64,000 nucleotides of DNA, from assembly GCF_007859915.1 (NCBI RefSeq), contig NZ_SJPM01000001.1, positions 1,209,086-1,273,085 of the forward strand, given 5' to 3'. The stretch's first letter is position 1. Each line of letters starts with the position of its first letter. The notes under the pieces were generated by a model. The model did no database searches. It saw nothing but the letters and a program-made list of their open reading frames with translations, and was not told the DNA's origin. The DNA comes from Neorhodopirellula pilleata (GTDB taxonomy: Bacteria; Planctomycetota; Planctomycetia; Pirellulales; Pirellulaceae). A program made the translations under genes and the position numbers. Positions 1-64,000 of this stretch are shown in pieces.

Positions 1-79
1 GGGAGTTTCCGCCAGGCTGTGATAAATTGCGTGCTGCAATGCATTTTCCCCCCTCCTCACCGTCTCGGAAACCACGCGG

Positions 80-1456
80 ATGATATCGACGACCTTTCAC
101 GGAACTCGGAAATACGCTCGTCATGAACCGCTCCGGCGGATTGTCGGCTGGCTCGGAACAGCCGGTTTTAGCTTGGGAGCGTCGGTCGGTTTGAGCGTCT
201 CGAGCGACGCCGCGAATCCCGGCCAGCCCGTGGTCGCTCGTGTCGAAATGCGGTTTGCGACCGAGGATGAGGTTGTCGACATTATCTCCAAAGGCGACCT
301 GTTAACCGTCGTGGAAGATCGCGGCGAGGATTACGTGATCGTCACCCACGAGGGCACCCGGGGCGCCGTCGACAAGGTCAACGCCGTTGAACTCGCCGAG
401 TCGACCGACATTTATACGGAATTGATCGAGGAGTTCCCCGACGAGGGACGCTATCACACGCTCCGAGCGTCGGCTTGGTGGGCCTTGGGGAAACAAAAAG
501 AAGCGATGGACGATTTCAACGCCGCGATCAAGAAGGGTTACGAAGAAGCTCACGCTTACAGCAGTCGTGGTTTGTTTTACGCGGCTCAAGGAGACCATGA
601 CGCAGCCATTCGCGATTATGACAAGGCGCTTCAGATCGACCCCGAAGACGTCACGCCGATGATCAATCGAGCGGCCGTTCACATGGCGCAGAGCGAATTC
701 GTCAAAGCGATCGAGGATTACTCGGCCGCCCTCGAAGTCCGGCAAGATAACGCAGCGTTACTTCGTCAGCGTGCGATCGCCCACAAGGCGGCTGGAAAAC
801 TCGATGACGCGATTGCGGATTTCGATCGCATCGTCGACATGAACCCCAAGGACGTCGCGGCGGTGATGGGACGTGGCTACATCCGTTTTCAACAACGTGA
901 GTTTGCCGCTGCCGCATCCGATTTTTCAGCCGCCTTGGAACTCGACGATCAAGACCCGGTGGCGTGGAACAACCGCGGCTACAACCGATATCAATTGGGC
1001 AAGTCCGCTGCGGCACTCAAGGACTACAACCAAGCGATCAAGCTGGCCCCGAACTACGCGCTTGCCCACCAAAACCGAGCGTGGTTGTTGGCGACGGCCG
1101 ATGACGAGTCGTTGCGAGACGGCGAGGCCGCGATCGAATCGGCTGAGAAAGCTTGCGAGATCAACGCCTACGGCAACATCGGCGACCTGTCGGCACTCGC
1201 CGCCGCATTGGCGTCGGTCGGCCGCTTCGAAGACGCCGTGGGTTGGCAAGAAAAAGTCGTCGAGTTGGCACCCGAAGATGTCAAAACATTCGCCGAAAGA
1301 ATGCTGAACCGTTACCGCAACGAAAAACCCTACGCCGCCGATCCGGTCGCGGCCGAGAAATCGGAAAAGGAAGCCGCCGAGGCGAAGGCCAACGCGGAAG
1401 CGGAAAAGAAGAACGCGGCGGCTTTGGAAGAGGCGATGAAAAAGAGTAGCGAGTAG
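80..1456 (+). CDS. Exported SH3-like/TPR repeat protein
   Basis: A 458-residue protein whose N-terminus has a basic stretch and a hydrophobic segment (about residues 22-43, WLGTAGFSLGASVGLS) that looks like a signal peptide with a long n-region. Residues about 50-105 resemble a small SH3-like barrel (VVARVEMRF...GDLLTVVEDRGEDYVIV). From about 110 to 400 there are tandem tetratricopeptide repeats with the usual alternation (AYSSRGLFYAAQGDHDAAI, WNNRGYNRYQLGKSAAAL). The tail from about 425 is a charged Ala/Glu/Lys coiled coil. TPR proteins act as scaffolds; the partner is unknown. The final codons AGT AGC GAG TAG lie in GAGTAGC heptamers that continue past the stop, and the convergent gene on the other side ends the same way. 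The start ATG at 80 is the first in frame; no strong ribosome site is visible. Confidence 0.85.
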   Translation: MISTTFHGTRKYARHEPLRRIVGWLGTAGFSLGASVGLSVSSDAANPGQPVVARVEMRFATEDEVVDIISKGDLLTVVEDRGEDYVIVTHEGTRGAVDKVNAVELAESTDIYTELIEEFPDEGRYHTLRASAWWALGKQKEAMDDFNAAIKKGYEEAHAYSSRGLFYAAQGDHDAAIRDYDKALQIDPEDVTPMINRAAVHMAQSEFVKAIEDYSAALEVRQDNAALLRQRAIAHKAAGKLDDAIADFDRIVDMNPKDVAAVMGRGYIRFQQREFAAAASDFSAALELDDQDPVAWNNRGYNRYQLGKSAAALKDYNQAIKLAPNYALAHQNRAWLLATADDESLRDGEAAIESAEKACEINAYGNIGDLSALAAALASVGRFEDAVGWQEKVVELAPEDVKTFAERMLNRYRNEKPYAADPVAAEKSEKEAAEAKANAEAEKKNAAALEEAMKKSSE

Positions 1457-1476
1457 CGAGAGGCGAGTGGCGAGAT
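1446..1476 (+). repeat. Short heptamer run at the 3' end of the TPR gene
   Basis: Four head-to-tail heptamers (GAGTAGC, GAGTAGC, GAGAGGC, GAGTGGC, then GAG). The second supplies the TAG stop of the upstream gene. The same unit occurs in inverted orientation in the long array at 1535-1695. Confidence 0.8.
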
Positions 1477-1534
1477 CAATCATCCGTACGGATGAAATCT
1501 AACGAATGCCAAGCATGCAACAGGAAGATGCTCG

Positions 1535-1695
1535 CACCTCGCACCTCGCACCTCGCACCTCGCACCTCGCACCTCGCACCTCGCACCTCGCACCTCGCAC
1601 CTCGCACCTCGCTACTCGCTACTCGCTACTCGCTACTCGCTACTCGCTACTCGCTACTCGCTACTCGCTACTCGCTACTCGCTACTCGCTACTCG
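1535..1695. repeat. Compound heptanucleotide tandem array (11 x CACCTCG, 12 x CTACTCG)
   Basis: The array is 161 bp: eleven perfect copies of CACCTCG (1535-1611) directly followed by twelve perfect copies of CTACTCG (1612-1695). On the minus strand the second block reads GAGTAGC. It includes the last codons and TAG stop of the leftward permease/protease gene (stop at 1675-1677). A unit of 7 is not a multiple of 3, so every frame is cycled and the minus strand offers a TAG every 21 bases per frame. Length variation between strains is likely, by analogy with other short tandem repeats. Confidence 0.95.
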
Positions 1696-3765
1696 CTTCG
1701 ACACGTAGACGATCGCTATTCCGACAAACAAACATCCGCCGGCGGTCGCTAGCCAAGTCGGCGGAAGGTGGCGACTGGCTTCCATGTCGGCACCCAAAAA
1801 GTCGAGCTTCTCGTGGTAGCGGGCGACGAGTTCCAAAAGTCCGTTGTGCAGGAAGTGCATCAGCATCCCCGGCAACACACTGCCGCTACGATACGCCAAC
1901 CACCCCAGCAGGAATCCCAAGAAAGTCGTCGGCAAGAATCGTTCGACCAGCAAGGTGCTGCCGACAAAAACGTGAAATAACCCAAACAAAACGGACGTCA
2001 ACGCGATCGTTTGCCAAGGCCGCAGGGCTTTTGAAAAAGCGGAAAACAGATAACCACGAAAACACAACTCTTCGATCACCGCAGGCGTCAGAGCCATCGT
2101 TGCCAAAAGAATGACCGGCGAGATCGTCTTCCATTTTTCAAGGACGCCTTTGGTGCGTTCGATCTGGTCTTCGTTGAGCAACGCGATGCCCCATTGATCG
2201 GCAAGCACCAATGCCTCATGTGCGAACGCCCAACCGCCCAGCGCCATCGCACCTCCGCCGATGAAGAACCCGATCGACGTGCGGTGCATCCGATAGGTCG
2301 CCCGGTAGCGGTGACGTCCCAGAAACGTCGCCACCAACGGAATCAGCCCAAAGGCGAGGATCAAGCCGATCGCATTGAGCCCTAATTGCCAAGCGACGCT
2401 GACTTCGGGCCCTCGGGTGCGGAGCCATTGCATCAACGCGTTGGAAACGATGAACGAGATCGGCAACAGAAGCGCGATCACCATGCCGGCTTCGCCGATG
2501 GTCGGGGTCAAGGTCGCTTTGGCCGGACGTTGAAACAGCGATCCGATCGATTGGTCGCTGGTCCGCGTCACCGCGTCGTTGCCGAACAACTTGGCTGCGA
2601 CGGCCAGCGCCGCGATCGCATACAGCACGGTCGTCGTGATCGCGATCGTGGCACCTAAAACCGGCACGGTTCCGGATAGGATTTCACGCGCCAACAACAC
2701 GATGTTGATCAACGGCGCGACCGCGAGCGGACCAGATAAATCGATGCCGGGCATCAACGACAACATCGCCGGAGCCAACGACAACAACATCACCGGGATC
2801 AAATACGCTTGGGCTTCTTTGAAGGATCGAGCAAAGCTGGTCAACGACAACAACACGGCGGCAAAGAAGGCACTGAAGAGCACCAGCAGCAACAAAATTT
2901 GAATGATCTGCGGCAGTCCCAATCCGGCTCCGTCGCCCGATAGCAGCGGCATCAGTCCGGTTAACGAGAGCGTGATGAACATCGCGCCCAAGTTCGCGAT
3001 TGCGGTCATCATCGCGACGGTCACAACGGCGATGTACTTGGCCAGCAACAGCCACCACCTTGGCACCGGCGATGCCATCAAGGCTTCCATCGTACCTCGT
3101 TCGCGTTCGCCTGCCGTCAAGTCGATCGCGGGATAGACGGCCCCGGTGATCGTCATCAGGACGAGCACCAACGGGATGATCGAACTGAGCACGTTCCCGC
3201 TCGGCTTTTCGCCGACTTCTTCCGTTCGGACTTCGAAACTCGAAAACTCCGGCAGGACACGTTGCAAGATGTCGACGGCGTCTTTGAGTTTGAGCCATTG
3301 CAAACGTTCGACAAGGATCCGTCTGGCCGATTGACTCGCTTGATCACCTACAAACGCGGTAACGGTGATCGAAGTCGGCTCGCCATCTTCGATCACCAAT
3401 TCCGCTGCGACGTCCAATTGATTGGCTAATAACGCATCGGTCGCCTTGACCTCCTCGGTCACGACGACTTTGAATTCGGCAAGGTTTCCGCCACTGGCCT
3501 CCAAAATCGCTTCGGGTGGTTGGCTGCGAGGATCATTGAGCAGCGATTGCAGCCACTCGCTTTCGGCGACCGTGTCGACGCCGACGACGAACCCGGACTC
3601 GCCGGGACCACCGGAGGACAGCAAGAATCGATTCAACGCCATGCTCAGCAGCGGATAAACCAAGATCGGCATCATGACTAAGGTCAGGATGGTTCGTCGA
3701 TCTCGCAGCGTTTCGCGAAGCTCTTTTCGACTCAGACGGGCCAGCCGAGACCAGGAAAGATTCAC
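1675..3765 (-). CDS. ABC-2 type permease fused to CPBP intramembrane protease
   Basis: A 696-residue membrane protein with two parts. Residues 1 to about 420 form an ABC-2/NatB-type exporter permease: an early membrane span (about 24-45), a large extracytoplasmic loop (about 50-190), then a bundle of spans. Residues about 430-690 form a CPBP (Abi/Rce1-like) protease unit with the glutamate motif EELCFRGYLF, the FxxxH motif GLFHVF and the later His motif MHFLHNG. This architecture is known in planctomycetes; its substrate is not. The gene overlaps the upstream ATPase gene by 4 bp, so the two probably form one exporter whose permease carries its own protease. The last residues (SSE) come from the heptamer array described separately. 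Confidence 0.9.
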   Translation of the reverse strand: MNLSWSRLARLSRKELRETLRDRRTILTLVMMPILVYPLLSMALNRFLLSSGGPGESGFVVGVDTVAESEWLQSLLNDPRSQPPEAILEASGGNLAEFKVVVTEEVKATDALLANQLDVAAELVIEDGEPTSITVTAFVGDQASQSARRILVERLQWLKLKDAVDILQRVLPEFSSFEVRTEEVGEKPSGNVLSSIIPLVLVLMTITGAVYPAIDLTAGERERGTMEALMASPVPRWWLLLAKYIAVVTVAMMTAIANLGAMFITLSLTGLMPLLSGDGAGLGLPQIIQILLLLVLFSAFFAAVLLSLTSFARSFKEAQAYLIPVMLLSLAPAMLSLMPGIDLSGPLAVAPLINIVLLAREILSGTVPVLGATIAITTTVLYAIAALAVAAKLFGNDAVTRTSDQSIGSLFQRPAKATLTPTIGEAGMVIALLLPISFIVSNALMQWLRTRGPEVSVAWQLGLNAIGLILAFGLIPLVATFLGRHRYRATYRMHRTSIGFFIGGGAMALGGWAFAHEALVLADQWGIALLNEDQIERTKGVLEKWKTISPVILLATMALTPAVIEELCFRGYLFSAFSKALRPWQTIALTSVLFGLFHVFVGSTLLVERFLPTTFLGFLLGWLAYRSGSVLPGMLMHFLHNGLLELVARYHEKLDFLGADMEASRHLPPTWLATAGGCLFVGIAIVYVSKRVASSE

Positions 3766-4511
3766 GCGGGCGTCTCGGTGAGGGTGGGATTCATCAAGTC
3801 GTCAAACATTTCAACCAAGTGTTCCCGTCCGGTACTTTGTCGCAATTGTGAAAGCGTTCCGTGATGTCGTAATCGACCGCGGTGCAGCAACCCGAAACGA
3901 TCGCACAACCGCTCGGCCTCGTCGAGACGGTGAGTACAAACCACAACCGCCTTGCCGGTTTCTCGCAGATGCCCGATGTAACGAAAGATGGTTTGAACGC
4001 CGACAACGTCGAGACCCCGAGTCGGTTCGTCGAGCAGCATCACGGGGGGATCATGGATCAAACCGCGAACGAGTGTGACGCGTTGCCGTTGCCCGGTCGA
4101 GAGCGAACCGGCCCGGCGATCCAGTAAACCATGGATGTCCATGACGCCGGCGAGTTCGGCTAGGCGGGTCTCGGCGGTCTCAGGCGGGACCCCGTACAGA
4201 TCCGCGAAGTAAAGCAGCATTTCACGAACGCTCAGCCACGGATAAACCCCGTCACTGGCCGAAACGAACCCCAGTTTGGCCTTGGCCGCGAACGGGTCGA
4301 CCGAGGTCTGAATTCCCGCAACCTCGGCAATTCCCTCGTCCGGCACCACCAAACCGAGCACCATTCGCAATGTGGTCGTTTTTCCCGCTCCGTTAGGACC
4401 GAGCAACCCGTAAACTTCGCCCGGCGCCACCTCCAGCGACAACCGATCGACCGCGTGAACGGTTTCGTTCTCGGCGGTAAAAAACTTCGTCAGTGACTGG
4501 ATTTTCAGCAT
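3762..4511 (-). CDS. ABC transporter ATP-binding protein, NatA-like
   Basis: A 249-residue ABC ATPase. Walker A is GPNGAGKTT (about residues 38-46), the signature is LSTGQRQR, Walker B is VMLLDEPTRGLD, and the switch His is in VVVCTHR. The family powers ABC-2 permeases of the NatAB/CcmA type, including sodium or drug exporters and regulatory exporters. It is the first gene of a two-gene leftward operon: its stop overlaps the start of the permease/CPBP gene by 4 bp, consistent with translational coupling and a fixed ATPase:permease ratio. The substrate cannot be read from the sequence. Confidence 0.93.
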   Translation of the reverse strand: MLKIQSLTKFFTAENETVHAVDRLSLEVAPGEVYGLLGPNGAGKTTTLRMVLGLVVPDEGIAEVAGIQTSVDPFAAKAKLGFVSASDGVYPWLSVREMLLYFADLYGVPPETAETRLAELAGVMDIHGLLDRRAGSLSTGQRQRVTLVRGLIHDPPVMLLDEPTRGLDVVGVQTIFRYIGHLRETGKAVVVCTHRLDEAERLCDRFGLLHRGRLRHHGTLSQLRQSTGREHLVEMFDDLMNPTLTETPA

Positions 4512-4593
4512 CGATTCGTTTGCCGAGTAGAGGAGGTTTCGCGCCGCAGACCCGGCAAAGTCCCTCGCCGACGCGGATCGGCGGGTTGATCTA

Positions 4594-4794
4594 GTGAGCC
4601 GACGGCGCTAGCCGCGGGCTTTACGGCAAATAAGCCACCATTCGGAACCCGTGGCTAGCGGGCTGTTGATTTAGTTTGCATCGTAACCCGAAGCGTGAGC
4701 GAGGGATACCTACAAAGGTTTTAATGGCGTTCAATCCCTCGCTGACGCTTCGGGTTACGATTAAATCAACACGCCGCTAGCGCCATCGGCTCAC
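4594..4794. repeat. Nested palindromic repeat element, copy 1
   Basis: A roughly 200-bp imperfect palindrome fills most of the gap between the ABC operon and the histidine kinase. Outer arms GTGAGCCGACGGCGCTAGC (4594-4612) and 4776-4794 match in 18 of 19 positions. Middle arms are GCTAGCGG(G/C)(C/G)TGTTGATTTA. Inner arms 4683-4707 and 4734-4758 match in 24 of 25 positions around a 26-bp loop. A related element lies at 50235-50485. There is no ORF inside, so it would have to be a non-autonomous, MITE- or REP-like element. It could form a large hairpin in RNA transcribed toward either flank. Confidence 0.85.
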
Positions 4795-4941
4795 AAAAAC
4801 TGACGAACGGGATAAATGAACATGCCGGGATGCGACCGGCTCGAGTACGCAACCAGCGAAGCTTTGGGTCGGCACTGGGTTTTCCCAATTCCGACCTTGT
4901 CTGATTCTAGGATCGCGGATAGGCTCGAGGGAGTTACACGG

Positions 4942-6969
4942 ATGTTTCACGCGATCAAGGGCCAGGGAGGCCGTCAGATGCGCAAGTTGAGAATCTCGAG
5001 TCGACTTAAGGGTCGTTTCCGTCGTTCCCCGAGCGAGGCTTTCACTGAGGGCGGTCCCACTGGTGATTCAAAACCGGGCAATCCCTTGCGCCTCGCCCAA
5101 GCCGGGACCACAGCACCTCCGAACGGGGGGATCGCTGACAATTCTCTTGGCCCGCATCGATCCAAGGCATCCGATTCGGCCATTTCACGCCGGGGCACGC
5201 CGGTAACCGGACTGCTGCAGCGATATACAATCCGCGGCAAATTGCTGTTCGGAATCGTGATGTTGGTTGCCACGATCATCACCCTTACCCTCGTCGGATT
5301 GGCCGGGTTTTATCGCTACCAGGCCCTCGCCGACGCTATCAGCACCCGGGCGACGGAACTGCCTTTGGCCACCGACCTGAGTCAGTGGGCGGCCAGAGCC
5401 CGAGACAGCAACGCCAGCATCTGCCAGATGAAATCCCGCGAAGGGATGATCGATTCTTCGGTCCTGGCGACTTCAGATCAACAGCTCGAGCGGCTTCATT
5501 TCGACCAAGCCATGCTGGAATTGAATTTGATCTGGAGCCGCTACGGCGATGCGATCGGGCTGAGTTGCTCGATCTGCGATGGTCCTGTTTCACGACATGC
5601 GCAAACGATCCAGTCCGACGAACTCGCCGCCATGCTGATCGATACCGAAGAACAGCAAGACTCTCTCGTCGCGATCGGCCAGACGATTCACGAACTCGAT
5701 CGACAGCGGCAGGACCCGCGGGCTCAAGCGGTCTATCAACAAACCGGTTGCAACGAACTCGCCGAGGTGCTGGATCATCTCGTCGAGCAGTGCAATGAGC
5801 ACCTCGATCTAATCCACGGCCAAATGGCTCAGTCGAGCGACCACGTCCGCTCGCAACATCGATTCGGAATTGCCTGCGCTTGGATCGCGTTTCTTGTCGC
5901 GAGTCTCGTCACATTCGTGATGGTGATCTATTTCCAAATGATGGTCATCGGCCCGTTTAGCAATCTGGTCAGCAGCGCGCGGATGGTGGCCTGCGGGCAA
6001 TACGAAAACACGATCGACTTGGGAAGCGACGACGAAATCGGGGAACTTGCCGCGATTTTGAATCAAATGACCGATCGGTTCCGCCGCAGTTTGGCGCACA
6101 TCCAAGAACTCGTTCAACAACAAGACGAGGAAATCAAGATCCGTTCCCGTGAGGTCATCCGCAACGAACAACTCGCCAGCGTTGGTTTTCTCGCTGCCGG
6201 ATTCGCTCACGAGATCAACAATCCGATGGCCGCGATCGCTTGGAGCGCCGAAGCGTTGGAATCTCGCGTCAGCGAATTGCAAATGCTTGCGCCGGAGAAT
6301 CGTTTAATGGATGACGAAATGATGGAGTCGTTACAGGAAAGTTTGCAACGGATCGAGGGCGAGGCGTATCGTTGTAAATCGATCACCGAGCGAATGCTCA
6401 GTTTCAGTCGCGTCGGGCAAGTCGAACGCGAAATGATCGACGTGGTCCCACTGGTCAAGGACGTCGTGGATCTGATCGGAACGTTGGGGAAATATCGATG
6501 CCAAGACGTCTCGGTCACCGGCCTTGAAGAACTGATTGCCTACGCGAACTCGCAAGAAATTCGTCAGGTCGTCTTGAACTTATTGACCAACGCGATGGAG
6601 AGCGTCGACGAAGACGGGCGAGTCGTCGTCGAGCTGAAACACGACGGCGACTTCGCGAGCATACGTGTACGTGACACCGGATGCGGGATGAGCAACGAAG
6701 TCATGCAACATCTGTTCGAACCGTTTTATACGCGTCGACGCGACGGCTCGGGCACCGGATTGGGGCTGAGTATCTCTTATCGCATCGTGTGCCAACACGG
6801 CGGCCAGTTGATTCCTCGCAGCGAAGGAATCGGAAAGGGCACCGAAATGGAACTTCGATTGCCGACCGAACCGGTCGCCCCGCCATCGGCCCAGCAACCG
6901 CTCAGGCAAATGAACCAGACACCTTGGCGAGAAACATCACGAGCCGCCTCCACGCCGCAAGCCGCCTAA
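4942..6969 (+). CDS. Membrane sensor histidine kinase (NtrB-like)
   Basis: A sensor kinase of about 675 residues. After a basic, probably disordered N-terminus there is a membrane span at about 102-125, an extracytoplasmic sensor region with a CxxC (SCSIC) at about 210, a second span at about 308-333, a HAMP linker, a coiled coil, the HisKA domain with phospho-acceptor His in AGFAHEINNP (about residue 422), and a HATPase domain with N box NLLTNAMES, G1 DTGCGMS and G2 GTGLGLSI. The frame stays open back to 4816, but GAGGGAG at 4927-4933 sits 8 bases before ATG 4942, so I prefer that start. The gene just downstream encodes a sigma-54-dependent regulator, so the two probably form one two-component system. 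The stimulus is unknown. Confidence 0.9.
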   Translation: MFHAIKGQGGRQMRKLRISSRLKGRFRRSPSEAFTEGGPTGDSKPGNPLRLAQAGTTAPPNGGIADNSLGPHRSKASDSAISRRGTPVTGLLQRYTIRGKLLFGIVMLVATIITLTLVGLAGFYRYQALADAISTRATELPLATDLSQWAARARDSNASICQMKSREGMIDSSVLATSDQQLERLHFDQAMLELNLIWSRYGDAIGLSCSICDGPVSRHAQTIQSDELAAMLIDTEEQQDSLVAIGQTIHELDRQRQDPRAQAVYQQTGCNELAEVLDHLVEQCNEHLDLIHGQMAQSSDHVRSQHRFGIACAWIAFLVASLVTFVMVIYFQMMVIGPFSNLVSSARMVACGQYENTIDLGSDDEIGELAAILNQMTDRFRRSLAHIQELVQQQDEEIKIRSREVIRNEQLASVGFLAAGFAHEINNPMAAIAWSAEALESRVSELQMLAPENRLMDDEMMESLQESLQRIEGEAYRCKSITERMLSFSRVGQVEREMIDVVPLVKDVVDLIGTLGKYRCQDVSVTGLEELIAYANSQEIRQVVLNLLTNAMESVDEDGRVVVELKHDGDFASIRVRDTGCGMSNEVMQHLFEPFYTRRRDGSGTGLGLSISYRIVCQHGGQLIPRSEGIGKGTEMELRLPTEPVAPPSAQQPLRQMNQTPWRETSRAASTPQAA

Positions 6970-7025
6970 CACACAGTCGTTTCGCGAAACTTTTAGCCAT
7001 TCAATCACCTACGACCAATCTCACC

Positions 7026-8480
7026 ATGAACGCTACGCCTGTCATCACTGTTGAACCGACCGCTAAATCCAGGTCGAACGGTCCCGCGAAATCCGGCGGC
7101 GACTCCTCTGCCAATCGAGGCGCGGCAATGCATGTGTTGTTCGCCGACGATGAAGAGCAAATCCGCGAAGTCATGCGGCGGGAATTGCCCCGTTTGGGAT
7201 ACCGCGTGACGATCTGTCCGGATGGTTTGACCGCGTTGGATGTTCTCAAACGCGAACGGATCGATTGCCTATTGGTCGATCTGCACATGCCGGGACTGAC
7301 CGGCATCCAATTGATCGAGAAAGCACGCGAGGTCCGTCCAGAAGTCGAAGCGATCTTGATGACGGCCAATCCCGACATCAAGAGTGCGATGGAAGCGTTC
7401 AAGCACGGGACCTATCTGTACTTGGACAAACCGACCAAGCTGACCGACATCGCCACGATCTTGGGAAGGGTCAGCGAACGCCGTGAAGGCCGACGGTTGA
7501 TGGCCGCCCTGATGCACCGGCTCAACCGCGCCGAGGGCAAAGGCGACTTGATCGGGGAACATGATTCCATGAAAGCGGTTCGCAAGTTGATAGGTCGCGT
7601 CGCCCCGACCGATTCGACCGTCCTCATCCGAGGCGAAACCGGGTGCGGAAAGGAATTGGTCGCACGAGCGATCCATGAACACAGCCTGCGAGCGGACAAG
7701 CCATTCGTGGCCGTCAATTGTGGAGCCCTTCCTGAGACGTTGATCGAAAGCGAATTGTTCGGCCACAACAAGGGTGCTTTCACGGGGGCCGACATGACGC
7801 GGGTTGGGCTGTTCGAGGTTGCTAACGGCGGCACGTTGTTCTTAGATGAAATCGGTGAATTGCCGCTCGCCGTCCAAGCCAAATTGTTGCGGGTGTTAGA
7901 AACCGGAGACATCCGACGACTCGGCGATAACGAAAACATCCACATCGACGTTCGTATCGTATGCGCGACCCACCGCGACTTGGAAAAGATGGTCAGCGAA
8001 CAGACTTTCCGAGAAGATCTGATGTTCCGCATCAACACGTTTGAACTACGCGTGCCCGCGTTCCGCGAACGGATCGAAGACTTGGAAACGCTTGCCAACC
8101 ATTTGGTGCGCCGGCATCGTCGCGACGGCGTCGACGGCCACCTGTTCACCCCCGAAGCGATCGACGAACTCAGGGGGCACCAATGGCCGGGCAATGTTCG
8201 CGAGCTCGCCAACGTCATTGAACACGCTTCGGTCCTGTGCGATTCCCTACCCATCGGGGTAGAGCATTTGCCGGCGCACTTCTCGAGACGACGATTGCGT
8301 GATGATTTACTCAACGCCAAACCGATGTCCCTGAAAGAGATCGAGCAACTCGCCATCGATCGGGCGATGGAGCGTCATTCAGGAAACAAAAAGGCGGTTG
8401 CCGAGGAACTCGGTGTGAGCTTGAAGACGCTCTACAACCGCCTCAACGAAGCTAACGAGAACGACTCCGCAGCCGCCTAA
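7026..8480 (+). CDS. Sigma-54-dependent response regulator (NtrC family)
   Basis: A 484-residue regulator. The receiver domain (about 37-150) has the acidic pair in FADDEEQ, the phospho-Asp in LLVDLHMPG and the conserved Lys in YLDKPTK. The AAA+ sigma-54 activation domain has Walker A GETGCGKE, the sigma-54 contact loop GAFTGAD, and Walker B TLFLDEIGE. A Fis-type helix-turn-helix closes the protein (AVAEELGVSLKTLYNRL). Phosphorylation would license ATP hydrolysis and open-complex formation at -24/-12 promoters. The frame is open upstream into the kinase gene, but the ATG at 7026 gives a normal family length. It lies 56 bp after the kinase gene and is very probably co-transcribed with it. Confidence 0.94.
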   Translation: MNATPVITVEPTAKSRSNGPAKSGGDSSANRGAAMHVLFADDEEQIREVMRRELPRLGYRVTICPDGLTALDVLKRERIDCLLVDLHMPGLTGIQLIEKAREVRPEVEAILMTANPDIKSAMEAFKHGTYLYLDKPTKLTDIATILGRVSERREGRRLMAALMHRLNRAEGKGDLIGEHDSMKAVRKLIGRVAPTDSTVLIRGETGCGKELVARAIHEHSLRADKPFVAVNCGALPETLIESELFGHNKGAFTGADMTRVGLFEVANGGTLFLDEIGELPLAVQAKLLRVLETGDIRRLGDNENIHIDVRIVCATHRDLEKMVSEQTFREDLMFRINTFELRVPAFRERIEDLETLANHLVRRHRRDGVDGHLFTPEAIDELRGHQWPGNVRELANVIEHASVLCDSLPIGVEHLPAHFSRRRLRDDLLNAKPMSLKEIEQLAIDRAMERHSGNKKAVAEELGVSLKTLYNRLNEANENDSAAA

Positions 8481-8570
8481 CAACCCGTTTTGGTGACACT
8501 CCGTCTTTATCCCACTCAACATCGATTGACGCGTCGATCGAAACATCGATGCCAGGGGCTCGAACGGAAC

Positions 8571-9041
8571 TTAGCGAGGCCGGACCAAACGTTCGAGGTA
8601 GTCCTCGGTGTCGCGATGCAGCACTTCTGCATCGGTCATCTCGCGTCCAGCCTCCGGCTGTTTTTCTGGAATCAAACGGACACCACTTGATCTCCAAGCG
8701 AGCATGGCGCGGCCAACCACGAAGATCACGACGGGCAACGTCGCCGCCAAACAACCTGCCGTTAGTGGGATCAGGTTCATCATCAACAGGAAAACGGGTT
8801 CCAATACAAAGTCGGACCCACTATCGAACGGGATCGCGACCGCCGACACCAGCTCCATTGCCGACGAAACCAATCCGACGAGGATCGGTAACAGCGTCAA
8901 CGGAAAGAAGGAAACCAACAGGTTCTCACGCTTGACCGAAAACGTGAGATACAACGCGATCAACGTTAGCCCGATCGATAGCACCGCGAGAACGATCAAG
9001 AGCGGCCACCCGCAAATCTGCAAGAACATCGTCAGTGACAT
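8571..9041 (-). CDS. Small membrane protein of unknown function
   Basis: A 156-residue protein with three or four predicted membrane spans (about 5-32, 43-67, 84-112), then a soluble polar tail (RSSGVRLIPEKQPEAGREMTDAEVL). The first spans recall MotA/TolQ/ExbB-type proteins seen in planctomycetes, but no diagnostic motif is present, so this is only a suggestion. It is convergent with the NtrC-like gene and lies about 150 bp downstream of the Ser/Thr kinase gene on the same strand. It could be the last gene of that transcript or have its own promoter in the gap. Confidence 0.7.
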   Translation of the reverse strand: MSLTMFLQICGWPLLIVLAVLSIGLTLIALYLTFSVKRENLLVSFFPLTLLPILVGLVSSAMELVSAVAIPFDSGSDFVLEPVFLLMMNLIPLTAGCLAATLPVVIFVVGRAMLAWRSSGVRLIPEKQPEAGREMTDAEVLHRDTEDYLERLVRPR

Positions 9042-9193
9042 CGGGGCAATCCTTCACAAAGTGGCCGCGTCCATGGGACGGAACAGCAAGGGTATCGAAA
9101 AACGAGAATTGTGCAGTCTCTCGCGTTCCCGTCCAGCGTCCTTGTCGCAATCTTCACATTCGCGTTTCGCCAACCTGGACGTGCCTTGATCGC

Positions 9194-11149
9194 TCAGGGC
9201 ACCCACACGACATTGACCAATCGGGCGTTCCACTGATTCTCGGTATGATCACGCGTGCTTTGTCCGCGATTCTCATCAAAACGAAACAATGCGATCGTTG
9301 CCGCGGTGTCGGTGAGTTGCTCGGCCGTCGCGGCCGGGATGAATCCTTTCCCCATCGAAAGTCGCAAACCATGCAGCTCGCCTGAAAAGAACCGAGGCCC
9401 CTGTTCGATCGGCAGGATGCCTTCGGGAACCCCGCCAAGGTATAAGCCGAGCCGGCTCGGAAACGGTTCAAAGTTGAGCGACCGGGTTTGCACACGCTCT
9501 CCATCGATCCACAACTGCAACTGATCTGTGTCACGAACGGCGGCGACCATTTGCCGTTGTCCGAATCGTACCGGTTCGGCGGAAACTTCTAAAATGGGTC
9601 GCCCCCGATGCATGGCGGCAACACCCCATCGGTCATCCTTCGAAAGGAATAAGATCAAACTCTCGTCGCCTAACCAATTCACCAAGTTGGACGGAGACGG
9701 CCCGGGTTGCGGCGTTACCCAAGCCTCGATGATGGCGATGGTATTGATCGGTATGTTGAATCCTTCAACTTCTGCGTAGCTCGCTTGTCCGTCGAATCGC
9801 AAGCCGTTGGCGGTTGCCTTTAAGTCGGTTCCAAAACCAAAGAAGTGATTGACCGCTCCTAACATCAATACGACCGCGACCGCTAGACCCGCATACTGGA
9901 ACGGGCGACTGCGTACGGAATCGTTCGGGGTTCGTACATTTTCGGGATCGCGAGAAGACAACGTCGGCTGATCGCACGGTTCGAGCCATTGCGACAGCGC
10001 CTCCTTCACTTCGCTCATCGTTCCAGGCCGTTCGTCGGGAGCCTTGGCCATCATGGATCGAACATAATCGCTCAAAGCGATCGGAATCGATTCGACGCCA
10101 ACGACATCGACGAGTCCCGGAACTTCCGCTTGGCAATGTTGCAAGACCGTGTCCAACCCGGTATCGCCTTGATAGGGCGCCTTGCCGCTTAGCAAATAAA
10201 ACAACGTGCAACCAAGACTATAGATGTCGCAGCGCGCATCAACCTGGTCGGGCGAACGCGCCTGTTCTGGTGAAACAAATTCAGCGGTCCCCAACATGTG
10301 TTGAGAGCTGGTCAGCGGCTCGCTAGATGAAACGCCATCCAGTTCGCTGCGCAACTTCGCCAGCCCGAGATCGAGGACTTTGATGTCGCCCTTAAAGTCC
10401 AACAACAAATTGCTCGGCTTGATATCACGATGGATCACTCCGGATTGATGTGCGTATTGCAACGCCTCCGCGATCTGAATGCCGATTTGCAAGGTTTCTT
10501 CGACTGGAATCGGACCATCTTGGGCAACGATCGTTGAAAGCGTTTCACCTTCGACCCACTGGGTAACCAAACACAAGACACCATTGATTTGCCTCGCATC
10601 TAACGCGGCTAAGATGTGCGGGTGCGATAGGCCGGCCGTCGCGTGTACCTCCCGTTCGAACCGTTTCCGTGCGAGCGGATCGTGATGGATGGATTGCCGC
10701 AACACTTTGATGGCGACTTGCCGCCCCATCAATTCATGCGTGGCTCGATAGACCTCGCCCATTCCTCCGCGTCCGATAAGTGCTTCGATCACGTAGTCAC
10801 CAACCCTTTGACCGGCCTGCCACTCGTGCGGCGATACGTCCATGCCGATGGCTGATTCCATGAGTTGACTGATTTGATGATCGTCGTAGGTCGGGATGAG
10901 TTCTTGATAGGCTTTGGAATGAATCTCGATCCCAAACCGGGTTCGGTAAAATACATCCAAGTAAATCAACTCACGGCGAAACGATTCCGATGCGAGTGGC
11001 GGCTCGTCGTCGATCGATTGAAGGTAGTCACGCAACGACGCGTGTTGGGTTTGTTGCCAAAGTCGCTCGAATTCGTCGCATCGGCGATTGATCCAGATCA
11101 TCGTCGATGAATCGAACCCGCCAAACTTGGTCGACCCGGCGCCGCTCAT
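9194..11149 (-). CDS. Membrane Ser/Thr protein kinase with LamG-like extracellular domain
   Basis: A 651-residue kinase. Residues 1-110 form a soluble leader, and the Hanks-type kinase domain spans about 118-385: glycine loop GRGGMGEVYRA (126-136), ATP lysine in QVAIKVL (Lys148), catalytic HRDIKPSN (240-247), and DLGLAKL in place of DFG (260-266), a common planctomycete variant. A single membrane span follows at about 412-432 (AGLAVAVVLMLGAV). The outer part (about 445-645) has the look of a LamG/concanavalin-like sandwich (NGLRFDGQASYAEVEGFN...LYLGGVPEG...FFSGELHGLRLS). It is translationally coupled (4-bp overlap) to the upstream sigma-like gene. I infer that the LamG domain senses an extracellular glycan or protein. 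Confidence 0.9.
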   Translation of the reverse strand: MSGAGSTKFGGFDSSTMIWINRRCDEFERLWQQTQHASLRDYLQSIDDEPPLASESFRRELIYLDVFYRTRFGIEIHSKAYQELIPTYDDHQISQLMESAIGMDVSPHEWQAGQRVGDYVIEALIGRGGMGEVYRATHELMGRQVAIKVLRQSIHHDPLARKRFEREVHATAGLSHPHILAALDARQINGVLCLVTQWVEGETLSTIVAQDGPIPVEETLQIGIQIAEALQYAHQSGVIHRDIKPSNLLLDFKGDIKVLDLGLAKLRSELDGVSSSEPLTSSQHMLGTAEFVSPEQARSPDQVDARCDIYSLGCTLFYLLSGKAPYQGDTGLDTVLQHCQAEVPGLVDVVGVESIPIALSDYVRSMMAKAPDERPGTMSEVKEALSQWLEPCDQPTLSSRDPENVRTPNDSVRSRPFQYAGLAVAVVLMLGAVNHFFGFGTDLKATANGLRFDGQASYAEVEGFNIPINTIAIIEAWVTPQPGPSPSNLVNWLGDESLILFLSKDDRWGVAAMHRGRPILEVSAEPVRFGQRQMVAAVRDTDQLQLWIDGERVQTRSLNFEPFPSRLGLYLGGVPEGILPIEQGPRFFSGELHGLRLSMGKGFIPAATAEQLTDTAATIALFRFDENRGQSTRDHTENQWNARLVNVVWVP

Positions 11150-11550
11150 GGGAGACTATCCGTTTGCCAAAGCTGTTGAATTGTTTTGAGTTTGCGTTGC
11201 ACGGTGCGTTGAGTACAACCCAGCGCCGCAGCGATCTCGGAGGGCCGACTGCCTTCGATACTCGCGATCGCAATCTCTCGCAAATCCGTGTCACCGGTTA
11301 GATCGAGTCGCATCAGCAAACACTCGAGTGAATCCGACGCAGTCGCAACCATATCGGGTGTAGGTTCCACGCTTGAGATTTTTTGCCAGTCCGGAATCGA
11401 TTGCCCAGTCGTAGTTGTCGATCCGCGTTTTTGACGATTCTCAAATCGAATCGAATCGACGGCCTTGTTCATCGTGATGGTCAACCTGGAGTGCCAATCA
11501 GCGATCGTGGAATCGAGCGGTTCGGATCGTTGATTCGAAGGCGTCTTCAC
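11146..11550 (-). CDS. Truncated ECF-type sigma factor (region 4 only)
   Basis: A 134-residue protein with a clear sigma region 4 helix-turn-helix at the C-terminus (SRPSEIAAALGCTQRTVQRKLKTIQQLW), of the kind seen in planctomycete ECF factors paired with Ser/Thr kinases. The stretch RLTITMNKAVDSIRFENRQKRG looks like the end of region 2, but the rest of region 2, which binds core polymerase and the -10 element, is absent. Family members usually run about 190-200 residues. The frame is open only back to a TGA near 11619 and contains no ATG, so the start is GTG 11550 or another weak codon. It may be a decaying gene or a DNA-binding regulator that kept only region 4. Its coupling to the kinase gene is intact. 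Confidence 0.72.
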   Translation of the reverse strand: MKTPSNQRSEPLDSTIADWHSRLTITMNKAVDSIRFENRQKRGSTTTTGQSIPDWQKISSVEPTPDMVATASDSLECLLMRLDLTGDTDLREIAIASIEGSRPSEIAAALGCTQRTVQRKLKTIQQLWQTDSLP

Positions 11551-11673
11551 AGCAGCTATTACGAACGAATGTGAGTGCGTTTGAAAAAATTCAAAAAAAT
11601 GTCGCGATCAAGGTCGTTTCGACGAGGAGATCAATAGAAACTTTCTTCTCGCACTTTCATCAAACCTTTTTGA

Positions 11674-12480
11674 ATGAACCTAGTTTACTTCAATCTCGCT
11701 GTCGCGTTGGCAGTTCTGGGTGGCGTCACTTCGTCGATTCAGGCAGCTCCGGTGACCGTCATCAACCCCGGATTCGAAGACATCAGCGGGGAATCGACCT
11801 TCAATGAATTCACCTTCGGCCCGCTCAACGGTTGGGACCTGTATGACCCCAACGGAATCACCAATGGCGGTGCCGGAAATACTTACTTCATCGGAACGTT
11901 GAGACCCACCGCACCGACGTATTTCACCGCCGGAGCACCGGAAGGCCAGCGGGTCGGGATCGCGTTCAATTTCGAGGGCAGTGGCGGAAACGGCGAGTAC
12001 GGGATGTCGCAAACGCTCACTGAAACCCTCCAGGCGAACACTCGCTATACCCTGCAAGTCGACATCGGTAATATCGCATCGGGAACGGGTCTTAACGGAG
12101 ATTTCTTTAACCTGGATGGTTTCCCCGGCTATCGCGTCGATTTGCTCGCCGGCGGAGTGCTGTTGGCTCAAGATAACAACTCGCTGAGCGGCTTGATCGG
12201 CGAAGGTGATTTCTCGCTGAGTTCGTTTTCATTTCAAACCGGCGCGACTCATGCCCAGCTCGGTCAGTCACTTGAAATACGGTTAGTGAATTTGAATCAA
12301 ATCGATGCCGCGTTTCCGGCGGCGGATCTGGAAGTGGATTTCGATAACGTGCGATTGTCAGCGACCTCCGTACCCGAACCATCGTCATTCGGTTGGCTCG
12401 CGATCGCGTTCGCCGCTTGGTGGAAGCGCCCACAAAAAAGGCCGAGAGCGGGATCAAGATCCCACGCCCGGCCAGAGTAG
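11674..12480 (+). CDS. PEP-CTERM sorted secreted protein
   Basis: A 268-residue exported protein. It has an N-terminal signal peptide (MNLVYFNLAVALAVLGGV, cleavage near AAP at about 24-26), a beta-rich body (VTVINPGFEDISGE...NGWDLYDP, then DFDNVRLS near the end) resembling galactose-binding-like domains of PEP-CTERM proteins, and the sorting signal VPEPSS, a short hydrophobic span (FGWLAIAFAAWW) and a basic tail. PEP-CTERM proteins are processed by exosortase and tied to extracellular polysaccharide. The tail after the basic residues is unusually long (RPQKRPRAGSRSHARPE) and overlaps a terminator for the opposite strand. It is divergent from the sigma/kinase operon, sharing a 123-bp upstream region. 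Confidence 0.88.
   Translation: MNLVYFNLAVALAVLGGVTSSIQAAPVTVINPGFEDISGESTFNEFTFGPLNGWDLYDPNGITNGGAGNTYFIGTLRPTAPTYFTAGAPEGQRVGIAFNFEGSGGNGEYGMSQTLTETLQANTRYTLQVDIGNIASGTGLNGDFFNLDGFPGYRVDLLAGGVLLAQDNNSLSGLIGEGDFSLSSFSFQTGATHAQLGQSLEIRLVNLNQIDAAFPAADLEVDFDNVRLSATSVPEPSSFGWLAIAFAAWWKRPQKRPRAGSRSHARPE
12434..12473 (-). terminator. Rho-independent terminator of the DUF3618 operon
   Basis: On the minus strand, two 16-base arms around a TT loop (GGGATC-TT-GATCCC at the tip, GGCCG/CGGCC at the base) are followed by TTTTTT. It lies about 75 bp past the DUF3618 stop and inside the 3' end of the PEP-CTERM gene. Confidence 0.8.
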
Positions 12481-12548
12481 CAGTTCAATAGACAGCCTGC
12501 GGTTTCCTGATATCAAGAGCCGCAGACGACAGCCGCAGACGAGCATGC

Positions 12549-13883
12549 CTAGGTCTGAGATTTCTCCGTTTCAACCTTTGCCTGATCCTTGGTGTCATGG
12601 GCGACCACTTTCGCGTCGTCCTTCAATTGCTTCGGGTGCAAGCCTTCTTCTTTGACAGCCTCGTTGATCGAACCGGCTGCCTTCTCGGCGACGCGTGTGG
12701 CCCGTTCGGCCAAACTTTCGCCGGTCAAGCCTTGAGTTTCCGCAGAATGCTTGGCCGTTTCGATTGTATTTTCGACGGCATGTTGGCCACGTTGGTAAGT
12801 CTCTTCGGCCTGCTGACGAGCTTGATGGATCGTTTCGTCGGACGTCTCACCCATCCATTCATCTTCAGGACGAGTTCGTGGGATCAAAGCACCAGCTATT
12901 GCCCCCAATGCCATGATGCCCAGCCCTAAGGCGAGCGGCGATTCCTGATGAGCCCGTCGCACACGGCGTTCGGCCGAATCATACAAAGCCGAGATTTGCT
13001 GTTCGGTCCGGTCGGATGCGGATGACATTCCCCGGCCCGTTCGCTGTTTTAAACGTCTCGTGCCTCGGGCGGCATCTCGGGCCGTTGCACGGCTTCGCAG
13101 ATAAGCGCGACGCGACGCACCACTGGTCTTGGATCCGGCGGATGACACGGCATCGCCGACCGACGACGCGGCGGACTTAACTCCATCGACGAACGCCGAC
13201 GCGGTATCACTGATCGCTTCGCCCGCAGAACTAGCTGCACCGGAAACCTTTTCGGATGTCGATGAAGCGGTCGATTTCGCCGAACGAGTGGCCCGATCCA
13301 AGACGCTTTCCGACTCGTCATCAAAATCGCTACTTGGAAAGAGAAGGCCCGGATGATCATCCGCCAAGCGGTCCTGTTCTCGGAGCAATAAATCTTCGTC
13401 GGTATAATACGGCGAATCGTACTCAGCGACGGGTTCACGATCATCAATGCCGATGAGGTAATCGTCTTGTAAAGCTCGACCCCGTGGGATCGGTTCACAC
13501 TCGTCCTCGTATTCGTCTCGACGGCTGCCCAGTGCCAACCACGCCAATCCGGCGCCGACCAGGGTCGCACCGATCGGATTGTCTCGCACTTGCCGTCCAA
13601 GGTTGTTGGCGAAATCGCCTGCAGCCGCGCCAGCATGCTTGGCCGTGTCGCGGGTTTGCGGACTGCGGAAGATTGAGATCACATCATCGAACAGATTGCG
13701 TGGATTCAATCGTTCGCTGAGTTCATCGAGCGTCTCATCCATGGCACCACGTGTTTGATCGATTCGGTGTTTGATCTCGCTACTGTCGCGATACTCCAGA
13801 TCGTCGGTCGGCGGAATGCGATTGACGTGTCGACTATTCGAGTGATGTCCATTGGTTTCTAGCGGGTCTTGGCTTGTAGCCAT
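12549..13883 (-). CDS. DUF3618 domain protein, membrane-associated
   Basis: A 444-residue protein. The DUF3618 motif (SSEIKHRIDQTRGAMDETLDEL) is at about 36-57, followed by a hydrophobic stretch (IGATLVGAGLAWLALGS), a long acidic region, then Ala/Ser-rich helices with repeated SxAGSAxS-like segments. A second membrane-like segment (ALGLGIMALGAIAGALI) precedes a late-embryogenesis-like amphipathic tail (ETAKHSAETQGLTGESLAERATRVAEKAAG). I chose ATG 13883 because GGAGGACAA lies just before it; the frame is open further up without support. It is the third gene of the operon and overlaps the holin-like gene by 25 bp. The family is linked to envelope stress and phage-shock-like membranes, but its function is not established. 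Confidence 0.85.
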   Translation of the reverse strand: MATSQDPLETNGHHSNSRHVNRIPPTDDLEYRDSSEIKHRIDQTRGAMDETLDELSERLNPRNLFDDVISIFRSPQTRDTAKHAGAAAGDFANNLGRQVRDNPIGATLVGAGLAWLALGSRRDEYEDECEPIPRGRALQDDYLIGIDDREPVAEYDSPYYTDEDLLLREQDRLADDHPGLLFPSSDFDDESESVLDRATRSAKSTASSTSEKVSGAASSAGEAISDTASAFVDGVKSAASSVGDAVSSAGSKTSGASRRAYLRSRATARDAARGTRRLKQRTGRGMSSASDRTEQQISALYDSAERRVRRAHQESPLALGLGIMALGAIAGALIPRTRPEDEWMGETSDETIHQARQQAEETYQRGQHAVENTIETAKHSAETQGLTGESLAERATRVAEKAAGSINEAVKEEGLHPKQLKDDAKVVAHDTKDQAKVETEKSQT

Positions 13884-14317
13884 TGCTTGTCCTCCTTCAA
13901 TGATTCTTTGGTTCGTTGGGGCACAGGCGAGATATTCGCGAGTGCCTGTTTCGCGCTGGAAAACATCGCCAATCCGATGCCTCCCACAACGACGCCGACG
14001 ATCAGCGGGGCGATCCACAAGGCGTGAACCGGCAATCCGGCCAATCCGATGGCAACGTACAGTCCATACGAGGCGGCCAGCAGCAGGAAGATTAAACCGA
14101 GGTGCGCGATCGCGCTTCCGGCGATTAACAATCCCGTGTTGCGACCAACCGCACTGGCCTTCTCGCTTATTTCGGTTTTCGCCAGCGCGACTTCTTCGCG
14201 AGCCAATGCGACCGATTCGTCGCGAAGTTCTTTGATTAGATCCGACAGCGATCGAGATTCGGGCGCGTCGTACTCGTCAACGCGATTTTTAACGTTGGTT
14301 TGATATCCGGTACTCAT
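13859..14317 (-). CDS. Holin-X/DUF1469-type membrane protein
   Basis: A 152-residue protein. It starts with an amphipathic helix (SLSDLIKELRDESVALAREEVALAKTE), followed by two membrane spans (about 62-85 and 92-115) and a basic tail. This is the layout of the Actinobacterial phage holin superfamily (DUF1469, holin-X), which despite its name is mostly chromosomal and occurs with YtxH and DUF3618 proteins, as here. It overlaps both neighbours in the operon (4 bp upstream, 25 bp downstream). A role in envelope stress or membrane organisation is inferred from that association. Confidence 0.87.
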   Translation of the reverse strand: MSTGYQTNVKNRVDEYDAPESRSLSDLIKELRDESVALAREEVALAKTEISEKASAVGRNTGLLIAGSAIAHLGLIFLLLAASYGLYVAIGLAGLPVHALWIAPLIVGVVVGGIGLAMFSSAKQALANISPVPQRTKESLKEDKQWLQAKTR

Positions 14318-15075
14318 GATTGGATTCCTCCCTTGGTATGCAGGGCACTGTTCGCACGAGCCTTGACCGGGTCGAGCGAAGCCACCACATCCGTCGTGAT
14401 CGCGGGATCGGTTGCCGGAGCCGGGGTATCGAGCGATTGAGCCGACTCCACGACCGTATCGGGATGGTGACCGAATGCGGCCGGAGGACGATTGCGATCA
14501 AGCGACAGGTCTTGGCGAGGATGATTGCTTCGTGGCGGCTTGGATGCTTTCAAGAATCGCATCGCAGCTAATCCGGCGACAAACATTCCACCGTAGACAA
14601 TCTCAGGACGCCGACGGGCAAAGTCCTGGACGTCGTCCATCAGCTCGCTAACGTCCTTGGATTCTAACGATTGTCGACAGCGATCAAGTTGCTCGGCGGC
14701 AACGTCCACATAGCTTGCAATCGAGTCGTGTTGCTCTTCGTGCAACTTGTGCGATGCCTTTCGGATTGCGTTACTAAAAACGCCGATCTCCTCTGCCATT
14801 CGCGTTTTTTTCTGATGCGCATACTGCACTCCGGAACGTTTGGCTTGTTCGGCTGCCTCACAGGCTTTCTGTTTAGCCGCGTCGGCCACCTCAGTGGCTT
14901 GACGTTTCAATTCTTCTTCCGTGGCAGATGCTTGCTGTTTCACCGATTCGGCGGCATGCGACGCAGTTCGGCGTGCATGTTCGGTGCCTTGATGGCGATG
15001 TTCTTGCGACTTGTCATCGGGCGCGAACGTTGCGCTCGAACTGGCATTGGTCGCACTGTGGGTGGTTTGATCCAT
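14314..15075 (-). CDS. Alanine-rich helical membrane-associated protein (YtxH/apolipoprotein-like)
   Basis: First gene of the leftward envelope operon, about 253 residues. The first half is long amphipathic helix rich in Ala, Glu, Lys and Gln (SHAAESVKQQASATEEELKRQ, ATEVADAAKQKACEAAEQAK), similar to apolipoprotein- and LEA-like proteins. A short hydrophobic segment (IVYGGMFVAGLAAMRFLKAS, about 162-181) is followed by a Pro-rich disordered tail. The ATG at 15075 is preceded by GGAG at a 7-base gap; a TTG two codons earlier is less likely. It probably coats or tethers to the inner membrane under stress; this is inferred from composition and neighbours only. Confidence 0.82.
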   Translation of the reverse strand: MDQTTHSATNASSSATFAPDDKSQEHRHQGTEHARRTASHAAESVKQQASATEEELKRQATEVADAAKQKACEAAEQAKRSGVQYAHQKKTRMAEEIGVFSNAIRKASHKLHEEQHDSIASYVDVAAEQLDRCRQSLESKDVSELMDDVQDFARRRPEIVYGGMFVAGLAAMRFLKASKPPRSNHPRQDLSLDRNRPPAAFGHHPDTVVESAQSLDTPAPATDPAITTDVVASLDPVKARANSALHTKGGIQS

Positions 15076-15131
15076 TTTCAAACTCCTGTGTGCGAGTAAT
15101 TGGTTGATACACCATCAACAAGTTGCAACGA

Positions 15132-15953
15132 CTATGCCAAACGGACCTGAGTCACTTCGCCGCTGCGACATCGCTGCATACCAGCAGGTGTTTGAACCAG
15201 CAATTCGCCGGAGTCCTCGATTCCTCGGCAAATTCCTTCGACGACTTGTCCGTCAACCACACATCGCACACCCCGCGACGTTAACACGCAACGAGATCGA
15301 AATGAGGCCACCACATCGCTAGTCTGGCCCGATAACTCTTGTAATCGCTCGATCAAACGCGGCACCAACTCCGCCAATACCTCCGCTTGCGAAATCAATC
15401 GGCCGGTCGCTTCGACCAAAGACGTGGTTGCCAGTTCGTCGAGCCGCGGGCTTGATCCGATATTCAATCCGATACCGATGATCAACAGCGGTTTGCTTTC
15501 AATCACCGTTTCGCTCTTGGGCTGATCCACCCGTTCGATCAGAACTCCCGCAACCTTTTGTTCCAACATCCAAACATCATTGGGCCATTTCAGACCGCAC
15601 CGTGTGGGGCCAACGAGATACTCGATGGTTTCGGCAATCGCCACACCAACGGCAATCGAGGTGAGTTCGTGATAACCGGGCCAGACAAGCGAGAACGCTA
15701 ATCCATCGTGGCGAGCCGTCCACGATCTTCCCATTCGGCCACGTCCGGCGGTTTGTTCGTCGGCGACAACTAAACGCGGCAACAGGGACTTTTCCAAAGA
15801 CGATGGCGGGTGCGAATGGCTGATTTGTTGAATCCACCGAGCCGCCTCCGTGTTGGTCGAATCCACCGATGCGAGATGACTCGCCGACGACAAAACACCC
15901 TCTTGCAGAAGCGTCTGAATGGCACGTTGAAGTTTGGAATTGAGAGCGGTCAC
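15132..15953 (-). CDS. birA: Biotin--[acetyl-CoA-carboxylase] ligase
   Basis: A 273-residue protein that activates biotin to biotinyl-AMP and transfers it to the carboxyl carrier protein. Motifs are STNTEAARW near residue 32, the adenylate loop GRGRMGRSW, and KWPNDVW with the catalytic Lys. The C-terminal small beta domain (SRGVRCVVDGQVVEGICRGIEDSGELLVQTPAG) is present. There is no N-terminal winged helix, so this is the monofunctional type, not the E. coli BirA repressor. It lies 15 bp downstream of the GMC oxidoreductase gene, probably as the last gene of that transcript, with no obvious metabolic link. Confidence 0.94.
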   Translation of the reverse strand: MTALNSKLQRAIQTLLQEGVLSSASHLASVDSTNTEAARWIQQISHSHPPSSLEKSLLPRLVVADEQTAGRGRMGRSWTARHDGLAFSLVWPGYHELTSIAVGVAIAETIEYLVGPTRCGLKWPNDVWMLEQKVAGVLIERVDQPKSETVIESKPLLIIGIGLNIGSSPRLDELATTSLVEATGRLISQAEVLAELVPRLIERLQELSGQTSDVVASFRSRCVLTSRGVRCVVDGQVVEGICRGIEDSGELLVQTPAGMQRCRSGEVTQVRLA

Positions 15954-15968
15954 GGTACGCCAATCGAC

Positions 15969-17462
15969 TCAAATAGCCAGTTGCGAGGCAGCCAAACATC
16001 CTAGCGTTGCTAGGACCGCAGTGGGATTGGCGATCGTCGGATGCGGTAGAACGGAAGCGTCGACGATCGACAAGTTGGTCAAGCCATGAACGTTGAATCG
16101 GTCGTCGACGACCGGGCCGATCGCGCACGTCCCGCCGGGATGATACAACGTTTGCGCATAACGTGCGATCGCGGCGACAAGCTGTTCATCACTCTCTCGC
16201 CGGCGTCCAGGCACGGTTTCAAATAACCGCATTCCGGACTCGCTCAGGTGCACGGCCATGTTACGAGTCACTCGCACCCCCTCGATCATTCGCTCGATGT
16301 CATTCAGATCGTCCAGATAGCCTGCCTCAATAACGAGTCGGAATCCAGACGACGATGCGAGGTCACGGAACAATCGGAGTTGGCCTCGTGATCGTGGTCG
16401 GGTCAGGCTCACCCCGAGGGTTATCGCCGCCTCGGCTTTGGCGTTTGGGTAACGCAGGTAATCCGTCGGCGTGACGTGCCACTGGAACTCATGCTCCCGA
16501 TCAAATCCACCACACTCGGCGATATTCGAAGCAAGCGGTCCCGTTCGGCCGTGTTGCCAACGCGTCAAATCGCTCATGTTCGGCGGCGTGCCGGGGAACG
16601 CTTGGCCGTCGTGCGAATGAACGACCGGCATGATCAGATGATCGTGCAGTGATCGCCCAACCGCCGGCAAATGGACGGACGTCTTCAGACCAAGTTGACT
16701 GAGTTCATCGGCGTTCCCGATTCCGCTCTGCATCAACAGCCGAGGCGTGCCGAGAGATCCGGCACAACTGATGATTTTCGTTTGCGATGACAGATTGGTA
16801 CGGTTCGTTGAATTCGAATCCGACCAAACGACCGACTCGATCCGTCCGTTGCTCACATGCAACGTCGAAACCGATCCACGGATGATTCGCAGCCGAGCGG
16901 CGGCAGCGGGATTGTTGTGCCTCACATCGTCCAACAACTGTTCGGTGGTCCAGCGGCGCGAGTTCCGATTGATCCGGCGATAAGCGGCGAACGTTCCAAA
17001 GTCAGACCGCATCGCCATGGCAGCAAGAAACAGCCGCGATGGTTCACTGAGGTAACTGGGACTTTCGGTCGCCATCCGATTCATCGCGACTTCAAAAGAC
17101 CGCTCGAGTTGACTCGGTTCCAGACCAGCCTCACTCAGCATCCGCCAATCGTGACGATGAGGCGGTACCCAAATCATCGCATTGATCCGACCACTTCCGC
17201 CGAGCCCGCGTCCACGGGGCCAATCCATCTTCCGACCCGCTAACGAGCGACTCGGTTCGGTCGGGTGTGAATCGTCATCGGACGAACCGAGCAAATGCAA
17301 CCAGCGGCCCGGTCGCTGTCGATCGGTCGCATTCTCGGCTTGTTCACCGCCCGCTTCGATCAGCCAAACGTTCGCGTCGGTTCGCGTGATTAGCTCGTGG
17401 GCAAGCAAGCATCCGCAAACGCCGCCACCGATAATAACAAAACCATCGAAACAATCACGCAA
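15969..17462 (-). CDS. GMC family FAD-dependent oxidoreductase
   Basis: A 497-residue flavoprotein of the glucose-methanol-choline family. The N-terminal dinucleotide fold is FVIIGGGVCGCLLAHEL (residues 8-24), followed by the GMC signature PRGRGLGGSGRINAMIW, and by the C-terminal catalytic region YHPGGTCAIGP with the active-site His and HPTIANPTAVLATLG. It oxidises an alcohol, using FAD; the substrate is not predictable. No signal peptide is present. It starts 4 bp after the MBL hydrolase gene, so the two are co-transcribed. Confidence 0.92.
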   Translation of the reverse strand: MRDCFDGFVIIGGGVCGCLLAHELITRTDANVWLIEAGGEQAENATDRQRPGRWLHLLGSSDDDSHPTEPSRSLAGRKMDWPRGRGLGGSGRINAMIWVPPHRHDWRMLSEAGLEPSQLERSFEVAMNRMATESPSYLSEPSRLFLAAMAMRSDFGTFAAYRRINRNSRRWTTEQLLDDVRHNNPAAAARLRIIRGSVSTLHVSNGRIESVVWSDSNSTNRTNLSSQTKIISCAGSLGTPRLLMQSGIGNADELSQLGLKTSVHLPAVGRSLHDHLIMPVVHSHDGQAFPGTPPNMSDLTRWQHGRTGPLASNIAECGGFDREHEFQWHVTPTDYLRYPNAKAEAAITLGVSLTRPRSRGQLRLFRDLASSSGFRLVIEAGYLDDLNDIERMIEGVRVTRNMAVHLSESGMRLFETVPGRRRESDEQLVAAIARYAQTLYHPGGTCAIGPVVDDRFNVHGLTNLSIVDASVLPHPTIANPTAVLATLGCLAASQLAI

Positions 17463-17466
17463 TCGT

Positions 17467-18270
17467 TCAGCTCGCAGGCGTTTGCAGACCTTCGGGAAGG
17501 ATACCCTGAGCGACTTCGTCGTCCCATTGATCCATCAACGGCCATCCGTCGGCGAGCGTGCCAAAGTCGGCCATGTGCAGATAGCCTTCGACACGACCGA
17601 TCACGCGATCCAACATCGCGTTGTCTTTGGCGAAGATGGGGCCGTGGCTCGGAGCAAGCCATTTGACGTCACTATCGCGGATGCGGGTCAACGATCCGAT
17701 AAACGCTTTGATGTCGCTGCCGTGGTGAGCGTCGATCGCGCCGATGCAACCATCGCGATAGATATTGTCACCGGACAACAATACGTCGCCCATTCGAAAC
17801 GCGAGTTGGCTATCGGTATGCCCCGGTGTATGCCACACCTCGAGTTCCAAGTTCCCGACGCGAATGATATCTCCGTCACTGACTTGATGTTCGATTTCGA
17901 CCGGTGGCATTTCCAGGTTGAGGTTCTGTGCCTCGATTTCGGCAAGCGTTTTCAACTTGTCGCCGGTCTGCAACGGTTCGACCGCATTGGGGTGTGCCGT
18001 CACGGATGTCTTGAGGGCCTGTTTCGCTTTGGCAAGACCTTGAATGTGGTCGACATCGGCGTGGGTCGCGATCAACGTCTTGCACTGCGAAAGCGGAAAA
18101 TCCAATTCGCGAATGATGTTGATGAAATCATCCACGGTTTCTTCATAACCGATATCTATTAGCACCCATTCGTCCTGGTCGTAAACCAGATACAAGTTAC
18201 ACCCAAGAACCTCGCCGGCTTGGAAGTTGAGTTCGATGACACCAGGAAAAATGGGCTTGCGAGGGATCAT
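17467..18270 (-). CDS. Metallo-beta-lactamase fold hydrolase
   Basis: A 267-residue MBL-fold protein. Visible metal-ligand motifs are THADVDH (residues about 69-75), HTPGHTD, LLSGDNIY (bridging Asp) and PSHGPIF near the end. The first motif has Asp where the canonical HxHxDH has its second His, so the metal site is a variant. The family includes glyoxalase II-like thiolesterases and lactonases; the substrate is not identifiable. It is the first gene of the run with the GMC oxidoreductase (4-bp gap) and birA. Confidence 0.88.
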   Translation of the reverse strand: MIPRKPIFPGVIELNFQAGEVLGCNLYLVYDQDEWVLIDIGYEETVDDFINIIRELDFPLSQCKTLIATHADVDHIQGLAKAKQALKTSVTAHPNAVEPLQTGDKLKTLAEIEAQNLNLEMPPVEIEHQVSDGDIIRVGNLELEVWHTPGHTDSQLAFRMGDVLLSGDNIYRDGCIGAIDAHHGSDIKAFIGSLTRIRDSDVKWLAPSHGPIFAKDNAMLDRVIGRVEGYLHMADFGTLADGWPLMDQWDDEVAQGILPEGLQTPAS

Positions 18271-18358
18271 GCGGTTCGGTGCAGGAGGAGTGAGAGGAGT
18301 CGGGCGGGTCGAGTCGCCGCTCGTTCGGACGCAGTGTAAACCTTTTCAGCGACCTTCG

Positions 18359-19504
18359 TCAGACCGCCAAGGTTACCAATTCTCGGGCGCAAGCGTCCGC
18401 GTTGGCACGGATCGCCTTTTGTTCGAGTTGCTCGTCGACCAAGTGGTAGAAAACATCGCGTTGTCGTGGTTCAAACCCATGCTCGGCGATCGCGTCGCGG
18501 ATCTGTTGGAGCGATAGAAAATGCACCGTGCCGGCTTCGGCGACGACGTTTTCTTCGATCATCAAGCTGCCCATGTCGTTGGCACCGAACATCAATGCCA
18601 TCTGGCCGATCTTGAGCCCCTGGGTGACCCAACTGCTCTGCAGGTTGGGGATGTTATCAAGATACAAGCGAGAAACGGCGAGCATTTTCAGGTACTCGAA
18701 CGAACCCGTTTTGGGGACTTCGCTCATTTCCGTATTTTCGGGCTGAAACGTCCAGCAAATGAAAGCCGTGAAGCCGCCCGTTTCATCCTGGACTTCGCGA
18801 AGCCGCCGCAGATGCTCGACCCGCTCGGCCAGAGTTTCGACGTGACCGAACATCATCGTCGCCGACGAGACGCCGCCGAGTCGATGCCAAGCCCGCATCA
18901 CCCCGAGCCAGTCGTCCGTCATGACTTTGCCGCGGGTAATCTCCGCCCGCACCCGGTCGTTCAGAATCTCCGCACCACCGCCGGGGACACTGCCCAACCC
19001 GGCCGCCTTGAGTCGTGATAACACTTCCTCGATCGTCAGCTTGTTGACCTTGGTGAAGTGATGCAATTCCGGAGGCGAGAACCCGTGGATGTTGATCTCG
19101 GGAAAATGCGACTTGATGTCGCCGAGCATCTCCTCATACCAATCGAGTTTGTACTTGGGATGCAAACCACCCTGCAGCAAAATTTGGTTGCCGCCAAGCT
19201 CGACGGTCTCTTCCACTTTCTTGAGCAACACGTGCCGAGGCAACACGTACCCTTCGTCACTCTTGGGACCACGATAGAACGCACAAAAGTTACAGACCGC
19301 GGTGCACACGTTGGTGTAGTTGATGTTCCGATCGATGTTGTACGTTCGGTAGGTCTCCGGGTGCATGCGTCGCGAAACCTGATCGGCGGCCGAGCCGATC
19401 GCGGCGAGCTGATTGCTCTTGAGCAACGTTAACGCGTCGTCGTCACCGAGTCGCTCGCCGGCAAGGGTGCGATCCAAAATCGAACGGATGCGGGAATCAT
19501 TCAT
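18359..19504 (-). CDS. mqnC: Cyclic dehypoxanthinyl futalosine synthase
   Basis: A radical-SAM enzyme of about 381 residues. The cluster motif is CTAVCNFC (CxxxCxxC) after RNINYTNV. The signatures ILLQGGLHP, FSPPEL, PGGGAEIL, FICWTFQPENT and SSWVTQGLKIGQ fit MqnC better than its relative MqnE. It cyclises dehypoxanthine futalosine in the futalosine pathway to menaquinone. ATG 19504 is preferred to a TTG three codons upstream. mqnA lies just upstream (28-bp gap), supporting the pathway call. Confidence 0.9.
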   Translation of the reverse strand: MNDSRIRSILDRTLAGERLGDDDALTLLKSNQLAAIGSAADQVSRRMHPETYRTYNIDRNINYTNVCTAVCNFCAFYRGPKSDEGYVLPRHVLLKKVEETVELGGNQILLQGGLHPKYKLDWYEEMLGDIKSHFPEINIHGFSPPELHHFTKVNKLTIEEVLSRLKAAGLGSVPGGGAEILNDRVRAEITRGKVMTDDWLGVMRAWHRLGGVSSATMMFGHVETLAERVEHLRRLREVQDETGGFTAFICWTFQPENTEMSEVPKTGSFEYLKMLAVSRLYLDNIPNLQSSWVTQGLKIGQMALMFGANDMGSLMIEENVVAEAGTVHFLSLQQIRDAIAEHGFEPRQRDVFYHLVDEQLEQKAIRANADACARELVTLAV

Positions 19505-19532
19505 GAAGATCAAACGGGATTGAAAAGCGGAT

Positions 19533-20354
19533 TCAAGAAGCGGGTGAAATGGTCTTGGTCGGCACGGGGTTCGATCCGGAAATCAACCCGATCGAGGCGG
19601 CCTTCCGGCGAAACGTTTCCAGCCCCGAACGTTCGCCGGGGCCGAGGTGAAAGTGCAAGTTTTCAGCAAAGTAGCGGTGCAGGTCTTCGTTCGTCAAACC
19701 TTGTCCGGCCGCTTCGCGGACGGCGATCGATTCGAAACGGTCGATGCCTTCGTCTCGGCTGGCGTCGAGGGCCTGTTCGATCCGGCGGGCTAAACCGGGT
19801 TCGATGATGCGATCACGACGGGCGACCCACATCGCGAACACGAATGGTAGCTCCGTCCAACGGCACCATCGATCGCCCAAGTCCCAAATTTCACGATAAG
19901 TGCCTCGGGCCGGATGCATCGCGCGATCCCCGATCATCAGCAACGCGTCCGCTTCAATTTCATCGGCCTGCGAACCGATCGGAAACGGCACCGTTCGTGG
20001 GGTCAGTCCGTGCATCTCATGGAGCAACACTTGAGCCATCGCCGCCGATGTACGGCTGCCTTCGTCGAGCGCCAACGTGCGGACCTGACGCATCGGCACG
20101 CGGCTGAGCAACCGAACGCTCCACACCGGCCCGCGACAGGCGATTGCGGCGGTTGAAACAATCTCGTAGTCGGATTGATTGCGGAAGTATTCGATGCTCG
20201 GAATCAATGCCACATCCAATTCGCCAGCCGCCAAATCGCGAGCCAGCCTCGAGGGCAGATCCAAACGCAAGCTGCCCCACCGGCCGAGGTGCTGCGGCAG
20301 CGTCTCGACGAGCGGTTTGGTGTTGAGATAGGAAACGGCACCAAAGCGGAGCAT
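19533..20354 (-). CDS. mqnA: Chorismate dehydratase
   Basis: A 273-residue protein of the MqnA/MqnD periplasmic-binding-like fold. The N-terminal LRFGAVSYLNTKPLV is the family hallmark and binds the substrate carboxylates; DVALIPSIEYF and the central ALDEGSRTSAAMAQVLL are typical of MqnA. It converts chorismate to 3-enolpyruvylbenzoate, the first step of futalosine-route menaquinone synthesis. Together with mqnC it shows this organism uses that route rather than the MenFDHCEB route. Other pathway genes (mqnB, mqnD, mqnE) are not in the window. Confidence 0.93.
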   Translation of the reverse strand: MLRFGAVSYLNTKPLVETLPQHLGRWGSLRLDLPSRLARDLAAGELDVALIPSIEYFRNQSDYEIVSTAAIACRGPVWSVRLLSRVPMRQVRTLALDEGSRTSAAMAQVLLHEMHGLTPRTVPFPIGSQADEIEADALLMIGDRAMHPARGTYREIWDLGDRWCRWTELPFVFAMWVARRDRIIEPGLARRIEQALDASRDEGIDRFESIAVREAAGQGLTNEDLHRYFAENLHFHLGPGERSGLETFRRKAASIGLISGSNPVPTKTISPAS

Positions 20355-20433
20355 GAAAGTTGAGCCGGCGGTAAGGAAAGGGAAACGTTACGAGGGATTA
20401 ACCGCTTCGGCGAGCCATTTACAACCCCCAATT

Positions 20434-21120
20434 TCAAGCGAAACGACGACTCGCCAACCGTCGCCACGCCCGCATGTCGTGCGGGCCGGCAAACTGCACC
20501 AATATGGAACCCGGGGCGGCGAATTTCGCAAAAACGGTTTCGTGAAACTCATCTTCGCCCGGCCAAGGATAACTGTATACCACCGCAAAATCATCCAGGT
20601 CCAACCCGAGTTCATCGTACGCCGACGCGACCGGATGACCGAGGCTTGGTAGCGTCGGATCGTCCGCCAATGCTTCGGCACCGGCGGGAAGGAAATTCCC
20701 CACAATGAGTTCCGGCGGCGATGCGTCCCCGACGGTCTCAGCGGCGACGTTTTGTCGCAAGCCATCACGCATCGGCCCGGTCCAGTCCTGAACCGTTTTC
20801 CGGCCATGCTCGATCAACGTGACCTCCGATTCGATCCCGATCGCGTTCCAGCCCAAGGCGTCGGCCATCACGGTCACCGCCGCGAAACCACACCCCCACT
20901 CGAGGAACCGGTTGCCCGTTTGCACCTGCGATTGGCGGATCCAAGCGAGTGTCTGGAAAACCAACTCATAGTCAGCGGCGACGAATTGCTCGATTTGAGG
21001 AACGTCCCAACGATCCTGAAACGCTTCAATCCGTAAATGCAGGTCGTGGATCATCCCACGAACCGCCTTAGGAAGCGGACGTTCATCCAGACCGGCCGGC
21101 AAATCAATTTTTTCGAGCAT
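20434..21120 (-). CDS. SAM-dependent methyltransferase-like protein
   Basis: A Rossmann-fold protein of about 228 residues. The SAM-binding motif I is FLEWGCGFAAVTVMADALGW (about 89-108), followed by the acidic strand-2 end GIESE and a later LIVGNFLP. The substrate is unknown. I chose ATG 21120; the ORF is open for 34 more codons upstream, but those residues are not homologous in character. It lies 79 bp upstream of mqnA on the same strand and could be in the same transcript, but it does not resemble the quinone methyltransferase MenG/UbiE closely. Confidence 0.8.
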   Translation of the reverse strand: MLEKIDLPAGLDERPLPKAVRGMIHDLHLRIEAFQDRWDVPQIEQFVAADYELVFQTLAWIRQSQVQTGNRFLEWGCGFAAVTVMADALGWNAIGIESEVTLIEHGRKTVQDWTGPMRDGLRQNVAAETVGDASPPELIVGNFLPAGAEALADDPTLPSLGHPVASAYDELGLDLDDFAVVYSYPWPGEDEFHETVFAKFAAPGSILVQFAGPHDMRAWRRLASRRFA

Positions 21121-21274
21121 GAAGCGTGGTGAAGAGAGGAGAGACTCGGAACGATCGGAAAACAGAAAACTGACGAGCCAAGTTTGACGCGAAACCAGCA
21201 AGACGCGATACCATGAACACACTGCGGGGTTCTAATCCTTCGCCGTCATTCAAGCCACCCGGAGTCGATTTCTG

Positions 21275-23113
21275 ATGTCGTGTCCCGCCCTTTTCCGATT
21301 TTTTCAAACCTGTGTAGTGGTCGCGATAGCCATTTCATCCGTTTCCGCTGCCGACACGGTGTCGGAATCGTCTGCGACGTTGCCGTCGTGGTCGTTGACG
21401 AACGTTCATGGCGAAACGATCACGGATGAAATCCTGATGGAATCGTCCGGCGATCCGTCACTGGTCGTGGTCGCTTTCTTGGGAACCGAATGCCCGCTGG
21501 CCAAGTTATACGCGCGGACGCTCAATCGATTGCATCAAAAATACGAATCCAAAGGCGTTCGTTTTTTAGCCGTGATGAGCAATCGCCAGGATTCCCTCGA
21601 AGAGATCGCGGCGTTCGCCAAACGTTCTGAACTTCAGTTCCCGATTGGAAAAGACTTGGCAAACCGGTTCGCTGACGCGATCGGCGCCGAGCGCACCCCC
21701 GAGGTTTTCGTCTTCGACGCCGACCGGTTGCTGAGATATCGTGGGCGGATCGACGATCAATACGGAATCGGAACGATCCTTGACTCTCCCCGGCGCAACG
21801 ACTTGCAAATCGCGATCGACGAACTTCTCAGCGGTCAAACCGTTTCAACTCCGAAAACCGAGGCGGTCGGCTGCATCATCGGTCGACGCAAAGAATCGAC
21901 GAGCGAGCAAACCGAAGTAACCTTCCACGAACACGTCGCGCCGATTCTCGATCGTCACTGCGTCGAGTGTCACCGTGAGGGCGAGATCGGTCCGTTCGCT
22001 TTACAGGACTACGACGAAGTGGCCGGATGGGCGGACATGATCGTCGAGACGACATCCGATCGCCGGATGCCGCCTTGGCACGCGGGCGAACAATCAAGCG
22101 TTACTTTTCGCAACGAACGAAGACTGACTGACACCGAACTCGATACGCTACGCCAATGGGCAGAAACGGGAACCGCGCGCGGCAATCCATCTCAACGATC
22201 GGAATCCTCCGGCGACATCACCCGTGAAGACGGATTGGTGCGTGACGACGAGGGAAAGGTCTGGCAACTACCTCGGCGACCTGACCACGTCTTCAAGATC
22301 ACCGAATCCCCCGTCGACATTCCGGCCTCCGGCGAGGTGAAGTATCAGTATTACCGGGTCGACCCCGAGTTTGATCGTGACGTGTGGGTTTCGGCCATGC
22401 AATTGCGTCCCGGCAATCGCAGCGTCGTCCACCACATCTTGGTGTTCGCCCGCCCGAAAGGATCCAACGAACGCTTGCACGCCGAACGCGGCTATCTCGA
22501 TGGATACGTTCCCGGTTATCGCGTGGAGTCCTTCGCGCCCGGTTACGCCAAACGAATCCCGGCTAATAGCGAACTGATCTTTCAAGTTCACTACACGCCA
22601 ACAGGTGTCGACGAACAAGACCTCAGCGAATTTGCGTTAGTCGAGGTCGACCCGGCCGAAGTGACCCACGAGATCCACACCAATAGCAGTTTGAACGTTC
22701 GGTTAAACATTCCTCCCGGTGAAGCGAATTACACGTCGACGGCCCGTTCGCCAAGCATTCCTGCCGGAGCGGAATTACTCGCGATGATGCCACACATGCA
22801 CGTTCGCGGAAAATCGTTTCGGTATGAACTGCAAACCCCTTCGCCGTTTTGGTCGAAACTGACTGCGGGGACGGCGGAGGATCACCAAATCCTGCTCGAT
22901 GTGCCACGCTACGATTTCAACTGGCAGACCGCGTACGTGCTCACCGAACCGATCCCACTTCCCCAAGGGGCACGGCTGTTTTGTCGCGCGGTGTTCGACA
23001 ACAGCGAAGCGAACCTGAGCAACCCCGACCCCACCGCGACCGTCCGCTGGGGCGATCAGACGTGGGACGAAATGATGATCGGCTATTTCCACTACGCCTT
23101 ACCCAAAAAATAA
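21275..23113 (+). CDS. Exported redoxin-cytochrome-copper monooxygenase fusion
   Basis: A 612-residue exported protein with three parts. After the signal peptide (FRFFQTCVVVAIAISSVSAA), a thioredoxin/AhpC-like domain (about 35-195) has CPLAKLY where thioredoxins have CxxC, so only one Cys remains. A short cytochrome-like segment carries heme motif CVECH (about 230). The C-terminal half (about 320-612) resembles copper type II ascorbate-dependent monooxygenase domains, with metal-ligand candidates SVVHHILVFARP, IFQVHYTPTG and MMPHMHVRGKS. This architecture recurs in planctomycetes; the substrate is unknown. GGAG at 21261-21264 supports the start. The perfect inverted repeat at 23150-23252 follows and may end transcription. 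Confidence 0.88.
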   Translation: MSCPALFRFFQTCVVVAIAISSVSAADTVSESSATLPSWSLTNVHGETITDEILMESSGDPSLVVVAFLGTECPLAKLYARTLNRLHQKYESKGVRFLAVMSNRQDSLEEIAAFAKRSELQFPIGKDLANRFADAIGAERTPEVFVFDADRLLRYRGRIDDQYGIGTILDSPRRNDLQIAIDELLSGQTVSTPKTEAVGCIIGRRKESTSEQTEVTFHEHVAPILDRHCVECHREGEIGPFALQDYDEVAGWADMIVETTSDRRMPPWHAGEQSSVTFRNERRLTDTELDTLRQWAETGTARGNPSQRSESSGDITREDGLVRDDEGKVWQLPRRPDHVFKITESPVDIPASGEVKYQYYRVDPEFDRDVWVSAMQLRPGNRSVVHHILVFARPKGSNERLHAERGYLDGYVPGYRVESFAPGYAKRIPANSELIFQVHYTPTGVDEQDLSEFALVEVDPAEVTHEIHTNSSLNVRLNIPPGEANYTSTARSPSIPAGAELLAMMPHMHVRGKSFRYELQTPSPFWSKLTAGTAEDHQILLDVPRYDFNWQTAYVLTEPIPLPQGARLFCRAVFDNSEANLSNPDPTATVRWGDQTWDEMMIGYFHYALPKK

Positions 23114-23149
23114 CGACCCGCAAAACCGGGCGTCCGATGCACGCCCCTT

Positions 23150-23252
23150 AGAACGTGTTTTAAAAAGGGGTCTGACCCTCTCCGGCGAGGCCAAAAACCC
23201 AATGAAATCGATTCGCCTCCAAAGGGTCAGACCCCTTTTTAAAACACGTTCT
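23150..23252. repeat. Perfect 30-bp inverted repeat with 43-bp loop
   Basis: Arms at 23150-23179 and 23223-23252 are exact reverse complements over 30 bp. They start AGAACGTGTTTTAAAAAG and contain GGGGTCTGACCC. The AAAGGGGTCTGACCC-type core is a repeat I recall as widespread in several bacterial groups near REP-associated transposases, but no transposase is here. It lies between two convergent genes, where its T-rich arms could terminate transcription from both sides. Confidence 0.93.
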
Positions 23253-23278
23253 TAGCGTAGGTGCCGCTCGAATAGGCT

Positions 23279-23722
23279 CTAAATCAATGGCTCGCTAGGT
23301 CGACCCTGCAGGGTTAAAACCACGGTTCGCGAGGCAGCCTGGTCGCGGTGCTCGCACAAATAAATCCCCTGCCAAGTCCCCAGCGCCAGCCGACCATCCC
23401 GAACCGGAATGGTTACCGACGCCCCCATCATGGAGGCTTTTACGTGCGCCGGCATGTCGTCAGGACCTTCGAGCGTGTGGACGTAGGGGAGATCTTCGGG
23501 AACGGCGTGATTCATTGCCGTTTCGAAGTCGACTCGCACATCCGGATCGGCGTTCTCGTTGATGGTCAGTGACGCGCTCGTGTGCTGAATGAAACAATGC
23601 AGCAGCCCGATTTCAAGTTCGGAGATCTCCGGAAAAGCAGACGTGATTTCGCGGGTGATCAGATGAAACCCGCGCGGTCGGGCGGGCAGATGCACTTCGG
23701 TTTGGTACCAGTTCACTTCCAA
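23279..23722 (-). CDS. YjbQ family protein (UPF0047)
   Basis: A 147-residue single-domain protein of the YjbQ/UPF0047 family, some members of which have thiamine-phosphate synthase side activity. Motifs are HCFIQHTSASLTINENADPDV (about residues 42-62), NHAVPEDLPYVHTLEGPDDMPAHVKASMMG and LGTWQGIYLCEHRD. The conserved His and Asp/Glu residues of the presumed metal site are all present, and length matches the family. It is convergent with the redoxin fusion gene and has no operon partner. Confidence 0.92.
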   Translation of the reverse strand: MEVNWYQTEVHLPARPRGFHLITREITSAFPEISELEIGLLHCFIQHTSASLTINENADPDVRVDFETAMNHAVPEDLPYVHTLEGPDDMPAHVKASMMGASVTIPVRDGRLALGTWQGIYLCEHRDQAASRTVVLTLQGRPSEPLI

Positions 23723-24196
23723 ATGTCCGTTGAGAAGGAGTCGGGCAAAAAAAAATGGAACTTTTTTTCTTAGCGATTCCGGTCGTTCGGTCTTTCAGGA
23801 TGTTAACGACAAAAGAATTCGGAGTCTTGCCCCCGCACCCCGCCTTGACAAAATCGGCATCGGGTAAATCGCCCTTGGCCCCGCCAACGCCGAGCAAAGT
23901 CGGATTCCGCACCCTTGAAGAAATCGTGAAGATTTTGGGCGGTAAAGAGGGAACCCGTTTCGGAAAAAACAACGCGATCGGAAGGGCTCGCCCAAGCGAA
24001 CGCAGGCACACGTTCGCACCCTTTTGTGCGACCACCCCCCTTAGAATTTTCTTGACTGGGGCGGAATTGAGCGAATAATCGTTGCGTGTGTGATGCCCAA
24101 GGTCGAAATGAGTTTGACGCCGGGCCATCTCAATAACTTGGTTGATCGTGATGCACCAGGATGGAACACGATCGAGATTGGAAATTTAAAGAGCGT
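23723..24196. other. Intergenic region between divergent genes; no confident CDS
   Basis: About 470 bp. It has A/T runs near 23745-23770 and open frames on both strands whose composition does not look like protein. The only feature I can support is the promoter-like sequence at 24052-24079. Confidence 0.6.
24052..24079 (+). promoter_or_regulatory. Candidate sigma-70-type promoter
   Basis: TTGACT (24052-24057), a 16-bp spacer and AATAAT (24074-24079), each one mismatch from the housekeeping consensus. It would start transcription near 24086, giving a leader of about 110 nt before the small gene at 24197. Confidence 0.5.
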
Positions 24197-24421
24197 ATGA
24201 GTCACTGCAAGAACGTTTTCGAGGCCATCCTTCGCTACGGCCATGACGAAGACTTCACCCCCCAGGAAGACGAACATTTCGTCGCCACCGACGCGCCAGC
24301 GGGCAGCCCCGAGAAAATCGAAGTGCTGCGTCGCCGTGTTGAGTTGGGACAGCCGTTGTGGCATACCACCGACCGAATCGACTACAGCGGTTTGACCGGT
24401 GCGATCCGCCCGCGCGAGTAG
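24197..24421 (+). CDS. Small conserved hypothetical protein
   Basis: A 74-residue protein starting MSHCKNVFEAILRYGHDEDF, acidic and without membrane segments, ending DYSGLTGAIRPRE. I believe close relatives are common and highly conserved in planctomycetes with no assigned function (from memory, not checked). The frame is open to ATG 24161, but AAAGAG just before 24197 and the family-like start favour the shorter form. A good promoter lies upstream and a strong terminator downstream, so it is a monocistronic, probably well-expressed gene. Confidence 0.75.
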   Translation: MSHCKNVFEAILRYGHDEDFTPQEDEHFVATDAPAGSPEKIEVLRRRVELGQPLWHTTDRIDYSGLTGAIRPRE

Positions 24422-24493
24422 GCCCCATGGGCCATTGTCATGAATTAGCCCGAGCGCCGAACCACCCTCCCAAGGCTCCGGGCTGACCCAGAA

Positions 24494-24525
24494 AACCTCG
24501 AGTGAAAGTCACTCGAGGTTTTTTC
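24494..24525. terminator. Strong bidirectional terminator
   Basis: A perfect 12-bp stem AACCTCGAGTGA / TCACTCGAGGTT with a 3-base AAG loop, followed by TTTTTT on the plus strand and TTTTCT on the minus strand. It ends the small gene on its left and can also serve fumC, which converges from the right. Confidence 0.93.
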
Positions 24526-24602
24526 GTGCCCACGCAGATGTTTTGAAAAAGACTCCTCGTGTTGTCAAACGCCATGAACCTAATGCTGGCTAGCGCAGTA
24601 CA

Positions 24603-26027
24603 CTACGCTTGCGGTTCGGTCATCTTCCACGGGTCGAGCGCTTCGGCAAGTTGATCAGCAGGAAGGATGCCTTTCTGCTCGCACAACTCGCGGATCGTTT
24701 GCCCCGTCTTGAAGGCTTCTTTGGCCAGCGCCGCGGCTTGTTCGTATCCGATCAACGGGTTCAAACTCGTACACATCGACAAGCTCTTTTCGACGGCCGC
24801 ATTGCAGGCTTCTTCGTTCGGTTCCATTCCGTCCAGACAGAACTCAACAAACGCCCCACAGCCGCCGTCGAGCAATGCGATCGATTCCAAGATCGTGTGC
24901 GCCATCACGGGCATCATGATGTTCAATTGGAAATTTCCACCGCACCCGCCGCTGATCGTCATGCAACCGTCGTTGCCGATCACACGAGCGGCGATCTGCA
25001 TCAGCGATTCGCACATCACCGGGTTGACCTTTCCCGGCATAATCGAACTGCCCGGTTGCCGCGTCGGCAACTTGATTTCGTAGTAGCCGCAACGGGGACC
25101 GCTGCCCAACCACCGAATGTTGTTGGCCAATCCCAAGAGCGTCTGCGCGATGCATTTGAGTTGACCGTGAGCCTCGACCAGTCCATCGCGATTGGCGTTG
25201 CCTTCGAAATGATTGGCGGCTTCGACGAACGCGATCCCCGTCTGTTCGGCTAAATGGGCCGCGACACGTCCGCCAAATTCAGGATGCGTGTTGATACCCG
25301 AACCGACCGCCGTGCCACCAACGGGCAACTCGAGAACGGCGTCACGGGCTCGTTCGGCTCGAACGATCGACATCTCCAACTGGCGAGCAAACCCGCCGAA
25401 CTCCTGGCCCAGACGCAGAGGCGTCGCGTCCATTAAGTGCGTGCGACCGATCTTGATGATTTTGTCCCACGCGGCGGCCTTTTCGACGAGCGACGCGTGC
25501 ATCCGCCGAAGCGTGGGGATCAAGCGATGCTCGATCTCAACCGCAGTGGCGACATGAATCGCGGTGGGAAACGTGTCGTTGGTGCTCTGCCCCATGTTGA
25601 CGTGATCGTTGGGGTGGATCGGCTTGGCCTCCGCCAGACGGTCCCCGCCGACGATCTCGATGGCGCGATTGCTCAGCACCTCGTTGACGTTCATGTTGCT
25701 GCTCGTCCCGCTGCCGGTTTGAAACACATCGACGGGAAACTGATCGCTCATTTGACCGTCGGCGACTTCTTGGCATGCTGTCAACATGGCTTGGACCTGC
25801 TCGTCGCTGAGCGGATTTTTGCCCGAACCGGTCAGTTTTCCCAAATCACGATTCGCGATGCCGCAGGCCAATTTGACCCGGCCCATCGCCGAAATCATCG
25901 ATGGAGGAAGACGCCAACCGCTGACCGGAAAATTTTCGATCGCGCGTTGGGTTTGGGCACCGTAATAGGCATCGGCGGGAACGTGAACTTCGCCCATCGA
26001 GTCACGTTCAGTTCGGGTCGGGGTCAT
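24603..26027 (-). CDS. fumC: Class II fumarate hydratase
   Basis: A 474-residue enzyme interconverting fumarate and malate in the TCA cycle. Family motifs are YYGAQTQRAIENFPVSG, SGTSSNMNVNEVLSNRA, NMGQSTNDTFPTAIHVA, GRTHLMDATPLRLGQEFGG and the lyase signature GSSIMPGKVNPV with the catalytic Ser loop. The ADPWKM-type C-terminus is LDPWKMTEPQA. Length and motif order are standard. It is transcribed alone, with a shared terminator downstream and a heptamer-repeat region upstream. Confidence 0.96.
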   Translation of the reverse strand: MTPTRTERDSMGEVHVPADAYYGAQTQRAIENFPVSGWRLPPSMISAMGRVKLACGIANRDLGKLTGSGKNPLSDEQVQAMLTACQEVADGQMSDQFPVDVFQTGSGTSSNMNVNEVLSNRAIEIVGGDRLAEAKPIHPNDHVNMGQSTNDTFPTAIHVATAVEIEHRLIPTLRRMHASLVEKAAAWDKIIKIGRTHLMDATPLRLGQEFGGFARQLEMSIVRAERARDAVLELPVGGTAVGSGINTHPEFGGRVAAHLAEQTGIAFVEAANHFEGNANRDGLVEAHGQLKCIAQTLLGLANNIRWLGSGPRCGYYEIKLPTRQPGSSIMPGKVNPVMCESLMQIAARVIGNDGCMTISGGCGGNFQLNIMMPVMAHTILESIALLDGGCGAFVEFCLDGMEPNEEACNAAVEKSLSMCTSLNPLIGYEQAAALAKEAFKTGQTIRELCEQKGILPADQLAEALDPWKMTEPQA

Positions 26028-26172
26028 CGCTGGCTATCGATTTGCATGGAGAAACGGGAAGGTTAACTTCCCCAACATGCTAGCCAATTCAGCGACGCTC
26101 TCGTAGCCAGGGTCGCGTAGGCTGGGTGAAGGAGGGCTTTGACGACGAACACCCGGCATCGGGCACGGTGGC

Positions 26173-26228
26173 TGTTGGCTGTTGGCTGTTGGCTGTTGGC
26201 TGTTGGCGGTTGGCGGTTGGCGGTTGGC
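26173..26228. repeat. Heptamer array A (5 x TGTTGGC, 3 x GGTTGGC)
   Basis: Eight perfect head-to-tail heptamers with a sharp switch from TGTTGGC to GGTTGGC at 26208. On the minus strand they read GCCAACA and GCCAACC. Six bases separate it from array B. Confidence 0.93.
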
Positions 26229-26234
26229 CAAAAC

Positions 26235-26297
26235 CTAATTGCTAATTGCTAATTGCTAATTGCTAATTGCTAATCGCTAATTGCTAATCGCTAATCG
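26235..26297. repeat. Heptamer array B (9 x CTAATTG/CTAATCG)
   Basis: Nine heptamers: five CTAATTG, then CTAATCG, CTAATTG and two CTAATCG. On the minus strand the units read CAATTAG and CGATTAG, so TAG recurs as in the array at 1535-1695. It starts 43 bp past the stop of the leftward gene at 26341. Confidence 0.93.
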
Positions 26298-26340
26298 CCA
26301 CCACCCTGCCGGGTCTCCGCCGAAGCGGCTGCGACCCAGC

Positions 26341-26898
26341 TTACTTTTGGGATCCGATCAAATTGGCCTGAGCGAGTTGGACTTCGGTGGCGACGAAGGG
26401 ATTGGTTTGGACCTTGCCGGGCGTGAAGGCATTGGCGACCTGCTGCGTTTGCCCACCGTTGGAGGCGTTCGAAACCGTCTCATCACTCGACGTGGATGCC
26501 GAGGGCACCGAATCGGATCGGCAGATAAAGGGGTTGCCGACCGGGCCGGAGTAATGGCGTGACCGCACGCCCGAAGCCCCCGGTTGACCGTGGTAACCTG
26601 CCGGGGCCGTCACTTGGGGCGGGGCCGCGAACGGGCTGATTCCGTAGGGACGGTAATGGCGGGTGCCGTAGTAGACCGGCGGATTGACGGAAAAATACGG
26701 CGGAGTCGCGACGCTGGACCGATACTGAATCCCGTAAGGTTGATAGAAACCGAACGGCTGAAAACCATACAATCCGGGCCCTTGAGCGTAGGAAGCACTT
26801 CCAAACGCCAGACTCGCCAAGGCGAACAGAGCGAGCGTCACCCAACGGTTCGAAATCGAGCGAGAGTTTTGGAAAAGAGAAGCCGATGCGCATTTCAT
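26341..26898 (-). CDS. Secreted Tyr/Pro/Gly-rich protein of unknown function
   Basis: A 185-residue protein with a signal peptide (WVTLALFALASLAFGSASYAQ, cleavage after AYAQ-like SYAQ at about 39). The mature part is rich in Tyr, Pro, Gly and Phe (YGFQPFGFYQPYGIQY, YYGTRHYRPYGISPF) and then Ser/Asn/Gln-rich. No catalytic motif is visible. Such composition suggests a wall or matrix component, which is an inference only. It starts 110 bp from the divergent glycosyltransferase gene and ends beside the heptamer arrays. Confidence 0.75.
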   Translation of the reverse strand: MKCASASLFQNSRSISNRWVTLALFALASLAFGSASYAQGPGLYGFQPFGFYQPYGIQYRSSVATPPYFSVNPPVYYGTRHYRPYGISPFAAPPQVTAPAGYHGQPGASGVRSRHYSGPVGNPFICRSDSVPSASTSSDETVSNASNGGQTQQVANAFTPGKVQTNPFVATEVQLAQANLIGSQK

Positions 26899-27009
26899 GG
26901 TGAGACTGCTTTTGTTGATAGACTAGGTGCGGGCATCCCCATGCCGACTCCACGTTAGTCACGACCTACAATCCTCGCAAATAAAACTATTGGCCGTTTT
27001 CGCACTTCT

Positions 27010-28215
27010 TTGCCGTCTTTTTCCTCCGCCAACTTGACTCTTGCCATTTCGTCCTCGTCGCCCGAACCGATATCGACACCACCGGCACGTGCTCTTCGCA
27101 TCGGCTGTGTCATCCATTCGCTCAACGGCGGAGGCGCCGAACGGGTGATGGCCGGACTGGTTTCCCGATTGGCCGACCGCGGGCACGCCGTTACGTTGAT
27201 CTCGCTCGATGATGGCCAGAGCGATCGGCACACCGTCTCCGAAACCGTCGCACGTCGACCACTTGATGTCATGTCGACGGTGGACCGTTGGGTCCCCACA
27301 TTCCAACGGCTTGCTCGTTTACGTCGTGCGGTAGGTAGCAACGCGTTTGACGTCGTCTTGTCATTTTGCGACGCGACAAACGTGTTAGTGCTTTTGGCGA
27401 CACGCGGGGATCGGTCGGCACCCCCGATCGTTGTCAGTGAACGAAGTGACCCCGCCTTTCAATCTCTCGGAAGGTTGAAAGAGTTCTTACGTAACCGGCT
27501 CTATGGCCGCGCTTCGCGCGTCGTATGCTTGAGCGACGAAGTCGCGACGACATTACATCATCGAACCGGCGTCAATCCGATCGTGATTCCCTCGGCCGTT
27601 GACCCCGTCAGCGAATCTCGCGATCTTCAATCTCGTGCGAGTCAACACGACGGCGAGCGATTGACGATCATCGCGGCGGGCCGACTCGAACACGAGAAAG
27701 GCTTCGATCGTTTACTCAACGCATTGGGGCATTTGAATCGAACCGATGGGATCGCTGACTGGCACTTGGAGATCTTAGGCGAAGGCAGTCAGCGAGACCG
27801 CTTAGTCGACTTGGCGGCGAGTCAGGGGGTCGCCGACCACGTGACGTTTCGCGGATGGGTTCGGCCGATCCAACCCAGTCTCCTGTCGTCGGATTTGTTT
27901 GTCCTGCCAAGTCGTTACGAAGGTTTTCCGTCGGCGATGCTTGAAGCGATGGCGTGCGGCGTCGCGGTCGTCGCCGTCGACGCCGGTGGCGGCGTCCGCG
28001 CGGCGATCGAACACAACGACAACGGATGGTTGGTCGAGAACAACGAGGCCGCACTCGCTGCGGGCATTGCGCATTTGGTGCGGAATCCAACGTTGCGTTC
28101 TCGATTGGCATCCAACGCATCGCGGATCAGCGATCGCTACTCGTGGGATACCATGGTCGACGCGTACGAACAAGTGCTCGTCGATGCTTATAGAAAATCG
28201 CCTACGGCGCGATAA
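27010..28215 (+). CDS. Glycosyltransferase family 4 protein
   Basis: A GT-B glycosyltransferase of about 400 residues. The N-terminal acceptor half begins RIGCVIHSLNGGGAERVMAGL with the glycine-rich loop, and the donor half contains GRLEHEKGFDRLL and the E-x7-E motif in EGFPSAMLEAMACGVAVVAVDAGG. It transfers a sugar from a nucleotide-sugar to a cell-surface or exported glycan; sugar and acceptor are unknown. No in-frame ATG precedes the fold, so the start is probably TTG 27010 or a nearby TTG. The next gene (GT-C-like membrane protein) is 95 bp downstream on the same strand. Confidence 0.9.
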   Translation: MPSFSSANLTLAISSSSPEPISTPPARALRIGCVIHSLNGGGAERVMAGLVSRLADRGHAVTLISLDDGQSDRHTVSETVARRPLDVMSTVDRWVPTFQRLARLRRAVGSNAFDVVLSFCDATNVLVLLATRGDRSAPPIVVSERSDPAFQSLGRLKEFLRNRLYGRASRVVCLSDEVATTLHHRTGVNPIVIPSAVDPVSESRDLQSRASQHDGERLTIIAAGRLEHEKGFDRLLNALGHLNRTDGIADWHLEILGEGSQRDRLVDLAASQGVADHVTFRGWVRPIQPSLLSSDLFVLPSRYEGFPSAMLEAMACGVAVVAVDAGGGVRAAIEHNDNGWLVENNEAALAAGIAHLVRNPTLRSRLASNASRISDRYSWDTMVDAYEQVLVDAYRKSPTAR

Positions 28216-28310
28216 TAAGAGCCTACCCAAAATTGCGGTCGACAAAACAAAGAGGCTCGTAGGCCGACAACAACTAAAACACCGAGATTATTGATGATCG
28301 GATTTTGCTC

Positions 28311-30059
28311 ATGGATCTGGTAACATCCTATCACCACTCCATTCTTGTGCCGCTTTTTGATGCGTTAGGGTCTGGTCGGAACACGATCTGGCAAGTTGCC
28401 TCCGTGATACTGTTCGGTTGGATGGCGTTTCTTTCCCTCGAGAAATACGCGCCGAAGAGACACTCTCGTTGGCTCTCCTCGGACTGGCACTACTGGCTTG
28501 CAATGATTGCCACGATTCTGATCGTTCGAAGCGCCTCTTGGACTTTCGGCGAAAGCAATGTTGACGAGTCAGAGTGGATGGCGGGTGCGATCAAGCTCAA
28601 AGACGGATATGCATTATGGGGAAATCATGATGCTCATACCAGCGGTCCGCTCATTGCTCAGACTCTTTATTTCTGGGACTTGGTTTTCGGAAACTTGAAT
28701 TATGGAACAGCCAAGCTATTGACTTGCCTGATTTGGACGGCAACTTGTGGTTTCACATACCTGACAATATCTCGAATGAGCGGAAGCCGAATCGCGAGGG
28801 TCTCTACAACTCCGCTTGTGTGGTGCATCGCTGCGCTACAATCAACTGATTTTGTGGGATACAACGGGGAACACCTACCCATATTGGTTCTTTCCGTTTC
28901 GACTTGGATCATGGCCAGCATTCATGATCGACTTCGAGAGCATGGAAGGGTTCATCCAGGGGCGCTGATTGCATTAGGCGCAGCACTTGGCTTGCTTCCA
29001 TTGACAAAACTACAAGCTGTCCCGATGGGGGTATTCCTTGGGGTAAGCGGGCTCTTCCTTCTCCGTTCGAACAGCGGATGGAAAACCCTGCTTTTGGCAG
29101 CCGCCTCACCTACACTGCTGTGGTTCGCTTATTTACTCGCAACCGATCAAGTGAAAGATTTTTCGACCTCATATGTTCTTGAGAACTTCAGCCACGCAAC
29201 GAGTCGCTCTTCGCTTTCGATGCTAGAGAGAGTCATCTATTTTCCGAGGGCTTGGCTCGGCTTGTTAGATGGCCGCTGGTTTGTTGTTGCAAGTCTTGGT
29301 TCGATATCCTTCGGGATTCTATATCGAATTCAAAACTTCCGAGATTTCGTGTTCGTGAGTGACTTTAAAATCGCATTATGGGCGATGTCCTACGTGCTCG
29401 TCGCGTGTTACTGCGTGATTCAAACGGGATCTTTCTATAAACACTATTATCTTTTCTTACTTCATCCGCTAGCGATCGCTTCCGCGGCAGTTCATACTTT
29501 CATTTTGAATTCTCTCGCCGACCGCAGGGGCGCGATCTTAGCCGTCTTTTACGTTTTGATGTGCTATGCAAGTTCGCTACTGCCAATCTATCGAGGAAAT
29601 CTGTTTTTAAAAGATTTTTCTTTCATTCAGTCGCAACAATCGAACCTTTCGGAAGTCTCTCGTGAAATCAATCGTATTGCGGACAAAGGGACTAAGTTGG
29701 CTGTATGGGGTTGGATGCCCAGGATCTATGTTGAAACAGGATTACCGATGGCAACCAAAGTCGCCCATACTTTCAACGTTTCAACACCCGGTCCGAATCA
29801 AGCCTATTTCGTCGGACGTTATGCTGATTCCCTGATGAGCCATGACAAGGTTATTTTCGTAGACACCACCGGCAGTTTTGACTGTGATTTCTTGCCAGCA
29901 GAGTCTCATTCGCATCGACAAACACCGCCAATCAAACGCATTATCGATCGCGAGTTCACTTTTGTTGGGCAATGGAGAGGTTGTGCGGTCTATCACAAAG
30001 ACGCTGCGAATACAATTTCGGTTAGTGACGACGCGGTTTCTCTTCAAGACTCCAAATAG
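28311..30059 (+). CDS. Polytopic membrane protein, GT-C glycosyltransferase-like
   Basis: About 582 residues with roughly ten membrane spans and a C-terminal soluble tail. An acidic loop after the second span (ESNVDESEW) fits the Asp/Glu catalytic loop of GT-C enzymes that use lipid-linked sugars (GT39/ArnT-like), but overall similarity cannot be shown by eye. ATG 28311 is used; the ORF is open two codons further to a TTG. Codon use is more A/T-rich than neighbouring genes (many ATT, TTT, AAT and TAT codons), suggesting horizontal acquisition. With the preceding GT4 gene it forms a small surface-glycan cluster. Confidence 0.75.
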   Translation: MDLVTSYHHSILVPLFDALGSGRNTIWQVASVILFGWMAFLSLEKYAPKRHSRWLSSDWHYWLAMIATILIVRSASWTFGESNVDESEWMAGAIKLKDGYALWGNHDAHTSGPLIAQTLYFWDLVFGNLNYGTAKLLTCLIWTATCGFTYLTISRMSGSRIARVSTTPLVWCIAALQSTDFVGYNGEHLPILVLSVSTWIMASIHDRLREHGRVHPGALIALGAALGLLPLTKLQAVPMGVFLGVSGLFLLRSNSGWKTLLLAAASPTLLWFAYLLATDQVKDFSTSYVLENFSHATSRSSLSMLERVIYFPRAWLGLLDGRWFVVASLGSISFGILYRIQNFRDFVFVSDFKIALWAMSYVLVACYCVIQTGSFYKHYYLFLLHPLAIASAAVHTFILNSLADRRGAILAVFYVLMCYASSLLPIYRGNLFLKDFSFIQSQQSNLSEVSREINRIADKGTKLAVWGWMPRIYVETGLPMATKVAHTFNVSTPGPNQAYFVGRYADSLMSHDKVIFVDTTGSFDCDFLPAESHSHRQTPPIKRIIDREFTFVGQWRGCAVYHKDAANTISVSDDAVSLQDSK

Positions 30060-30171
30060 CGGGTCTGACGGGCGGTTGGCAAGCAACTCGCTCTGAATGA
30101 ATGCTTGGCGAGTGGAGATGGGTTACAATGGAACGTCCCGCCTCGCTCCCGCCCATCCAACCCGCCGCCTC

Positions 30172-32319
30172 ATGAGAAAACCGAAACCTTGCCGCCGTGC
30201 CCGTTGGTGCTCGTCCGGTGACGAAGCCCTGTCTGATTTCACGCTGTTGTTGTCAGCAGTTTTGGGGATGTTCTTCACCACCACCCTTAGCTGCGCAGAT
30301 GATGCATGGCAACGCACTTTGGCGTCGGCGTTGGAACACCACTGTGTCCATTGTCACGGACAAGACGGCCACGCCGAAAGCGACGTGAACTTGGTTTCGA
30401 TGGATGCCGAGACGCTTTCAACCCAAGTCGAGTTGGTTCAACAGTTGATCGATGTATTGGATCAACACGAGATGCCGCCCGCAGATGAACCGGATCTGAA
30501 TTCTGATGTGCGACGATCTCTGGTCGAAGGGCTGAAGACAATTCGCGACCAGTCGGCAGCGCCGCGAAGTTACGTCAAGACTCCGATTCGAAGAATGAAT
30601 CGTTTTCAGTACAACAACGCAGTGCAAGATCTGTTTGAACTTCGGTGCATTGTCTTCACGCTTCCCGAACGCATGATGCGAGCCCACCGAGGATACTTCG
30701 ATCCGTCAACGGGAAAGATGCCCGACGTCGTCTACGTCGGTAGCCGACCGTTGGGAAAGTCACAAATGATCGAACCGCGCCTTGAGGGTGTCGCCGCCTT
30801 TCCTCAAGACTTGCGAGCCGAACATGGGTTCGACAATCGAGGTGACCACCTTTCGCTTTCGCCGCTATTGATGCAGTCGTTTTTGAACCTCGGAGATTCG
30901 ATCACCGATAGTCGTGATTTTAATTCGATCAACGTCGGTATTTGGAATTCCTTCTTCCGATCGCCCAAGGTGCGTCTGGAGCGTGAACCATTGCGGGCCG
31001 AGATCCAGGCTCGCGTCAATCCGTTTCTTCGCCGCGCGTTTCGTGGCCGCGTGGACACCCCAACGAGTGATCGCTACGTCGGCTTTGCATTGTCGCAAAT
31101 GGATCAGGGTGCTGATTTCACCGAGGCAATGAAACGGGTAGCCGCCGCCGCGCTCGCGTCACCTCGATTCTTGTATCTCTACGATACCAATCACGGAGCA
31201 AACGAACTCAACAATCAAGATGGCCGGACGTATCGGATCGACGATCATGAATTCGCGTCGCGACTTTCTTTTTTCTTATGGGGCAGCTCGCCAGATATTG
31301 CGTTGTTGGACTTGGCCGACGCGGGGCGACTGAGCCAGCCGGACGTTGTCGACGAACAGGTCGATCGAATGTTTCGAGACAACAATCTCAAACGATTCTG
31401 TGATAGCTTTCCGTCTCAGTGGCTGCAGTTGGAACGCATCATTTCATCGGTTCCCGACCGCGAAAAGTTTGATGATTTCTATTTCGCCAAGTACCGCAAA
31501 AGCATGCACATGATGATGGAACCGCTGCTGCTTTTCGAGACCATCTTGATCGAGAATCGCCCGATTATCGAATTGATAGATCCCTCGTTCACTTATCGCA
31601 GTGGTTTGCTCGAATCTTTTTACGGTGACTTGGCAACCGTCAGCGAGAGCGACCGAACCAAGCCGAGCGGCGAGGTCGGGATAGCCACTTTCACTCGCCG
31701 GCCGATTACCGATCGACGTACCGGCGGCGTGATTACCAACGCAGCGGTGATGACGATGACATCAGGGCCTCATCGGACGCAACCGATCACCCGAGGTGCT
31801 TGGATCGCGACGGCCATTTTCAACGACCCGCCTGATCCGCCGCCGGCCGATGTACCACCGCTGGCCGAAAAGCCAGCCGCCGACGAAGCCGACATGACGC
31901 TGCGTGAGCGATTGGCGATTCATCGTCAGCGTGCGGATTGCCGCGGTTGTCACGAACAGATCGATCCGCTCGGATTCGCGTTGGAGAACTTCGATCCGGT
32001 CGGACGCTGGCGCGATCTCTATGACAATGATCGCGAAATCGACGTCAGCGGCCAATTGTTTCGCAAGCACGACTTCGTCGACGTGATTCAGTTCAAGGAT
32101 GCGATCGTGGCCGAACAACGCCGTTTCGCTCGAGCGTTCACCGAACACCTGCTATCGTTCGCATTGGCCCGGTCCCTGGGGCCCGCCGATCAGATTGCGA
32201 TCGAGAAGATTGTCCGGGATGCCGAACAAGATGACTATCGGATTCAAGACTTGATCAAGCACATCATTCACAGCGAACCGTTCCAAACCGCAACCTATTC
32301 TTCCGGGACATCAACATGA
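30172..32319 (+). CDS. Planctomycete DUF1587/DUF1592/DUF1588/DUF1585 cytochrome-like protein
   Basis: An exported protein of about 715 residues. After a signal segment (TLLLSAVLGMFFTTTLSCADD) it has a cytochrome-type heme motif CVHCHG, then DUF1587-like (PIRRMNRFQYNNAVQDLF), DUF1592-like (FLWGSSPD...DEQVDRMF), DUF1588-like (TRRPITDRRTGGVITNAAVMT) and DUF1585-like regions, with a second CxxCH in CRGCHEQIDPLGFALENFD. I used ATG 30172 (MRKPKPCRRARW); the frame is open to 30097. It overlaps the DUF1552 gene by 4 bp, the standard planctomycete pairing. Electron transfer coupled to polymer oxidation has been proposed for the family but not established. Confidence 0.9.
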   Translation: MRKPKPCRRARWCSSGDEALSDFTLLLSAVLGMFFTTTLSCADDAWQRTLASALEHHCVHCHGQDGHAESDVNLVSMDAETLSTQVELVQQLIDVLDQHEMPPADEPDLNSDVRRSLVEGLKTIRDQSAAPRSYVKTPIRRMNRFQYNNAVQDLFELRCIVFTLPERMMRAHRGYFDPSTGKMPDVVYVGSRPLGKSQMIEPRLEGVAAFPQDLRAEHGFDNRGDHLSLSPLLMQSFLNLGDSITDSRDFNSINVGIWNSFFRSPKVRLEREPLRAEIQARVNPFLRRAFRGRVDTPTSDRYVGFALSQMDQGADFTEAMKRVAAAALASPRFLYLYDTNHGANELNNQDGRTYRIDDHEFASRLSFFLWGSSPDIALLDLADAGRLSQPDVVDEQVDRMFRDNNLKRFCDSFPSQWLQLERIISSVPDREKFDDFYFAKYRKSMHMMMEPLLLFETILIENRPIIELIDPSFTYRSGLLESFYGDLATVSESDRTKPSGEVGIATFTRRPITDRRTGGVITNAAVMTMTSGPHRTQPITRGAWIATAIFNDPPDPPPADVPPLAEKPAADEADMTLRERLAIHRQRADCRGCHEQIDPLGFALENFDPVGRWRDLYDNDREIDVSGQLFRKHDFVDVIQFKDAIVAEQRRFARAFTEHLLSFALARSLGPADQIAIEKIVRDAEQDDYRIQDLIKHIIHSEPFQTATYSSGTST

Positions 32320-33671
32320 ATTCATGGCATCGAAGAACGTTTCTCCGAGGTCTAGGCGGCAGCGTGTTGGCGTTGCCGTGGATGGAAAGTCTGGCTCGTG
32401 GTGCGACCGACAACCAAGCGATCCCGTTGCGGATGGTTCATTACTACGTCCCGATCGGCGTGGTCCGGAGGGGCTTCTTTCCAGGCGAAGCGAATGATGT
32501 GATCCCCAAAGGCAATTTGGGAAACGTGATGACTTCCTTGGGAAAACAAGATCCGTTCTACAGCGTCAAGCCGCTCGAGGAACTCACGCCGACGATGCAG
32601 CCGTTGGAACCGGTCCGTGACAAAATCAATTTGATTACCGGTATGGACCGTACGTTCCAGCAAGGAACCGACGTCCACGCCCAGTGCGCGTCGTGCTATC
32701 TCAGCAGCGCCGTGCCGTACACGATCCAAGGGACCGCATGGCCGCTTGATCGAACGCTCGATCACATCGTCGCCGATCACATCGGGCAAAACACTCCGTT
32801 CGCAACGCTCGAATTCAGTTGCAACAGCCACCACGACAACAAAGAATCCATTTACTTCGACAATATCTCGTGGTACGGCAGCGGTCATCTCGCGCCTTCA
32901 ATTCGTGATCCACAAAAAATGTATCGGCGTCTGTTCTCAACGTCACAAAATGAACGTTTTCGCGACGTGACCGATCTGGTGTTGTCGGACGCACGGCAGT
33001 TGCAACAAGACCTTAGTTACGGCGACCGGCAGAAGTTTCAAGAGTACTTCGACTCCGTTCGGACGATCGAAAAGCAAATGGACCGGCTTGCCGAAATGAA
33101 ATCGGAGTTAGCGAAAGTGGACTTTGATGAGCCGGCCGATGCCTATCTTCCTCGGGGTGAGTACATCCGATTGATGGGTGATTTGATGGTCGTGGCACTG
33201 CAGACCGGATTGACCAATGTGGCAACCTTCATGGTCGGCCCCGAACGTTGGGACACCCCGTACATGTTCGAGGGTTTGTTCGACAAGCCTCGGAGTCATC
33301 ACCAGATGTCGCACAACCAAACCAAAATGATCGACGACTTGTTAAAAGTGGATCGCTTTCACATGGAGCAATTCGTTTACTTGATTCGACGAATGGATGG
33401 TATCCAACAAGCCGACGGATCATCGCTTTTGGACAACACATTGATGACCTATGGCAGCGGACTCGGTGACGGTTCAACGCACCAGTACAATGATCTACCG
33501 ATCATTGTCGCCGGAGGATCACATCGCGTTCAGTCCGGACAACACATCAATCTTCCCGAAGGAACCCCGCTGGCAAACCTGTGGTTAACGCAGGCCAGAC
33601 TGATGGGACTGCCGTTGGAGCGTTTCGCCGATAGTACCGGCACCGTCGACGCTTTGGTGGCCGAGCGATAG
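32316..33671 (+). CDS. DUF1552 family exported protein
   Basis: A 451-residue protein starting with a twin-arginine signal (HRRTFLRGLGGSVLALPWME). The body matches DUF1552 layout: VHYYVPIGVVRRGFFPG near the start, ITGMDRTFQQGTDVHAQCASCYLSS, and TLMTYGSGLGDGSTHQYNDLPIIVAG close to the C-terminus, recalling the DUF1501/alkaline-phosphatase-like fold. Tat export suggests a folded or cofactor-bearing periplasmic protein. It is translationally coupled to the preceding cytochrome-like gene, so they probably form one complex or pathway; the reaction is unknown. Confidence 0.92.
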   Translation: MNSWHRRTFLRGLGGSVLALPWMESLARGATDNQAIPLRMVHYYVPIGVVRRGFFPGEANDVIPKGNLGNVMTSLGKQDPFYSVKPLEELTPTMQPLEPVRDKINLITGMDRTFQQGTDVHAQCASCYLSSAVPYTIQGTAWPLDRTLDHIVADHIGQNTPFATLEFSCNSHHDNKESIYFDNISWYGSGHLAPSIRDPQKMYRRLFSTSQNERFRDVTDLVLSDARQLQQDLSYGDRQKFQEYFDSVRTIEKQMDRLAEMKSELAKVDFDEPADAYLPRGEYIRLMGDLMVVALQTGLTNVATFMVGPERWDTPYMFEGLFDKPRSHHQMSHNQTKMIDDLLKVDRFHMEQFVYLIRRMDGIQQADGSSLLDNTLMTYGSGLGDGSTHQYNDLPIIVAGGSHRVQSGQHINLPEGTPLANLWLTQARLMGLPLERFADSTGTVDALVAER

Positions 33672-33724
33672 CTCGATCAACTAAGAAAGATATCGGTTTC
33701 GGTTAACGTCGACGTCCTGACTTT

Positions 33725-34468
33725 TTATTTCTCCAACGCGGCGAACTGCTTCGCGGTCAATTCGGCGATTCCTTTCTTACCCAGTGCCAACATCCGGACG
33801 AGTTGCTCGTCGCCGAATGTTGCCTCTTCGCCGGTTCCTTGAATTTCGATGAATCGTCCGTCGCCGGTCATGACGATGTTCATGTCCACATCGGCGGCTG
33901 AATCGAGTAGGTAGTCCAAGTCCAGGACCACGTCGTCGCCGATCACACCCACGCTAATCGCGGCAACACTTTTTGGCAAAACCGCTTGCGGGTCGACCGG
34001 TGGTAATGCACCGATAACGGGCATTGCAGCTAATTGTTTCACTGCCAGTGACAAGGCAATGAACCCACCCGTAATCGAAGCCGTTCGTGTGCCCCCGTCG
34101 GCCTGCAATACGTCGCAATCCACCGTGATCATTCGCTCGCCCAAAGCGTTGAGATCGATGATCGCCCGTAGGCTGCGACCGATCAAGCGTTGAATCTCTG
34201 TGGTCCGCCCGTCGACTTTGCCATCACGATCACGGCGTTTTCGAGGACTCGTGCTGCCGGGCAGCATGTTGTACTCCGCCGTCACCCAGCCCTTCCCTTT
34301 GCCTTCCATCCACGGCGGGACGCCACGCTCGATCGACGCAGTGCAAAGCACGATCGTTTTGCCGCTGCGATACAGCACGCTGGCGGGATTCGATTCAAGA
34401 TAACCGCACTGGATCTGCACCTCACGGAGTTGATCGTGAGGCCGAGTCGGTTCGTTGGAAAGGGTCAT
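33725..34468 (-). CDS. rph: Ribonuclease PH
   Basis: A 247-residue phosphorolytic 3'-exoribonuclease that trims tRNA 3' ends. Motifs are GKTIVLCTASIERGVPPW, GWVTAEYNMLPGSTSPRKRRD, GRTTEIQRLIGRSLRAIID and DCDVLQADGGTRTASITG, which include the phosphate-binding and catalytic residues. ATG 34468 gives the normal family length; the ORF is open 45 codons upstream into the transporter gene. The gene starts 14 bp after the Nramp-like gene and is probably co-transcribed. Confidence 0.95.
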   Translation of the reverse strand: MTLSNEPTRPHDQLREVQIQCGYLESNPASVLYRSGKTIVLCTASIERGVPPWMEGKGKGWVTAEYNMLPGSTSPRKRRDRDGKVDGRTTEIQRLIGRSLRAIIDLNALGERMITVDCDVLQADGGTRTASITGGFIALSLAVKQLAAMPVIGALPPVDPQAVLPKSVAAISVGVIGDDVVLDLDYLLDSAADVDMNIVMTGDGRFIEIQGTGEEATFGDEQLVRMLALGKKGIAELTAKQFAALEK

Positions 34469-34482
34469 GAAAGTCCTGATGT

Positions 34483-35769
34483 TTAATGAAGCAACGACCA
34501 CAGCGTTCGAAATGAAAGCACGAACACCACCGCGGTACCGGCAACCACGCTGACGTAAAGCGTCTTGGAAATGCGATGACTTCGCAACGACCACAAGTGC
34601 CATAACAAAACGATCGCAAGAATCGGAAACGCGAGCACGGTCAGTGACTGAGCCACGACGATGAACTTAACAAGATTCATCCCCGACAACGAGGCGAGTG
34701 CCGCGATCGCAAATCCGACCAACAGTACCGCGACGGTGGCTCGACGAACCGCCGCCGAATCAAATTCACTGGGTTTGCCGATCGCGTCAACGAAGACGAC
34801 CCCACCGATCAACGCATTGACCACGAACGAACTGACCGCGCCGGCGAATACGCCGACGGAGAAAATAATGCTAGCCCATTTGCCGAACAACGGTTCCATC
34901 TGCGACGCCACCGCCGTGGCACTGGTCAATTCGCTGACGTCGACCCTCCCGTGCAAGGCCGCCGCCGAGGTAATGAAAAGAATCATTGTCATGGCGGCCA
35001 ACGCACCGATCCCCACGACCGCATCGAGCACACCGGTTCGCAATTCGGACGCGTCCCATCCTTTCTCGCGAACCTGGTACGTTTGAAAGAACGCACCGGC
35101 GACCGAGAACGTCGTCGCGAACAAAGCCGCAATGCCCAACCATGATATCGTCGCATTGCTTGTCGGTCCGCTCACCTCGGGCAATTGAGGAACGAGCCCG
35201 CCAGCGATTCCCGACAACGACGGGGATGCCGCCCACATGCTTGCCCCGAACGCCACCAGCATAACGCCGACCAACAAGGTCATCCCCGTCTCCAAACGGC
35301 GGTACAATCCCGTCTTGCCCGCCAATAGAATTCCGATGACAAGGACGTTGAAGAGCAATAGACCCAATACCGCTTTCCAAGGCGACACGACTGAAACGTT
35401 GGACTCGGGCATCAAACCGTCCCAAGCCATTAACATGGCGTTATTATTGGACGCTTGAAATAAAGTGATCGCGACGAGCAACGACAAACCCACCAACCAA
35501 GCCGCCGGACGCCCGAAATGAACCGCGATCTTTTGACACGGCGTTTGTCGGTCCAAAACGCCGATCGTCATTGCCGCGACGGTCATCCCCATCATCAATA
35601 AACCAGCCAACGGAACGACCCACAGCAACGCGTATCCGAACTCGCATCCGACCCGGCTAGCGTTGACGATGCTTCCCGGCCCCAATACAACGGCGGCCAC
35701 GATGATCGTCGGACCCAAACGTCCTAAACGGGACCACCAGGTTCGCTCCGGTTTCGACGTTAAACTCAT
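34483..35769 (-). CDS. Nramp-like transporter with non-canonical metal site
   Basis: A 428-residue polytopic protein with about eleven spans and the Nramp layout: RLGPTIIVAAVVLGPGSIVNASRVG at span 1, then GYALLWVVPLAGLLMM and SFVVNALIGGVVFVDAIG late in the protein. In canonical Nramp/MntH transporters span 1 has DPGN and span 6 has MPH; here span 1 reads GPGS and span 6 reads AAMTMILFITSAA, so the usual Asp, Asn and His are missing. It may carry another ion (some Nramp-related proteins carry Mg) or have a different role. It is upstream of rph on the same strand and divergent from nagB. Confidence 0.82.
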   Translation of the reverse strand: MSLTSKPERTWWSRLGRLGPTIIVAAVVLGPGSIVNASRVGCEFGYALLWVVPLAGLLMMGMTVAAMTIGVLDRQTPCQKIAVHFGRPAAWLVGLSLLVAITLFQASNNNAMLMAWDGLMPESNVSVVSPWKAVLGLLLFNVLVIGILLAGKTGLYRRLETGMTLLVGVMLVAFGASMWAASPSLSGIAGGLVPQLPEVSGPTSNATISWLGIAALFATTFSVAGAFFQTYQVREKGWDASELRTGVLDAVVGIGALAAMTMILFITSAAALHGRVDVSELTSATAVASQMEPLFGKWASIIFSVGVFAGAVSSFVVNALIGGVVFVDAIGKPSEFDSAAVRRATVAVLLVGFAIAALASLSGMNLVKFIVVAQSLTVLAFPILAIVLLWHLWSLRSHRISKTLYVSVVAGTAVVFVLSFRTLWSLLH

Positions 35770-35820
35770 TCTCTTTTCTCGCTCACGTATTTTTTCAAAC
35801 GTTTATTTTGAGAGTCTAAC

Positions 35821-36582
35821 ATGTTCACCATCATGACGAACGATCCGGTCGGCATGGGCCGTGTGACCGCAAACTTGGCCGCCGATCATTTGCGAACCCT
35901 GCTGCAGAATCAAGATCATGCTTACATCGTCGTCGCCACCGGTGCATCGCAATTCGAAGTCCTATCGCACTTGGTAACCATGCCCGACATCGACTGGGCA
36001 CGCGTCACCGGGTTTCATCTGGATGAATACGTCGGATTGTCCGATCAACATCCGGCGTCGTTTTGTCGGTACCTTCGCGAACGCTTCGTCAGCCAAGTTC
36101 CGCTAGCTGATTTTCATTACTTGCGAGGTGATGCCGACGCCGAGCAAACGATTGCACAGACCGCCGAGATTTTACGTCGTGTTGAAATCGATCTGACACT
36201 ATGCGGGATCGGCGAGAACGGCCATTTGGCCTTCAACGATCCGCCGGCCGACTTCGAAACCGATTCTGCTTACTTGATCGTCGAACTGGATCAGCCTTGT
36301 CGTCAACAACAGGTCGGCGAAGGCTGGTTCGCCAGCCTGGACGAAGTGCCCACGCACGCGATGAGCATGTCGATCCGGCAAATTCTGAAAAGCAAAAAGA
36401 TCCTCTGCAGCGTGCCAGACCGACGCAAAGCCGAAGCCGTCCGATCGACCTTGGAAGACGAGATCTCCCCGATGATTCCCGCCAGCGTTCTGCGCCGACA
36501 CGCTGATACCACGTTGATCATTGACCAAGCCGCCGGGGAGCGACTGTCGCCGGAAACACGGTCGGAGATGAAACAAGGATGA
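35821..36582 (+). CDS. nagB: Glucosamine-6-phosphate deaminase
   Basis: A 253-residue enzyme converting glucosamine-6-phosphate to fructose-6-phosphate and ammonia. Motifs are YIVVATGASQFEVL, the active-site VTGFHLDEYVGL with its Asp/Glu, LCGIGENGHLAFNDP, and HAMSMSIRQIL near the end. It overlaps nagA by 4 bp, so the two form an amino-sugar catabolic operon releasing fructose-6-phosphate from N-acetylglucosamine-6-phosphate. No transporter or chitinase gene accompanies them here. Confidence 0.94.
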   Translation: MFTIMTNDPVGMGRVTANLAADHLRTLLQNQDHAYIVVATGASQFEVLSHLVTMPDIDWARVTGFHLDEYVGLSDQHPASFCRYLRERFVSQVPLADFHYLRGDADAEQTIAQTAEILRRVEIDLTLCGIGENGHLAFNDPPADFETDSAYLIVELDQPCRQQQVGEGWFASLDEVPTHAMSMSIRQILKSKKILCSVPDRRKAEAVRSTLEDEISPMIPASVLRRHADTTLIIDQAAGERLSPETRSEMKQG

Positions 36583-37517
36583 ATCCGCCGGGCCCTTTTA
36601 TCGACCTGCAGGTCAACGGTTATGCGGGATTGGACTTCAACGCCGATGAGATCACACTGGACGAAGTCGTGCGAGTCGGACAACGCCTTGCCGACGACGC
36701 GGTGGAGAAGGTGTTGGTGACCCTCATCACCGCGCCGTTGGAGACGATGATTCGGCGGATCTCGCGTTGGTGCGAGATTTTGGATCAACTCGATGGTGAC
36801 GCGTCGCTGAGCCGGTTCCATGTTTTTGCCGGGTTTCACATCGAGGGGCCCTTCATCAGTCCGGTCGATGGGTACGTCGGCGCGCATCCGAGGGAGGCTG
36901 TCCGACCGGCCGGTCTGGACGCTGCCGGTCGTTTGGTCGACGCGGCTTGCGGCAGGATTCGTTTGCTCACGCTCGCCCCTGAGCAAGACACCGGCGGCGT
37001 GGTCACTCGCTGGTTAACCGATCAAGGCATCACGGTCGCGGCGGGGCACAGCGACGCGTCGTTGGATCAACTGAAAGCCTCGATCGATTCCGGCCTTCGG
37101 ATGTATACCCATTTGGGCAACGGCTGCCCGGCTCAACTCCCGCGCCACGACAACATTATTCAGCGAGTGCTGCATCTATCCGATCAACTCGCGATCTCAT
37201 TCATTGCCGACGGCCATCACATTCCCTGTATGTCCCTGGCTAATTACCTGCGGTGCGTCCCGTCGCGTAACGTGATCATCGTCACCGATGCAATCTCGGC
37301 GGCCGGCTTGGGACCGGGCCGTTATCCGCTCGGCGATCAGACGGTCGAGGTGGATCAAGACGGCGCGGCATGGTCCGCCGACCGCACTCATTTCGCCGGT
37401 TCGGCCGCCACGATGCCGTCGATGTATGCCACGCTGCACGACCGGCTCGGCGTCGAACAGCAGGAGTTACAACACTGGATGCGGGCCAACCCGGCTCGGA
37501 TGATCGGCGACGAATAG
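36579..37517 (+). CDS. nagA: N-acetylglucosamine-6-phosphate deacetylase
   Basis: A 312-residue amidohydrolase-fold enzyme. It begins FIDLQVNGYAGLDFNA with Q-x-N in place of the HxH of two-metal relatives, as in the E. coli enzyme. Other motifs are FHIEGPFIS (metal Glu), AAGHSDAS, THLGNGCPAQ and IIVTDAISAAGLG with the catalytic Asp. It is shorter than typical members (about 380) because the N-terminal beta-sandwich half is missing; the ORF starts right at the barrel. It is translationally coupled to nagB. Confidence 0.9.
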   Translation: MNPPGPFIDLQVNGYAGLDFNADEITLDEVVRVGQRLADDAVEKVLVTLITAPLETMIRRISRWCEILDQLDGDASLSRFHVFAGFHIEGPFISPVDGYVGAHPREAVRPAGLDAAGRLVDAACGRIRLLTLAPEQDTGGVVTRWLTDQGITVAAGHSDASLDQLKASIDSGLRMYTHLGNGCPAQLPRHDNIIQRVLHLSDQLAISFIADGHHIPCMSLANYLRCVPSRNVIIVTDAISAAGLGPGRYPLGDQTVEVDQDGAAWSADRTHFAGSAATMPSMYATLHDRLGVEQQELQHWMRANPARMIGDE

Positions 37518-37574
37518 ACTTCGGCGGTTTCTATCGAAAAACGACCGGTAGTAAGGTCCGAAGTTGAGCAGGTA

Positions 37575-40106
37575 TCACTTCAGTAGATTTCGAAGGAATT
37601 TTTGGTCGGGTTCGCACAGCAGCTGAATTTTCAACACAACTTTCGCGCCATCTCGCTTTTGCAATTGCACGTAGCCTTGCTTCGCCGCCAAGAACTTGGC
37701 TTCTGTTTTGTGCTTTCCCGAGTAGTCGGTCCAAGTCCGAAATTCGTCTATATCAGGCACTTCGTCCTGCAGAGGATTGTTTTGATTTGCTATTTTGATC
37801 GAAGCGTCGGGGTCACTCTCGGGATTGGATTCTTGAGGCTCGTATCCAGGTAATGGCGTTTTCATTTCAATCAAATGGATTTCCTGAGATTGGTCGGGCA
37901 AGACGCAAGCGATAAGGTTGTGCTGTGGACTACAAAAAAAGCGTTCATCCAACGGCAATCCGTCGTTGGCGTCCATACCCATCATATCGAGCGTTAAGTT
38001 CCCAGGCAGCACGATCGTCCTATGTACTTTCCCGTCGACGGTGCTCACTACCTCCCAGGAAAAGTCCACTGTTTGAGGTTCGTCACTTCGTGGGCGAGGA
38101 CCCGACAACGATGCTTCGCGGTTGAGGCGAGCTTCTTCGGCTGTCTCGCGGGTAATGTGGCCGAGCGATAGAAAATAATCGTCGCTCGAGGTGGGTAAGT
38201 TCAGTGGACGGTCATAGAGCATGCCGAGGTCGCCAGCCAGGACCGTTCCTGAAGTACAGAGCAGTGCTCCGGTTGGGCTGACGTAAGCGTACGCCGTCTT
38301 TTCAAGCTGGTCGTAACGCCATTCTCGTCGCTGCTGCGTCATCAGATGAACGACGGGTTTACTCGTGGCCTCCATCCACATGCTCACAACATTACCTTTA
38401 TCGTTCATGCGGAGTGAATATTTAGCTTTCAGAGGCATCCGATCGAGCAAGGTTGGTTGCCGTGTTTTTTCGCGTACTTGTCCCTCAAGCAAGAATGAAC
38501 TGAAACGACCTGTTTTTTGATCCAGTAATAGCGTCGACAAAACTGACTGACCCGGCATTTGGGCGATTACACTAACCGGCCCGTCTGTCGAAGCCCCCCA
38601 ATCTGCGAGATGGATCACCGCGTCATTGGCTAGGTCTCGTGTCCCAGAGGGGACGAGGTCCGGCAACCGGTAACGCTTTAAGTTCCGCTCCGTCCGTCCG
38701 AACGTGACAATCGTTGAACGACCAGCGACAATGATGCGATCACGGCTGTCTTCAATCCGCCCCGATTCGGTCTTCGTTTGCAGGTCGACCAGCACAATCG
38801 AGAGATCGGCTAGTTGCACGACCAGATAGCGACCATCTCCCGCTGGGATCACGCGTCTGATCGAACCCTTGAAATCGATTACCGTATCGGTGTCGGTCAA
38901 CGGTCGATTCTGGGCTCCTCGCGCTGCTGCGACCGCATCGGGCTTTGTGGCGGCATTCATTAATTCGTCAATTTGATCCATATCGACGATGAGCGGGCGA
39001 CTGTAGTGTTCTCGTCTGGTTGGATTGGGTAAACGAGGATCGCGTGGCATTTTCCATTGCAGAGCAATCACAGGGCCATCCCCAGGGATACGTTCGATCT
39101 TTAACGGGATGACGTTATTGAGGGTCGCGCCGGGAGTCAAAGATCCCATTGAACCGATTTTTTGGAGGCCCTCGATCGCCAGCCATCCCATATCATCGCG
39201 TTTCAATTTGATCGATGATTTGTTATCAAACCTTGCTGCGGTGAGGACGGGCGTTTGGGTGATACCTCCACCAACGTCGAAGAATGCATTGACTCCGCAC
39301 TGCAACCCAAAGTCGCCTCGCTGCAGAACAACGTCACCAAATGAATGTGGCATTAATTCGACAAGCTTCCAGGCTGGGACGGCCAAACCGATTTGTGAAT
39401 GGGTAACCTTCGCCACCGAAATTCCCACGAGATGTCCGTCGGCATCAATAACAGGCCCGCCGGAGTTGCCCGGGTCAATTCCGCCAGATGTTTGCAAGTA
39501 CTCCGGAATTCCCTCAAGCCCACGCCGAATACTGCTCACGGTTGTTTCAGAGATGGTGACATTCGGTCGACGGCCACCGACACCGAGGATTTCGCCGAAC
39601 GGAAAACCAGCCACATAGACACGCTGAGTTTCTAAAGGCACAAAGTCTCGCGACGGCTGGAGCACTGCCGGCGGTAAGAAATTCGCAACGGCCAATAAAG
39701 CGAGGTCATCTGCGGCTGAATAAGCATGCACCGTCGCAAATACGATTCTCTCTTCGGGGCTGCCCGGATTGCTAATGCATTTTAGCAGAGTATCTCTTGG
39801 GGAAAGATTAGGGTTACCGGGAGGTTCGATCGCTTCTGCGACGACGTGATGATTCGTTGCAATGAGCGTATTGTGATTATCAGACCACACAATGAACCCG
39901 CTGCCGCTAGAACGATTCTCGCCATCGTCGTACTCAATCAACACGGATGCACGTTTGACAAGGTCGAGAATTTCCGGCCTGAGTTGTGCCATCGCCGGCT
40001 TGGGCAACAGCATGCTAGCTAACAGGCACAGCGTCACTGCGGTATCGACTACTCGAGAATAGCGGATCGGCATTCGGCCACTTAACCGAAGAATTGCGAA
40101 TAACAT
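37575..40106 (-). CDS. Exported S1C trypsin-like protease with propeller-like region and SHD1 domain
   Basis: An 843-residue exported protein. Signal peptide is TAVTLCLLASMLLPKPAMAQ. The protease domain (about 45-255) has the full triad: His in IATNHHVV, Asp in AADDLALL and Ser in IDPGNSGGPVID, as in HtrA/DegP-type enzymes, but no PDZ domain follows. Residues about 300-760 resemble irregular beta-propeller blades. The C-terminus (FRTWTDYSGKHKTEAKFLAAKQ to KFLRNLL) is an SHD1 domain, common in planctomycete surface proteins. ATG 40106 is preceded by AGGA at 6 bases. It converges on nagA. Confidence 0.88.
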   Translation of the reverse strand: MLFAILRLSGRMPIRYSRVVDTAVTLCLLASMLLPKPAMAQLRPEILDLVKRASVLIEYDDGENRSSGSGFIVWSDNHNTLIATNHHVVAEAIEPPGNPNLSPRDTLLKCISNPGSPEERIVFATVHAYSAADDLALLAVANFLPPAVLQPSRDFVPLETQRVYVAGFPFGEILGVGGRRPNVTISETTVSSIRRGLEGIPEYLQTSGGIDPGNSGGPVIDADGHLVGISVAKVTHSQIGLAVPAWKLVELMPHSFGDVVLQRGDFGLQCGVNAFFDVGGGITQTPVLTAARFDNKSSIKLKRDDMGWLAIEGLQKIGSMGSLTPGATLNNVIPLKIERIPGDGPVIALQWKMPRDPRLPNPTRREHYSRPLIVDMDQIDELMNAATKPDAVAAARGAQNRPLTDTDTVIDFKGSIRRVIPAGDGRYLVVQLADLSIVLVDLQTKTESGRIEDSRDRIIVAGRSTIVTFGRTERNLKRYRLPDLVPSGTRDLANDAVIHLADWGASTDGPVSVIAQMPGQSVLSTLLLDQKTGRFSSFLLEGQVREKTRQPTLLDRMPLKAKYSLRMNDKGNVVSMWMEATSKPVVHLMTQQRREWRYDQLEKTAYAYVSPTGALLCTSGTVLAGDLGMLYDRPLNLPTSSDDYFLSLGHITRETAEEARLNREASLSGPRPRSDEPQTVDFSWEVVSTVDGKVHRTIVLPGNLTLDMMGMDANDGLPLDERFFCSPQHNLIACVLPDQSQEIHLIEMKTPLPGYEPQESNPESDPDASIKIANQNNPLQDEVPDIDEFRTWTDYSGKHKTEAKFLAAKQGYVQLQKRDGAKVVLKIQLLCEPDQKFLRNLLK

Positions 40107-40454
40107 CAATCATCCTACAAATGGGCTGTCGTTACCTACCCAATAGAGTGCATTTCGATCGAACCTGCAAGCAAATACGGGACTCTGCACAAGGTGATTT
40201 GGTCAAGCTTATCTCGAAACAAGGATTATTTTCTGGAGGGCTCTCTCTGGCCTTTTCGCAGAGGTTCTCGATATGGCTTTCGGCTTCGAGTGAGGGGAAC
40301 TCTCGCGTCTGTTTAATATTCCGTGGAAGTGTTAAGTCGGTCGAGTTTCACGTTGGAATCGTTTTGAGTTCATGACGAGCGGCGAAGATGCCGATCAATC
40401 CGATTGAAGCGTGCCCGCACGAAAGCGGCTCGCCCAACAATCCGGGGGGATGTT
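40107..40454. other. Divergent intergenic region, no gene seen
   Basis: About 350 bp between the divergent protease and WD40 genes; it should hold both promoters. No hairpin, repeat or convincing -35/-10 pair was found by eye, and the short open frames in it look accidental. Confidence 0.6.
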
Positions 40455-41639
40455 ATGAAATCTACACGCACCACGTGGCGCCGAGTCTTCGCCATCGGGA
40501 TGGTCATGTTCGGTTTGACCGCCACGCATCTGACCGGGATCGACTGGATGTCCGGCGTTGGAGCTAATAGCGTCGGTAGACACGACAGCGGAAATACCCT
40601 GTTGGCTCAATCGCCGCACGGCATTACCCCGATGAATTCGGCGAACTCGCAGGTCTATCAATTACCGCCGGTGGATTCGAGTGTTCGGCAAGTCGTCGTT
40701 ACGGCGATGGCCGTCGATCCTCGCGGTGAGTTCTTGGCGGTCGCCGGCGACGATCACATCATTCGTATTTTGAACGCTCAGACGATGCAAATCGCTCATG
40801 TGTTGGGCGACGGCGTCAATCGTAGCGACAGCGGTGAACAACGCCCCGGGCATTTCGATTGGATCCGCACGCTGGCTTTTGATGCGTCGGGTTCCCGGTT
40901 GTGTTCGGCAGGCAATGACGGCCTATTGTTGATTTGGGACCGGCGACGTGACTTTGGCCTGATGCAAAAGATCGATTCGGCTCCGGCGCTCGCGTGCGTT
41001 CGTTTTTCGCCATCAGGCAAACAAATCGCCGCCGTCGGTTTCGATTCGCAGGTGTTTTTGATCGGTTCGGCGAGCAGCCAAATGCCGAAATTGACTTGTG
41101 ATTGCGTGGATCTGCGGTGTTGCCGATATCGCGATGATGGTTCGACGCTCGCCGTCGGCGGACGCAGCGGCGCGGTCCACTTTTTCAACCCGACGACGGG
41201 CGAACTGCAACACGAACAGGGAATTCACGAGTCGCGAATTCGAGACTTCACCTTCATGCCGAATTCCAATGTTCTCGTCAGTGTTGCCGAAGACGGGACG
41301 GTCGTCCGCTACGACAGCGAACAACGCCAAATGTTAGCGAAGCGACGAATCACTTCCGGTCGTTTGTTCGCCGTCGTGGCGATCGATAGCCAGACGTTCG
41401 CGGCTGCGGGAAGCGACGACGAAATCCACTTGGTGAAATTGGTCGACGAAGACTTCGGGATGAACGTGGTGAGTACCTTCAGCGGCCACGTCGGATCAGT
41501 CGCCACGCTGGCGATGGTCAACGGAACTTTGGTCTCAGGCGGCTTTGACGCCACGATCCGGCGGTGGTCGTTGCCGGAACTGTCCTCGGGCCCCAACAAA
41601 ATCGCGTTAAAGAAAACGGGCGTTAGCGGGGTGGACTGA
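40455..41639 (+). CDS. WD40 repeat protein, exported or membrane-anchored
   Basis: A protein of about 394 residues. A hydrophobic N-terminal segment (FAIGMVMFGLTATHL) follows a basic start, suggesting a signal anchor. The rest is a WD40-type beta-propeller with about seven blades: DPRGEFLAVAGDDHIIRILNA, DASGSRLCSAGNDGLLLIWD, MPNSNVLVSVAEDGTVVRYD and GTLVSGGFDATIRRWSLPEL. Start ATG 40455 has GGGGGA just upstream. The GTG-started giant surface protein lies 85 bp downstream on the same strand, so both may be co-expressed. No enzymatic motif is present; a scaffold role is likely. Confidence 0.88.
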   Translation: MKSTRTTWRRVFAIGMVMFGLTATHLTGIDWMSGVGANSVGRHDSGNTLLAQSPHGITPMNSANSQVYQLPPVDSSVRQVVVTAMAVDPRGEFLAVAGDDHIIRILNAQTMQIAHVLGDGVNRSDSGEQRPGHFDWIRTLAFDASGSRLCSAGNDGLLLIWDRRRDFGLMQKIDSAPALACVRFSPSGKQIAAVGFDSQVFLIGSASSQMPKLTCDCVDLRCCRYRDDGSTLAVGGRSGAVHFFNPTTGELQHEQGIHESRIRDFTFMPNSNVLVSVAEDGTVVRYDSEQRQMLAKRRITSGRLFAVVAIDSQTFAAAGSDDEIHLVKLVDEDFGMNVVSTFSGHVGSVATLAMVNGTLVSGGFDATIRRWSLPELSSGPNKIALKKTGVSGVD

Positions 41640-41724
41640 AGCCCGAAAGTCATTGCGACTGCAGCTAAGTCCTTGAACAGCGATCCAATACGAATGATCT
41701 CGGCGGCACAGGGAGGTGCCCAAC

Positions 41725-44700
41725 GTGAATCAGAAAATCAATCCAACGCCGCGTCGGAGCACGTTTCGAAAACGCCTTGAAAGCTGGATCGGATCGTGGT
41801 CGCCGCTCGGCTCGTCAGTGGGCGGCGCTTCAGCGAACAAGTCGCGATCGATGCGGATCGAACCGTTGGAATCGCGTCGTTTGATGACGGCTGATCCGAT
41901 TCACGTCGGGGTCGTTTATTTGGAAACCGATTATCTCGAGACCGATTCCGGGAGTGATTCGCAAGGAGACCGCTTCATACTTTCTTTCACCGGTGGCGCG
42001 CCGGGTACCAAACTGACGGAGCTTCGTATTCGGACGGACAAGGACTCCGACGGGGTCGGCATCGGCGACCCGATCTTCGATACCGCACCGGGCGGACGTG
42101 GAAAGAACGGCTCGCATCCGTTCCTGCTCTCGCCTGGACAATCCGAACAAGTCGCCGTGGAAGTCACCGACGGTGGCCAAGAGTTGATCCTGCGACCGGT
42201 GGACTTCCAAGCCGGCGATCAGTTGATGTTTACCATCGATGTCGATGAAGTCTTGCGGAACTTCCCGAATCTGGATCAGTTCAACAAGTCGCTCGACGTG
42301 ATCACCTCGGGGCAGGAATTTCAAGACTCGATCCTCGAGGCCGTGTTCGACGCCCCCAATTATTACACGGCCAACGCCGACGCCTTGTTCGTCAACGACT
42401 ATGGCGATCCTCGAGCTTCGTTCGGCTTGAATCTTCCGGCCGATGAGAGCAACGATCCTAACAGCCGCCCCAACCGATCTGCGGCGGCGGTCGGAACGGC
42501 GCGACAAGAACCGATACCCGCTTCGATTAGCGGGTTTGTCTATCGCGACGACAATGATTCGGGAACGAAAGACACCGGTGAGATCGGACTCTCGGGCGTA
42601 CGTGTTCGTCTTGAACCGATCGATACGATCGCACCGCAGGCTTCCTTGGTGACGACCACGGGTGCCGACGGATCTTATCAATTCAATGGCATCATGCCGG
42701 GCCGTTACCGCGTTATCGAGATCGACCAACCCGCCGGATTACAGGACGGAACCGACGCGGCCGGTACGATCCGCGGCAGCGTCGTCGGGACTGCGGTGAA
42801 TCCCGGTGATGAAATCAATGGCATTACTCTTGCCGGTGGCGATGCCGGGATCAACTACAACTTTGGCGAATTACCGCTCGGTTCGATCGGCGGATTCGTT
42901 TATTTGGCGGCCCCCGGGGCCGATTGCGACGGCGACCACGAGGCCGACGGGAGCACGCCGGTCGTGGGTGCCGAGATCCAGCTAGTCAATTCGTCTGGAC
43001 AAGTCATCAAGACCACCACGACCCAAAGCGACGGAAGCTACCGCTTCAACGATTTGCCCAAAGGGGTTTACAGCGTTATCGAGATCACCCCGGCCGGTTT
43101 GATCGATGGCGGGGCGCATGCGGGTGAAATGCGGACGTTGGCATCGAATCTGTTAGTCGCCGTGGGACGCGCGGTCGATGCCGGCACGATCAGCGACATC
43201 GCATTGCCGGCCGGCGGTCGCGGCGAACATTACAATTTTTGCGAAGCGGCACCGGGATCGATCTCCGGCGTCGTTTACCACGACCGCAACGACGACGGCG
43301 TTCGCTCGAGCGGCGAAGAAGCCATTGCGGAGGTATTGTTATCGCTGATCGATTCGATCGGCAACGAAATCGCCACCACCCGTACCGACAATCAGGGCCG
43401 TTATCATTTCGCCGATCTGGCACCGGATACCTATCGCGTCGTCGAGACGCAACCCGCTGGATTCATCGACGGCAAAGACAGCGTCGGATTGATCGCCGGT
43501 GACCGTGTCGGTGCCCTCGGCGGAGATAAAGACTCATTGGTCGATGTGGTGCTGCGTCAGGGGCTTCATGGTGTCGAGTACAACTTTGGCGAGCGGCAAG
43601 TCGCGTCCATCAGCGGCCGCGTTCACGTGGATCTCGACGAGGACTGTGAACTTGATCCAAACGAAGTCACTCTCGAAGGAGTGTTGATCGAACTGAAGGA
43701 CGCATCGGGAAACACGATCGCCACGACGCGGACCGGTGCCGATGGGATGTATCGATTCGACAATCTTGTGCCCGGAACCTACAGCGTCGTCGAACAACAA
43801 CCGGCGGGCTACTTTGACGGAGGTGCCAAGGCGGGCAGCGAAGGCGGTCGTGTCGACAGCGGCGATCGCATCAGCCAAATCAACTTGACTTCCGGCGTCA
43901 ATGCGGAGAACTATGACTTTTGCGAACGTCCGCCAGCGCAGATCTCCGGTTCGGTTTATGTCGACACGGACGCGGATTGCGAGCGGGACGCCGACGAACT
44001 CGGGCTCGGCGGCGTCTTGATCGAACTGATCGACGATGCGGGTAATGTGGTGGCGACGACGACCACCGATGCCGACGGCCGGTACACGTTTACCAATCTC
44101 CGCGCCGGAGAATACACGGTTCGCGAAACACAGCCGGACGGATTTTTCCACGGCGGACAAGTCGCCGGCAGCCACGGGGGCAACGACTCTGCGGCCGATT
44201 TGATTTCTGCGGTCGCGATCGGATGGGGACAAACACTCACCGAATATGATTTTTGCGAACTGCCCCCGTCAGAGATTTCCGGGGTGGTTTATGTCGATCG
44301 AGATGAAGATTGTTTCCAGGATCCCAACGAAGAAGGTCTTTCGGGCGTCTTGATCGAATTGATCGACGCGACCGGCAATGTGGTCGCGACGACCACCACC
44401 AACGCCGACGGCCAATACTCATTCACCAATCTTCGCGCCGGAGAATACACCGTCCGCGAAACACAACCGGTGGGTTATTTTCACGGCGGTCAAGTCGCCG
44501 GCAGTCACGGGGGTAACGATGCGGCAACCGATTTGATCTCGGCCATATCGATCCCTTGGGGCCAAACACTGACCGACTACAACTTTTGCGAACTTCCGCC
44601 ATCGGAGATTTCCGGTGTGGTCTACGTCGATACCGACCAAGACTGCGTCCGTGATGCCGATGAGGTCGGCTTGGGCGGCGTGTTGATCGAACTGTTCGAC

Positions 44701-46971
44701 GAGGCCGGACGGTTGGTCGCCTCGACAACGACGGGAGATGACGGTTCTTATGAGTTTACCAATCTGCCGTCGGGCAACTACACGATCCGCGAGACCCAAC
44801 CGGCCGGGTATTTTCAGGGCGGTCAAAAAGCGGGTAGCGGCGGCGGGGACGACAGTCTCGACGACGTCATTTCGCAGATCCAAATCGGCGTCGGTCAAAC
44901 GCTGGTGAACTATGATTTTTGCGAAGTCTTGCCGGGCTCGATTTCAGGCAAAGTCTTCAGCGACGTCAACACGAACCGAAAGTTTGACGACACCGAACTT
45001 CCTATTTCAGGCGTCTTGATCGAGTTGGTCGACACTCAAGGGATTGTGGTCGCGACGACACGAACCGACGCCGACGGGTGTTACCGATTCGATGGATTGC
45101 CGCCGGGCACCTATCAAGTTCGTGAGACCCAACCGGAAGGATTCTTCCACGGCGGCCAGGAGGTCGGAACGATCGGCGGACGCATTCTCGCATTCGACGT
45201 GATCGGCGAGATCGTCGTTCGCGGCGGTGATGCTGGGGAGGAATACAATTTCCCGGAACTGCCGCCGGCGACCATTTCGGGATTCGTGTTCCAGGATGGC
45301 GACGCGTTGGTCATGAACAATGCGCCCGATCCGTTGGACCTTCGCCAATTTCGCGACGGGCAATTGACCGACGACGATGCACGATTGTCATCCATCACAT
45401 TGGAACTCCGCGACTTCAGCGGTGTGCCGATCGACGCGGCCGGCAATCAACTCGGCGGCACCGGAGGCGTGATTCGGGTCACGACGGATGCCAGCGGATA
45501 CTACGAATTCACTGGACTGCGTCCCAACCGCGTTTATTCGGTCTATCAATCGCAACCGGACGGTTTCATTGATTCGCTCGATACGGCCGGATCGACGGGC
45601 GGCTTGGCGGTCAACTTGGCGGACTTGGGCGTGGACGGTCTTGCCGTATTGACTCAGCGGCTCGCACCGGGAGCCGATCCGAACTTCGATGCGATTTTCG
45701 ATATCGTGGTCGCCCCAGCGGAAACGAGTCAGCACAACAACTTCAGTGAGATTGTGATTAAGGATCAACCGTTGATTCCGCCGCCGGAGAACGATCCACC
45801 ACCTCAGATTATCGCTCCTCTGGTTCCGATCCAAACATTTGCGACGCCGATCCGACCGGTCGGGTTGCCGCAGTTTGAGGACGTGCCGCCGCCGGTCCTT
45901 GCGAACGACGAATGGGAAGTCAGCTGGCACTTGAGTGTCATCAACGGCGGATTCCCTCGGGGCGATGGACAGGACGAAGAAGGCTTGTTCACGGTAGCCG
46001 GCTTCACGATCAATGATGGTCGATTAGATTTCCAAAGAGCGTCGGCCCGCGATGCCGACCAAGATGTTCTCTTTGGTGGATTGCCGGACTTTCTGTTGCA
46101 AGTGGACCTCTCGAAAGGGCGTTGGCAGTTTCTTCCACGCAAGTCCGAGCTTGGTTCCGGTGACGAGGAAACGCCAACCCAGATCCGGCTCGGACACTCC
46201 GACGCGGTCGCCTTGACGGGCGACTTTAACGGGGACGGCGTCGATGAAGCCGTTTTATTTTGGAGCGGCCAATGGTTCGTCGATTTAAACGGCAACGGCC
46301 TATGGGATGCGGGCGATCTGTGGGTGCGCATGGGCACGGAACTCGATCGTCCGGTCGTCGGGGATTGGGACGGGGACGGAAAAGACGACGTCGGTATCTT
46401 TGGTCGGCGTTGGCACAATGATGCGATGCGGATTCGCCGCGATCCGGGGCTTCCTGATCCGGCGAACCAACGTCGACGACGTTTACAACGTGAGGATTTG
46501 GTTCATCACGAACCGACCGAAGAAGAGCGACAACAACGAGTGCTGTTGCGTGGCCAAGACGGCGAATTACTCGCCGACGCGGTCGACCACGTATTCCAAT
46601 ACGGCGAACAGGTCGACACGCCGCTGGCGGGTGATTGGAACGGAGACGGCATCGACCAAATCGGTGTGTTCCGGTCCGGTCAATGGTTGCTCGACGAAGA
46701 CGGCGACGGACGTTGGACGAGACGCGACCAACCGTACACGTTCGGTAAGCCTGGCGACGAGCCGGTCGTGGGTGACTTTGACGGTGACGGGATCGATGAG
46801 ATCGGCGTCGTGCGGGGCGATCTATGGATCATCGACACCGACGGGGATCGCCGATTGACAGGTAACGATCGTCGGATTCAAGTCCCCCGTTCGAATCCGG
46901 ACTCACAACCGATCGTCGGTGATTTTGACGGTGACAAGATCGACGAACCTGGTTACTACGACGCCGGTTGA
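41725..46971 (+). CDS. Giant surface protein with SdrD B-like and FG-GAP-like repeats
   Basis: An exported protein of about 1,748 residues starting at GTG 41725 behind GGGAGG. The N-terminus has the planctomycete-type LESRRLMTAD motif (about residue 45-55), thought to mark export of giant proteins. Nine SdrD B-like units (about 270-1340) each open with ISGxVYxDxDxD and carry ATTTTxADGxYxFxNL. After a Pro-rich linker, residues about 1405-1745 hold FG-GAP/VCBS-like repeats (VTLTGDFNGDGVDEAVLF, PVVGDFDGDGIDEIGVV) that bind calcium in related proteins. B-type repeats form stiff, calcium-stabilised stalks, so an adhesin or matrix protein is inferred. Confidence 0.9.
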   Translation: MNQKINPTPRRSTFRKRLESWIGSWSPLGSSVGGASANKSRSMRIEPLESRRLMTADPIHVGVVYLETDYLETDSGSDSQGDRFILSFTGGAPGTKLTELRIRTDKDSDGVGIGDPIFDTAPGGRGKNGSHPFLLSPGQSEQVAVEVTDGGQELILRPVDFQAGDQLMFTIDVDEVLRNFPNLDQFNKSLDVITSGQEFQDSILEAVFDAPNYYTANADALFVNDYGDPRASFGLNLPADESNDPNSRPNRSAAAVGTARQEPIPASISGFVYRDDNDSGTKDTGEIGLSGVRVRLEPIDTIAPQASLVTTTGADGSYQFNGIMPGRYRVIEIDQPAGLQDGTDAAGTIRGSVVGTAVNPGDEINGITLAGGDAGINYNFGELPLGSIGGFVYLAAPGADCDGDHEADGSTPVVGAEIQLVNSSGQVIKTTTTQSDGSYRFNDLPKGVYSVIEITPAGLIDGGAHAGEMRTLASNLLVAVGRAVDAGTISDIALPAGGRGEHYNFCEAAPGSISGVVYHDRNDDGVRSSGEEAIAEVLLSLIDSIGNEIATTRTDNQGRYHFADLAPDTYRVVETQPAGFIDGKDSVGLIAGDRVGALGGDKDSLVDVVLRQGLHGVEYNFGERQVASISGRVHVDLDEDCELDPNEVTLEGVLIELKDASGNTIATTRTGADGMYRFDNLVPGTYSVVEQQPAGYFDGGAKAGSEGGRVDSGDRISQINLTSGVNAENYDFCERPPAQISGSVYVDTDADCERDADELGLGGVLIELIDDAGNVVATTTTDADGRYTFTNLRAGEYTVRETQPDGFFHGGQVAGSHGGNDSAADLISAVAIGWGQTLTEYDFCELPPSEISGVVYVDRDEDCFQDPNEEGLSGVLIELIDATGNVVATTTTNADGQYSFTNLRAGEYTVRETQPVGYFHGGQVAGSHGGNDAATDLISAISIPWGQTLTDYNFCELPPSEISGVVYVDTDQDCVRDADEVGLGGVLIELFDEAGRLVASTTTGDDGSYEFTNLPSGNYTIRETQPAGYFQGGQKAGSGGGDDSLDDVISQIQIGVGQTLVNYDFCEVLPGSISGKVFSDVNTNRKFDDTELPISGVLIELVDTQGIVVATTRTDADGCYRFDGLPPGTYQVRETQPEGFFHGGQEVGTIGGRILAFDVIGEIVVRGGDAGEEYNFPELPPATISGFVFQDGDALVMNNAPDPLDLRQFRDGQLTDDDARLSSITLELRDFSGVPIDAAGNQLGGTGGVIRVTTDASGYYEFTGLRPNRVYSVYQSQPDGFIDSLDTAGSTGGLAVNLADLGVDGLAVLTQRLAPGADPNFDAIFDIVVAPAETSQHNNFSEIVIKDQPLIPPPENDPPPQIIAPLVPIQTFATPIRPVGLPQFEDVPPPVLANDEWEVSWHLSVINGGFPRGDGQDEEGLFTVAGFTINDGRLDFQRASARDADQDVLFGGLPDFLLQVDLSKGRWQFLPRKSELGSGDEETPTQIRLGHSDAVALTGDFNGDGVDEAVLFWSGQWFVDLNGNGLWDAGDLWVRMGTELDRPVVGDWDGDGKDDVGIFGRRWHNDAMRIRRDPGLPDPANQRRRRLQREDLVHHEPTEEERQQRVLLRGQDGELLADAVDHVFQYGEQVDTPLAGDWNGDGIDQIGVFRSGQWLLDEDGDGRWTRRDQPYTFGKPGDEPVVGDFDGDGIDEIGVVRGDLWIIDTDGDRRLTGNDRRIQVPRSNPDSQPIVGDFDGDKIDEPGYYDAG
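42535..45740 (+). repeat. Nine in-frame SdrD B-type coding repeats
   Basis: Units begin at 42535, 42886, 43261, 43609, 43942, 44275, 44608, 44941 and 45274. The five intervals from 43609 to 45274 are exactly 333 bp (111 codons) each. Units 5-7 share long near-identical DNA stretches, pointing to recent tandem duplication or conversion. Confidence 0.88.
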
Positions 46972-47017
46972 TGGCCGATCAAAGTAACGCGACACAAGTG
47001 TTGCCTGCTATGATGGG

Positions 47018-48514
47018 ATGCTCCCCCGTCGTTCCCTCGTTTGCAGGCGCATCATGTTCGTCCTTTCACGCAATATCCGAGTTGCCGTTATATTGATCGG
47101 AGTCGTCGCTGGAATTTTCCAATCCGCCCGCGTTCAGGCTCAAGACCAACTCACAACGCTAACGATCAATCGAGAGATCGCGGCCAAGGCCCTTCGTGAT
47201 GCGGGTGGCTACTTTCATCAACAAGTCGCTCGGCATGGCGGTTATGTCTATCACACGATGCTCGACACGAATCAGCGTTGGGGTGAAGGCATCGCTAGTG
47301 AGGATCAGATCTGGGTGCAGCCTCCTGGAACGCCAACGGTGGGGCTCGCGTTCTTGCGAGCTTATTTTGCGACCAACGACCCCGCTCTATTGGACGCCGC
47401 CCGCGATGCAGCCGAATCGCTCGTCGCGGGACAATTGAAATCCGGTGGTTGGACTAATTGCATTGACTTCGATCCCAAAGGAAGCCAAGTCGCCGATTAT
47501 CGCAATCTGCCTGGTCGCGGACGCAACAACTCGTCACTCGATGACGGGCAAACGCAGTCCGCGTTGTTGTTTCTGATGGCGTTCGACGAAGCCACCGAGT
47601 TTCAAAACGCCTCGGTACACGGTTCGGTCGGGTTGGCCCTTGAAGCGCTGTTGGCGGCGCAGTTCGGCAACGGCGGGTTCCCTCAAGTTTGGACAGGCCC
47701 GATCAACAAAGGGATTTCGAAAAAAGCAAGCTTGCCCGAACAGGACGCTCAAACGGTGACACGGATCAAGAACTATTGGGACATGGCGACACTCAACGAC
47801 AACGTCACCGGCTATGTCGCCGACGTCTTGATCGAGGCGGACCGGATCTACAACGATCCCAAGTTTTTGAAACGACTGATACGATTAGGCGGTTTTCTGA
47901 AACTCGCCCAATTGCCGTCACCACAAGCGGGTTGGGCGCAACAATACGACGACGAAATGCGACCGATCTGGGCCCGGAAATTTGAGCCGCCGGCGGTCAG
48001 CAGTGACGAGACGATGGAGGTCCTTGAGACGCTCATGAAGATCAGCTTGGCCACGGGCGACCGGAGTTTCCTCGAACCGATCCCGGCGGCCGCCAAATGG
48101 CTGCAGGCTTCGCGACTTCCGGCCGGTGATTTTGCCCGTTATTACGAATGCGGAACCAACCGTCCTCTGTACATGAAACGGGTCGGAAAGAACTACGAAC
48201 TGACCTACGACGATTCCGACTTGCCCGATCATTATGCTTTCAAGATCGCTGACCGAACCGCGACGCTCGGCCAGAAATACAAGAACGTGTTGGCAGGCAA
48301 GCCATTGCAACCTCAAACGCCGATGTCGAAAATCACCCAACAGGCCGTCACCGCGATCGCTAGCCTTGATGACGAACATCGATGGGTCAGTGTGTACGAT
48401 GGAGCCAGGTTAGTCGGGCAACCCAAGATGCCGATCGGTGCGAGGTATCTTTCGAGCGAAATGTTTGCCGAAAACATGATGGCAATTGCGGACTACGTGC
48501 GGATGATCGAGTGA
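47018..48514 (+). CDS. Pectate lyase-like (PL10/PelA family) exported protein
   Basis: A 498-residue exported protein (ATG 47018, or ATG 47054 which gives a tighter signal peptide: VAVILIGVVAGIFQSARVQAQ). The mature part is an alpha-toroid fold with GWTNCIDFDP, the PL10-type motif NGGFPQVW (about 222), PGWAQQYDDEMRPIWARKFEPPA and TGDRSFLEPIPAAAKWL. PL10 enzymes cleave pectate; relatives in planctomycetes may act on other polyuronates. Its TGA overlaps the GTG of the ABC ATPase gene, so a polysaccharide-related enzyme is translationally coupled to an NMT1-type importer. Confidence 0.85.
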   Translation: MLPRRSLVCRRIMFVLSRNIRVAVILIGVVAGIFQSARVQAQDQLTTLTINREIAAKALRDAGGYFHQQVARHGGYVYHTMLDTNQRWGEGIASEDQIWVQPPGTPTVGLAFLRAYFATNDPALLDAARDAAESLVAGQLKSGGWTNCIDFDPKGSQVADYRNLPGRGRNNSSLDDGQTQSALLFLMAFDEATEFQNASVHGSVGLALEALLAAQFGNGGFPQVWTGPINKGISKKASLPEQDAQTVTRIKNYWDMATLNDNVTGYVADVLIEADRIYNDPKFLKRLIRLGGFLKLAQLPSPQAGWAQQYDDEMRPIWARKFEPPAVSSDETMEVLETLMKISLATGDRSFLEPIPAAAKWLQASRLPAGDFARYYECGTNRPLYMKRVGKNYELTYDDSDLPDHYAFKIADRTATLGQKYKNVLAGKPLQPQTPMSKITQQAVTAIASLDDEHRWVSVYDGARLVGQPKMPIGARYLSSEMFAENMMAIADYVRMIE

Positions 48515-49407
48515 TCCGCGAAACAAACAAGAAACTCAAATTCACTTTAAGTGCTCGCCACTCCCCATTGGTGTTCCCGTCTCGGACTTACGATTTGCCC
48601 GAATCCTCCCCTAACCCATCCGCCACCATTCAACTTCGCGATGCCACTGTTCGGTTCCCTGACGGTATCGATGCGGTCGCGTCAGTTAGTTTGGAGATTC
48701 AACCCGGGGAGCGGATGGCGATCGTCGGACCGAGCGGTTGTGGCAAGACAACGCTATTGCGTGCCATCGCTGGGTTGCAACCATTGACCTACGGGACGAT
48801 CGAGCGAGATCAAGACGAGAGCGGATTTGGGTCGACTTCATTTGTATTTCAGCAACCGGCGCTGCTACCGTGGCGACGCTCGCTCGGCAATGTCATGCTT
48901 CCGTTGGAACTGCAGAATCGAAACAAGCTTGCCGGCAGACAACAACCGGTCGATCGTGCGGGTCGGATCGAGGCGGCCATGAAGGCCCTCGGTGAGGTCG
49001 AACTTACTGAAGCAGCGGACTTATTACCGCATCAGCTATCTGGCGGAATGCGGATGCGAGTTTCGATCGCACGAGCCTTGGTGAATCAACCGAATCTGTT
49101 GTTGTTGGATGAACCTTTTGCGGCGCTCGACGACGTCTTGAGAATGCAACTCGGAGACTTGGTGACCCGATTGTGGACGACTCACGGTTTCACGATGGTC
49201 TTGGTCACACACAATATCGCCGAGGCCATCGAGCTTTGCGATCGAATTTGCGTGATGCATCGTGGCCGAGTCAGCGTCGTTTTGAACAATCCGGTTCACA
49301 CTCAACATGACTTCGCTACTAAGTCAGCTGACTTGCGACGGATGCCCCGGTTCGGAGAATTTTATGGCACCGTCAGTGATCATTTACGGGAGGTCGTTCG
49401 TTCTTGA
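48511..49407 (+). CDS. ABC transporter ATP-binding protein (nitrate/sulfonate/THI5 type)
   Basis: An ABC ATPase of about 298 residues with Walker A GPSGCGKTTLL, Q-loop FVFQQPALLPWRRSL, signature LSGGMRMRVSIARAL, Walker B LLLLDEPFAALD and switch VTHNIAEA, typical of SsuB/TauB-like importers. The start is probably GTG 48511, which overlaps the stop of the upstream gene as GTGA; GTG 48571 is an alternative. With the permease 3 bp downstream and the lipoprotein at 50512 it forms a three-part importer. Substrate is not identifiable. Confidence 0.92.
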   Translation: MIRETNKKLKFTLSARHSPLVFPSRTYDLPESSPNPSATIQLRDATVRFPDGIDAVASVSLEIQPGERMAIVGPSGCGKTTLLRAIAGLQPLTYGTIERDQDESGFGSTSFVFQQPALLPWRRSLGNVMLPLELQNRNKLAGRQQPVDRAGRIEAAMKALGEVELTEAADLLPHQLSGGMRMRVSIARALVNQPNLLLLDEPFAALDDVLRMQLGDLVTRLWTTHGFTMVLVTHNIAEAIELCDRICVMHRGRVSVVLNNPVHTQHDFATKSADLRRMPRFGEFYGTVSDHLREVVRS

Positions 49408-49410
49408 AGA

Positions 49411-50238
49411 ATGAAATTCATGAATGAAGAATGGACCGATCGGCACGACCGAGCGAGAAAACGTTGGCTGACGGAATTAGCATTGTCGTCGGCCAGCGTG
49501 ATCGTCGTTGCGATCATCGCCGTCGTGGTTTGGTACGGCAGTGTTCGTTGGTTCGATTTGCCGCGTATTTTGTTGCCGACCCCAATGGAGGTCGTCGATG
49601 CCGGCTGGCAACGGCGCGGCGATCTGCTGTCCGCTGGGGCAATGACCTTGTATACGGCCACGGTGAGTTTGATCGTGGCGATCGTGATCGGCTCATTGCT
49701 GTCGATCGTATTTAGTCAATCGAAGCTGCTCAAGCGAGCATTCTTTCCCTACGTCGTGTTTCTGCAGACAGTCCCGATCGTGGCGATCGCGCCTCTGCTG
49801 ATCATTTGGAGCGGCTATGAATTCCGAACGGCCGTGATCGCGACCGTCATCATTTGTTTGTTTCCCATCGTCAATAACGTCACCACGGGATTGATTTCGG
49901 TCCGCGTTGAACATCGCGAACTGTTCCAACTTTATGGTGCTTCACGCTGGCAAACTCTCATTCGTTTGCAAATCCCGACGGCGATCCCCTATCTGATTTT
50001 AGGGGCGCGGATCAGCAGCGGATTGGCAGTCATCGGTGCCATCGTCGCGGAATTTTTTGTCAGCAATGGGGCCGATTACGTCGGCTTGGGCGCGTTGATG
50101 ACGGCCTGGCAAGGCTTGTTGAAGACGGATGCCCTGATCGCCGCCTTGGCCGTTTCGACCCTGCTAGGATTGATCTTGTTCGGAGCCGTCGTGTTGATCG
50201 GTCGGTTCTTCTTGTACCGCTACACGCGGGTAAACTAG
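49411..50238 (+). CDS. ABC transporter permease (BPD_transp_1, SsuC/ThiX-like)
   Basis: A 275-residue permease with five or six spans and the cytoplasmic coupling loop EHRELFQLYGASRWQTLIRLQIP (EAA-type). Family motifs include LPTPMEVVDAGWQ and FFVSNGADYVGLGALM. ATG 49411 or 49420 is possible. It follows the ATPase by 3 bp. Its TAG stop (50236-50238) lies in the first bases of the palindromic element at 50235-50485, which separates it from the binding-protein gene. Confidence 0.92.
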   Translation: MKFMNEEWTDRHDRARKRWLTELALSSASVIVVAIIAVVVWYGSVRWFDLPRILLPTPMEVVDAGWQRRGDLLSAGAMTLYTATVSLIVAIVIGSLLSIVFSQSKLLKRAFFPYVVFLQTVPIVAIAPLLIIWSGYEFRTAVIATVIICLFPIVNNVTTGLISVRVEHRELFQLYGASRWQTLIRLQIPTAIPYLILGARISSGLAVIGAIVAEFFVSNGADYVGLGALMTAWQGLLKTDALIAALAVSTLLGLILFGAVVLIGRFFLYRYTRVN

Positions 50239-50485
50239 TGCTTCGTTAAAATTTAATTTTAGGGTGCGCCGAACGCTCTAGCGGGCTGTTGATCTAGTCT
50301 TCATCGAAACCCGAAGCGTGAGCGAGGGATACATACAAAGGACTTAATGGCGATGAATCCCTCGCTCACGCTTCGGGTTACGATTAAATCAACACGCCCC
50401 TAGCGTCGGGCGTTGAGCAATGCCCGCGGCTAGCGCCGTCGGCTCACTTCACTAACCCTCAATTTAAATTTTGACGAGGCAGTAG
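50235..50485. repeat. Nested palindromic repeat element, copy 2, with terminal inverted repeats
   Basis: A 251-bp element. Outermost arms of about 31 bp (50235-50265 and 50455-50485) match in about 26 positions and contain the AAAATTTAA core. Inside are the same modules as the element at 4594-4794: inner arms 50306-50330 and 50357-50381 match in 24 of 25 positions, and GCTAGCGCCGTCGGCTCAC follows at about 50430-50447. No ORF is inside. It sits between the permease and binding-protein genes of one operon; its right end is 26 bp before the ATG of the latter. Confidence 0.85.
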
Positions 50486-50511
50486 TGGTGTTTTTTTCCT
50501 TGAGGTGGACT

Positions 50512-51540
50512 ATGTCGAAGTTTCCCATCGCGTTGACCGGATGTATCGGAGCGATCGTTTTGGTGTTGACCGGATGTGCGGGTGATCGACCGGTCGATGC
50601 CAAGGCAACTGCTCTGGCAACCGCCGGTTTGGAAACCGTTTCCGTGCAGTTGAACTGGTATCCCGAGGTCGAACACGGTGGCGTGTACCAAGCGATGGTT
50701 GACGGTGGCTATCGTGACGCAGAGATCGAGATGACGATCCGTCCGGGCGGACGAGAAACCCCGGTCGCCCCGGAATTGTTGCTCGGTCGCAGCCAGTTTG
50801 CGATCACCAATGCCGACGACGTGGTGTTGTTTCGCAAGGAAGGCGCGGACATTGTGGCCGTGTTGGCAGCGGTTCAGGACCATCCGCGTTGCCTGTTGGT
50901 TCGAGCCGACAGCGGCGTCGAGGGATTCGATGACTTAGCCGGGATGACATTGCAGTGCCAACCCGGGCGAGCGTTTTTGCCCTTCCTTCGTCAGCGTGGG
51001 TATCTCGAGGGTGTCCGCGAGGTGCCGTACTTCAACTCCATCGCCGCGATGGTCAACGATCCTAAAACGATGGTGCAAGCCTACAGCGTTGCGGAGCCTT
51101 TAATCGCCAGGCAACAGGGGCTGGAAGTGCGCACGTTGATGGTCAGTGAACTGGGGTGGAACCCCTACTCGAGTGTTTTGGTCACGACAGGGGAATTGAT
51201 CCGCAAATCTCCGGAATTGGTCCGCAAGGTGGTCCGGGCGACTCAGGAAGGCTGGGTTGACTATCTCGACTCCCCCGACCGTGCCAATGAAGTGATTTTG
51301 AAAGCAAATGGCCATTCGATGACGCCCGAGGCATTGAAATTCGGTAGTGAGGAGTTACGACCCCTGGTTTACGGTGGCATTCGGGCGATCGATCAGGTCA
51401 CCGACGCTCAGCGAAACTCGCTGGGCCAAATGACGCAAGAGCGGTGGCAGCGACTCCTGGACCAAATGTCCGAGCTGAAATTGATCGAGGATGGGTCGAT
51501 TACCCCAAAAGATTGTTTTACGAACGAGTTCCTGCCGTAG
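50512..51540 (+). CDS. NMT1/THI5-like substrate-binding lipoprotein
   Basis: A 342-residue lipoprotein. The signal peptide ends in lipobox LTGC (TGCIGAIVLVLTGCAGD). The mature part is a periplasmic-binding fold of the NMT1/THI5/SsuA group: VSVQLNWYPEVEHGGVYQAMVDG, FAITNADDVVLF, ADSGVEGFDDLAGMT and NSIAAMVNDPKT. ATG 50512 is used because TGAGGTGG lies just upstream; the frame is open to GTG 50485 inside the palindromic element. It completes the importer with the two upstream genes. THI5-type ligands include pyrimidine precursors and flavin-like compounds; the ligand here is unknown. Confidence 0.92.
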   Translation: MSKFPIALTGCIGAIVLVLTGCAGDRPVDAKATALATAGLETVSVQLNWYPEVEHGGVYQAMVDGGYRDAEIEMTIRPGGRETPVAPELLLGRSQFAITNADDVVLFRKEGADIVAVLAAVQDHPRCLLVRADSGVEGFDDLAGMTLQCQPGRAFLPFLRQRGYLEGVREVPYFNSIAAMVNDPKTMVQAYSVAEPLIARQQGLEVRTLMVSELGWNPYSSVLVTTGELIRKSPELVRKVVRATQEGWVDYLDSPDRANEVILKANGHSMTPEALKFGSEELRPLVYGGIRAIDQVTDAQRNSLGQMTQERWQRLLDQMSELKLIEDGSITPKDCFTNEFLP

Positions 51541-51972
51541 AGGGCTGGATTCGCGGATTTCCCGCCGAATCACGATTTTCGCCGCGAAAATTGCGATGTG
51601 CGGCCGGTTCGGACCTTCATCTCTCGGCCGAAGACGCTGTCATTTGACCGGCGATCGGGCGGTAAAATGGCTTGCCGCCGATCCCAAGGGGGAACCAAAA
51701 CCCCGTCTCATCCGTCCAATCCGGCAATACTGGTACAACCGTTTGGGAACCAAAATTCGTTTCGACTGTCGGGAACCCGAAGGGAATTGCCATTGAAAGG
51801 TCATTGGGGCTGAAGGCGCCGTCTCGATCCGATTACGCTGTCAGTCGAGTTAATCTGCGCGGATTGGGTGACCGCGACGGTCTGTGCCGAAAAACCTTGT
51901 CCTACCGATCCCTGCGGGTCGACTTTTCCGATACGTCTCGCTTTTCTAATTGCTCGTTTGAAATCGACGCCG
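51541..51972. other. Intergenic region with one small perfect hairpin
   Basis: About 430 bp. ATTTTCGC-C-GCGAAAAT at 51575-51591 is a perfect 8-bp hairpin 35 bp after the lipoprotein stop but lacks a T run. The rest has no supported gene; it should hold the promoter of the giant protein. Confidence 0.6.
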
Positions 51973-54900
51973 ATGAATCTTGCTCGAAAATTACGTCAAC
52001 GTTTGGCTCAAGCTATTGCTTCGGACTCACAGACTTCCCGTCCCTCGGCCGACCATCGTCGTTCATCAGGCGGCTCCCGTCATGACGTGAAAGTTTCTGC
52101 CGCCCGGGGCCCGTTGCTGCTCGAGTCGCTCGAACGGCGCCAAATGATGGCGGGCGACGTCGAGCTGTTATTCACCGATCCGTCGGGGGATATTCCTGAT
52201 ATTTCGGCGATGACCGATCAATCCGCAGCAACCGGTTCGAGCAGTCGTGCCGTCGGAAATCTGGCCGCCGAAGGTGAACCTGGTTTGAATCTGGTCGCTT
52301 TGGCGAAGTGGCTGGGCGATCAAGGCTTCGAGTTCTATGGTGCCGAGTGGTGCCCGTTCTGTACCGAACAAAAACAGCTTTTTGAAGACGGCGGCGAATA
52401 CCTCCCGTTCACTGACATCACGTTGCCCAATGAGACTCGGTCACAGGATCCTCAATTTGCCAGTTTGAACATCACACAGTACCCGACTTGGATCTTGCCG
52501 GATAATTCTCGGCTCGTCGGGGTGCAATCGATCGAAACCTTGATGCAACTGAGCAACTTCACCAACCCGACCGACGAGCGGCCGACGTTCGCGACGATCG
52601 GGGCTCAAACGGTGGCGATCGGTTCGCCGCTGCACATTCCGGTCGATGCCTACGACGCCGAAGGCGGCCCGCTGACCGTGACGGTCTCTGTGGCCAATCC
52701 TTCGTTGCTTTCCGCCACGGTGTTGACCGGCAATCGTTCGTTGCGTTTGGACATGGACGGTTACGGCGACATGGTGTTTGAATTGTTCGAACAACGGGCC
52801 CCGGTCGCGGCCGGACGGGTGGCGACGTTGGCGGAGGACGGTTTTTACGACGGCATTATTTTCCACCGGGTCGTCGATGACTTTGTCATTCAAGGCGGCG
52901 ATCCCCAAGGGACCGGCACCGGTGGATCACCCTTGGGCCAATTCGACGACGACTTTCATCCCGACTTGCAACACAATCGCTCGGGTGTGCTGTCGTTCGC
53001 CAAGTCATCCGACGACACCAATAACTCTCAGTTTTTCGTGACCGAAGTCCCGACCCGTTTCTTGGATTTCAATCATTCGGTATTTGGACAATTGGTCGAA
53101 GGCGATAAGGTCCGCGAAGCGATCAGCGAATCCCATGTGGGAGCGAACGACCGGCCGACCAACACCGTTCGCATCAATAACGCGACGATCTTCAATGACA
53201 CCGAGAACAGCGTCGTGATGTTGAAGGCGCTCGGCGGAACCGGAACGACCAACGTTACCTTCACGATTACCGATAGCGATGGGAACCAGTTCCAAGAAGT
53301 CGTTCCGGTTACCGTTACTCAGGACGTCGACGCCCAGAGTAACCCGATCAACAGCCAACCGTACCTCAACCCGATCAACGATCCGGTCGTCGCCAATGGC
53401 CGAAACGCGACGTTGCAACTCGGAAGCGTCGACGTCGAAGGCGACCCGGTTCAATACTTCCTATCGGGCACCAACGCCAACGCGACCGCGACGATCAACG
53501 CGACCACCGGTTTGGTCCAAGTGACCGCTGCGGAAGGCTTCACCGGCAGTGTCGATTTTGCTGTCGGTGTGCGTGCCGCGACCGGAGCGGGCAGCGCGTC
53601 CGATAATCAGGTCGTGACGTTCTCGTTCAATCAGTCCGCAGTCGCAACCCCCACGTCGATCGATCTGCGAGCCAGCAGTGATTCGGGGACCAGTTCGGCT
53701 GATAACATCACAAACATTGGTTCGTTAACATTCGACATCACGGGTGTGACCCCCGGGGCCACGGTCCAAATCGTCGATACTTCCGACAATTCGGTGATCG
53801 GCACGGGCACGGCGACGGGCAGCACTATCGCCGTCACAACCAACAATCTATCGGCCATCGGACAAGGGACCTATACCCTCGCCGCCCGCCAAGTCGTTGG
53901 CGGTAACACGGGCAGTTTGTCGTCAACGATTACCGTCGTCTACGACACCACGTCGCCGACCTTCAACACGGCGACGGTTCGCACCACCGCCAATGTCGAC
54001 ACCGCGTACTCCACCGACTTGGTGAGTGCTGAAGAAGGCAGCGGTGTGATTTATTCATTGGCCGGTTCGCCTTCGGGTGCGACGATCGTTCCCGGCACTG
54101 GCGTGATCAATTGGACGCCCACACAAGCCCAACTGGGAACGAACACCTTTACGGTGGAGTTGCGAGACGCCGCCGGAAACGTTCGCAGCGAAAACTTCAC
54201 GGTCAATGTGGCGGGAGCGCCGATCGCTGGCATTCGTTTGGAACTGACCGATGCGAGCGGAAACCCGATCAATTCGATCGATGTCGGGCAACAGTTCATC
54301 TTGAACTTCTATGGCGTCGATGAGCGACCGCAGATTGACCGTGGTGGGATATTCGCGGCCTTCGCCGACGTGTTGTTCGATAGCACCTTGGTTCGCGCCG
54401 TTCCGGGTACCACGATTCAGTATCCCGTCGAATTCGGAAACGTCCGTCGCGGAACGATTAGCGCTGGACTGATTAACGAACTCGGTGCGGCTAGCAGCTT
54501 GACGACGCCGACCAACGATGAAGAAACGCTGGTGGCGAGTTTGAGGATGGAAGCCCTGGCCTCCGGTACGGTTAATTTCATCAGCGAACCGGCCGACCAA
54601 ACCGGTAGCGAAGTGTTGGTGTTCTTTAACAATGAACAGGTTCCCGTCGAGGCGGTCAATTACGGCAGCACCACCTTGGCAATCGGGCAAACTTTCACCG
54701 CAGTAGCCGACACTTTCACCGTTGCCGAGGATTCCGTATCCAACCTGCTCAACGTGCTCGCCAACGACACCATCGTTAGTGGTACCGGAACGTTGAGTGT
54801 GGTCAGCGTCACGCAACCGCCCCAAGGCGGCACGGTGACATTGACCGCGGGCCAAGTTCGCTTTACCCCGACTACCAACTTCGTTGGTACGGCGGAGTTC

Positions 54901-56859
54901 ACGTATCGCGTCTCCGGTCCCGGTGGCGTCCAAGAAACCGTTCCGGTCACCGTGACCGTCACCGGTGTCAATGATCCTCCCGTTGGTGTCGATGACACCT
55001 TTATCGTCGATGCCGGTTCGGGTGCTAATTCGCTTGACGTATTGGCCAACGAAGCCTCCACGGCTGAACCGGGTGAAACGTTGACCGTCACTGCCGTTTC
55101 GGCAACGACTTCCGGCGGTACCGTGACGATCGCCAGCAACGGACAGTCCGTTAATTACACGCCACCGGCGTCCTTCGTCGGCACCGACACATTCACCTAC
55201 ACGCTCAGCGACGGTAGCGGCACCGATACGGTTTCAGTGACTGTGACGGTAAACCCGACCGATAATCCGCCGACCGCTGTGGCGGATACGTTCCCCGCCA
55301 CGGGCGGCGCTGCGATCAACGAAGACTCCGCTCAAGCGAGCTACGACGTGCTCGCCAATGACACTCGCGATGCGGACAACCAAGCGTTCGAGATCGTGGC
55401 CTTGGGGACGCCTTCGGCGGGTGGCACGGTCGCGATCGGCAATAACGGCGCGACGCTGTTGTATCGACCGGCAGCGAATTTTAACGGAACCGAAACGGTC
55501 ACTTACACGATCCGAGATACCGGAGGCGGGCTGGCCACGGCTACCGCGACGTTCAACGTCACCGCTATCAACGACCCGCCACCGATTTCGGCCGGCTCGA
55601 TCACGTTGCTGCGCAATTCCGGACAAACGACCGTGCTTTCGATCAGCGACCTACCGACCAACCCGGACACTGGCGAAGTCATCCGATTTGTCAACCTGAC
55701 CACGCCGACCAACGGCGGCATCGCGACCATCTCGGCAAATGGACAGTCGATCCTATTCACGCCGCCGACGGGCAACTTTACGGGCGACATTACTTTTAAT
55801 TTTGAAGTCGAGGACGCTGCCCAAGTTCGTAGTGGCCCGGCAACGATGACCGTCACCATCGCCCAATACAACGAGCGTGCGTTCGACATTCGATTCAGCG
55901 CGTCAGCCGATCGGTTCCTCAGCGGCAATTTGGCGGCTTTCACTCTATCGGGTACCAATGTGCTCAATGAAACGGTTTCGGTGCCATTGAACGCCAGTTC
56001 GGTCGTTGTCAATGATAACGGCATCCGAGTGCCTGGACTGTTGCCAGGCACCTACACGCTCAACATTCCCGCCATTCCGTTTTTGCATAACGGCGATCAA
56101 TCGCGATCGATCAGCATCAACAGCGAGATCGAAGAAGGCGACGAGTCGATCGAAGTCGGATTGGGCGGCATCAAAGCCCAATACCTCAGCGTTGCCGATT
56201 GGTTCGGATCGGCACCACGGCGGGCGGTCCTCGCGGTCGTCAGCCCCGGTGGCAACGCGCTATTTGCGCAGGCCAGCGGTGCCGCCAACAGTGCCCTGTC
56301 GGGCATTACCGTCGGCATGAACGCGGCCGGATCGGCGATCACGGTCAATGCGACACGATCGACAACGGCGAACGGTTCAACGACCCAGCAGCCGGTATCC
56401 GGTTCAGCCAACATCAACGATAGCACCGCCGTTCAAAATCGCGGCGTTGCCGGTGATATGCGTTTGGTACTCGTCAACCTCGATGAAACTGGAGTGGCGC
56501 TGACCGCGCCGACCAGCGGAACCGGCGGATCGGGTTCAAGCAGTACCACGACCGCCTCCGGTGAACCGCTCAGCCCGCAGGTTGCCGCCGCGTTGTCCAC
56601 CAACGACGTGTTCGTACCCGGCGTGAATCCATCCTCTTCAGCCGATTCAACGTCTCCAACCGCGTCCGGTGAGCCCCTTTTCATTGCGGAATCGGATGAG
56701 AAATTGGTGGGGTCGGAAGACCCCGTCGACGTCGCGATGACGCAGGTAACCGAGGAATTGACGCGAGTGTCTGGCGCTGGCGACGCGGTGGCAAACGACT
56801 CCCAAAAAACGGTCCAAACGTTCACTGAAGCCGTGGATCGGGTCTTGACAGACGCGTAG
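51973..56859 (+). CDS. Giant exported thioredoxin-like/cyclophilin/Ig-repeat protein
   Basis: About 1,628 residues from ATG 51973 (frame open to 51868). The N-terminus has basic residues then the export-type motif LESLERRQMMAGDV (about 50-62). Residues about 105-195 form a thioredoxin-like domain with redox motif WCPFC and a cis-Pro candidate in ITQYPTWILPD. Residues about 252-414 form a cyclophilin-type peptidyl-prolyl isomerase with catalytic-site residues in IIFHRVVDDFVIQGGDP and NNSQFFVTEVPTRFLDF. From about 415 to 1300 there are cadherin/Ig-like units (VDDTFIVDAGSGANSLDVLANE, TFTYTLSDGSGTDTVSVTVTV). The tail is Ser/Thr-rich. A terminator follows. Two folding-catalyst domains on one surface protein are unusual. 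Confidence 0.88.
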   Translation: MNLARKLRQRLAQAIASDSQTSRPSADHRRSSGGSRHDVKVSAARGPLLLESLERRQMMAGDVELLFTDPSGDIPDISAMTDQSAATGSSSRAVGNLAAEGEPGLNLVALAKWLGDQGFEFYGAEWCPFCTEQKQLFEDGGEYLPFTDITLPNETRSQDPQFASLNITQYPTWILPDNSRLVGVQSIETLMQLSNFTNPTDERPTFATIGAQTVAIGSPLHIPVDAYDAEGGPLTVTVSVANPSLLSATVLTGNRSLRLDMDGYGDMVFELFEQRAPVAAGRVATLAEDGFYDGIIFHRVVDDFVIQGGDPQGTGTGGSPLGQFDDDFHPDLQHNRSGVLSFAKSSDDTNNSQFFVTEVPTRFLDFNHSVFGQLVEGDKVREAISESHVGANDRPTNTVRINNATIFNDTENSVVMLKALGGTGTTNVTFTITDSDGNQFQEVVPVTVTQDVDAQSNPINSQPYLNPINDPVVANGRNATLQLGSVDVEGDPVQYFLSGTNANATATINATTGLVQVTAAEGFTGSVDFAVGVRAATGAGSASDNQVVTFSFNQSAVATPTSIDLRASSDSGTSSADNITNIGSLTFDITGVTPGATVQIVDTSDNSVIGTGTATGSTIAVTTNNLSAIGQGTYTLAARQVVGGNTGSLSSTITVVYDTTSPTFNTATVRTTANVDTAYSTDLVSAEEGSGVIYSLAGSPSGATIVPGTGVINWTPTQAQLGTNTFTVELRDAAGNVRSENFTVNVAGAPIAGIRLELTDASGNPINSIDVGQQFILNFYGVDERPQIDRGGIFAAFADVLFDSTLVRAVPGTTIQYPVEFGNVRRGTISAGLINELGAASSLTTPTNDEETLVASLRMEALASGTVNFISEPADQTGSEVLVFFNNEQVPVEAVNYGSTTLAIGQTFTAVADTFTVAEDSVSNLLNVLANDTIVSGTGTLSVVSVTQPPQGGTVTLTAGQVRFTPTTNFVGTAEFTYRVSGPGGVQETVPVTVTVTGVNDPPVGVDDTFIVDAGSGANSLDVLANEASTAEPGETLTVTAVSATTSGGTVTIASNGQSVNYTPPASFVGTDTFTYTLSDGSGTDTVSVTVTVNPTDNPPTAVADTFPATGGAAINEDSAQASYDVLANDTRDADNQAFEIVALGTPSAGGTVAIGNNGATLLYRPAANFNGTETVTYTIRDTGGGLATATATFNVTAINDPPPISAGSITLLRNSGQTTVLSISDLPTNPDTGEVIRFVNLTTPTNGGIATISANGQSILFTPPTGNFTGDITFNFEVEDAAQVRSGPATMTVTIAQYNERAFDIRFSASADRFLSGNLAAFTLSGTNVLNETVSVPLNASSVVVNDNGIRVPGLLPGTYTLNIPAIPFLHNGDQSRSISINSEIEEGDESIEVGLGGIKAQYLSVADWFGSAPRRAVLAVVSPGGNALFAQASGAANSALSGITVGMNAAGSAITVNATRSTTANGSTTQQPVSGSANINDSTAVQNRGVAGDMRLVLVNLDETGVALTAPTSGTGGSGSSSTTTASGEPLSPQVAAALSTNDVFVPGVNPSSSADSTSPTASGEPLFIAESDEKLVGSEDPVDVAMTQVTEELTRVSGAGDAVANDSQKTVQTFTEAVDRVLTDA

Positions 56860-56871
56860 TCGACGCCTTTC

Positions 56872-56893
56872 GGGCTCGATTGAGCCCTTTTTT
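56872..56893 (+). terminator. Rho-independent terminator after the giant gene
   Basis: Stem GGGCTC (56872-56877) / GAGCCC (56882-56887) with a 4-base loop followed by TTTTTT. Confidence 0.88.
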
Positions 56894-57061
56894 AGTAAAA
56901 ACCCGTCAAAACGGCCGGTTTTTGCCGGTCAAGAGGGTTGCGGGTTTTTTGCCAGCGACTTAAACCTGCGTCGAATTGGAGCGAAACAGATTTGTTTTCT
57001 CCGCGTTTTCGAATCCAAAAGTCCTTTCGAGTTTCTCTCACTCCTTAAACAGGTGTCGCCC

Positions 57062-57382
57062 ATGCCCGCAGCTATTCCACCCAAAGCTCCCACCAAAACC
57101 CAAATCCTCGCCAACATCGCTGAGGAAACCGAACTGAGCAAGAAAGACGTCGCCGCCGTCTTGGACGCGTTGGCCGTCGAAATCGAAAAGTCGCTAAAGA
57201 AGGGTGGCCCTGGTCAATTCGCGATCCCAGGTCTTTGCAAGATCGTGCTCAAAGACGTCCCCGCCAAACCCAAGCGAAAAGGACGCAACCCGGCCAACGG
57301 CGAAGAAATCTGGTTGGCCCCTAAACCCGCTAGCAAGAAGCTGACCATTCGCCCGCTCAAGGGCCTCAAGGAAATGATCTAA
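57062..57382 (+). CDS. HU-family DNA-binding protein
   Basis: A 106-residue nucleoid protein. Residues about 10-50 (PTKTQILANIAEETELSKKDVAAVLDAL) match the helical half of HU/IHF, and the beta-arm half is PGQFAIPGLCKIVLKDVPAKPKRKGRNPANGEEI with the IHF/HU-like RNPxxGE tip. A short Pro-rich N-terminal extension (MPAAIPPKAP) precedes it. ATG 57062 is chosen over GTG 57053. It has its own terminator. Confidence 0.94.
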   Translation: MPAAIPPKAPTKTQILANIAEETELSKKDVAAVLDALAVEIEKSLKKGGPGQFAIPGLCKIVLKDVPAKPKRKGRNPANGEEIWLAPKPASKKLTIRPLKGLKEMI

Positions 57383-57427
57383 GGGCTCGCTGAGTCTTTC
57401 CCCGCTGATCCCTCCCACCCACCAGTG

Positions 57428-57474
57428 CCTTCGCCAAACCGCCTTCACCGGCCCAGCTTTGGCGAAGGTCTTTT
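57428..57474 (+). terminator. Terminator of the HU gene
   Basis: A perfect 11-bp stem CCTTCGCCAAA (57428-57438) / TTTGGCGAAGG (57458-57468) with a 19-base loop, then CTTTT. Confidence 0.8.
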
Positions 57475-57544
57475 CGTTTCTGGGCTGGAGTTTCCCGCCC
57501 CGGTTTGCTATTTCCGGTTTGCCGATTGACGCCATGCGTTCGTG

Positions 57545-58354
57545 ATGACCGGAAACCTAGTAATGATCCCACCGAATCGCCTTCCGACGAACCGTATCGA
57601 TGTGATCCGTTTCGTCACGATCATTGTTCTCGCCGTGTATGCGTGCGGTTCGAACCTTGCCGGTCAACTCGTCGCGAATGACTTGTTCGTGGTCACGGAG
57701 GTCTATCAAGGCGAGCAGCCCGAACCGGTCGAAATCCATGAAATCGCGATGGTCGAGGGAGTGTTTTATGATTTCCCCAGCAAGGACGATCAACCGTGGA
57801 CGCTGTTCGATCTGCCCCAGTCTCGCGTTGTGCTGCTCGACCGCAAGCGAAAACAACGTACCAGCATCTCGACCGAAGACCTCATCCGGATTACCGCCCA
57901 AGCCGACGCGGCGGTGACCGATCCGGACATGCGACGAAGGTTCGGAATGGATGGGGTCGTCGAACAAGGCAGCGCCGGTGAGTTGCACCTGACCTACGAT
58001 CAGACCCGTTATCAAGTCCATGCGGCTACCCCCGAACGTTCCGAATGGGCACTTCAATACGGTCAATTCGTCGACTGGGCTTGCCGATTGAACATCGCTC
58101 GGCCCCGAGGTGTTCCGCCGTTCGCTCGGATGCGACTCAACGAAGCAATGACTCGCCAAGGCGTCTACCCGCAACGCATCGAAGTTGAGATGGGCCGGAA
58201 AATCGGCGTCGACCCGACGCCCGTTATCGTGCGACTGAGTTCCCGCACGACTCTTTCATCAACGATCAATCCCGAAACACGCAAACGAATCCAAGAGGCT
58301 CACTCGATGCGGGTTCTCTTCGCCGAGATTCCATGGGACGAATATGAGTACTAG
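57545..58354 (+). CDS. Exported protein of unknown function
   Basis: About 269 residues. A hydrophobic N-terminal segment (VTIIVLAVYACGSNLAGQ) looks like a signal peptide. The rest is soluble without a recognised motif (VEGVFYDFPSKDDQPWTLFDLPQSRVV, then mixed helix/strand). Start is ATG 57545 or ATG 57563; no clear ribosome site decides. Its end overlaps the start of the acyltransferase gene by 11 bp, so the two are coupled and may work together at the cell envelope. Confidence 0.7.
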   Translation: MTGNLVMIPPNRLPTNRIDVIRFVTIIVLAVYACGSNLAGQLVANDLFVVTEVYQGEQPEPVEIHEIAMVEGVFYDFPSKDDQPWTLFDLPQSRVVLLDRKRKQRTSISTEDLIRITAQADAAVTDPDMRRRFGMDGVVEQGSAGELHLTYDQTRYQVHAATPERSEWALQYGQFVDWACRLNIARPRGVPPFARMRLNEAMTRQGVYPQRIEVEMGRKIGVDPTPVIVRLSSRTTLSSTINPETRKRIQEAHSMRVLFAEIPWDEYEY

Positions 58355-59129
58355 TTTGGCACCGGTGATTCGCAAGAAAAGCATCTCGGCCAAGATCGGA
58401 GCTTTGCTGACGTTGTGGTTCTTCAACTTCGTTCGCCGGTCAGTGCGTTTGCATGTGACCAACGATCGACGTGAGCAAATCAAACGCGACAGCACCCGGC
58501 AATTCATTTATGCAATCCTGCACGCCCACCAGGTCGCCGCCGTGGCACTGTCGGACCCGAACACGGGCGCGTTAGTCTCCCGTTCGCGTGATGGCGACAT
58601 TGTCGTCCCTTTGCTCAAGGCGTGCGGATGCGTACCGATTCGCGGCAGTAGCGGCCAAGGACGCAAAGGAGGTGCGACGGCTCTCACCCAAATGATCCGT
58701 CACGTCCAATCCGGCCATCCCGCCGTGCTCGCCGTCGATGGTCCCAAAGGACCTCGCGGCAAGGTTCAAAAAGGCATCGCCATGCTCGCGCAGAAAACGG
58801 GTGTTCCGATCTTGCCCGTCGTCATGGTTCCGCAGCGGCGATACATTCTCGCCAAAGCCTGGGACCGATTGCAATTGCCGATGCCAACGAGTGTCCTGAA
58901 ATGCCGGTTCGGCGATCCCATCTATGCGCACGAGCATGACGACTTGGACGAAATCTCCCGGCGCGTCGAAGCGAGTTTGGCATGGTTGGAACATTGCGTT
59001 GATCCTGAGGAAGCTCAACTGAACCGCGACCGATCCGGTGATCCAATACCGCTGGAAGTCGTGCTCGAATCTGCTCACCTGCCGTTGCCCGAAAATATGC
59101 CGACGACGTCATTGCGGCGGGCTGCTTGA
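58344..59129 (+). CDS. DUF374 acyltransferase-like protein
   Basis: A 261-residue protein of the DUF374 group, related to lysophospholipid acyltransferases. Motifs are IYAILHAHQVAAVAL (helical entry with His), LVSRSRDGDIVVPLL, IRGSSGQGRKGGATAL, and AVDGPKGPRGKVQKGI with a phosphate-binding-like loop. Members are thought to acylate lipid A-like or other envelope lipids, so a role in outer-membrane lipid synthesis is plausible but not shown. The ATG overlaps the previous gene by 11 bp. Confidence 0.87.
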   Translation: MSTSLAPVIRKKSISAKIGALLTLWFFNFVRRSVRLHVTNDRREQIKRDSTRQFIYAILHAHQVAAVALSDPNTGALVSRSRDGDIVVPLLKACGCVPIRGSSGQGRKGGATALTQMIRHVQSGHPAVLAVDGPKGPRGKVQKGIAMLAQKTGVPILPVVMVPQRRYILAKAWDRLQLPMPTSVLKCRFGDPIYAHEHDDLDEISRRVEASLAWLEHCVDPEEAQLNRDRSGDPIPLEVVLESAHLPLPENMPTTSLRRAA

Positions 59130-59174
59130 AAGATCACGCACGGAGACAATCACTTCGCAACCAATAGTACCGTT

Positions 59175-61067
59175 TCATCTCGAAACGTCTTTGCGTTCAG
59201 ATTGATGCGGGAACAATTCAAAGAGTTCGGTTTGGCCTTCGACCACGACGTAATCAAAACCGGCACGAACATGGTCGATCGATTGCCGTCGTCCTGATGG
59301 CCAGTCAATCTGAAGAGTATCGAGCACGTCGTTGAAACCGGTACCGATTGCGATGCGGCGTTGATTGGATCCCAAATAACCATCGCCCGCTGTAAGCTGG
59401 ACGTGAATCCTTTGTTGACCGATGCGAGCGTTCACGTTGGCTCCGATGGCGTCGCGATGCCCCTCGGTTGCGATCAGGATCAGGCCGACCGATTGCCCCG
59501 ATGACATTCCCGCAGCTGAGTTCGGTTTGGGGCCGACAACAGTTTGATTGATCAGCAGAGACACCGGTTCGAAAAGATGGGTGATGGCAACATCATTGAA
59601 CCCGTCTCGATCGACATCGAGCGAAATCAGCGACCTACCTAAATGATTGGTTTGGAAATAATCGCCTAACGTCGAGCGATCCGGCTGATACCAGGTCCGC
59701 TCGGCGTCCAAGCGAAAAAGTTGTGCGGGCATGGCGTAACCGATGTCATCTCGTTTGACGTCGCTTACGTGCCCGTTCGCGACGACCAATTCAGGCAGTC
59801 CATCGTTGTCGAAATCAATCCACTGCGTTCCAAAACCGAGGTAGTCCATTGAGGGCTCCGACAAACCGGCCCGGTACGAGCGATCCATCCACAAACCATC
59901 ACGGACTTGGTCATAAAACGTATTGTGATCCTCGGAAAAATGCGTCACGAACAGATCCATGTCTCCATCGGAATCGTGATCGGCGACCGCGATTCCCATC
60001 GATGCCTGTGACAAGGACCTACCACTGACGGCAACGCCTCGGGCGGTTCCGATTTCCTGCATTCCTTCGGCATCGGACGACCACAGATGATTGGCGGACA
60101 TGTCATTGGCAACGTAAACGTCCAACCCCGGACGCTCGTCCAAACGTCCAGCAACCACCCCCAACCCGCGACCGGGGGTTCGCTGGTCCATCCAGGCATC
60201 GGTTGCTTCGGCGAAAGTGCCGTCGCCACGTCCCGACCAAACCCGATCCGGTTCGGGATCAAAGTCCATCGGGGTACAGGCGATGAGTTTTCCGGACACC
60301 CGCGAACGACAGGGCTTTTCGTAGGGTCGCGACCCGCCACAGTAATTGGCTTCGAACAAATCTGCGTGTCCGTCACCATTGAAATCCGCAATCACGCTGG
60401 AAGTCGTCCAGGTTTTGCCTTTCAAACCCACCGCGTCGGTCACGTCGGACCATGAGCCGTCGCCGTTGTTGCGAAACAAGCGATTGCGTCCGATATTGCC
60501 GATGAACACGTCCGGCCATCCATCGTTGTTGTAATCACCAACGGTAATACCCTGAGTAAACCCCGGATCGAATAACTGGGACACGTCGGTCACGTCGGTA
60601 AAGCGGCCGGCGACATTGCGGAATAGACGGTCGGTATCCGAATTGTCTTGCATCGGCTGCCCGTTCAGATCGGCGATCGCCAAGTCCGGCCATCCGTCCA
60701 AGTCGTAGTCGACAGCCGCGATCCCGCCTCCGTTACTTTGATAGATCCAATGCCCTTGTTGGGCCGCGTCGTCGGCGAGCGATGTGGTGTGTTGCAGTCC
60801 GAATCGTTCGGCGCGATTCGAAAATCGAATCGTCGATTCAATCGGAACCAACTCACGCGTCGGAGAACCCGTCGACGTCGATCGACCGTCCGACTCGGTC
60901 GCGGCATGAAGATCCAGATTCAATGGCGGCAAATCACTTAATTGAGACGTCAACTGATCCAGCATTTCGGAAGATTGCCAAGGCGTTTGCGGACTGAGTT
61001 TGCCGCGGATCTGGAGATACTCGCGTTTGGCATTCGGCTCCGGATCGTCCGGTAGCGTCAGTGCCAT
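59175..61067 (-). CDS. FG-GAP repeat/ASPIC-UnbV protein, C-terminal part of a split gene
   Basis: A 630-residue CRTAC1-like protein. FG-GAP/VCBS-like calcium-binding repeats (VDYDLDGWPDLAIADLNG, GDYNNDGWPDVFIGNIGRN, IADFNGDGHADLFEANY) run from about 115 to 520, and the ASPIC/UnbV domain is at the C-terminus (NVNARIGQQRIHVQLTAGDGYLGS, FNDVLDTLQIDWPSGRRQSI). ATG 61067 has no good ribosome site (only GAGG touching it). The reading frame runs on upstream in phase into the TPR protein gene, interrupted only by TGA at 61091-61089. Planctomycete relatives often have TPR and ASPIC parts in one chain, so this is probably the C-terminal half of a broken gene. Confidence 0.85.
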   Translation of the reverse strand: MALTLPDDPEPNAKREYLQIRGKLSPQTPWQSSEMLDQLTSQLSDLPPLNLDLHAATESDGRSTSTGSPTRELVPIESTIRFSNRAERFGLQHTTSLADDAAQQGHWIYQSNGGGIAAVDYDLDGWPDLAIADLNGQPMQDNSDTDRLFRNVAGRFTDVTDVSQLFDPGFTQGITVGDYNNDGWPDVFIGNIGRNRLFRNNGDGSWSDVTDAVGLKGKTWTTSSVIADFNGDGHADLFEANYCGGSRPYEKPCRSRVSGKLIACTPMDFDPEPDRVWSGRGDGTFAEATDAWMDQRTPGRGLGVVAGRLDERPGLDVYVANDMSANHLWSSDAEGMQEIGTARGVAVSGRSLSQASMGIAVADHDSDGDMDLFVTHFSEDHNTFYDQVRDGLWMDRSYRAGLSEPSMDYLGFGTQWIDFDNDGLPELVVANGHVSDVKRDDIGYAMPAQLFRLDAERTWYQPDRSTLGDYFQTNHLGRSLISLDVDRDGFNDVAITHLFEPVSLLINQTVVGPKPNSAAGMSSGQSVGLILIATEGHRDAIGANVNARIGQQRIHVQLTAGDGYLGSNQRRIAIGTGFNDVLDTLQIDWPSGRRQSIDHVRAGFDYVVVEGQTELFELFPHQSERKDVSR

Positions 61068-61088
61068 CCTCGACCACGCTTCGGCTTC

Positions 61089-62213
61089 TCACCATCTTCC
61101 CAAGTCCACCATCACTCGGGCGACGGCCATCGCTGCCGATTGAGACCGTGTCTCTCGTTCGTGGAGCGTTTTGACGGTGTCGTGCAATCGAGCCAGCAGC
61201 TCGTTCCTCGCTTCGACCTGTTTCGCCGCCTCGATTCGATCAATCCGCCGTAGCACGCCGATTAGATAGGTCAGCGTCTGTGAATCATTTCCGTCGTGGC
61301 GGGTCGCCGCTTCAAGAAAAGCTTTGGCAGCCGCTTCGTTCTGTCCTTGTTCTTGCAGCATGATGCCGGTGGTTAACCAAAACAACGGCGATGACTGCGC
61401 ACCGTCGGGCCGATTTTGTCGCCATTCGTGAATCTGATTTGAATCGTCCAGTTCGATGACCGCTCGGCCGTAAAGGGCATAAGCGGGAACAAAGTCGGGG
61501 TGTCGTTCCAAAACCGCTCGCAACCGTTGAGCAACTTCGGCCCAACGTGAGTTCATTGCGTCGACCTTCGCGATGCCAAACTGGGCTCGTTGGTCCTCGG
61601 GACAAACGGACAATGCTTTCTCACACAGGGCAACATCCGGTTGCACCTGAGAAGGTTGTGCCAATACCGCCAATCCTTCTTCTTCGCCAAGGTTGTGTCG
61701 GGCGAGCCATCGAAGTTGTTCAATGGCCACCTCTTCGGTTCCCATGACGGTAGCCAATCCGGTTAAGTCAGATCTTTTCTGTATTGCATCGGGAAACTGC
61801 TCGATCGTTTGTTTTTGCACCCTCATCGATTCGAAGGGGCGACCGGCCGACATGTACATGGCCGCTAACCGATTCCGATCCTCAAGCGAGGCGTCAACAT
61901 TCCCCTGCACCAGAGTGCTCATCAAATCCGTCGCGAGGTCCCAGTCCCGGCGATTGGCCGCGACCGAAGCAAGCATCCGTTGCACAGACTGATTTTCAGG
62001 TTCCAGTAGCAACGACTGTCGCAGCAGTTTATCGGCCTCGTCCCACTGTTGTCGCGAGATCGCCAACTGAGCTTGGTTAAGCGGATCGGACCGGTTCGGT
62101 TTCGCCGTAACCTGTTCATCGATATCGACACGGGATGAGCAACCGCCCCAAAGAATGATCGCTAAGGAACATCCGACCACACATTTAAATCGCAAGCGTT
62201 CCGGCAAAACCAT
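61089..62213 (-). CDS. TPR lipoprotein, N-terminal part of a split TPR-ASPIC gene
   Basis: A 374-residue lipoprotein. The signal peptide ends in a lipobox-like WGGC (VVGCSLAIILWGGCSSRVD). TPR-like helices cover about 45-370 (AQLAISRQQWDEADKLLRQSLLLEP, WAEVAQRLRAVLERHPDFVPAYALYG). It ends MVDLGRW then TGA. The next codons in the same frame read EAEAWSRMALTLPDD, continuing the helical repeat without a break into the FG-GAP/ASPIC protein. A CGA-to-TGA change would explain the stop. ATG 62213 is the start used. Confidence 0.85.
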   Translation of the reverse strand: MVLPERLRFKCVVGCSLAIILWGGCSSRVDIDEQVTAKPNRSDPLNQAQLAISRQQWDEADKLLRQSLLLEPENQSVQRMLASVAANRRDWDLATDLMSTLVQGNVDASLEDRNRLAAMYMSAGRPFESMRVQKQTIEQFPDAIQKRSDLTGLATVMGTEEVAIEQLRWLARHNLGEEEGLAVLAQPSQVQPDVALCEKALSVCPEDQRAQFGIAKVDAMNSRWAEVAQRLRAVLERHPDFVPAYALYGRAVIELDDSNQIHEWRQNRPDGAQSSPLFWLTTGIMLQEQGQNEAAAKAFLEAATRHDGNDSQTLTYLIGVLRRIDRIEAAKQVEARNELLARLHDTVKTLHERETRSQSAAMAVARVMVDLGRW

Positions 62214-62609
62214 TAAGAATGAACCAACAGTGTCAAGAAATCGGGAGGATCAATTTGTTCGCAAAATAACAGTTTTTTTGCGTTTTATCCGATTCATCCA
62301 AGATGACTTTTCGAGAAACATATTGCAACGTGAATGTATGCCCCGGTGAGGTACGCCTAACATCGACGACAGTTCCCTCAACTCCTGGGGATTTCGCAAA
62401 TCAGCATTTGTTTTGCGTGAATTCACATGACACATCTGAATACTTGCGACGATAGTAGGGGTTGGCTATGAGCCTTTGACCGAGCATGACGCTTGATCCA
62501 GCCCCGTTCGCGGCAAAACCGGACGGTTCACGCAGCGACCTGGTCCCGCGTCGTTTCAACCCTGTGCCCATCCCCCTTTTTCCTATTCTGATTGCTTTGG
62601 AGATTCGTA
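62214..62609. other. Intergenic region upstream of the DUF1559 gene
   Basis: About 395 bp between divergent genes. A weak candidate promoter is TTGCGA (62444-62449), a 17-bp spacer and TATGAG (62467-62472), directed to the DUF1559 gene. No gene, repeat or clear hairpin was found in the rest. Confidence 0.5.
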
Positions 62610-63790
62610 ATGAAGAATGATACACCGAGACGACTCGGCTTCACCTTGGTGGAGTTGCTAGTCGTGATTGCCATTATTGGCGTTTTGGTTGGGCTATTGT
62701 TGCCCGCCGTCCAGGCGGCTCGTGAGGCCGCCCGACGCATGAGCTGCAGCAACAATTTCCACCAGTTGGGCTTGGACTGCACAACTATCACGCTGCTTAC
62801 GACAAGCTACCGATGAGTTATGGCGGAACTTGGCACTCTGCGGGTGGCAACGACGACACATCTAACCGAGGTCGCTTGAGCTTTTTGGTCGGCACTCTGC
62901 CGTTCGTCGAGCAACAAGCTCTTTGGGAATTGATCTCCAACCCATATCAAGTTCCTAATTCCAGCCCGGTACGAAGATACCCGGCGATGGGGCCGGTTCC
63001 ATTCCGTAGCGATTACGCGGCGTGGATCACTCAGGTTCCTGCTTTCCGTTGCCCGAGCGATCCGTCGGTGCCCGCGCAAGGCTTGCCCGGCTACACCAAT
63101 TATGCCGCATCCCATGGCGATTGTTTTTGGGAACAAACCGAAATCGGTATTCATGAGGACGGCACACGTGAAACCGATCCCGGCTGGGGAGAAGTCAATT
63201 CCAAGAAATACGCCCGAGGTGCCTTCAAGGCCCGGCACTTCACCGGGTTCCGAGACTTCCTTGACGGAACGGCGAACTCCATCATGGCCGGCGAAATCGT
63301 CGTCGACTCGGGCGAGAAAGAAATCGTTGGTACGGCATTGCGAGCCGACAACGCGGTCGCCAATACAGCCCCGATCGCATGGGCGACCCAAGCGGTCGGC
63401 GGAGGTCAAGTCGATCCCAATCGTCCCCAGTTCTACACCGTACGACACGGTGAATTCAATCCGGACGATCGAGGTCGTGGTCGCCAGTGGGCCAACGGCC
63501 GTGAGATGTTTACTCGTTTCCACACGATTCGCCCACCAAATAGTTACAACGTGATGCGCTGGTGGGACAACAACGGCATGTGGGGTGCCTCGAGTCGTCA
63601 CCAAGGCGGTGCTCACGTCTTGATGGGCGACGGAGCGGTTAAGTTCATCACCGACTCGATCGATACCGGCAACCAAAACGCACTACCGCTGATGGATGGC
63701 GGACGCGGTTTGGGTGAAGAAAGCCCGTATGGCGTTTGGGGTGCGGCGGGAACGATCGCCAGTAAAGAAACGCTTAGCTTAGATAACTAA
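62610..63790 (+). pseudogene. DUF1559 pseudopilin-like gene with one-base frameshift
   Basis: The start (ATG 62610, GGAG 7 bases before it) opens with the prepilin cleavage/N-methylation signal [22 protein letters not shown] and [18 protein letters not shown], the DUF1559 hallmark. At 62776-62777 a base appears missing: the frame after LGL should continue [19 protein letters not shown] but instead runs to a stop at 62814-62816. The remaining frame to 63790 carries the rest of the domain (FRCPSDPSVPAQ, FLDGTANSIMAGE, HQGGAHVLMGDGAVKFI). As sequenced the product would stop after about 68 residues. It could be a sequencing error, since all other parts are intact. Confidence 0.85.
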
Positions 63791-63810
63791 GATCCCTTGT
63801 TGAACGTTCG

Positions 63811-63837
63811 CTGATCAAGGCGTCTTGCCTTGATCAG
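63811..63837 (+). terminator. Hairpin downstream of the DUF1559 gene
   Basis: A perfect 11-bp stem CTGATCAAGGC / GCCTTGATCAG with loop GTCTT, but only a weak following T run. It may attenuate rather than end transcription into the lipoprotein gene at 63890. Confidence 0.6.
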
Positions 63838-63889
63838 CTTCAATGGTCAATACCTTACCTTCCTACTTTCGATACGAAAACACGAACTG

Positions 63890-64000
63890 ATGTTGAAAAA
63901 TAGTTTGATTTACGGATGCCTTGTCGCCGCGTTGTGTTGCTTCACGGTCGGCTGCGGTGGTGATACAACCACCAAAATCGCCGAACCTGTGCAGAAAACA
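63890..64000 (+). CDS. Lipoprotein, N-terminal fragment (cut by window edge)
   Basis: ATG 63890 opens a frame that stays open for 37 codons to the end of the window. The first residues form a lipoprotein signal with lipobox VGC (CLVAALCCFTVGCGGD). Small lipoproteins or carboxypeptidase-regulatory-like proteins often follow DUF1559 genes in planctomycetes, so a member of that type is likely; the rest of the protein is outside the window. Confidence 0.75.
   Translation, partial: MLKNSLIYGCLVAALCCFTVGCGGDTTTKIAEPVQKT

Follow-up and report, generated by a model that had tools for sequence, protein, structure and literature searches.

The window analysed here is a stretch of 64,000 nucleotides from Neorhodopirellula pilleata. 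Near its left end two convergent genes meet at a short spacer, each of them ending inside an array of heptanucleotide repeats. The features of this locus, in window coordinates, are as follows.

80-1456, plus strand: gene for a TPR-repeat protein of 458 aa (open reading frame; Pfam TPR families matched)
1444-1474, plus strand: forward arm, 31 bp (GAGTAGC GAGTAGC GAGAGGC GAGTGGC GAG), its 5' end within the TPR gene
1454-1456, plus strand: stop codon TAG of the TPR gene, preceded by codons AGT AGC GAG; this tail is repeat-derived
1475-1530, no strand: core separating the arms, 56 bp, with the 14-bp palindrome CATCCGTACGGATG at 1481-1494
1531-1612, minus strand: GTGCGAG array forming the inner section of the reverse arm, 11.7 perfect copies (plus-strand reading, CTCGCAC)
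1608-1697, minus strand: GAGTAGC array forming the outer section of the reverse arm, 12.9 copies with 100% matches (plus-strand reading, CTCGCTA), its 5' end within the permease gene
1675-1677, minus strand: stop codon TAG of the permease gene, preceded by residues RVASSE; this tail is repeat-derived
1675-3765, minus strand: gene for a protein of 696 aa with ABC2-membrane and CPBP/Rce1-like protease domains (open reading frame, domain matches), referred to as the permease

The TPR reading frame closes with AAG AGT AGC GAG TAG and that of the permease with CGA GTA GCG AGT AGC GAG TAG; thus, the codons of both genes bear out the preliminary description of this DNA, according to which both draw their TAG from the GAGTAGC repeat and end in AGT AGC GAG TAG. 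The length that it gave for the forward arm, 31 bp, is also right, but its position (1446-1476) was off by 2, and just two units of this arm are exact, followed by the variants GAGAGGC and GAGTGGC. It did not include the GTGCGAG array (1531-1612) that adjoins the GAGTAGC array and, together with it, makes up a reverse arm of 167 bp; this inner array has no stop codon in any frame. With at most one mismatch allowed, GAGTAGCGAGTAGC has 12 matches in the window and a mean of 0.00 across 100 dinucleotide shuffles.

The identical last codons of the two genes are not a second coincidence; they are an automatic outcome of the repeat. Because 7 is prime to 3, each frame that runs into (GAGTAGC)n reaches the same GAG TAG, and the frame of entry sets whether one, three or five repeat-encoded codons (E, SSE or VASSE) precede the stop. 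Among the 16 possible GCGAGNN units, only the TA variant, GAGTAGC, contains stops, which it has in all three frames of one strand; the other 15, GTGCGAG included, have none in any frame on either strand. Permease orthologues are present in all 12 other genomes of the genus, and in 12 of 12 the stop lies elsewhere and is free of repeats; the permease described here is 1-9 residues shorter than every one of them, and the tail is unconserved throughout (alignment, counted by eye). Orthologues of the TPR gene were found in 11 of the 12 genomes (G011 has a weak match only), and all 11 end repeat-free. The C-terminus of the TPR protein is 13-17 residues shorter here than in 10 of these 11 (alignment, by eye), and the G006 orthologue has a short tail of its own. 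Since the homologues of both genes end elsewhere without repeats, this comparison indicates that the array took over, and replaced, the native stops of both. Two further genes, at C1:454332-455606 (minus strand) and L280:1950-4475 (plus strand), have the repeat-encoded tails RVASSE and SASSE, so that proteins unrelated to one another have the same C-terminal SSE in this genome.

The repeats at this locus belong to a dispersed (GCGAGNN)n family. The genome (G000; 8.5 Mb in 73 contigs, with a contamination estimate of 6.13%) contains 182 matches to the family pattern GCGAGNNGCGAGNNGCGAG, 45 forward and 137 reverse, versus 0 for the reversed control, and at least 32 array starts. Array starts were detected in 26 of 119 genomes of the family and are spread unevenly: G000 has 32, G076 26, G115 22, G119 17 and G040 15. 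Twelve of the 26 have one match each, and these may be chance matches, the reversed control giving 12 matches in 11 genomes. The triplet (GCGAGTA)3 is present in only 3 of 13 genomes of the genus. Neighboring units within an array are identical more often than expected (0.55 vs 0.18 in G000; 0.59 vs 0.22 in G115); therefore, variants spread locally. Units with GG at the two variable positions, the sole variants of the family with three G in a row, account for 19 of 163 in G115 and 0 of 225 in G000. All four composite arrays, each of them in G000, place their GCGAG units nearer the gene, 5' of the GAAGAGT units.

Period-7 repeats are confined to non-coding DNA. On contig C1 (1.58 Mb), which was analysed in full, 27 of 28 perfect period-7 runs of at least three copies are non-coding, and so are 25 of 29 runs of period 6; the non-coding runs peak at these two periods, and periods 8-11 contribute one run altogether. 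Imperfect period-7 arrays, detected on C1 without reference to a motif, are intergenic in 24 of 24 cases. Only 1 of 17 heptamer clusters lies in a spacer between divergent genes, although such spacers make up 68,006 of the 215,321 spacer bases of this contig.

To describe the placement of the arrays, we defined an arm as a chain of at least three CGAG words spaced 7 bp apart, with its 5' and 3' ends named by the G-rich strand. Genes were called with a home-made caller based on a dicodon model, and their starts are approximate. The set comprised 50 arms from G000, 47 of them flanked by genes on both sides, and 35 from G115, a genome of another genus; three of the 50 G000 arms were excluded because they lie at the edge of L280, where the left gene was uncalled, and of the 32 G000 starts the one at C13:4441 is outside the analysed set. 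Arms beyond C1 were sampled because the regions there hold arrays. A called gene spans none of the 85 arms.

The arms obey a rule of polarity: it is the 5' end of the G-rich strand that lies against a gene, at either its stop or its start. Lone arms are nearer to a gene at their 5' end in 25 of 28 cases (p=2.7e-5; 15 of 17 in G000 and 10 of 11 in G115), and 18 of the 28 lie within 20 bp of a gene on that side, versus 5.5 by uniform placement, with 0 of 20,000 trials reaching 18. When sides with no other arm between them and the gene are counted, the distance is at most 20 bp for 34 of 50 5' sides and 4 of 34 3' sides (Fisher, 4e-7); without the L067 island, a cluster of tandem genes described below, the 5'-side figure is 28 of 40. 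The edge met by these 34 arms is a stop in 22 cases and a start, of a gene on the opposite strand, in 12. Overlap with a gene end occurs at the 5' side of 13 arms, in every case at a stop and in four by one base only, and at the 3' side of none. The exceptions, nearer to a gene at their 3' end, are the lone GCGAG arms at C1:1062603, L281 and L278 (3 of 28); an array of another, non-GCGAG unit at 614 kb on C1 is also nearer to a gene at its 3' end. Because of the polarity rule, inverted pairs run head-to-head: spacers with GCGAG arms in both directions are '>..<' rather than '<..>' by 7:0 in G000, five of the seven falling in the L067 island, and by 2:1 in G115, which has one more with equal ends. 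Across all period-7 arrays on C1, mixed spacers are '>..<' in 6 of 6; the spacer in the window is included in this count and in the 7:0. Base composition was considered as a cause of polarity and rejected: GC skew is -0.001 in the 50 bp past stops (420 edges) and -0.11 in the 50 bp before starts (586 edges), so that it could help at starts only.

Arrays of other units behave in part in the same manner. Among the other heptamers on C1 (GAAGAGT, AGATTGA, TTGGCTG, TTAGCTG and relatives; 27 directional arrays, those with equal G and C in the unit being directionless and left out of the counts), 10 of 24 5' sides and 2 of 11 3' sides lie within 25 bp of a gene; of the nine that stand alone, seven have their 5' end nearer to a gene, which by itself is not significant (p=0.18). 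The hexamers AAACTT/AAACCT form inverted pairs whose order is the same in all seven mixed spacers on C1, for example at 997159-997412 and 1355026-1355378. With the G-rich strand taken first the hexamers ran opposite (lone arrays, 1 of 6), and the AAAC strand was then chosen post hoc, so only the constancy of order (7:0), and not its sign, counts. Heptamer pairs also lie between a nusG-like and an L11-like gene and between a cysD-like and a cysN-like gene (names assigned by eye). The nusG-rplK order is kept in 12 of 12 relatives.

Stop codons near the arrays are of a biased kind. Within 40 bp of an array the stop is TAG in 16 of 23 cases, versus 274 of 979 C1 genes (p=4e-5), and at each of the 13 gene ends that an arm overlaps the stop consists partly or wholly of repeat sequence. 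Other units give stops too: in called genes on C1, the hexamer provides TAA at 846092 and 1408074, and TTAGCTG provides TAG at 62629. The enrichment of TAG may reflect survivorship, as ends overrun by a repeat without a stop would be read through; thus, the TAG-bearing gene ends may be the survivors of overrun.

The layout itself is known from Xanthomonas, and the present data extend it to units that would not be expected to form quadruplexes and to a distant group. According to the parts of PMC4692102 seen, the GGGAATC and GGGGA(C/T)T heptamers of Xanthomonas and Nostoc form quadruplexes and are intergenic, with fixed and variable positions; repeats at most 50 bp from a stop, including those that overlap it, have their G-rich side on the coding strand, and at starts, with the same 50-bp limit, it is on the non-coding strand. 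One Xanthomonas strain has 70 convergent inverted pairs, the repeats are under-represented where neighbouring genes diverge, and the authors could not identify a role. The arrays described here resemble this type in having a 7-bp tandem unit mainly outside genes (27 of 28 perfect and 24 of 24 imperfect on C1), in the orientation of the G-rich strand at stops and starts (34 of 50 vs 4 of 34 within 20 bp) and in their convergent inverted pairs (7:0 in G000; 2:1 and one equal in G115). They differ in three respects. The units at the locus, GCGAGTA and GCGAGGT, have by reading no run of three G and are not a G-quadruplex repeat; sister species lack the arrays at these two genes (0 of 12 for the permease, 0 of 11 for the TPR gene), although the species compared are perhaps more distant than the two Xanthomonas strains; and in G000 several unrelated units hold a constant order. 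That non-quadruplex units take the same orientation speaks against a regulatory role specific to quadruplexes. In marine Beggiatoaceae, as described in the parts of PMC4679880 seen, direct repeats of TAACTGA most often end 1 nt before starts. Here, as there, related 7-mers occur within a single array; those repeats, however, have 2-6 copies in the principal genome studied there, lie mostly at starts with 12 of 170 towards stops, and form an inverted repeat in 1 of 170 sets. Heptamers and hexamers give rise to some of the most abundant families of bacterial short satellites (PMC6749651), where Rhodopirellula baltica is tabulated; in contrast to the present analysis, the passages of that work seen do not treat gene edges and polarity. 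A search of the open-access literature, judged from titles and the openings of abstracts, revealed no published heptamer repeats of this sort in planctomycetes.

Taken together, the spacer in the window is probably an intergenic head-to-head heptamer pair of the dispersed (GCGAGNN)n family, whose growth is confined by purifying selection on coding sequence and which took over dispensable gene tails without a dedicated stop function. GCGAGNN arrays would grow in spacers, and purifying selection would keep them there; here the two arms have extended into the TPR and permease genes and taken the place of their dispensable C-terminal tails. Because the outermost units are of the TA variant, which stops all frames, each gene would still have had a clean end and would have survived. 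The repeat and the polarity rule account for the common last codons, the TAG and the inverted layout, so that no dedicated stop function is needed; a simple repeat has thus captured both genes' stop codons together. As to how growth proceeds, arrays may gain units, presumably by slippage or ectopic copying and with little effect on fitness, and may copy over the spacer, moving 5'-ward along the polar strand as far as the coding sequence, which would stop them; a C-terminal tail, being dispensable, could be lost in this way, but a start codon could not. From this one assumption of directional growth follow the contact with genes at both starts and stops, the head-to-head pairs, the overlaps at stops only and the free 3' ends. 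The nusG-rplK spacer, which carries a heptamer pair and measures 157 bp, compared with 130-206 bp in 12 relatives (by hand from match coordinates; the relatives' spacers may hold arrays of their own), fits overwriting rather than insertion: arrays need not lengthen a spacer, and it is spacer DNA that would be overwritten. Against this explanation stands the fact that slippage alone does not account for a polarity that is fixed at starts and stops both. The direction of growth becomes testable in close strains.

A broader version is possible, if tentative: that a single sequence-independent directional process lays down unrelated repeats (GCGAGNN, GAAGAGT, TTGGCTG and the AAACYT hexamers), one strand always leading towards the gene, and overwrites the spacer up to the coding sequence. 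If true, such a process would produce head-to-head pairs and replaced stops but never replaced starts, and it would act as a general force on the ends of bacterial genes, in Xanthomonas and Nostoc as well as in planctomycetes.

A function at the RNA level, in which the hairpin is placed by selection as a bidirectional terminator, a 3'-end shield or an RNase III-type cutting point between cistrons, seems rather unlikely. The spacer is predicted to fold into a long hairpin of -96.5 kcal/mol (z = -4.09) that none of 200 shuffles equals, with the core palindrome CATCCGTACGGATG predicted as a small hairpin nested in the large one, and array pairs separate tandem genes of the L067 island, as well as the nusG-like gene from the L11-like one. 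Stable as it is, the hairpin lacks a U-tract after its stem: a terminator scan of 1300-1900 gave one terminator-like site, inside the TPR gene (shuffle mean, 1.1), and no U-tract at the arms, and the same interval matches no Rfam family at the gathering score. Most clusters (grouped within 200 bp) have GCGAG arms in a single orientation and are unable to form a hairpin (22 of 29 in G000, 26 of 27 in G115); besides, a hairpin has no need of a fixed '><' order, and the restriction of (GCGAGTA)3 to three genomes of the genus also argues against such a role.

It is improbable that the arrays mark healed breaks, with broken ends extended by G-rich heptamers and then joined, like fused telomere ends. 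The polarity matches that of a broken end to which sequence is added 5' to 3', away from the gene, and the neighbours of the two genes differ from those in relatives: the TPR gene lies more than 1.5 kb from the permease gene, or was not found near it, in 12 of 12 genomes of the genus, and the genes that follow it in four relatives are 195 kb away in G000. However, gene order is generally scrambled, so that a changed TPR-permease neighbourhood is no evidence by itself: relative to the nearest relative, G008, 22 of 965 C1 genes were matched in 400 kb at 60% identity or more, in runs of 2-5 genes. For this reason an analysis of breakpoint enrichment was abandoned. The former neighbours of the permease gene gave one partial match in a search confined to C1. 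A simple inversion at the junction was rejected as well, as the other side of the displaced neighbours carries no heptamer array and no reciprocal product was found on C1. The lack of an array on that far side counts against healing too, and arrays occur within the nusG-rplK-like and cysD-cysN-like pairs, the former with its order intact in all 12 relatives, where no break is needed. Finally, Ku is missing from G000 and from the array-rich G115, G040, G076 and G119; it is present in 10 of the 119 family genomes, and the only ones with both array starts and Ku are G064 (1 start) and G093 (6 starts). Reverse transcriptases, considered as a correlate of the arrays, occur in 94 of 119 family genomes and do not discriminate.

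More improbable still is a phase-variable contingency locus, in which slippage would change copy number and thereby alter gene ends or expression. The 12.9 and 11.7 perfect copies suggest recent expansion; yet the stops lie in the outermost units, so that a gain of inner units changes neither protein, and the genes beside arrays include housekeeping genes (nusG, rplK and cysD/cysN, by eye). In the L067 island, whose genes resemble those of polysaccharide synthesis, a link to the cell surface is possible.

Least probable is that arrays are kept as safety regions that stop ribosomes in all frames: the TAG enrichment (16 of 23 vs 274 of 979) and the repeat-supplied stops of all 13 overlapped ends favour it, but 15 of the 16 unit variants are stop-free, only 1 of 9 arms with a native stop 0-20 bp before them supplies a stop in all frames, 12 of 34 edge arms lie on the opposite strand at gene starts, positions that require no stop, the hexamers, unable to stop all frames, keep a constant order too (7:0), and PMC6764699, in the parts seen, reports no compelling evidence of fail-safe additional stops in eubacteria. 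The preliminary description had proposed this role on the grounds that a 7-bp unit guarantees a stop in any frame, which is true of GAGTAGC only. It had also named two observations that would weigh against its reading; one of them, homologous genes that end elsewhere without repeats, is what we found (12 of 12 for the permease, 11 of 11 for the TPR gene), and the other, random placement of arrays relative to genes, was not found, as the 5' sides hug gene edges in both G000 and G115. Its reading of the arrays as a whole is thus supported in part: the repeat does recur at the 3' ends of genes (22 of the 34 edge arms at stops, 13 arms overlapping one), and the inverted pair that it saw around the gap is one case of the head-to-head rule, but the stop-safety role is not supported.

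Several other repeat elements were observed. A second set of heptamers lies at 26117-26344 of the window (C1:1235202-1235429), with units TGGCTGT and TGGCGGT followed by CTAATTG units; it forms the centre of a dispersed palindromic element of the form GTAGGCTGGGT...ACCCGGCA [array] TGCCGGGT...CGACCCAGC, which looks like a REP/MITE-type element hosting arrays. Of the 58 occurrences of AGGCTGGGT on C1, 47 are intergenic, and 9 have a heptamer array no more than 80 bp away, versus 0.8 expected.

The L067 island (L067:8000-13400; G000:C5:54000-59400) is a run of tandem genes, most of whose junctions contain GCGAG arrays; in five spacers these stand head-to-head. Its genes include sugar nucleotidyltransferase-like and epimerase-like ones (by eye) and a PF05635 four-helix gene, its arrays are often preceded by a short palindrome such as CAATCGCTTCGCGATTG, and the genes look like cassettes with outward arrays on either flank. 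A link between the arrays and the 23S-IVP four-helix family (PF05635), prompted by that one gene, was considered and rejected, because among 22 matches in G000 and 8 in G115 only C5:54337 and G115:C1:1621906 are beside known arrays; the match at C5:60689 is about 1.4 kb from one. Elsewhere in L067, at 3862-4052, 5408-6021 and 6703-7145, there are tandem repeats of 32, 33 and 65 bp built on ATCGTAACCCGCAGCGTAAGCGAGGGAT, and related words occur in other G000 spacers. In the window, positions 43916-44826 hold about 2.5 copies of a 333-bp tandem repeat that are about 75% alike.
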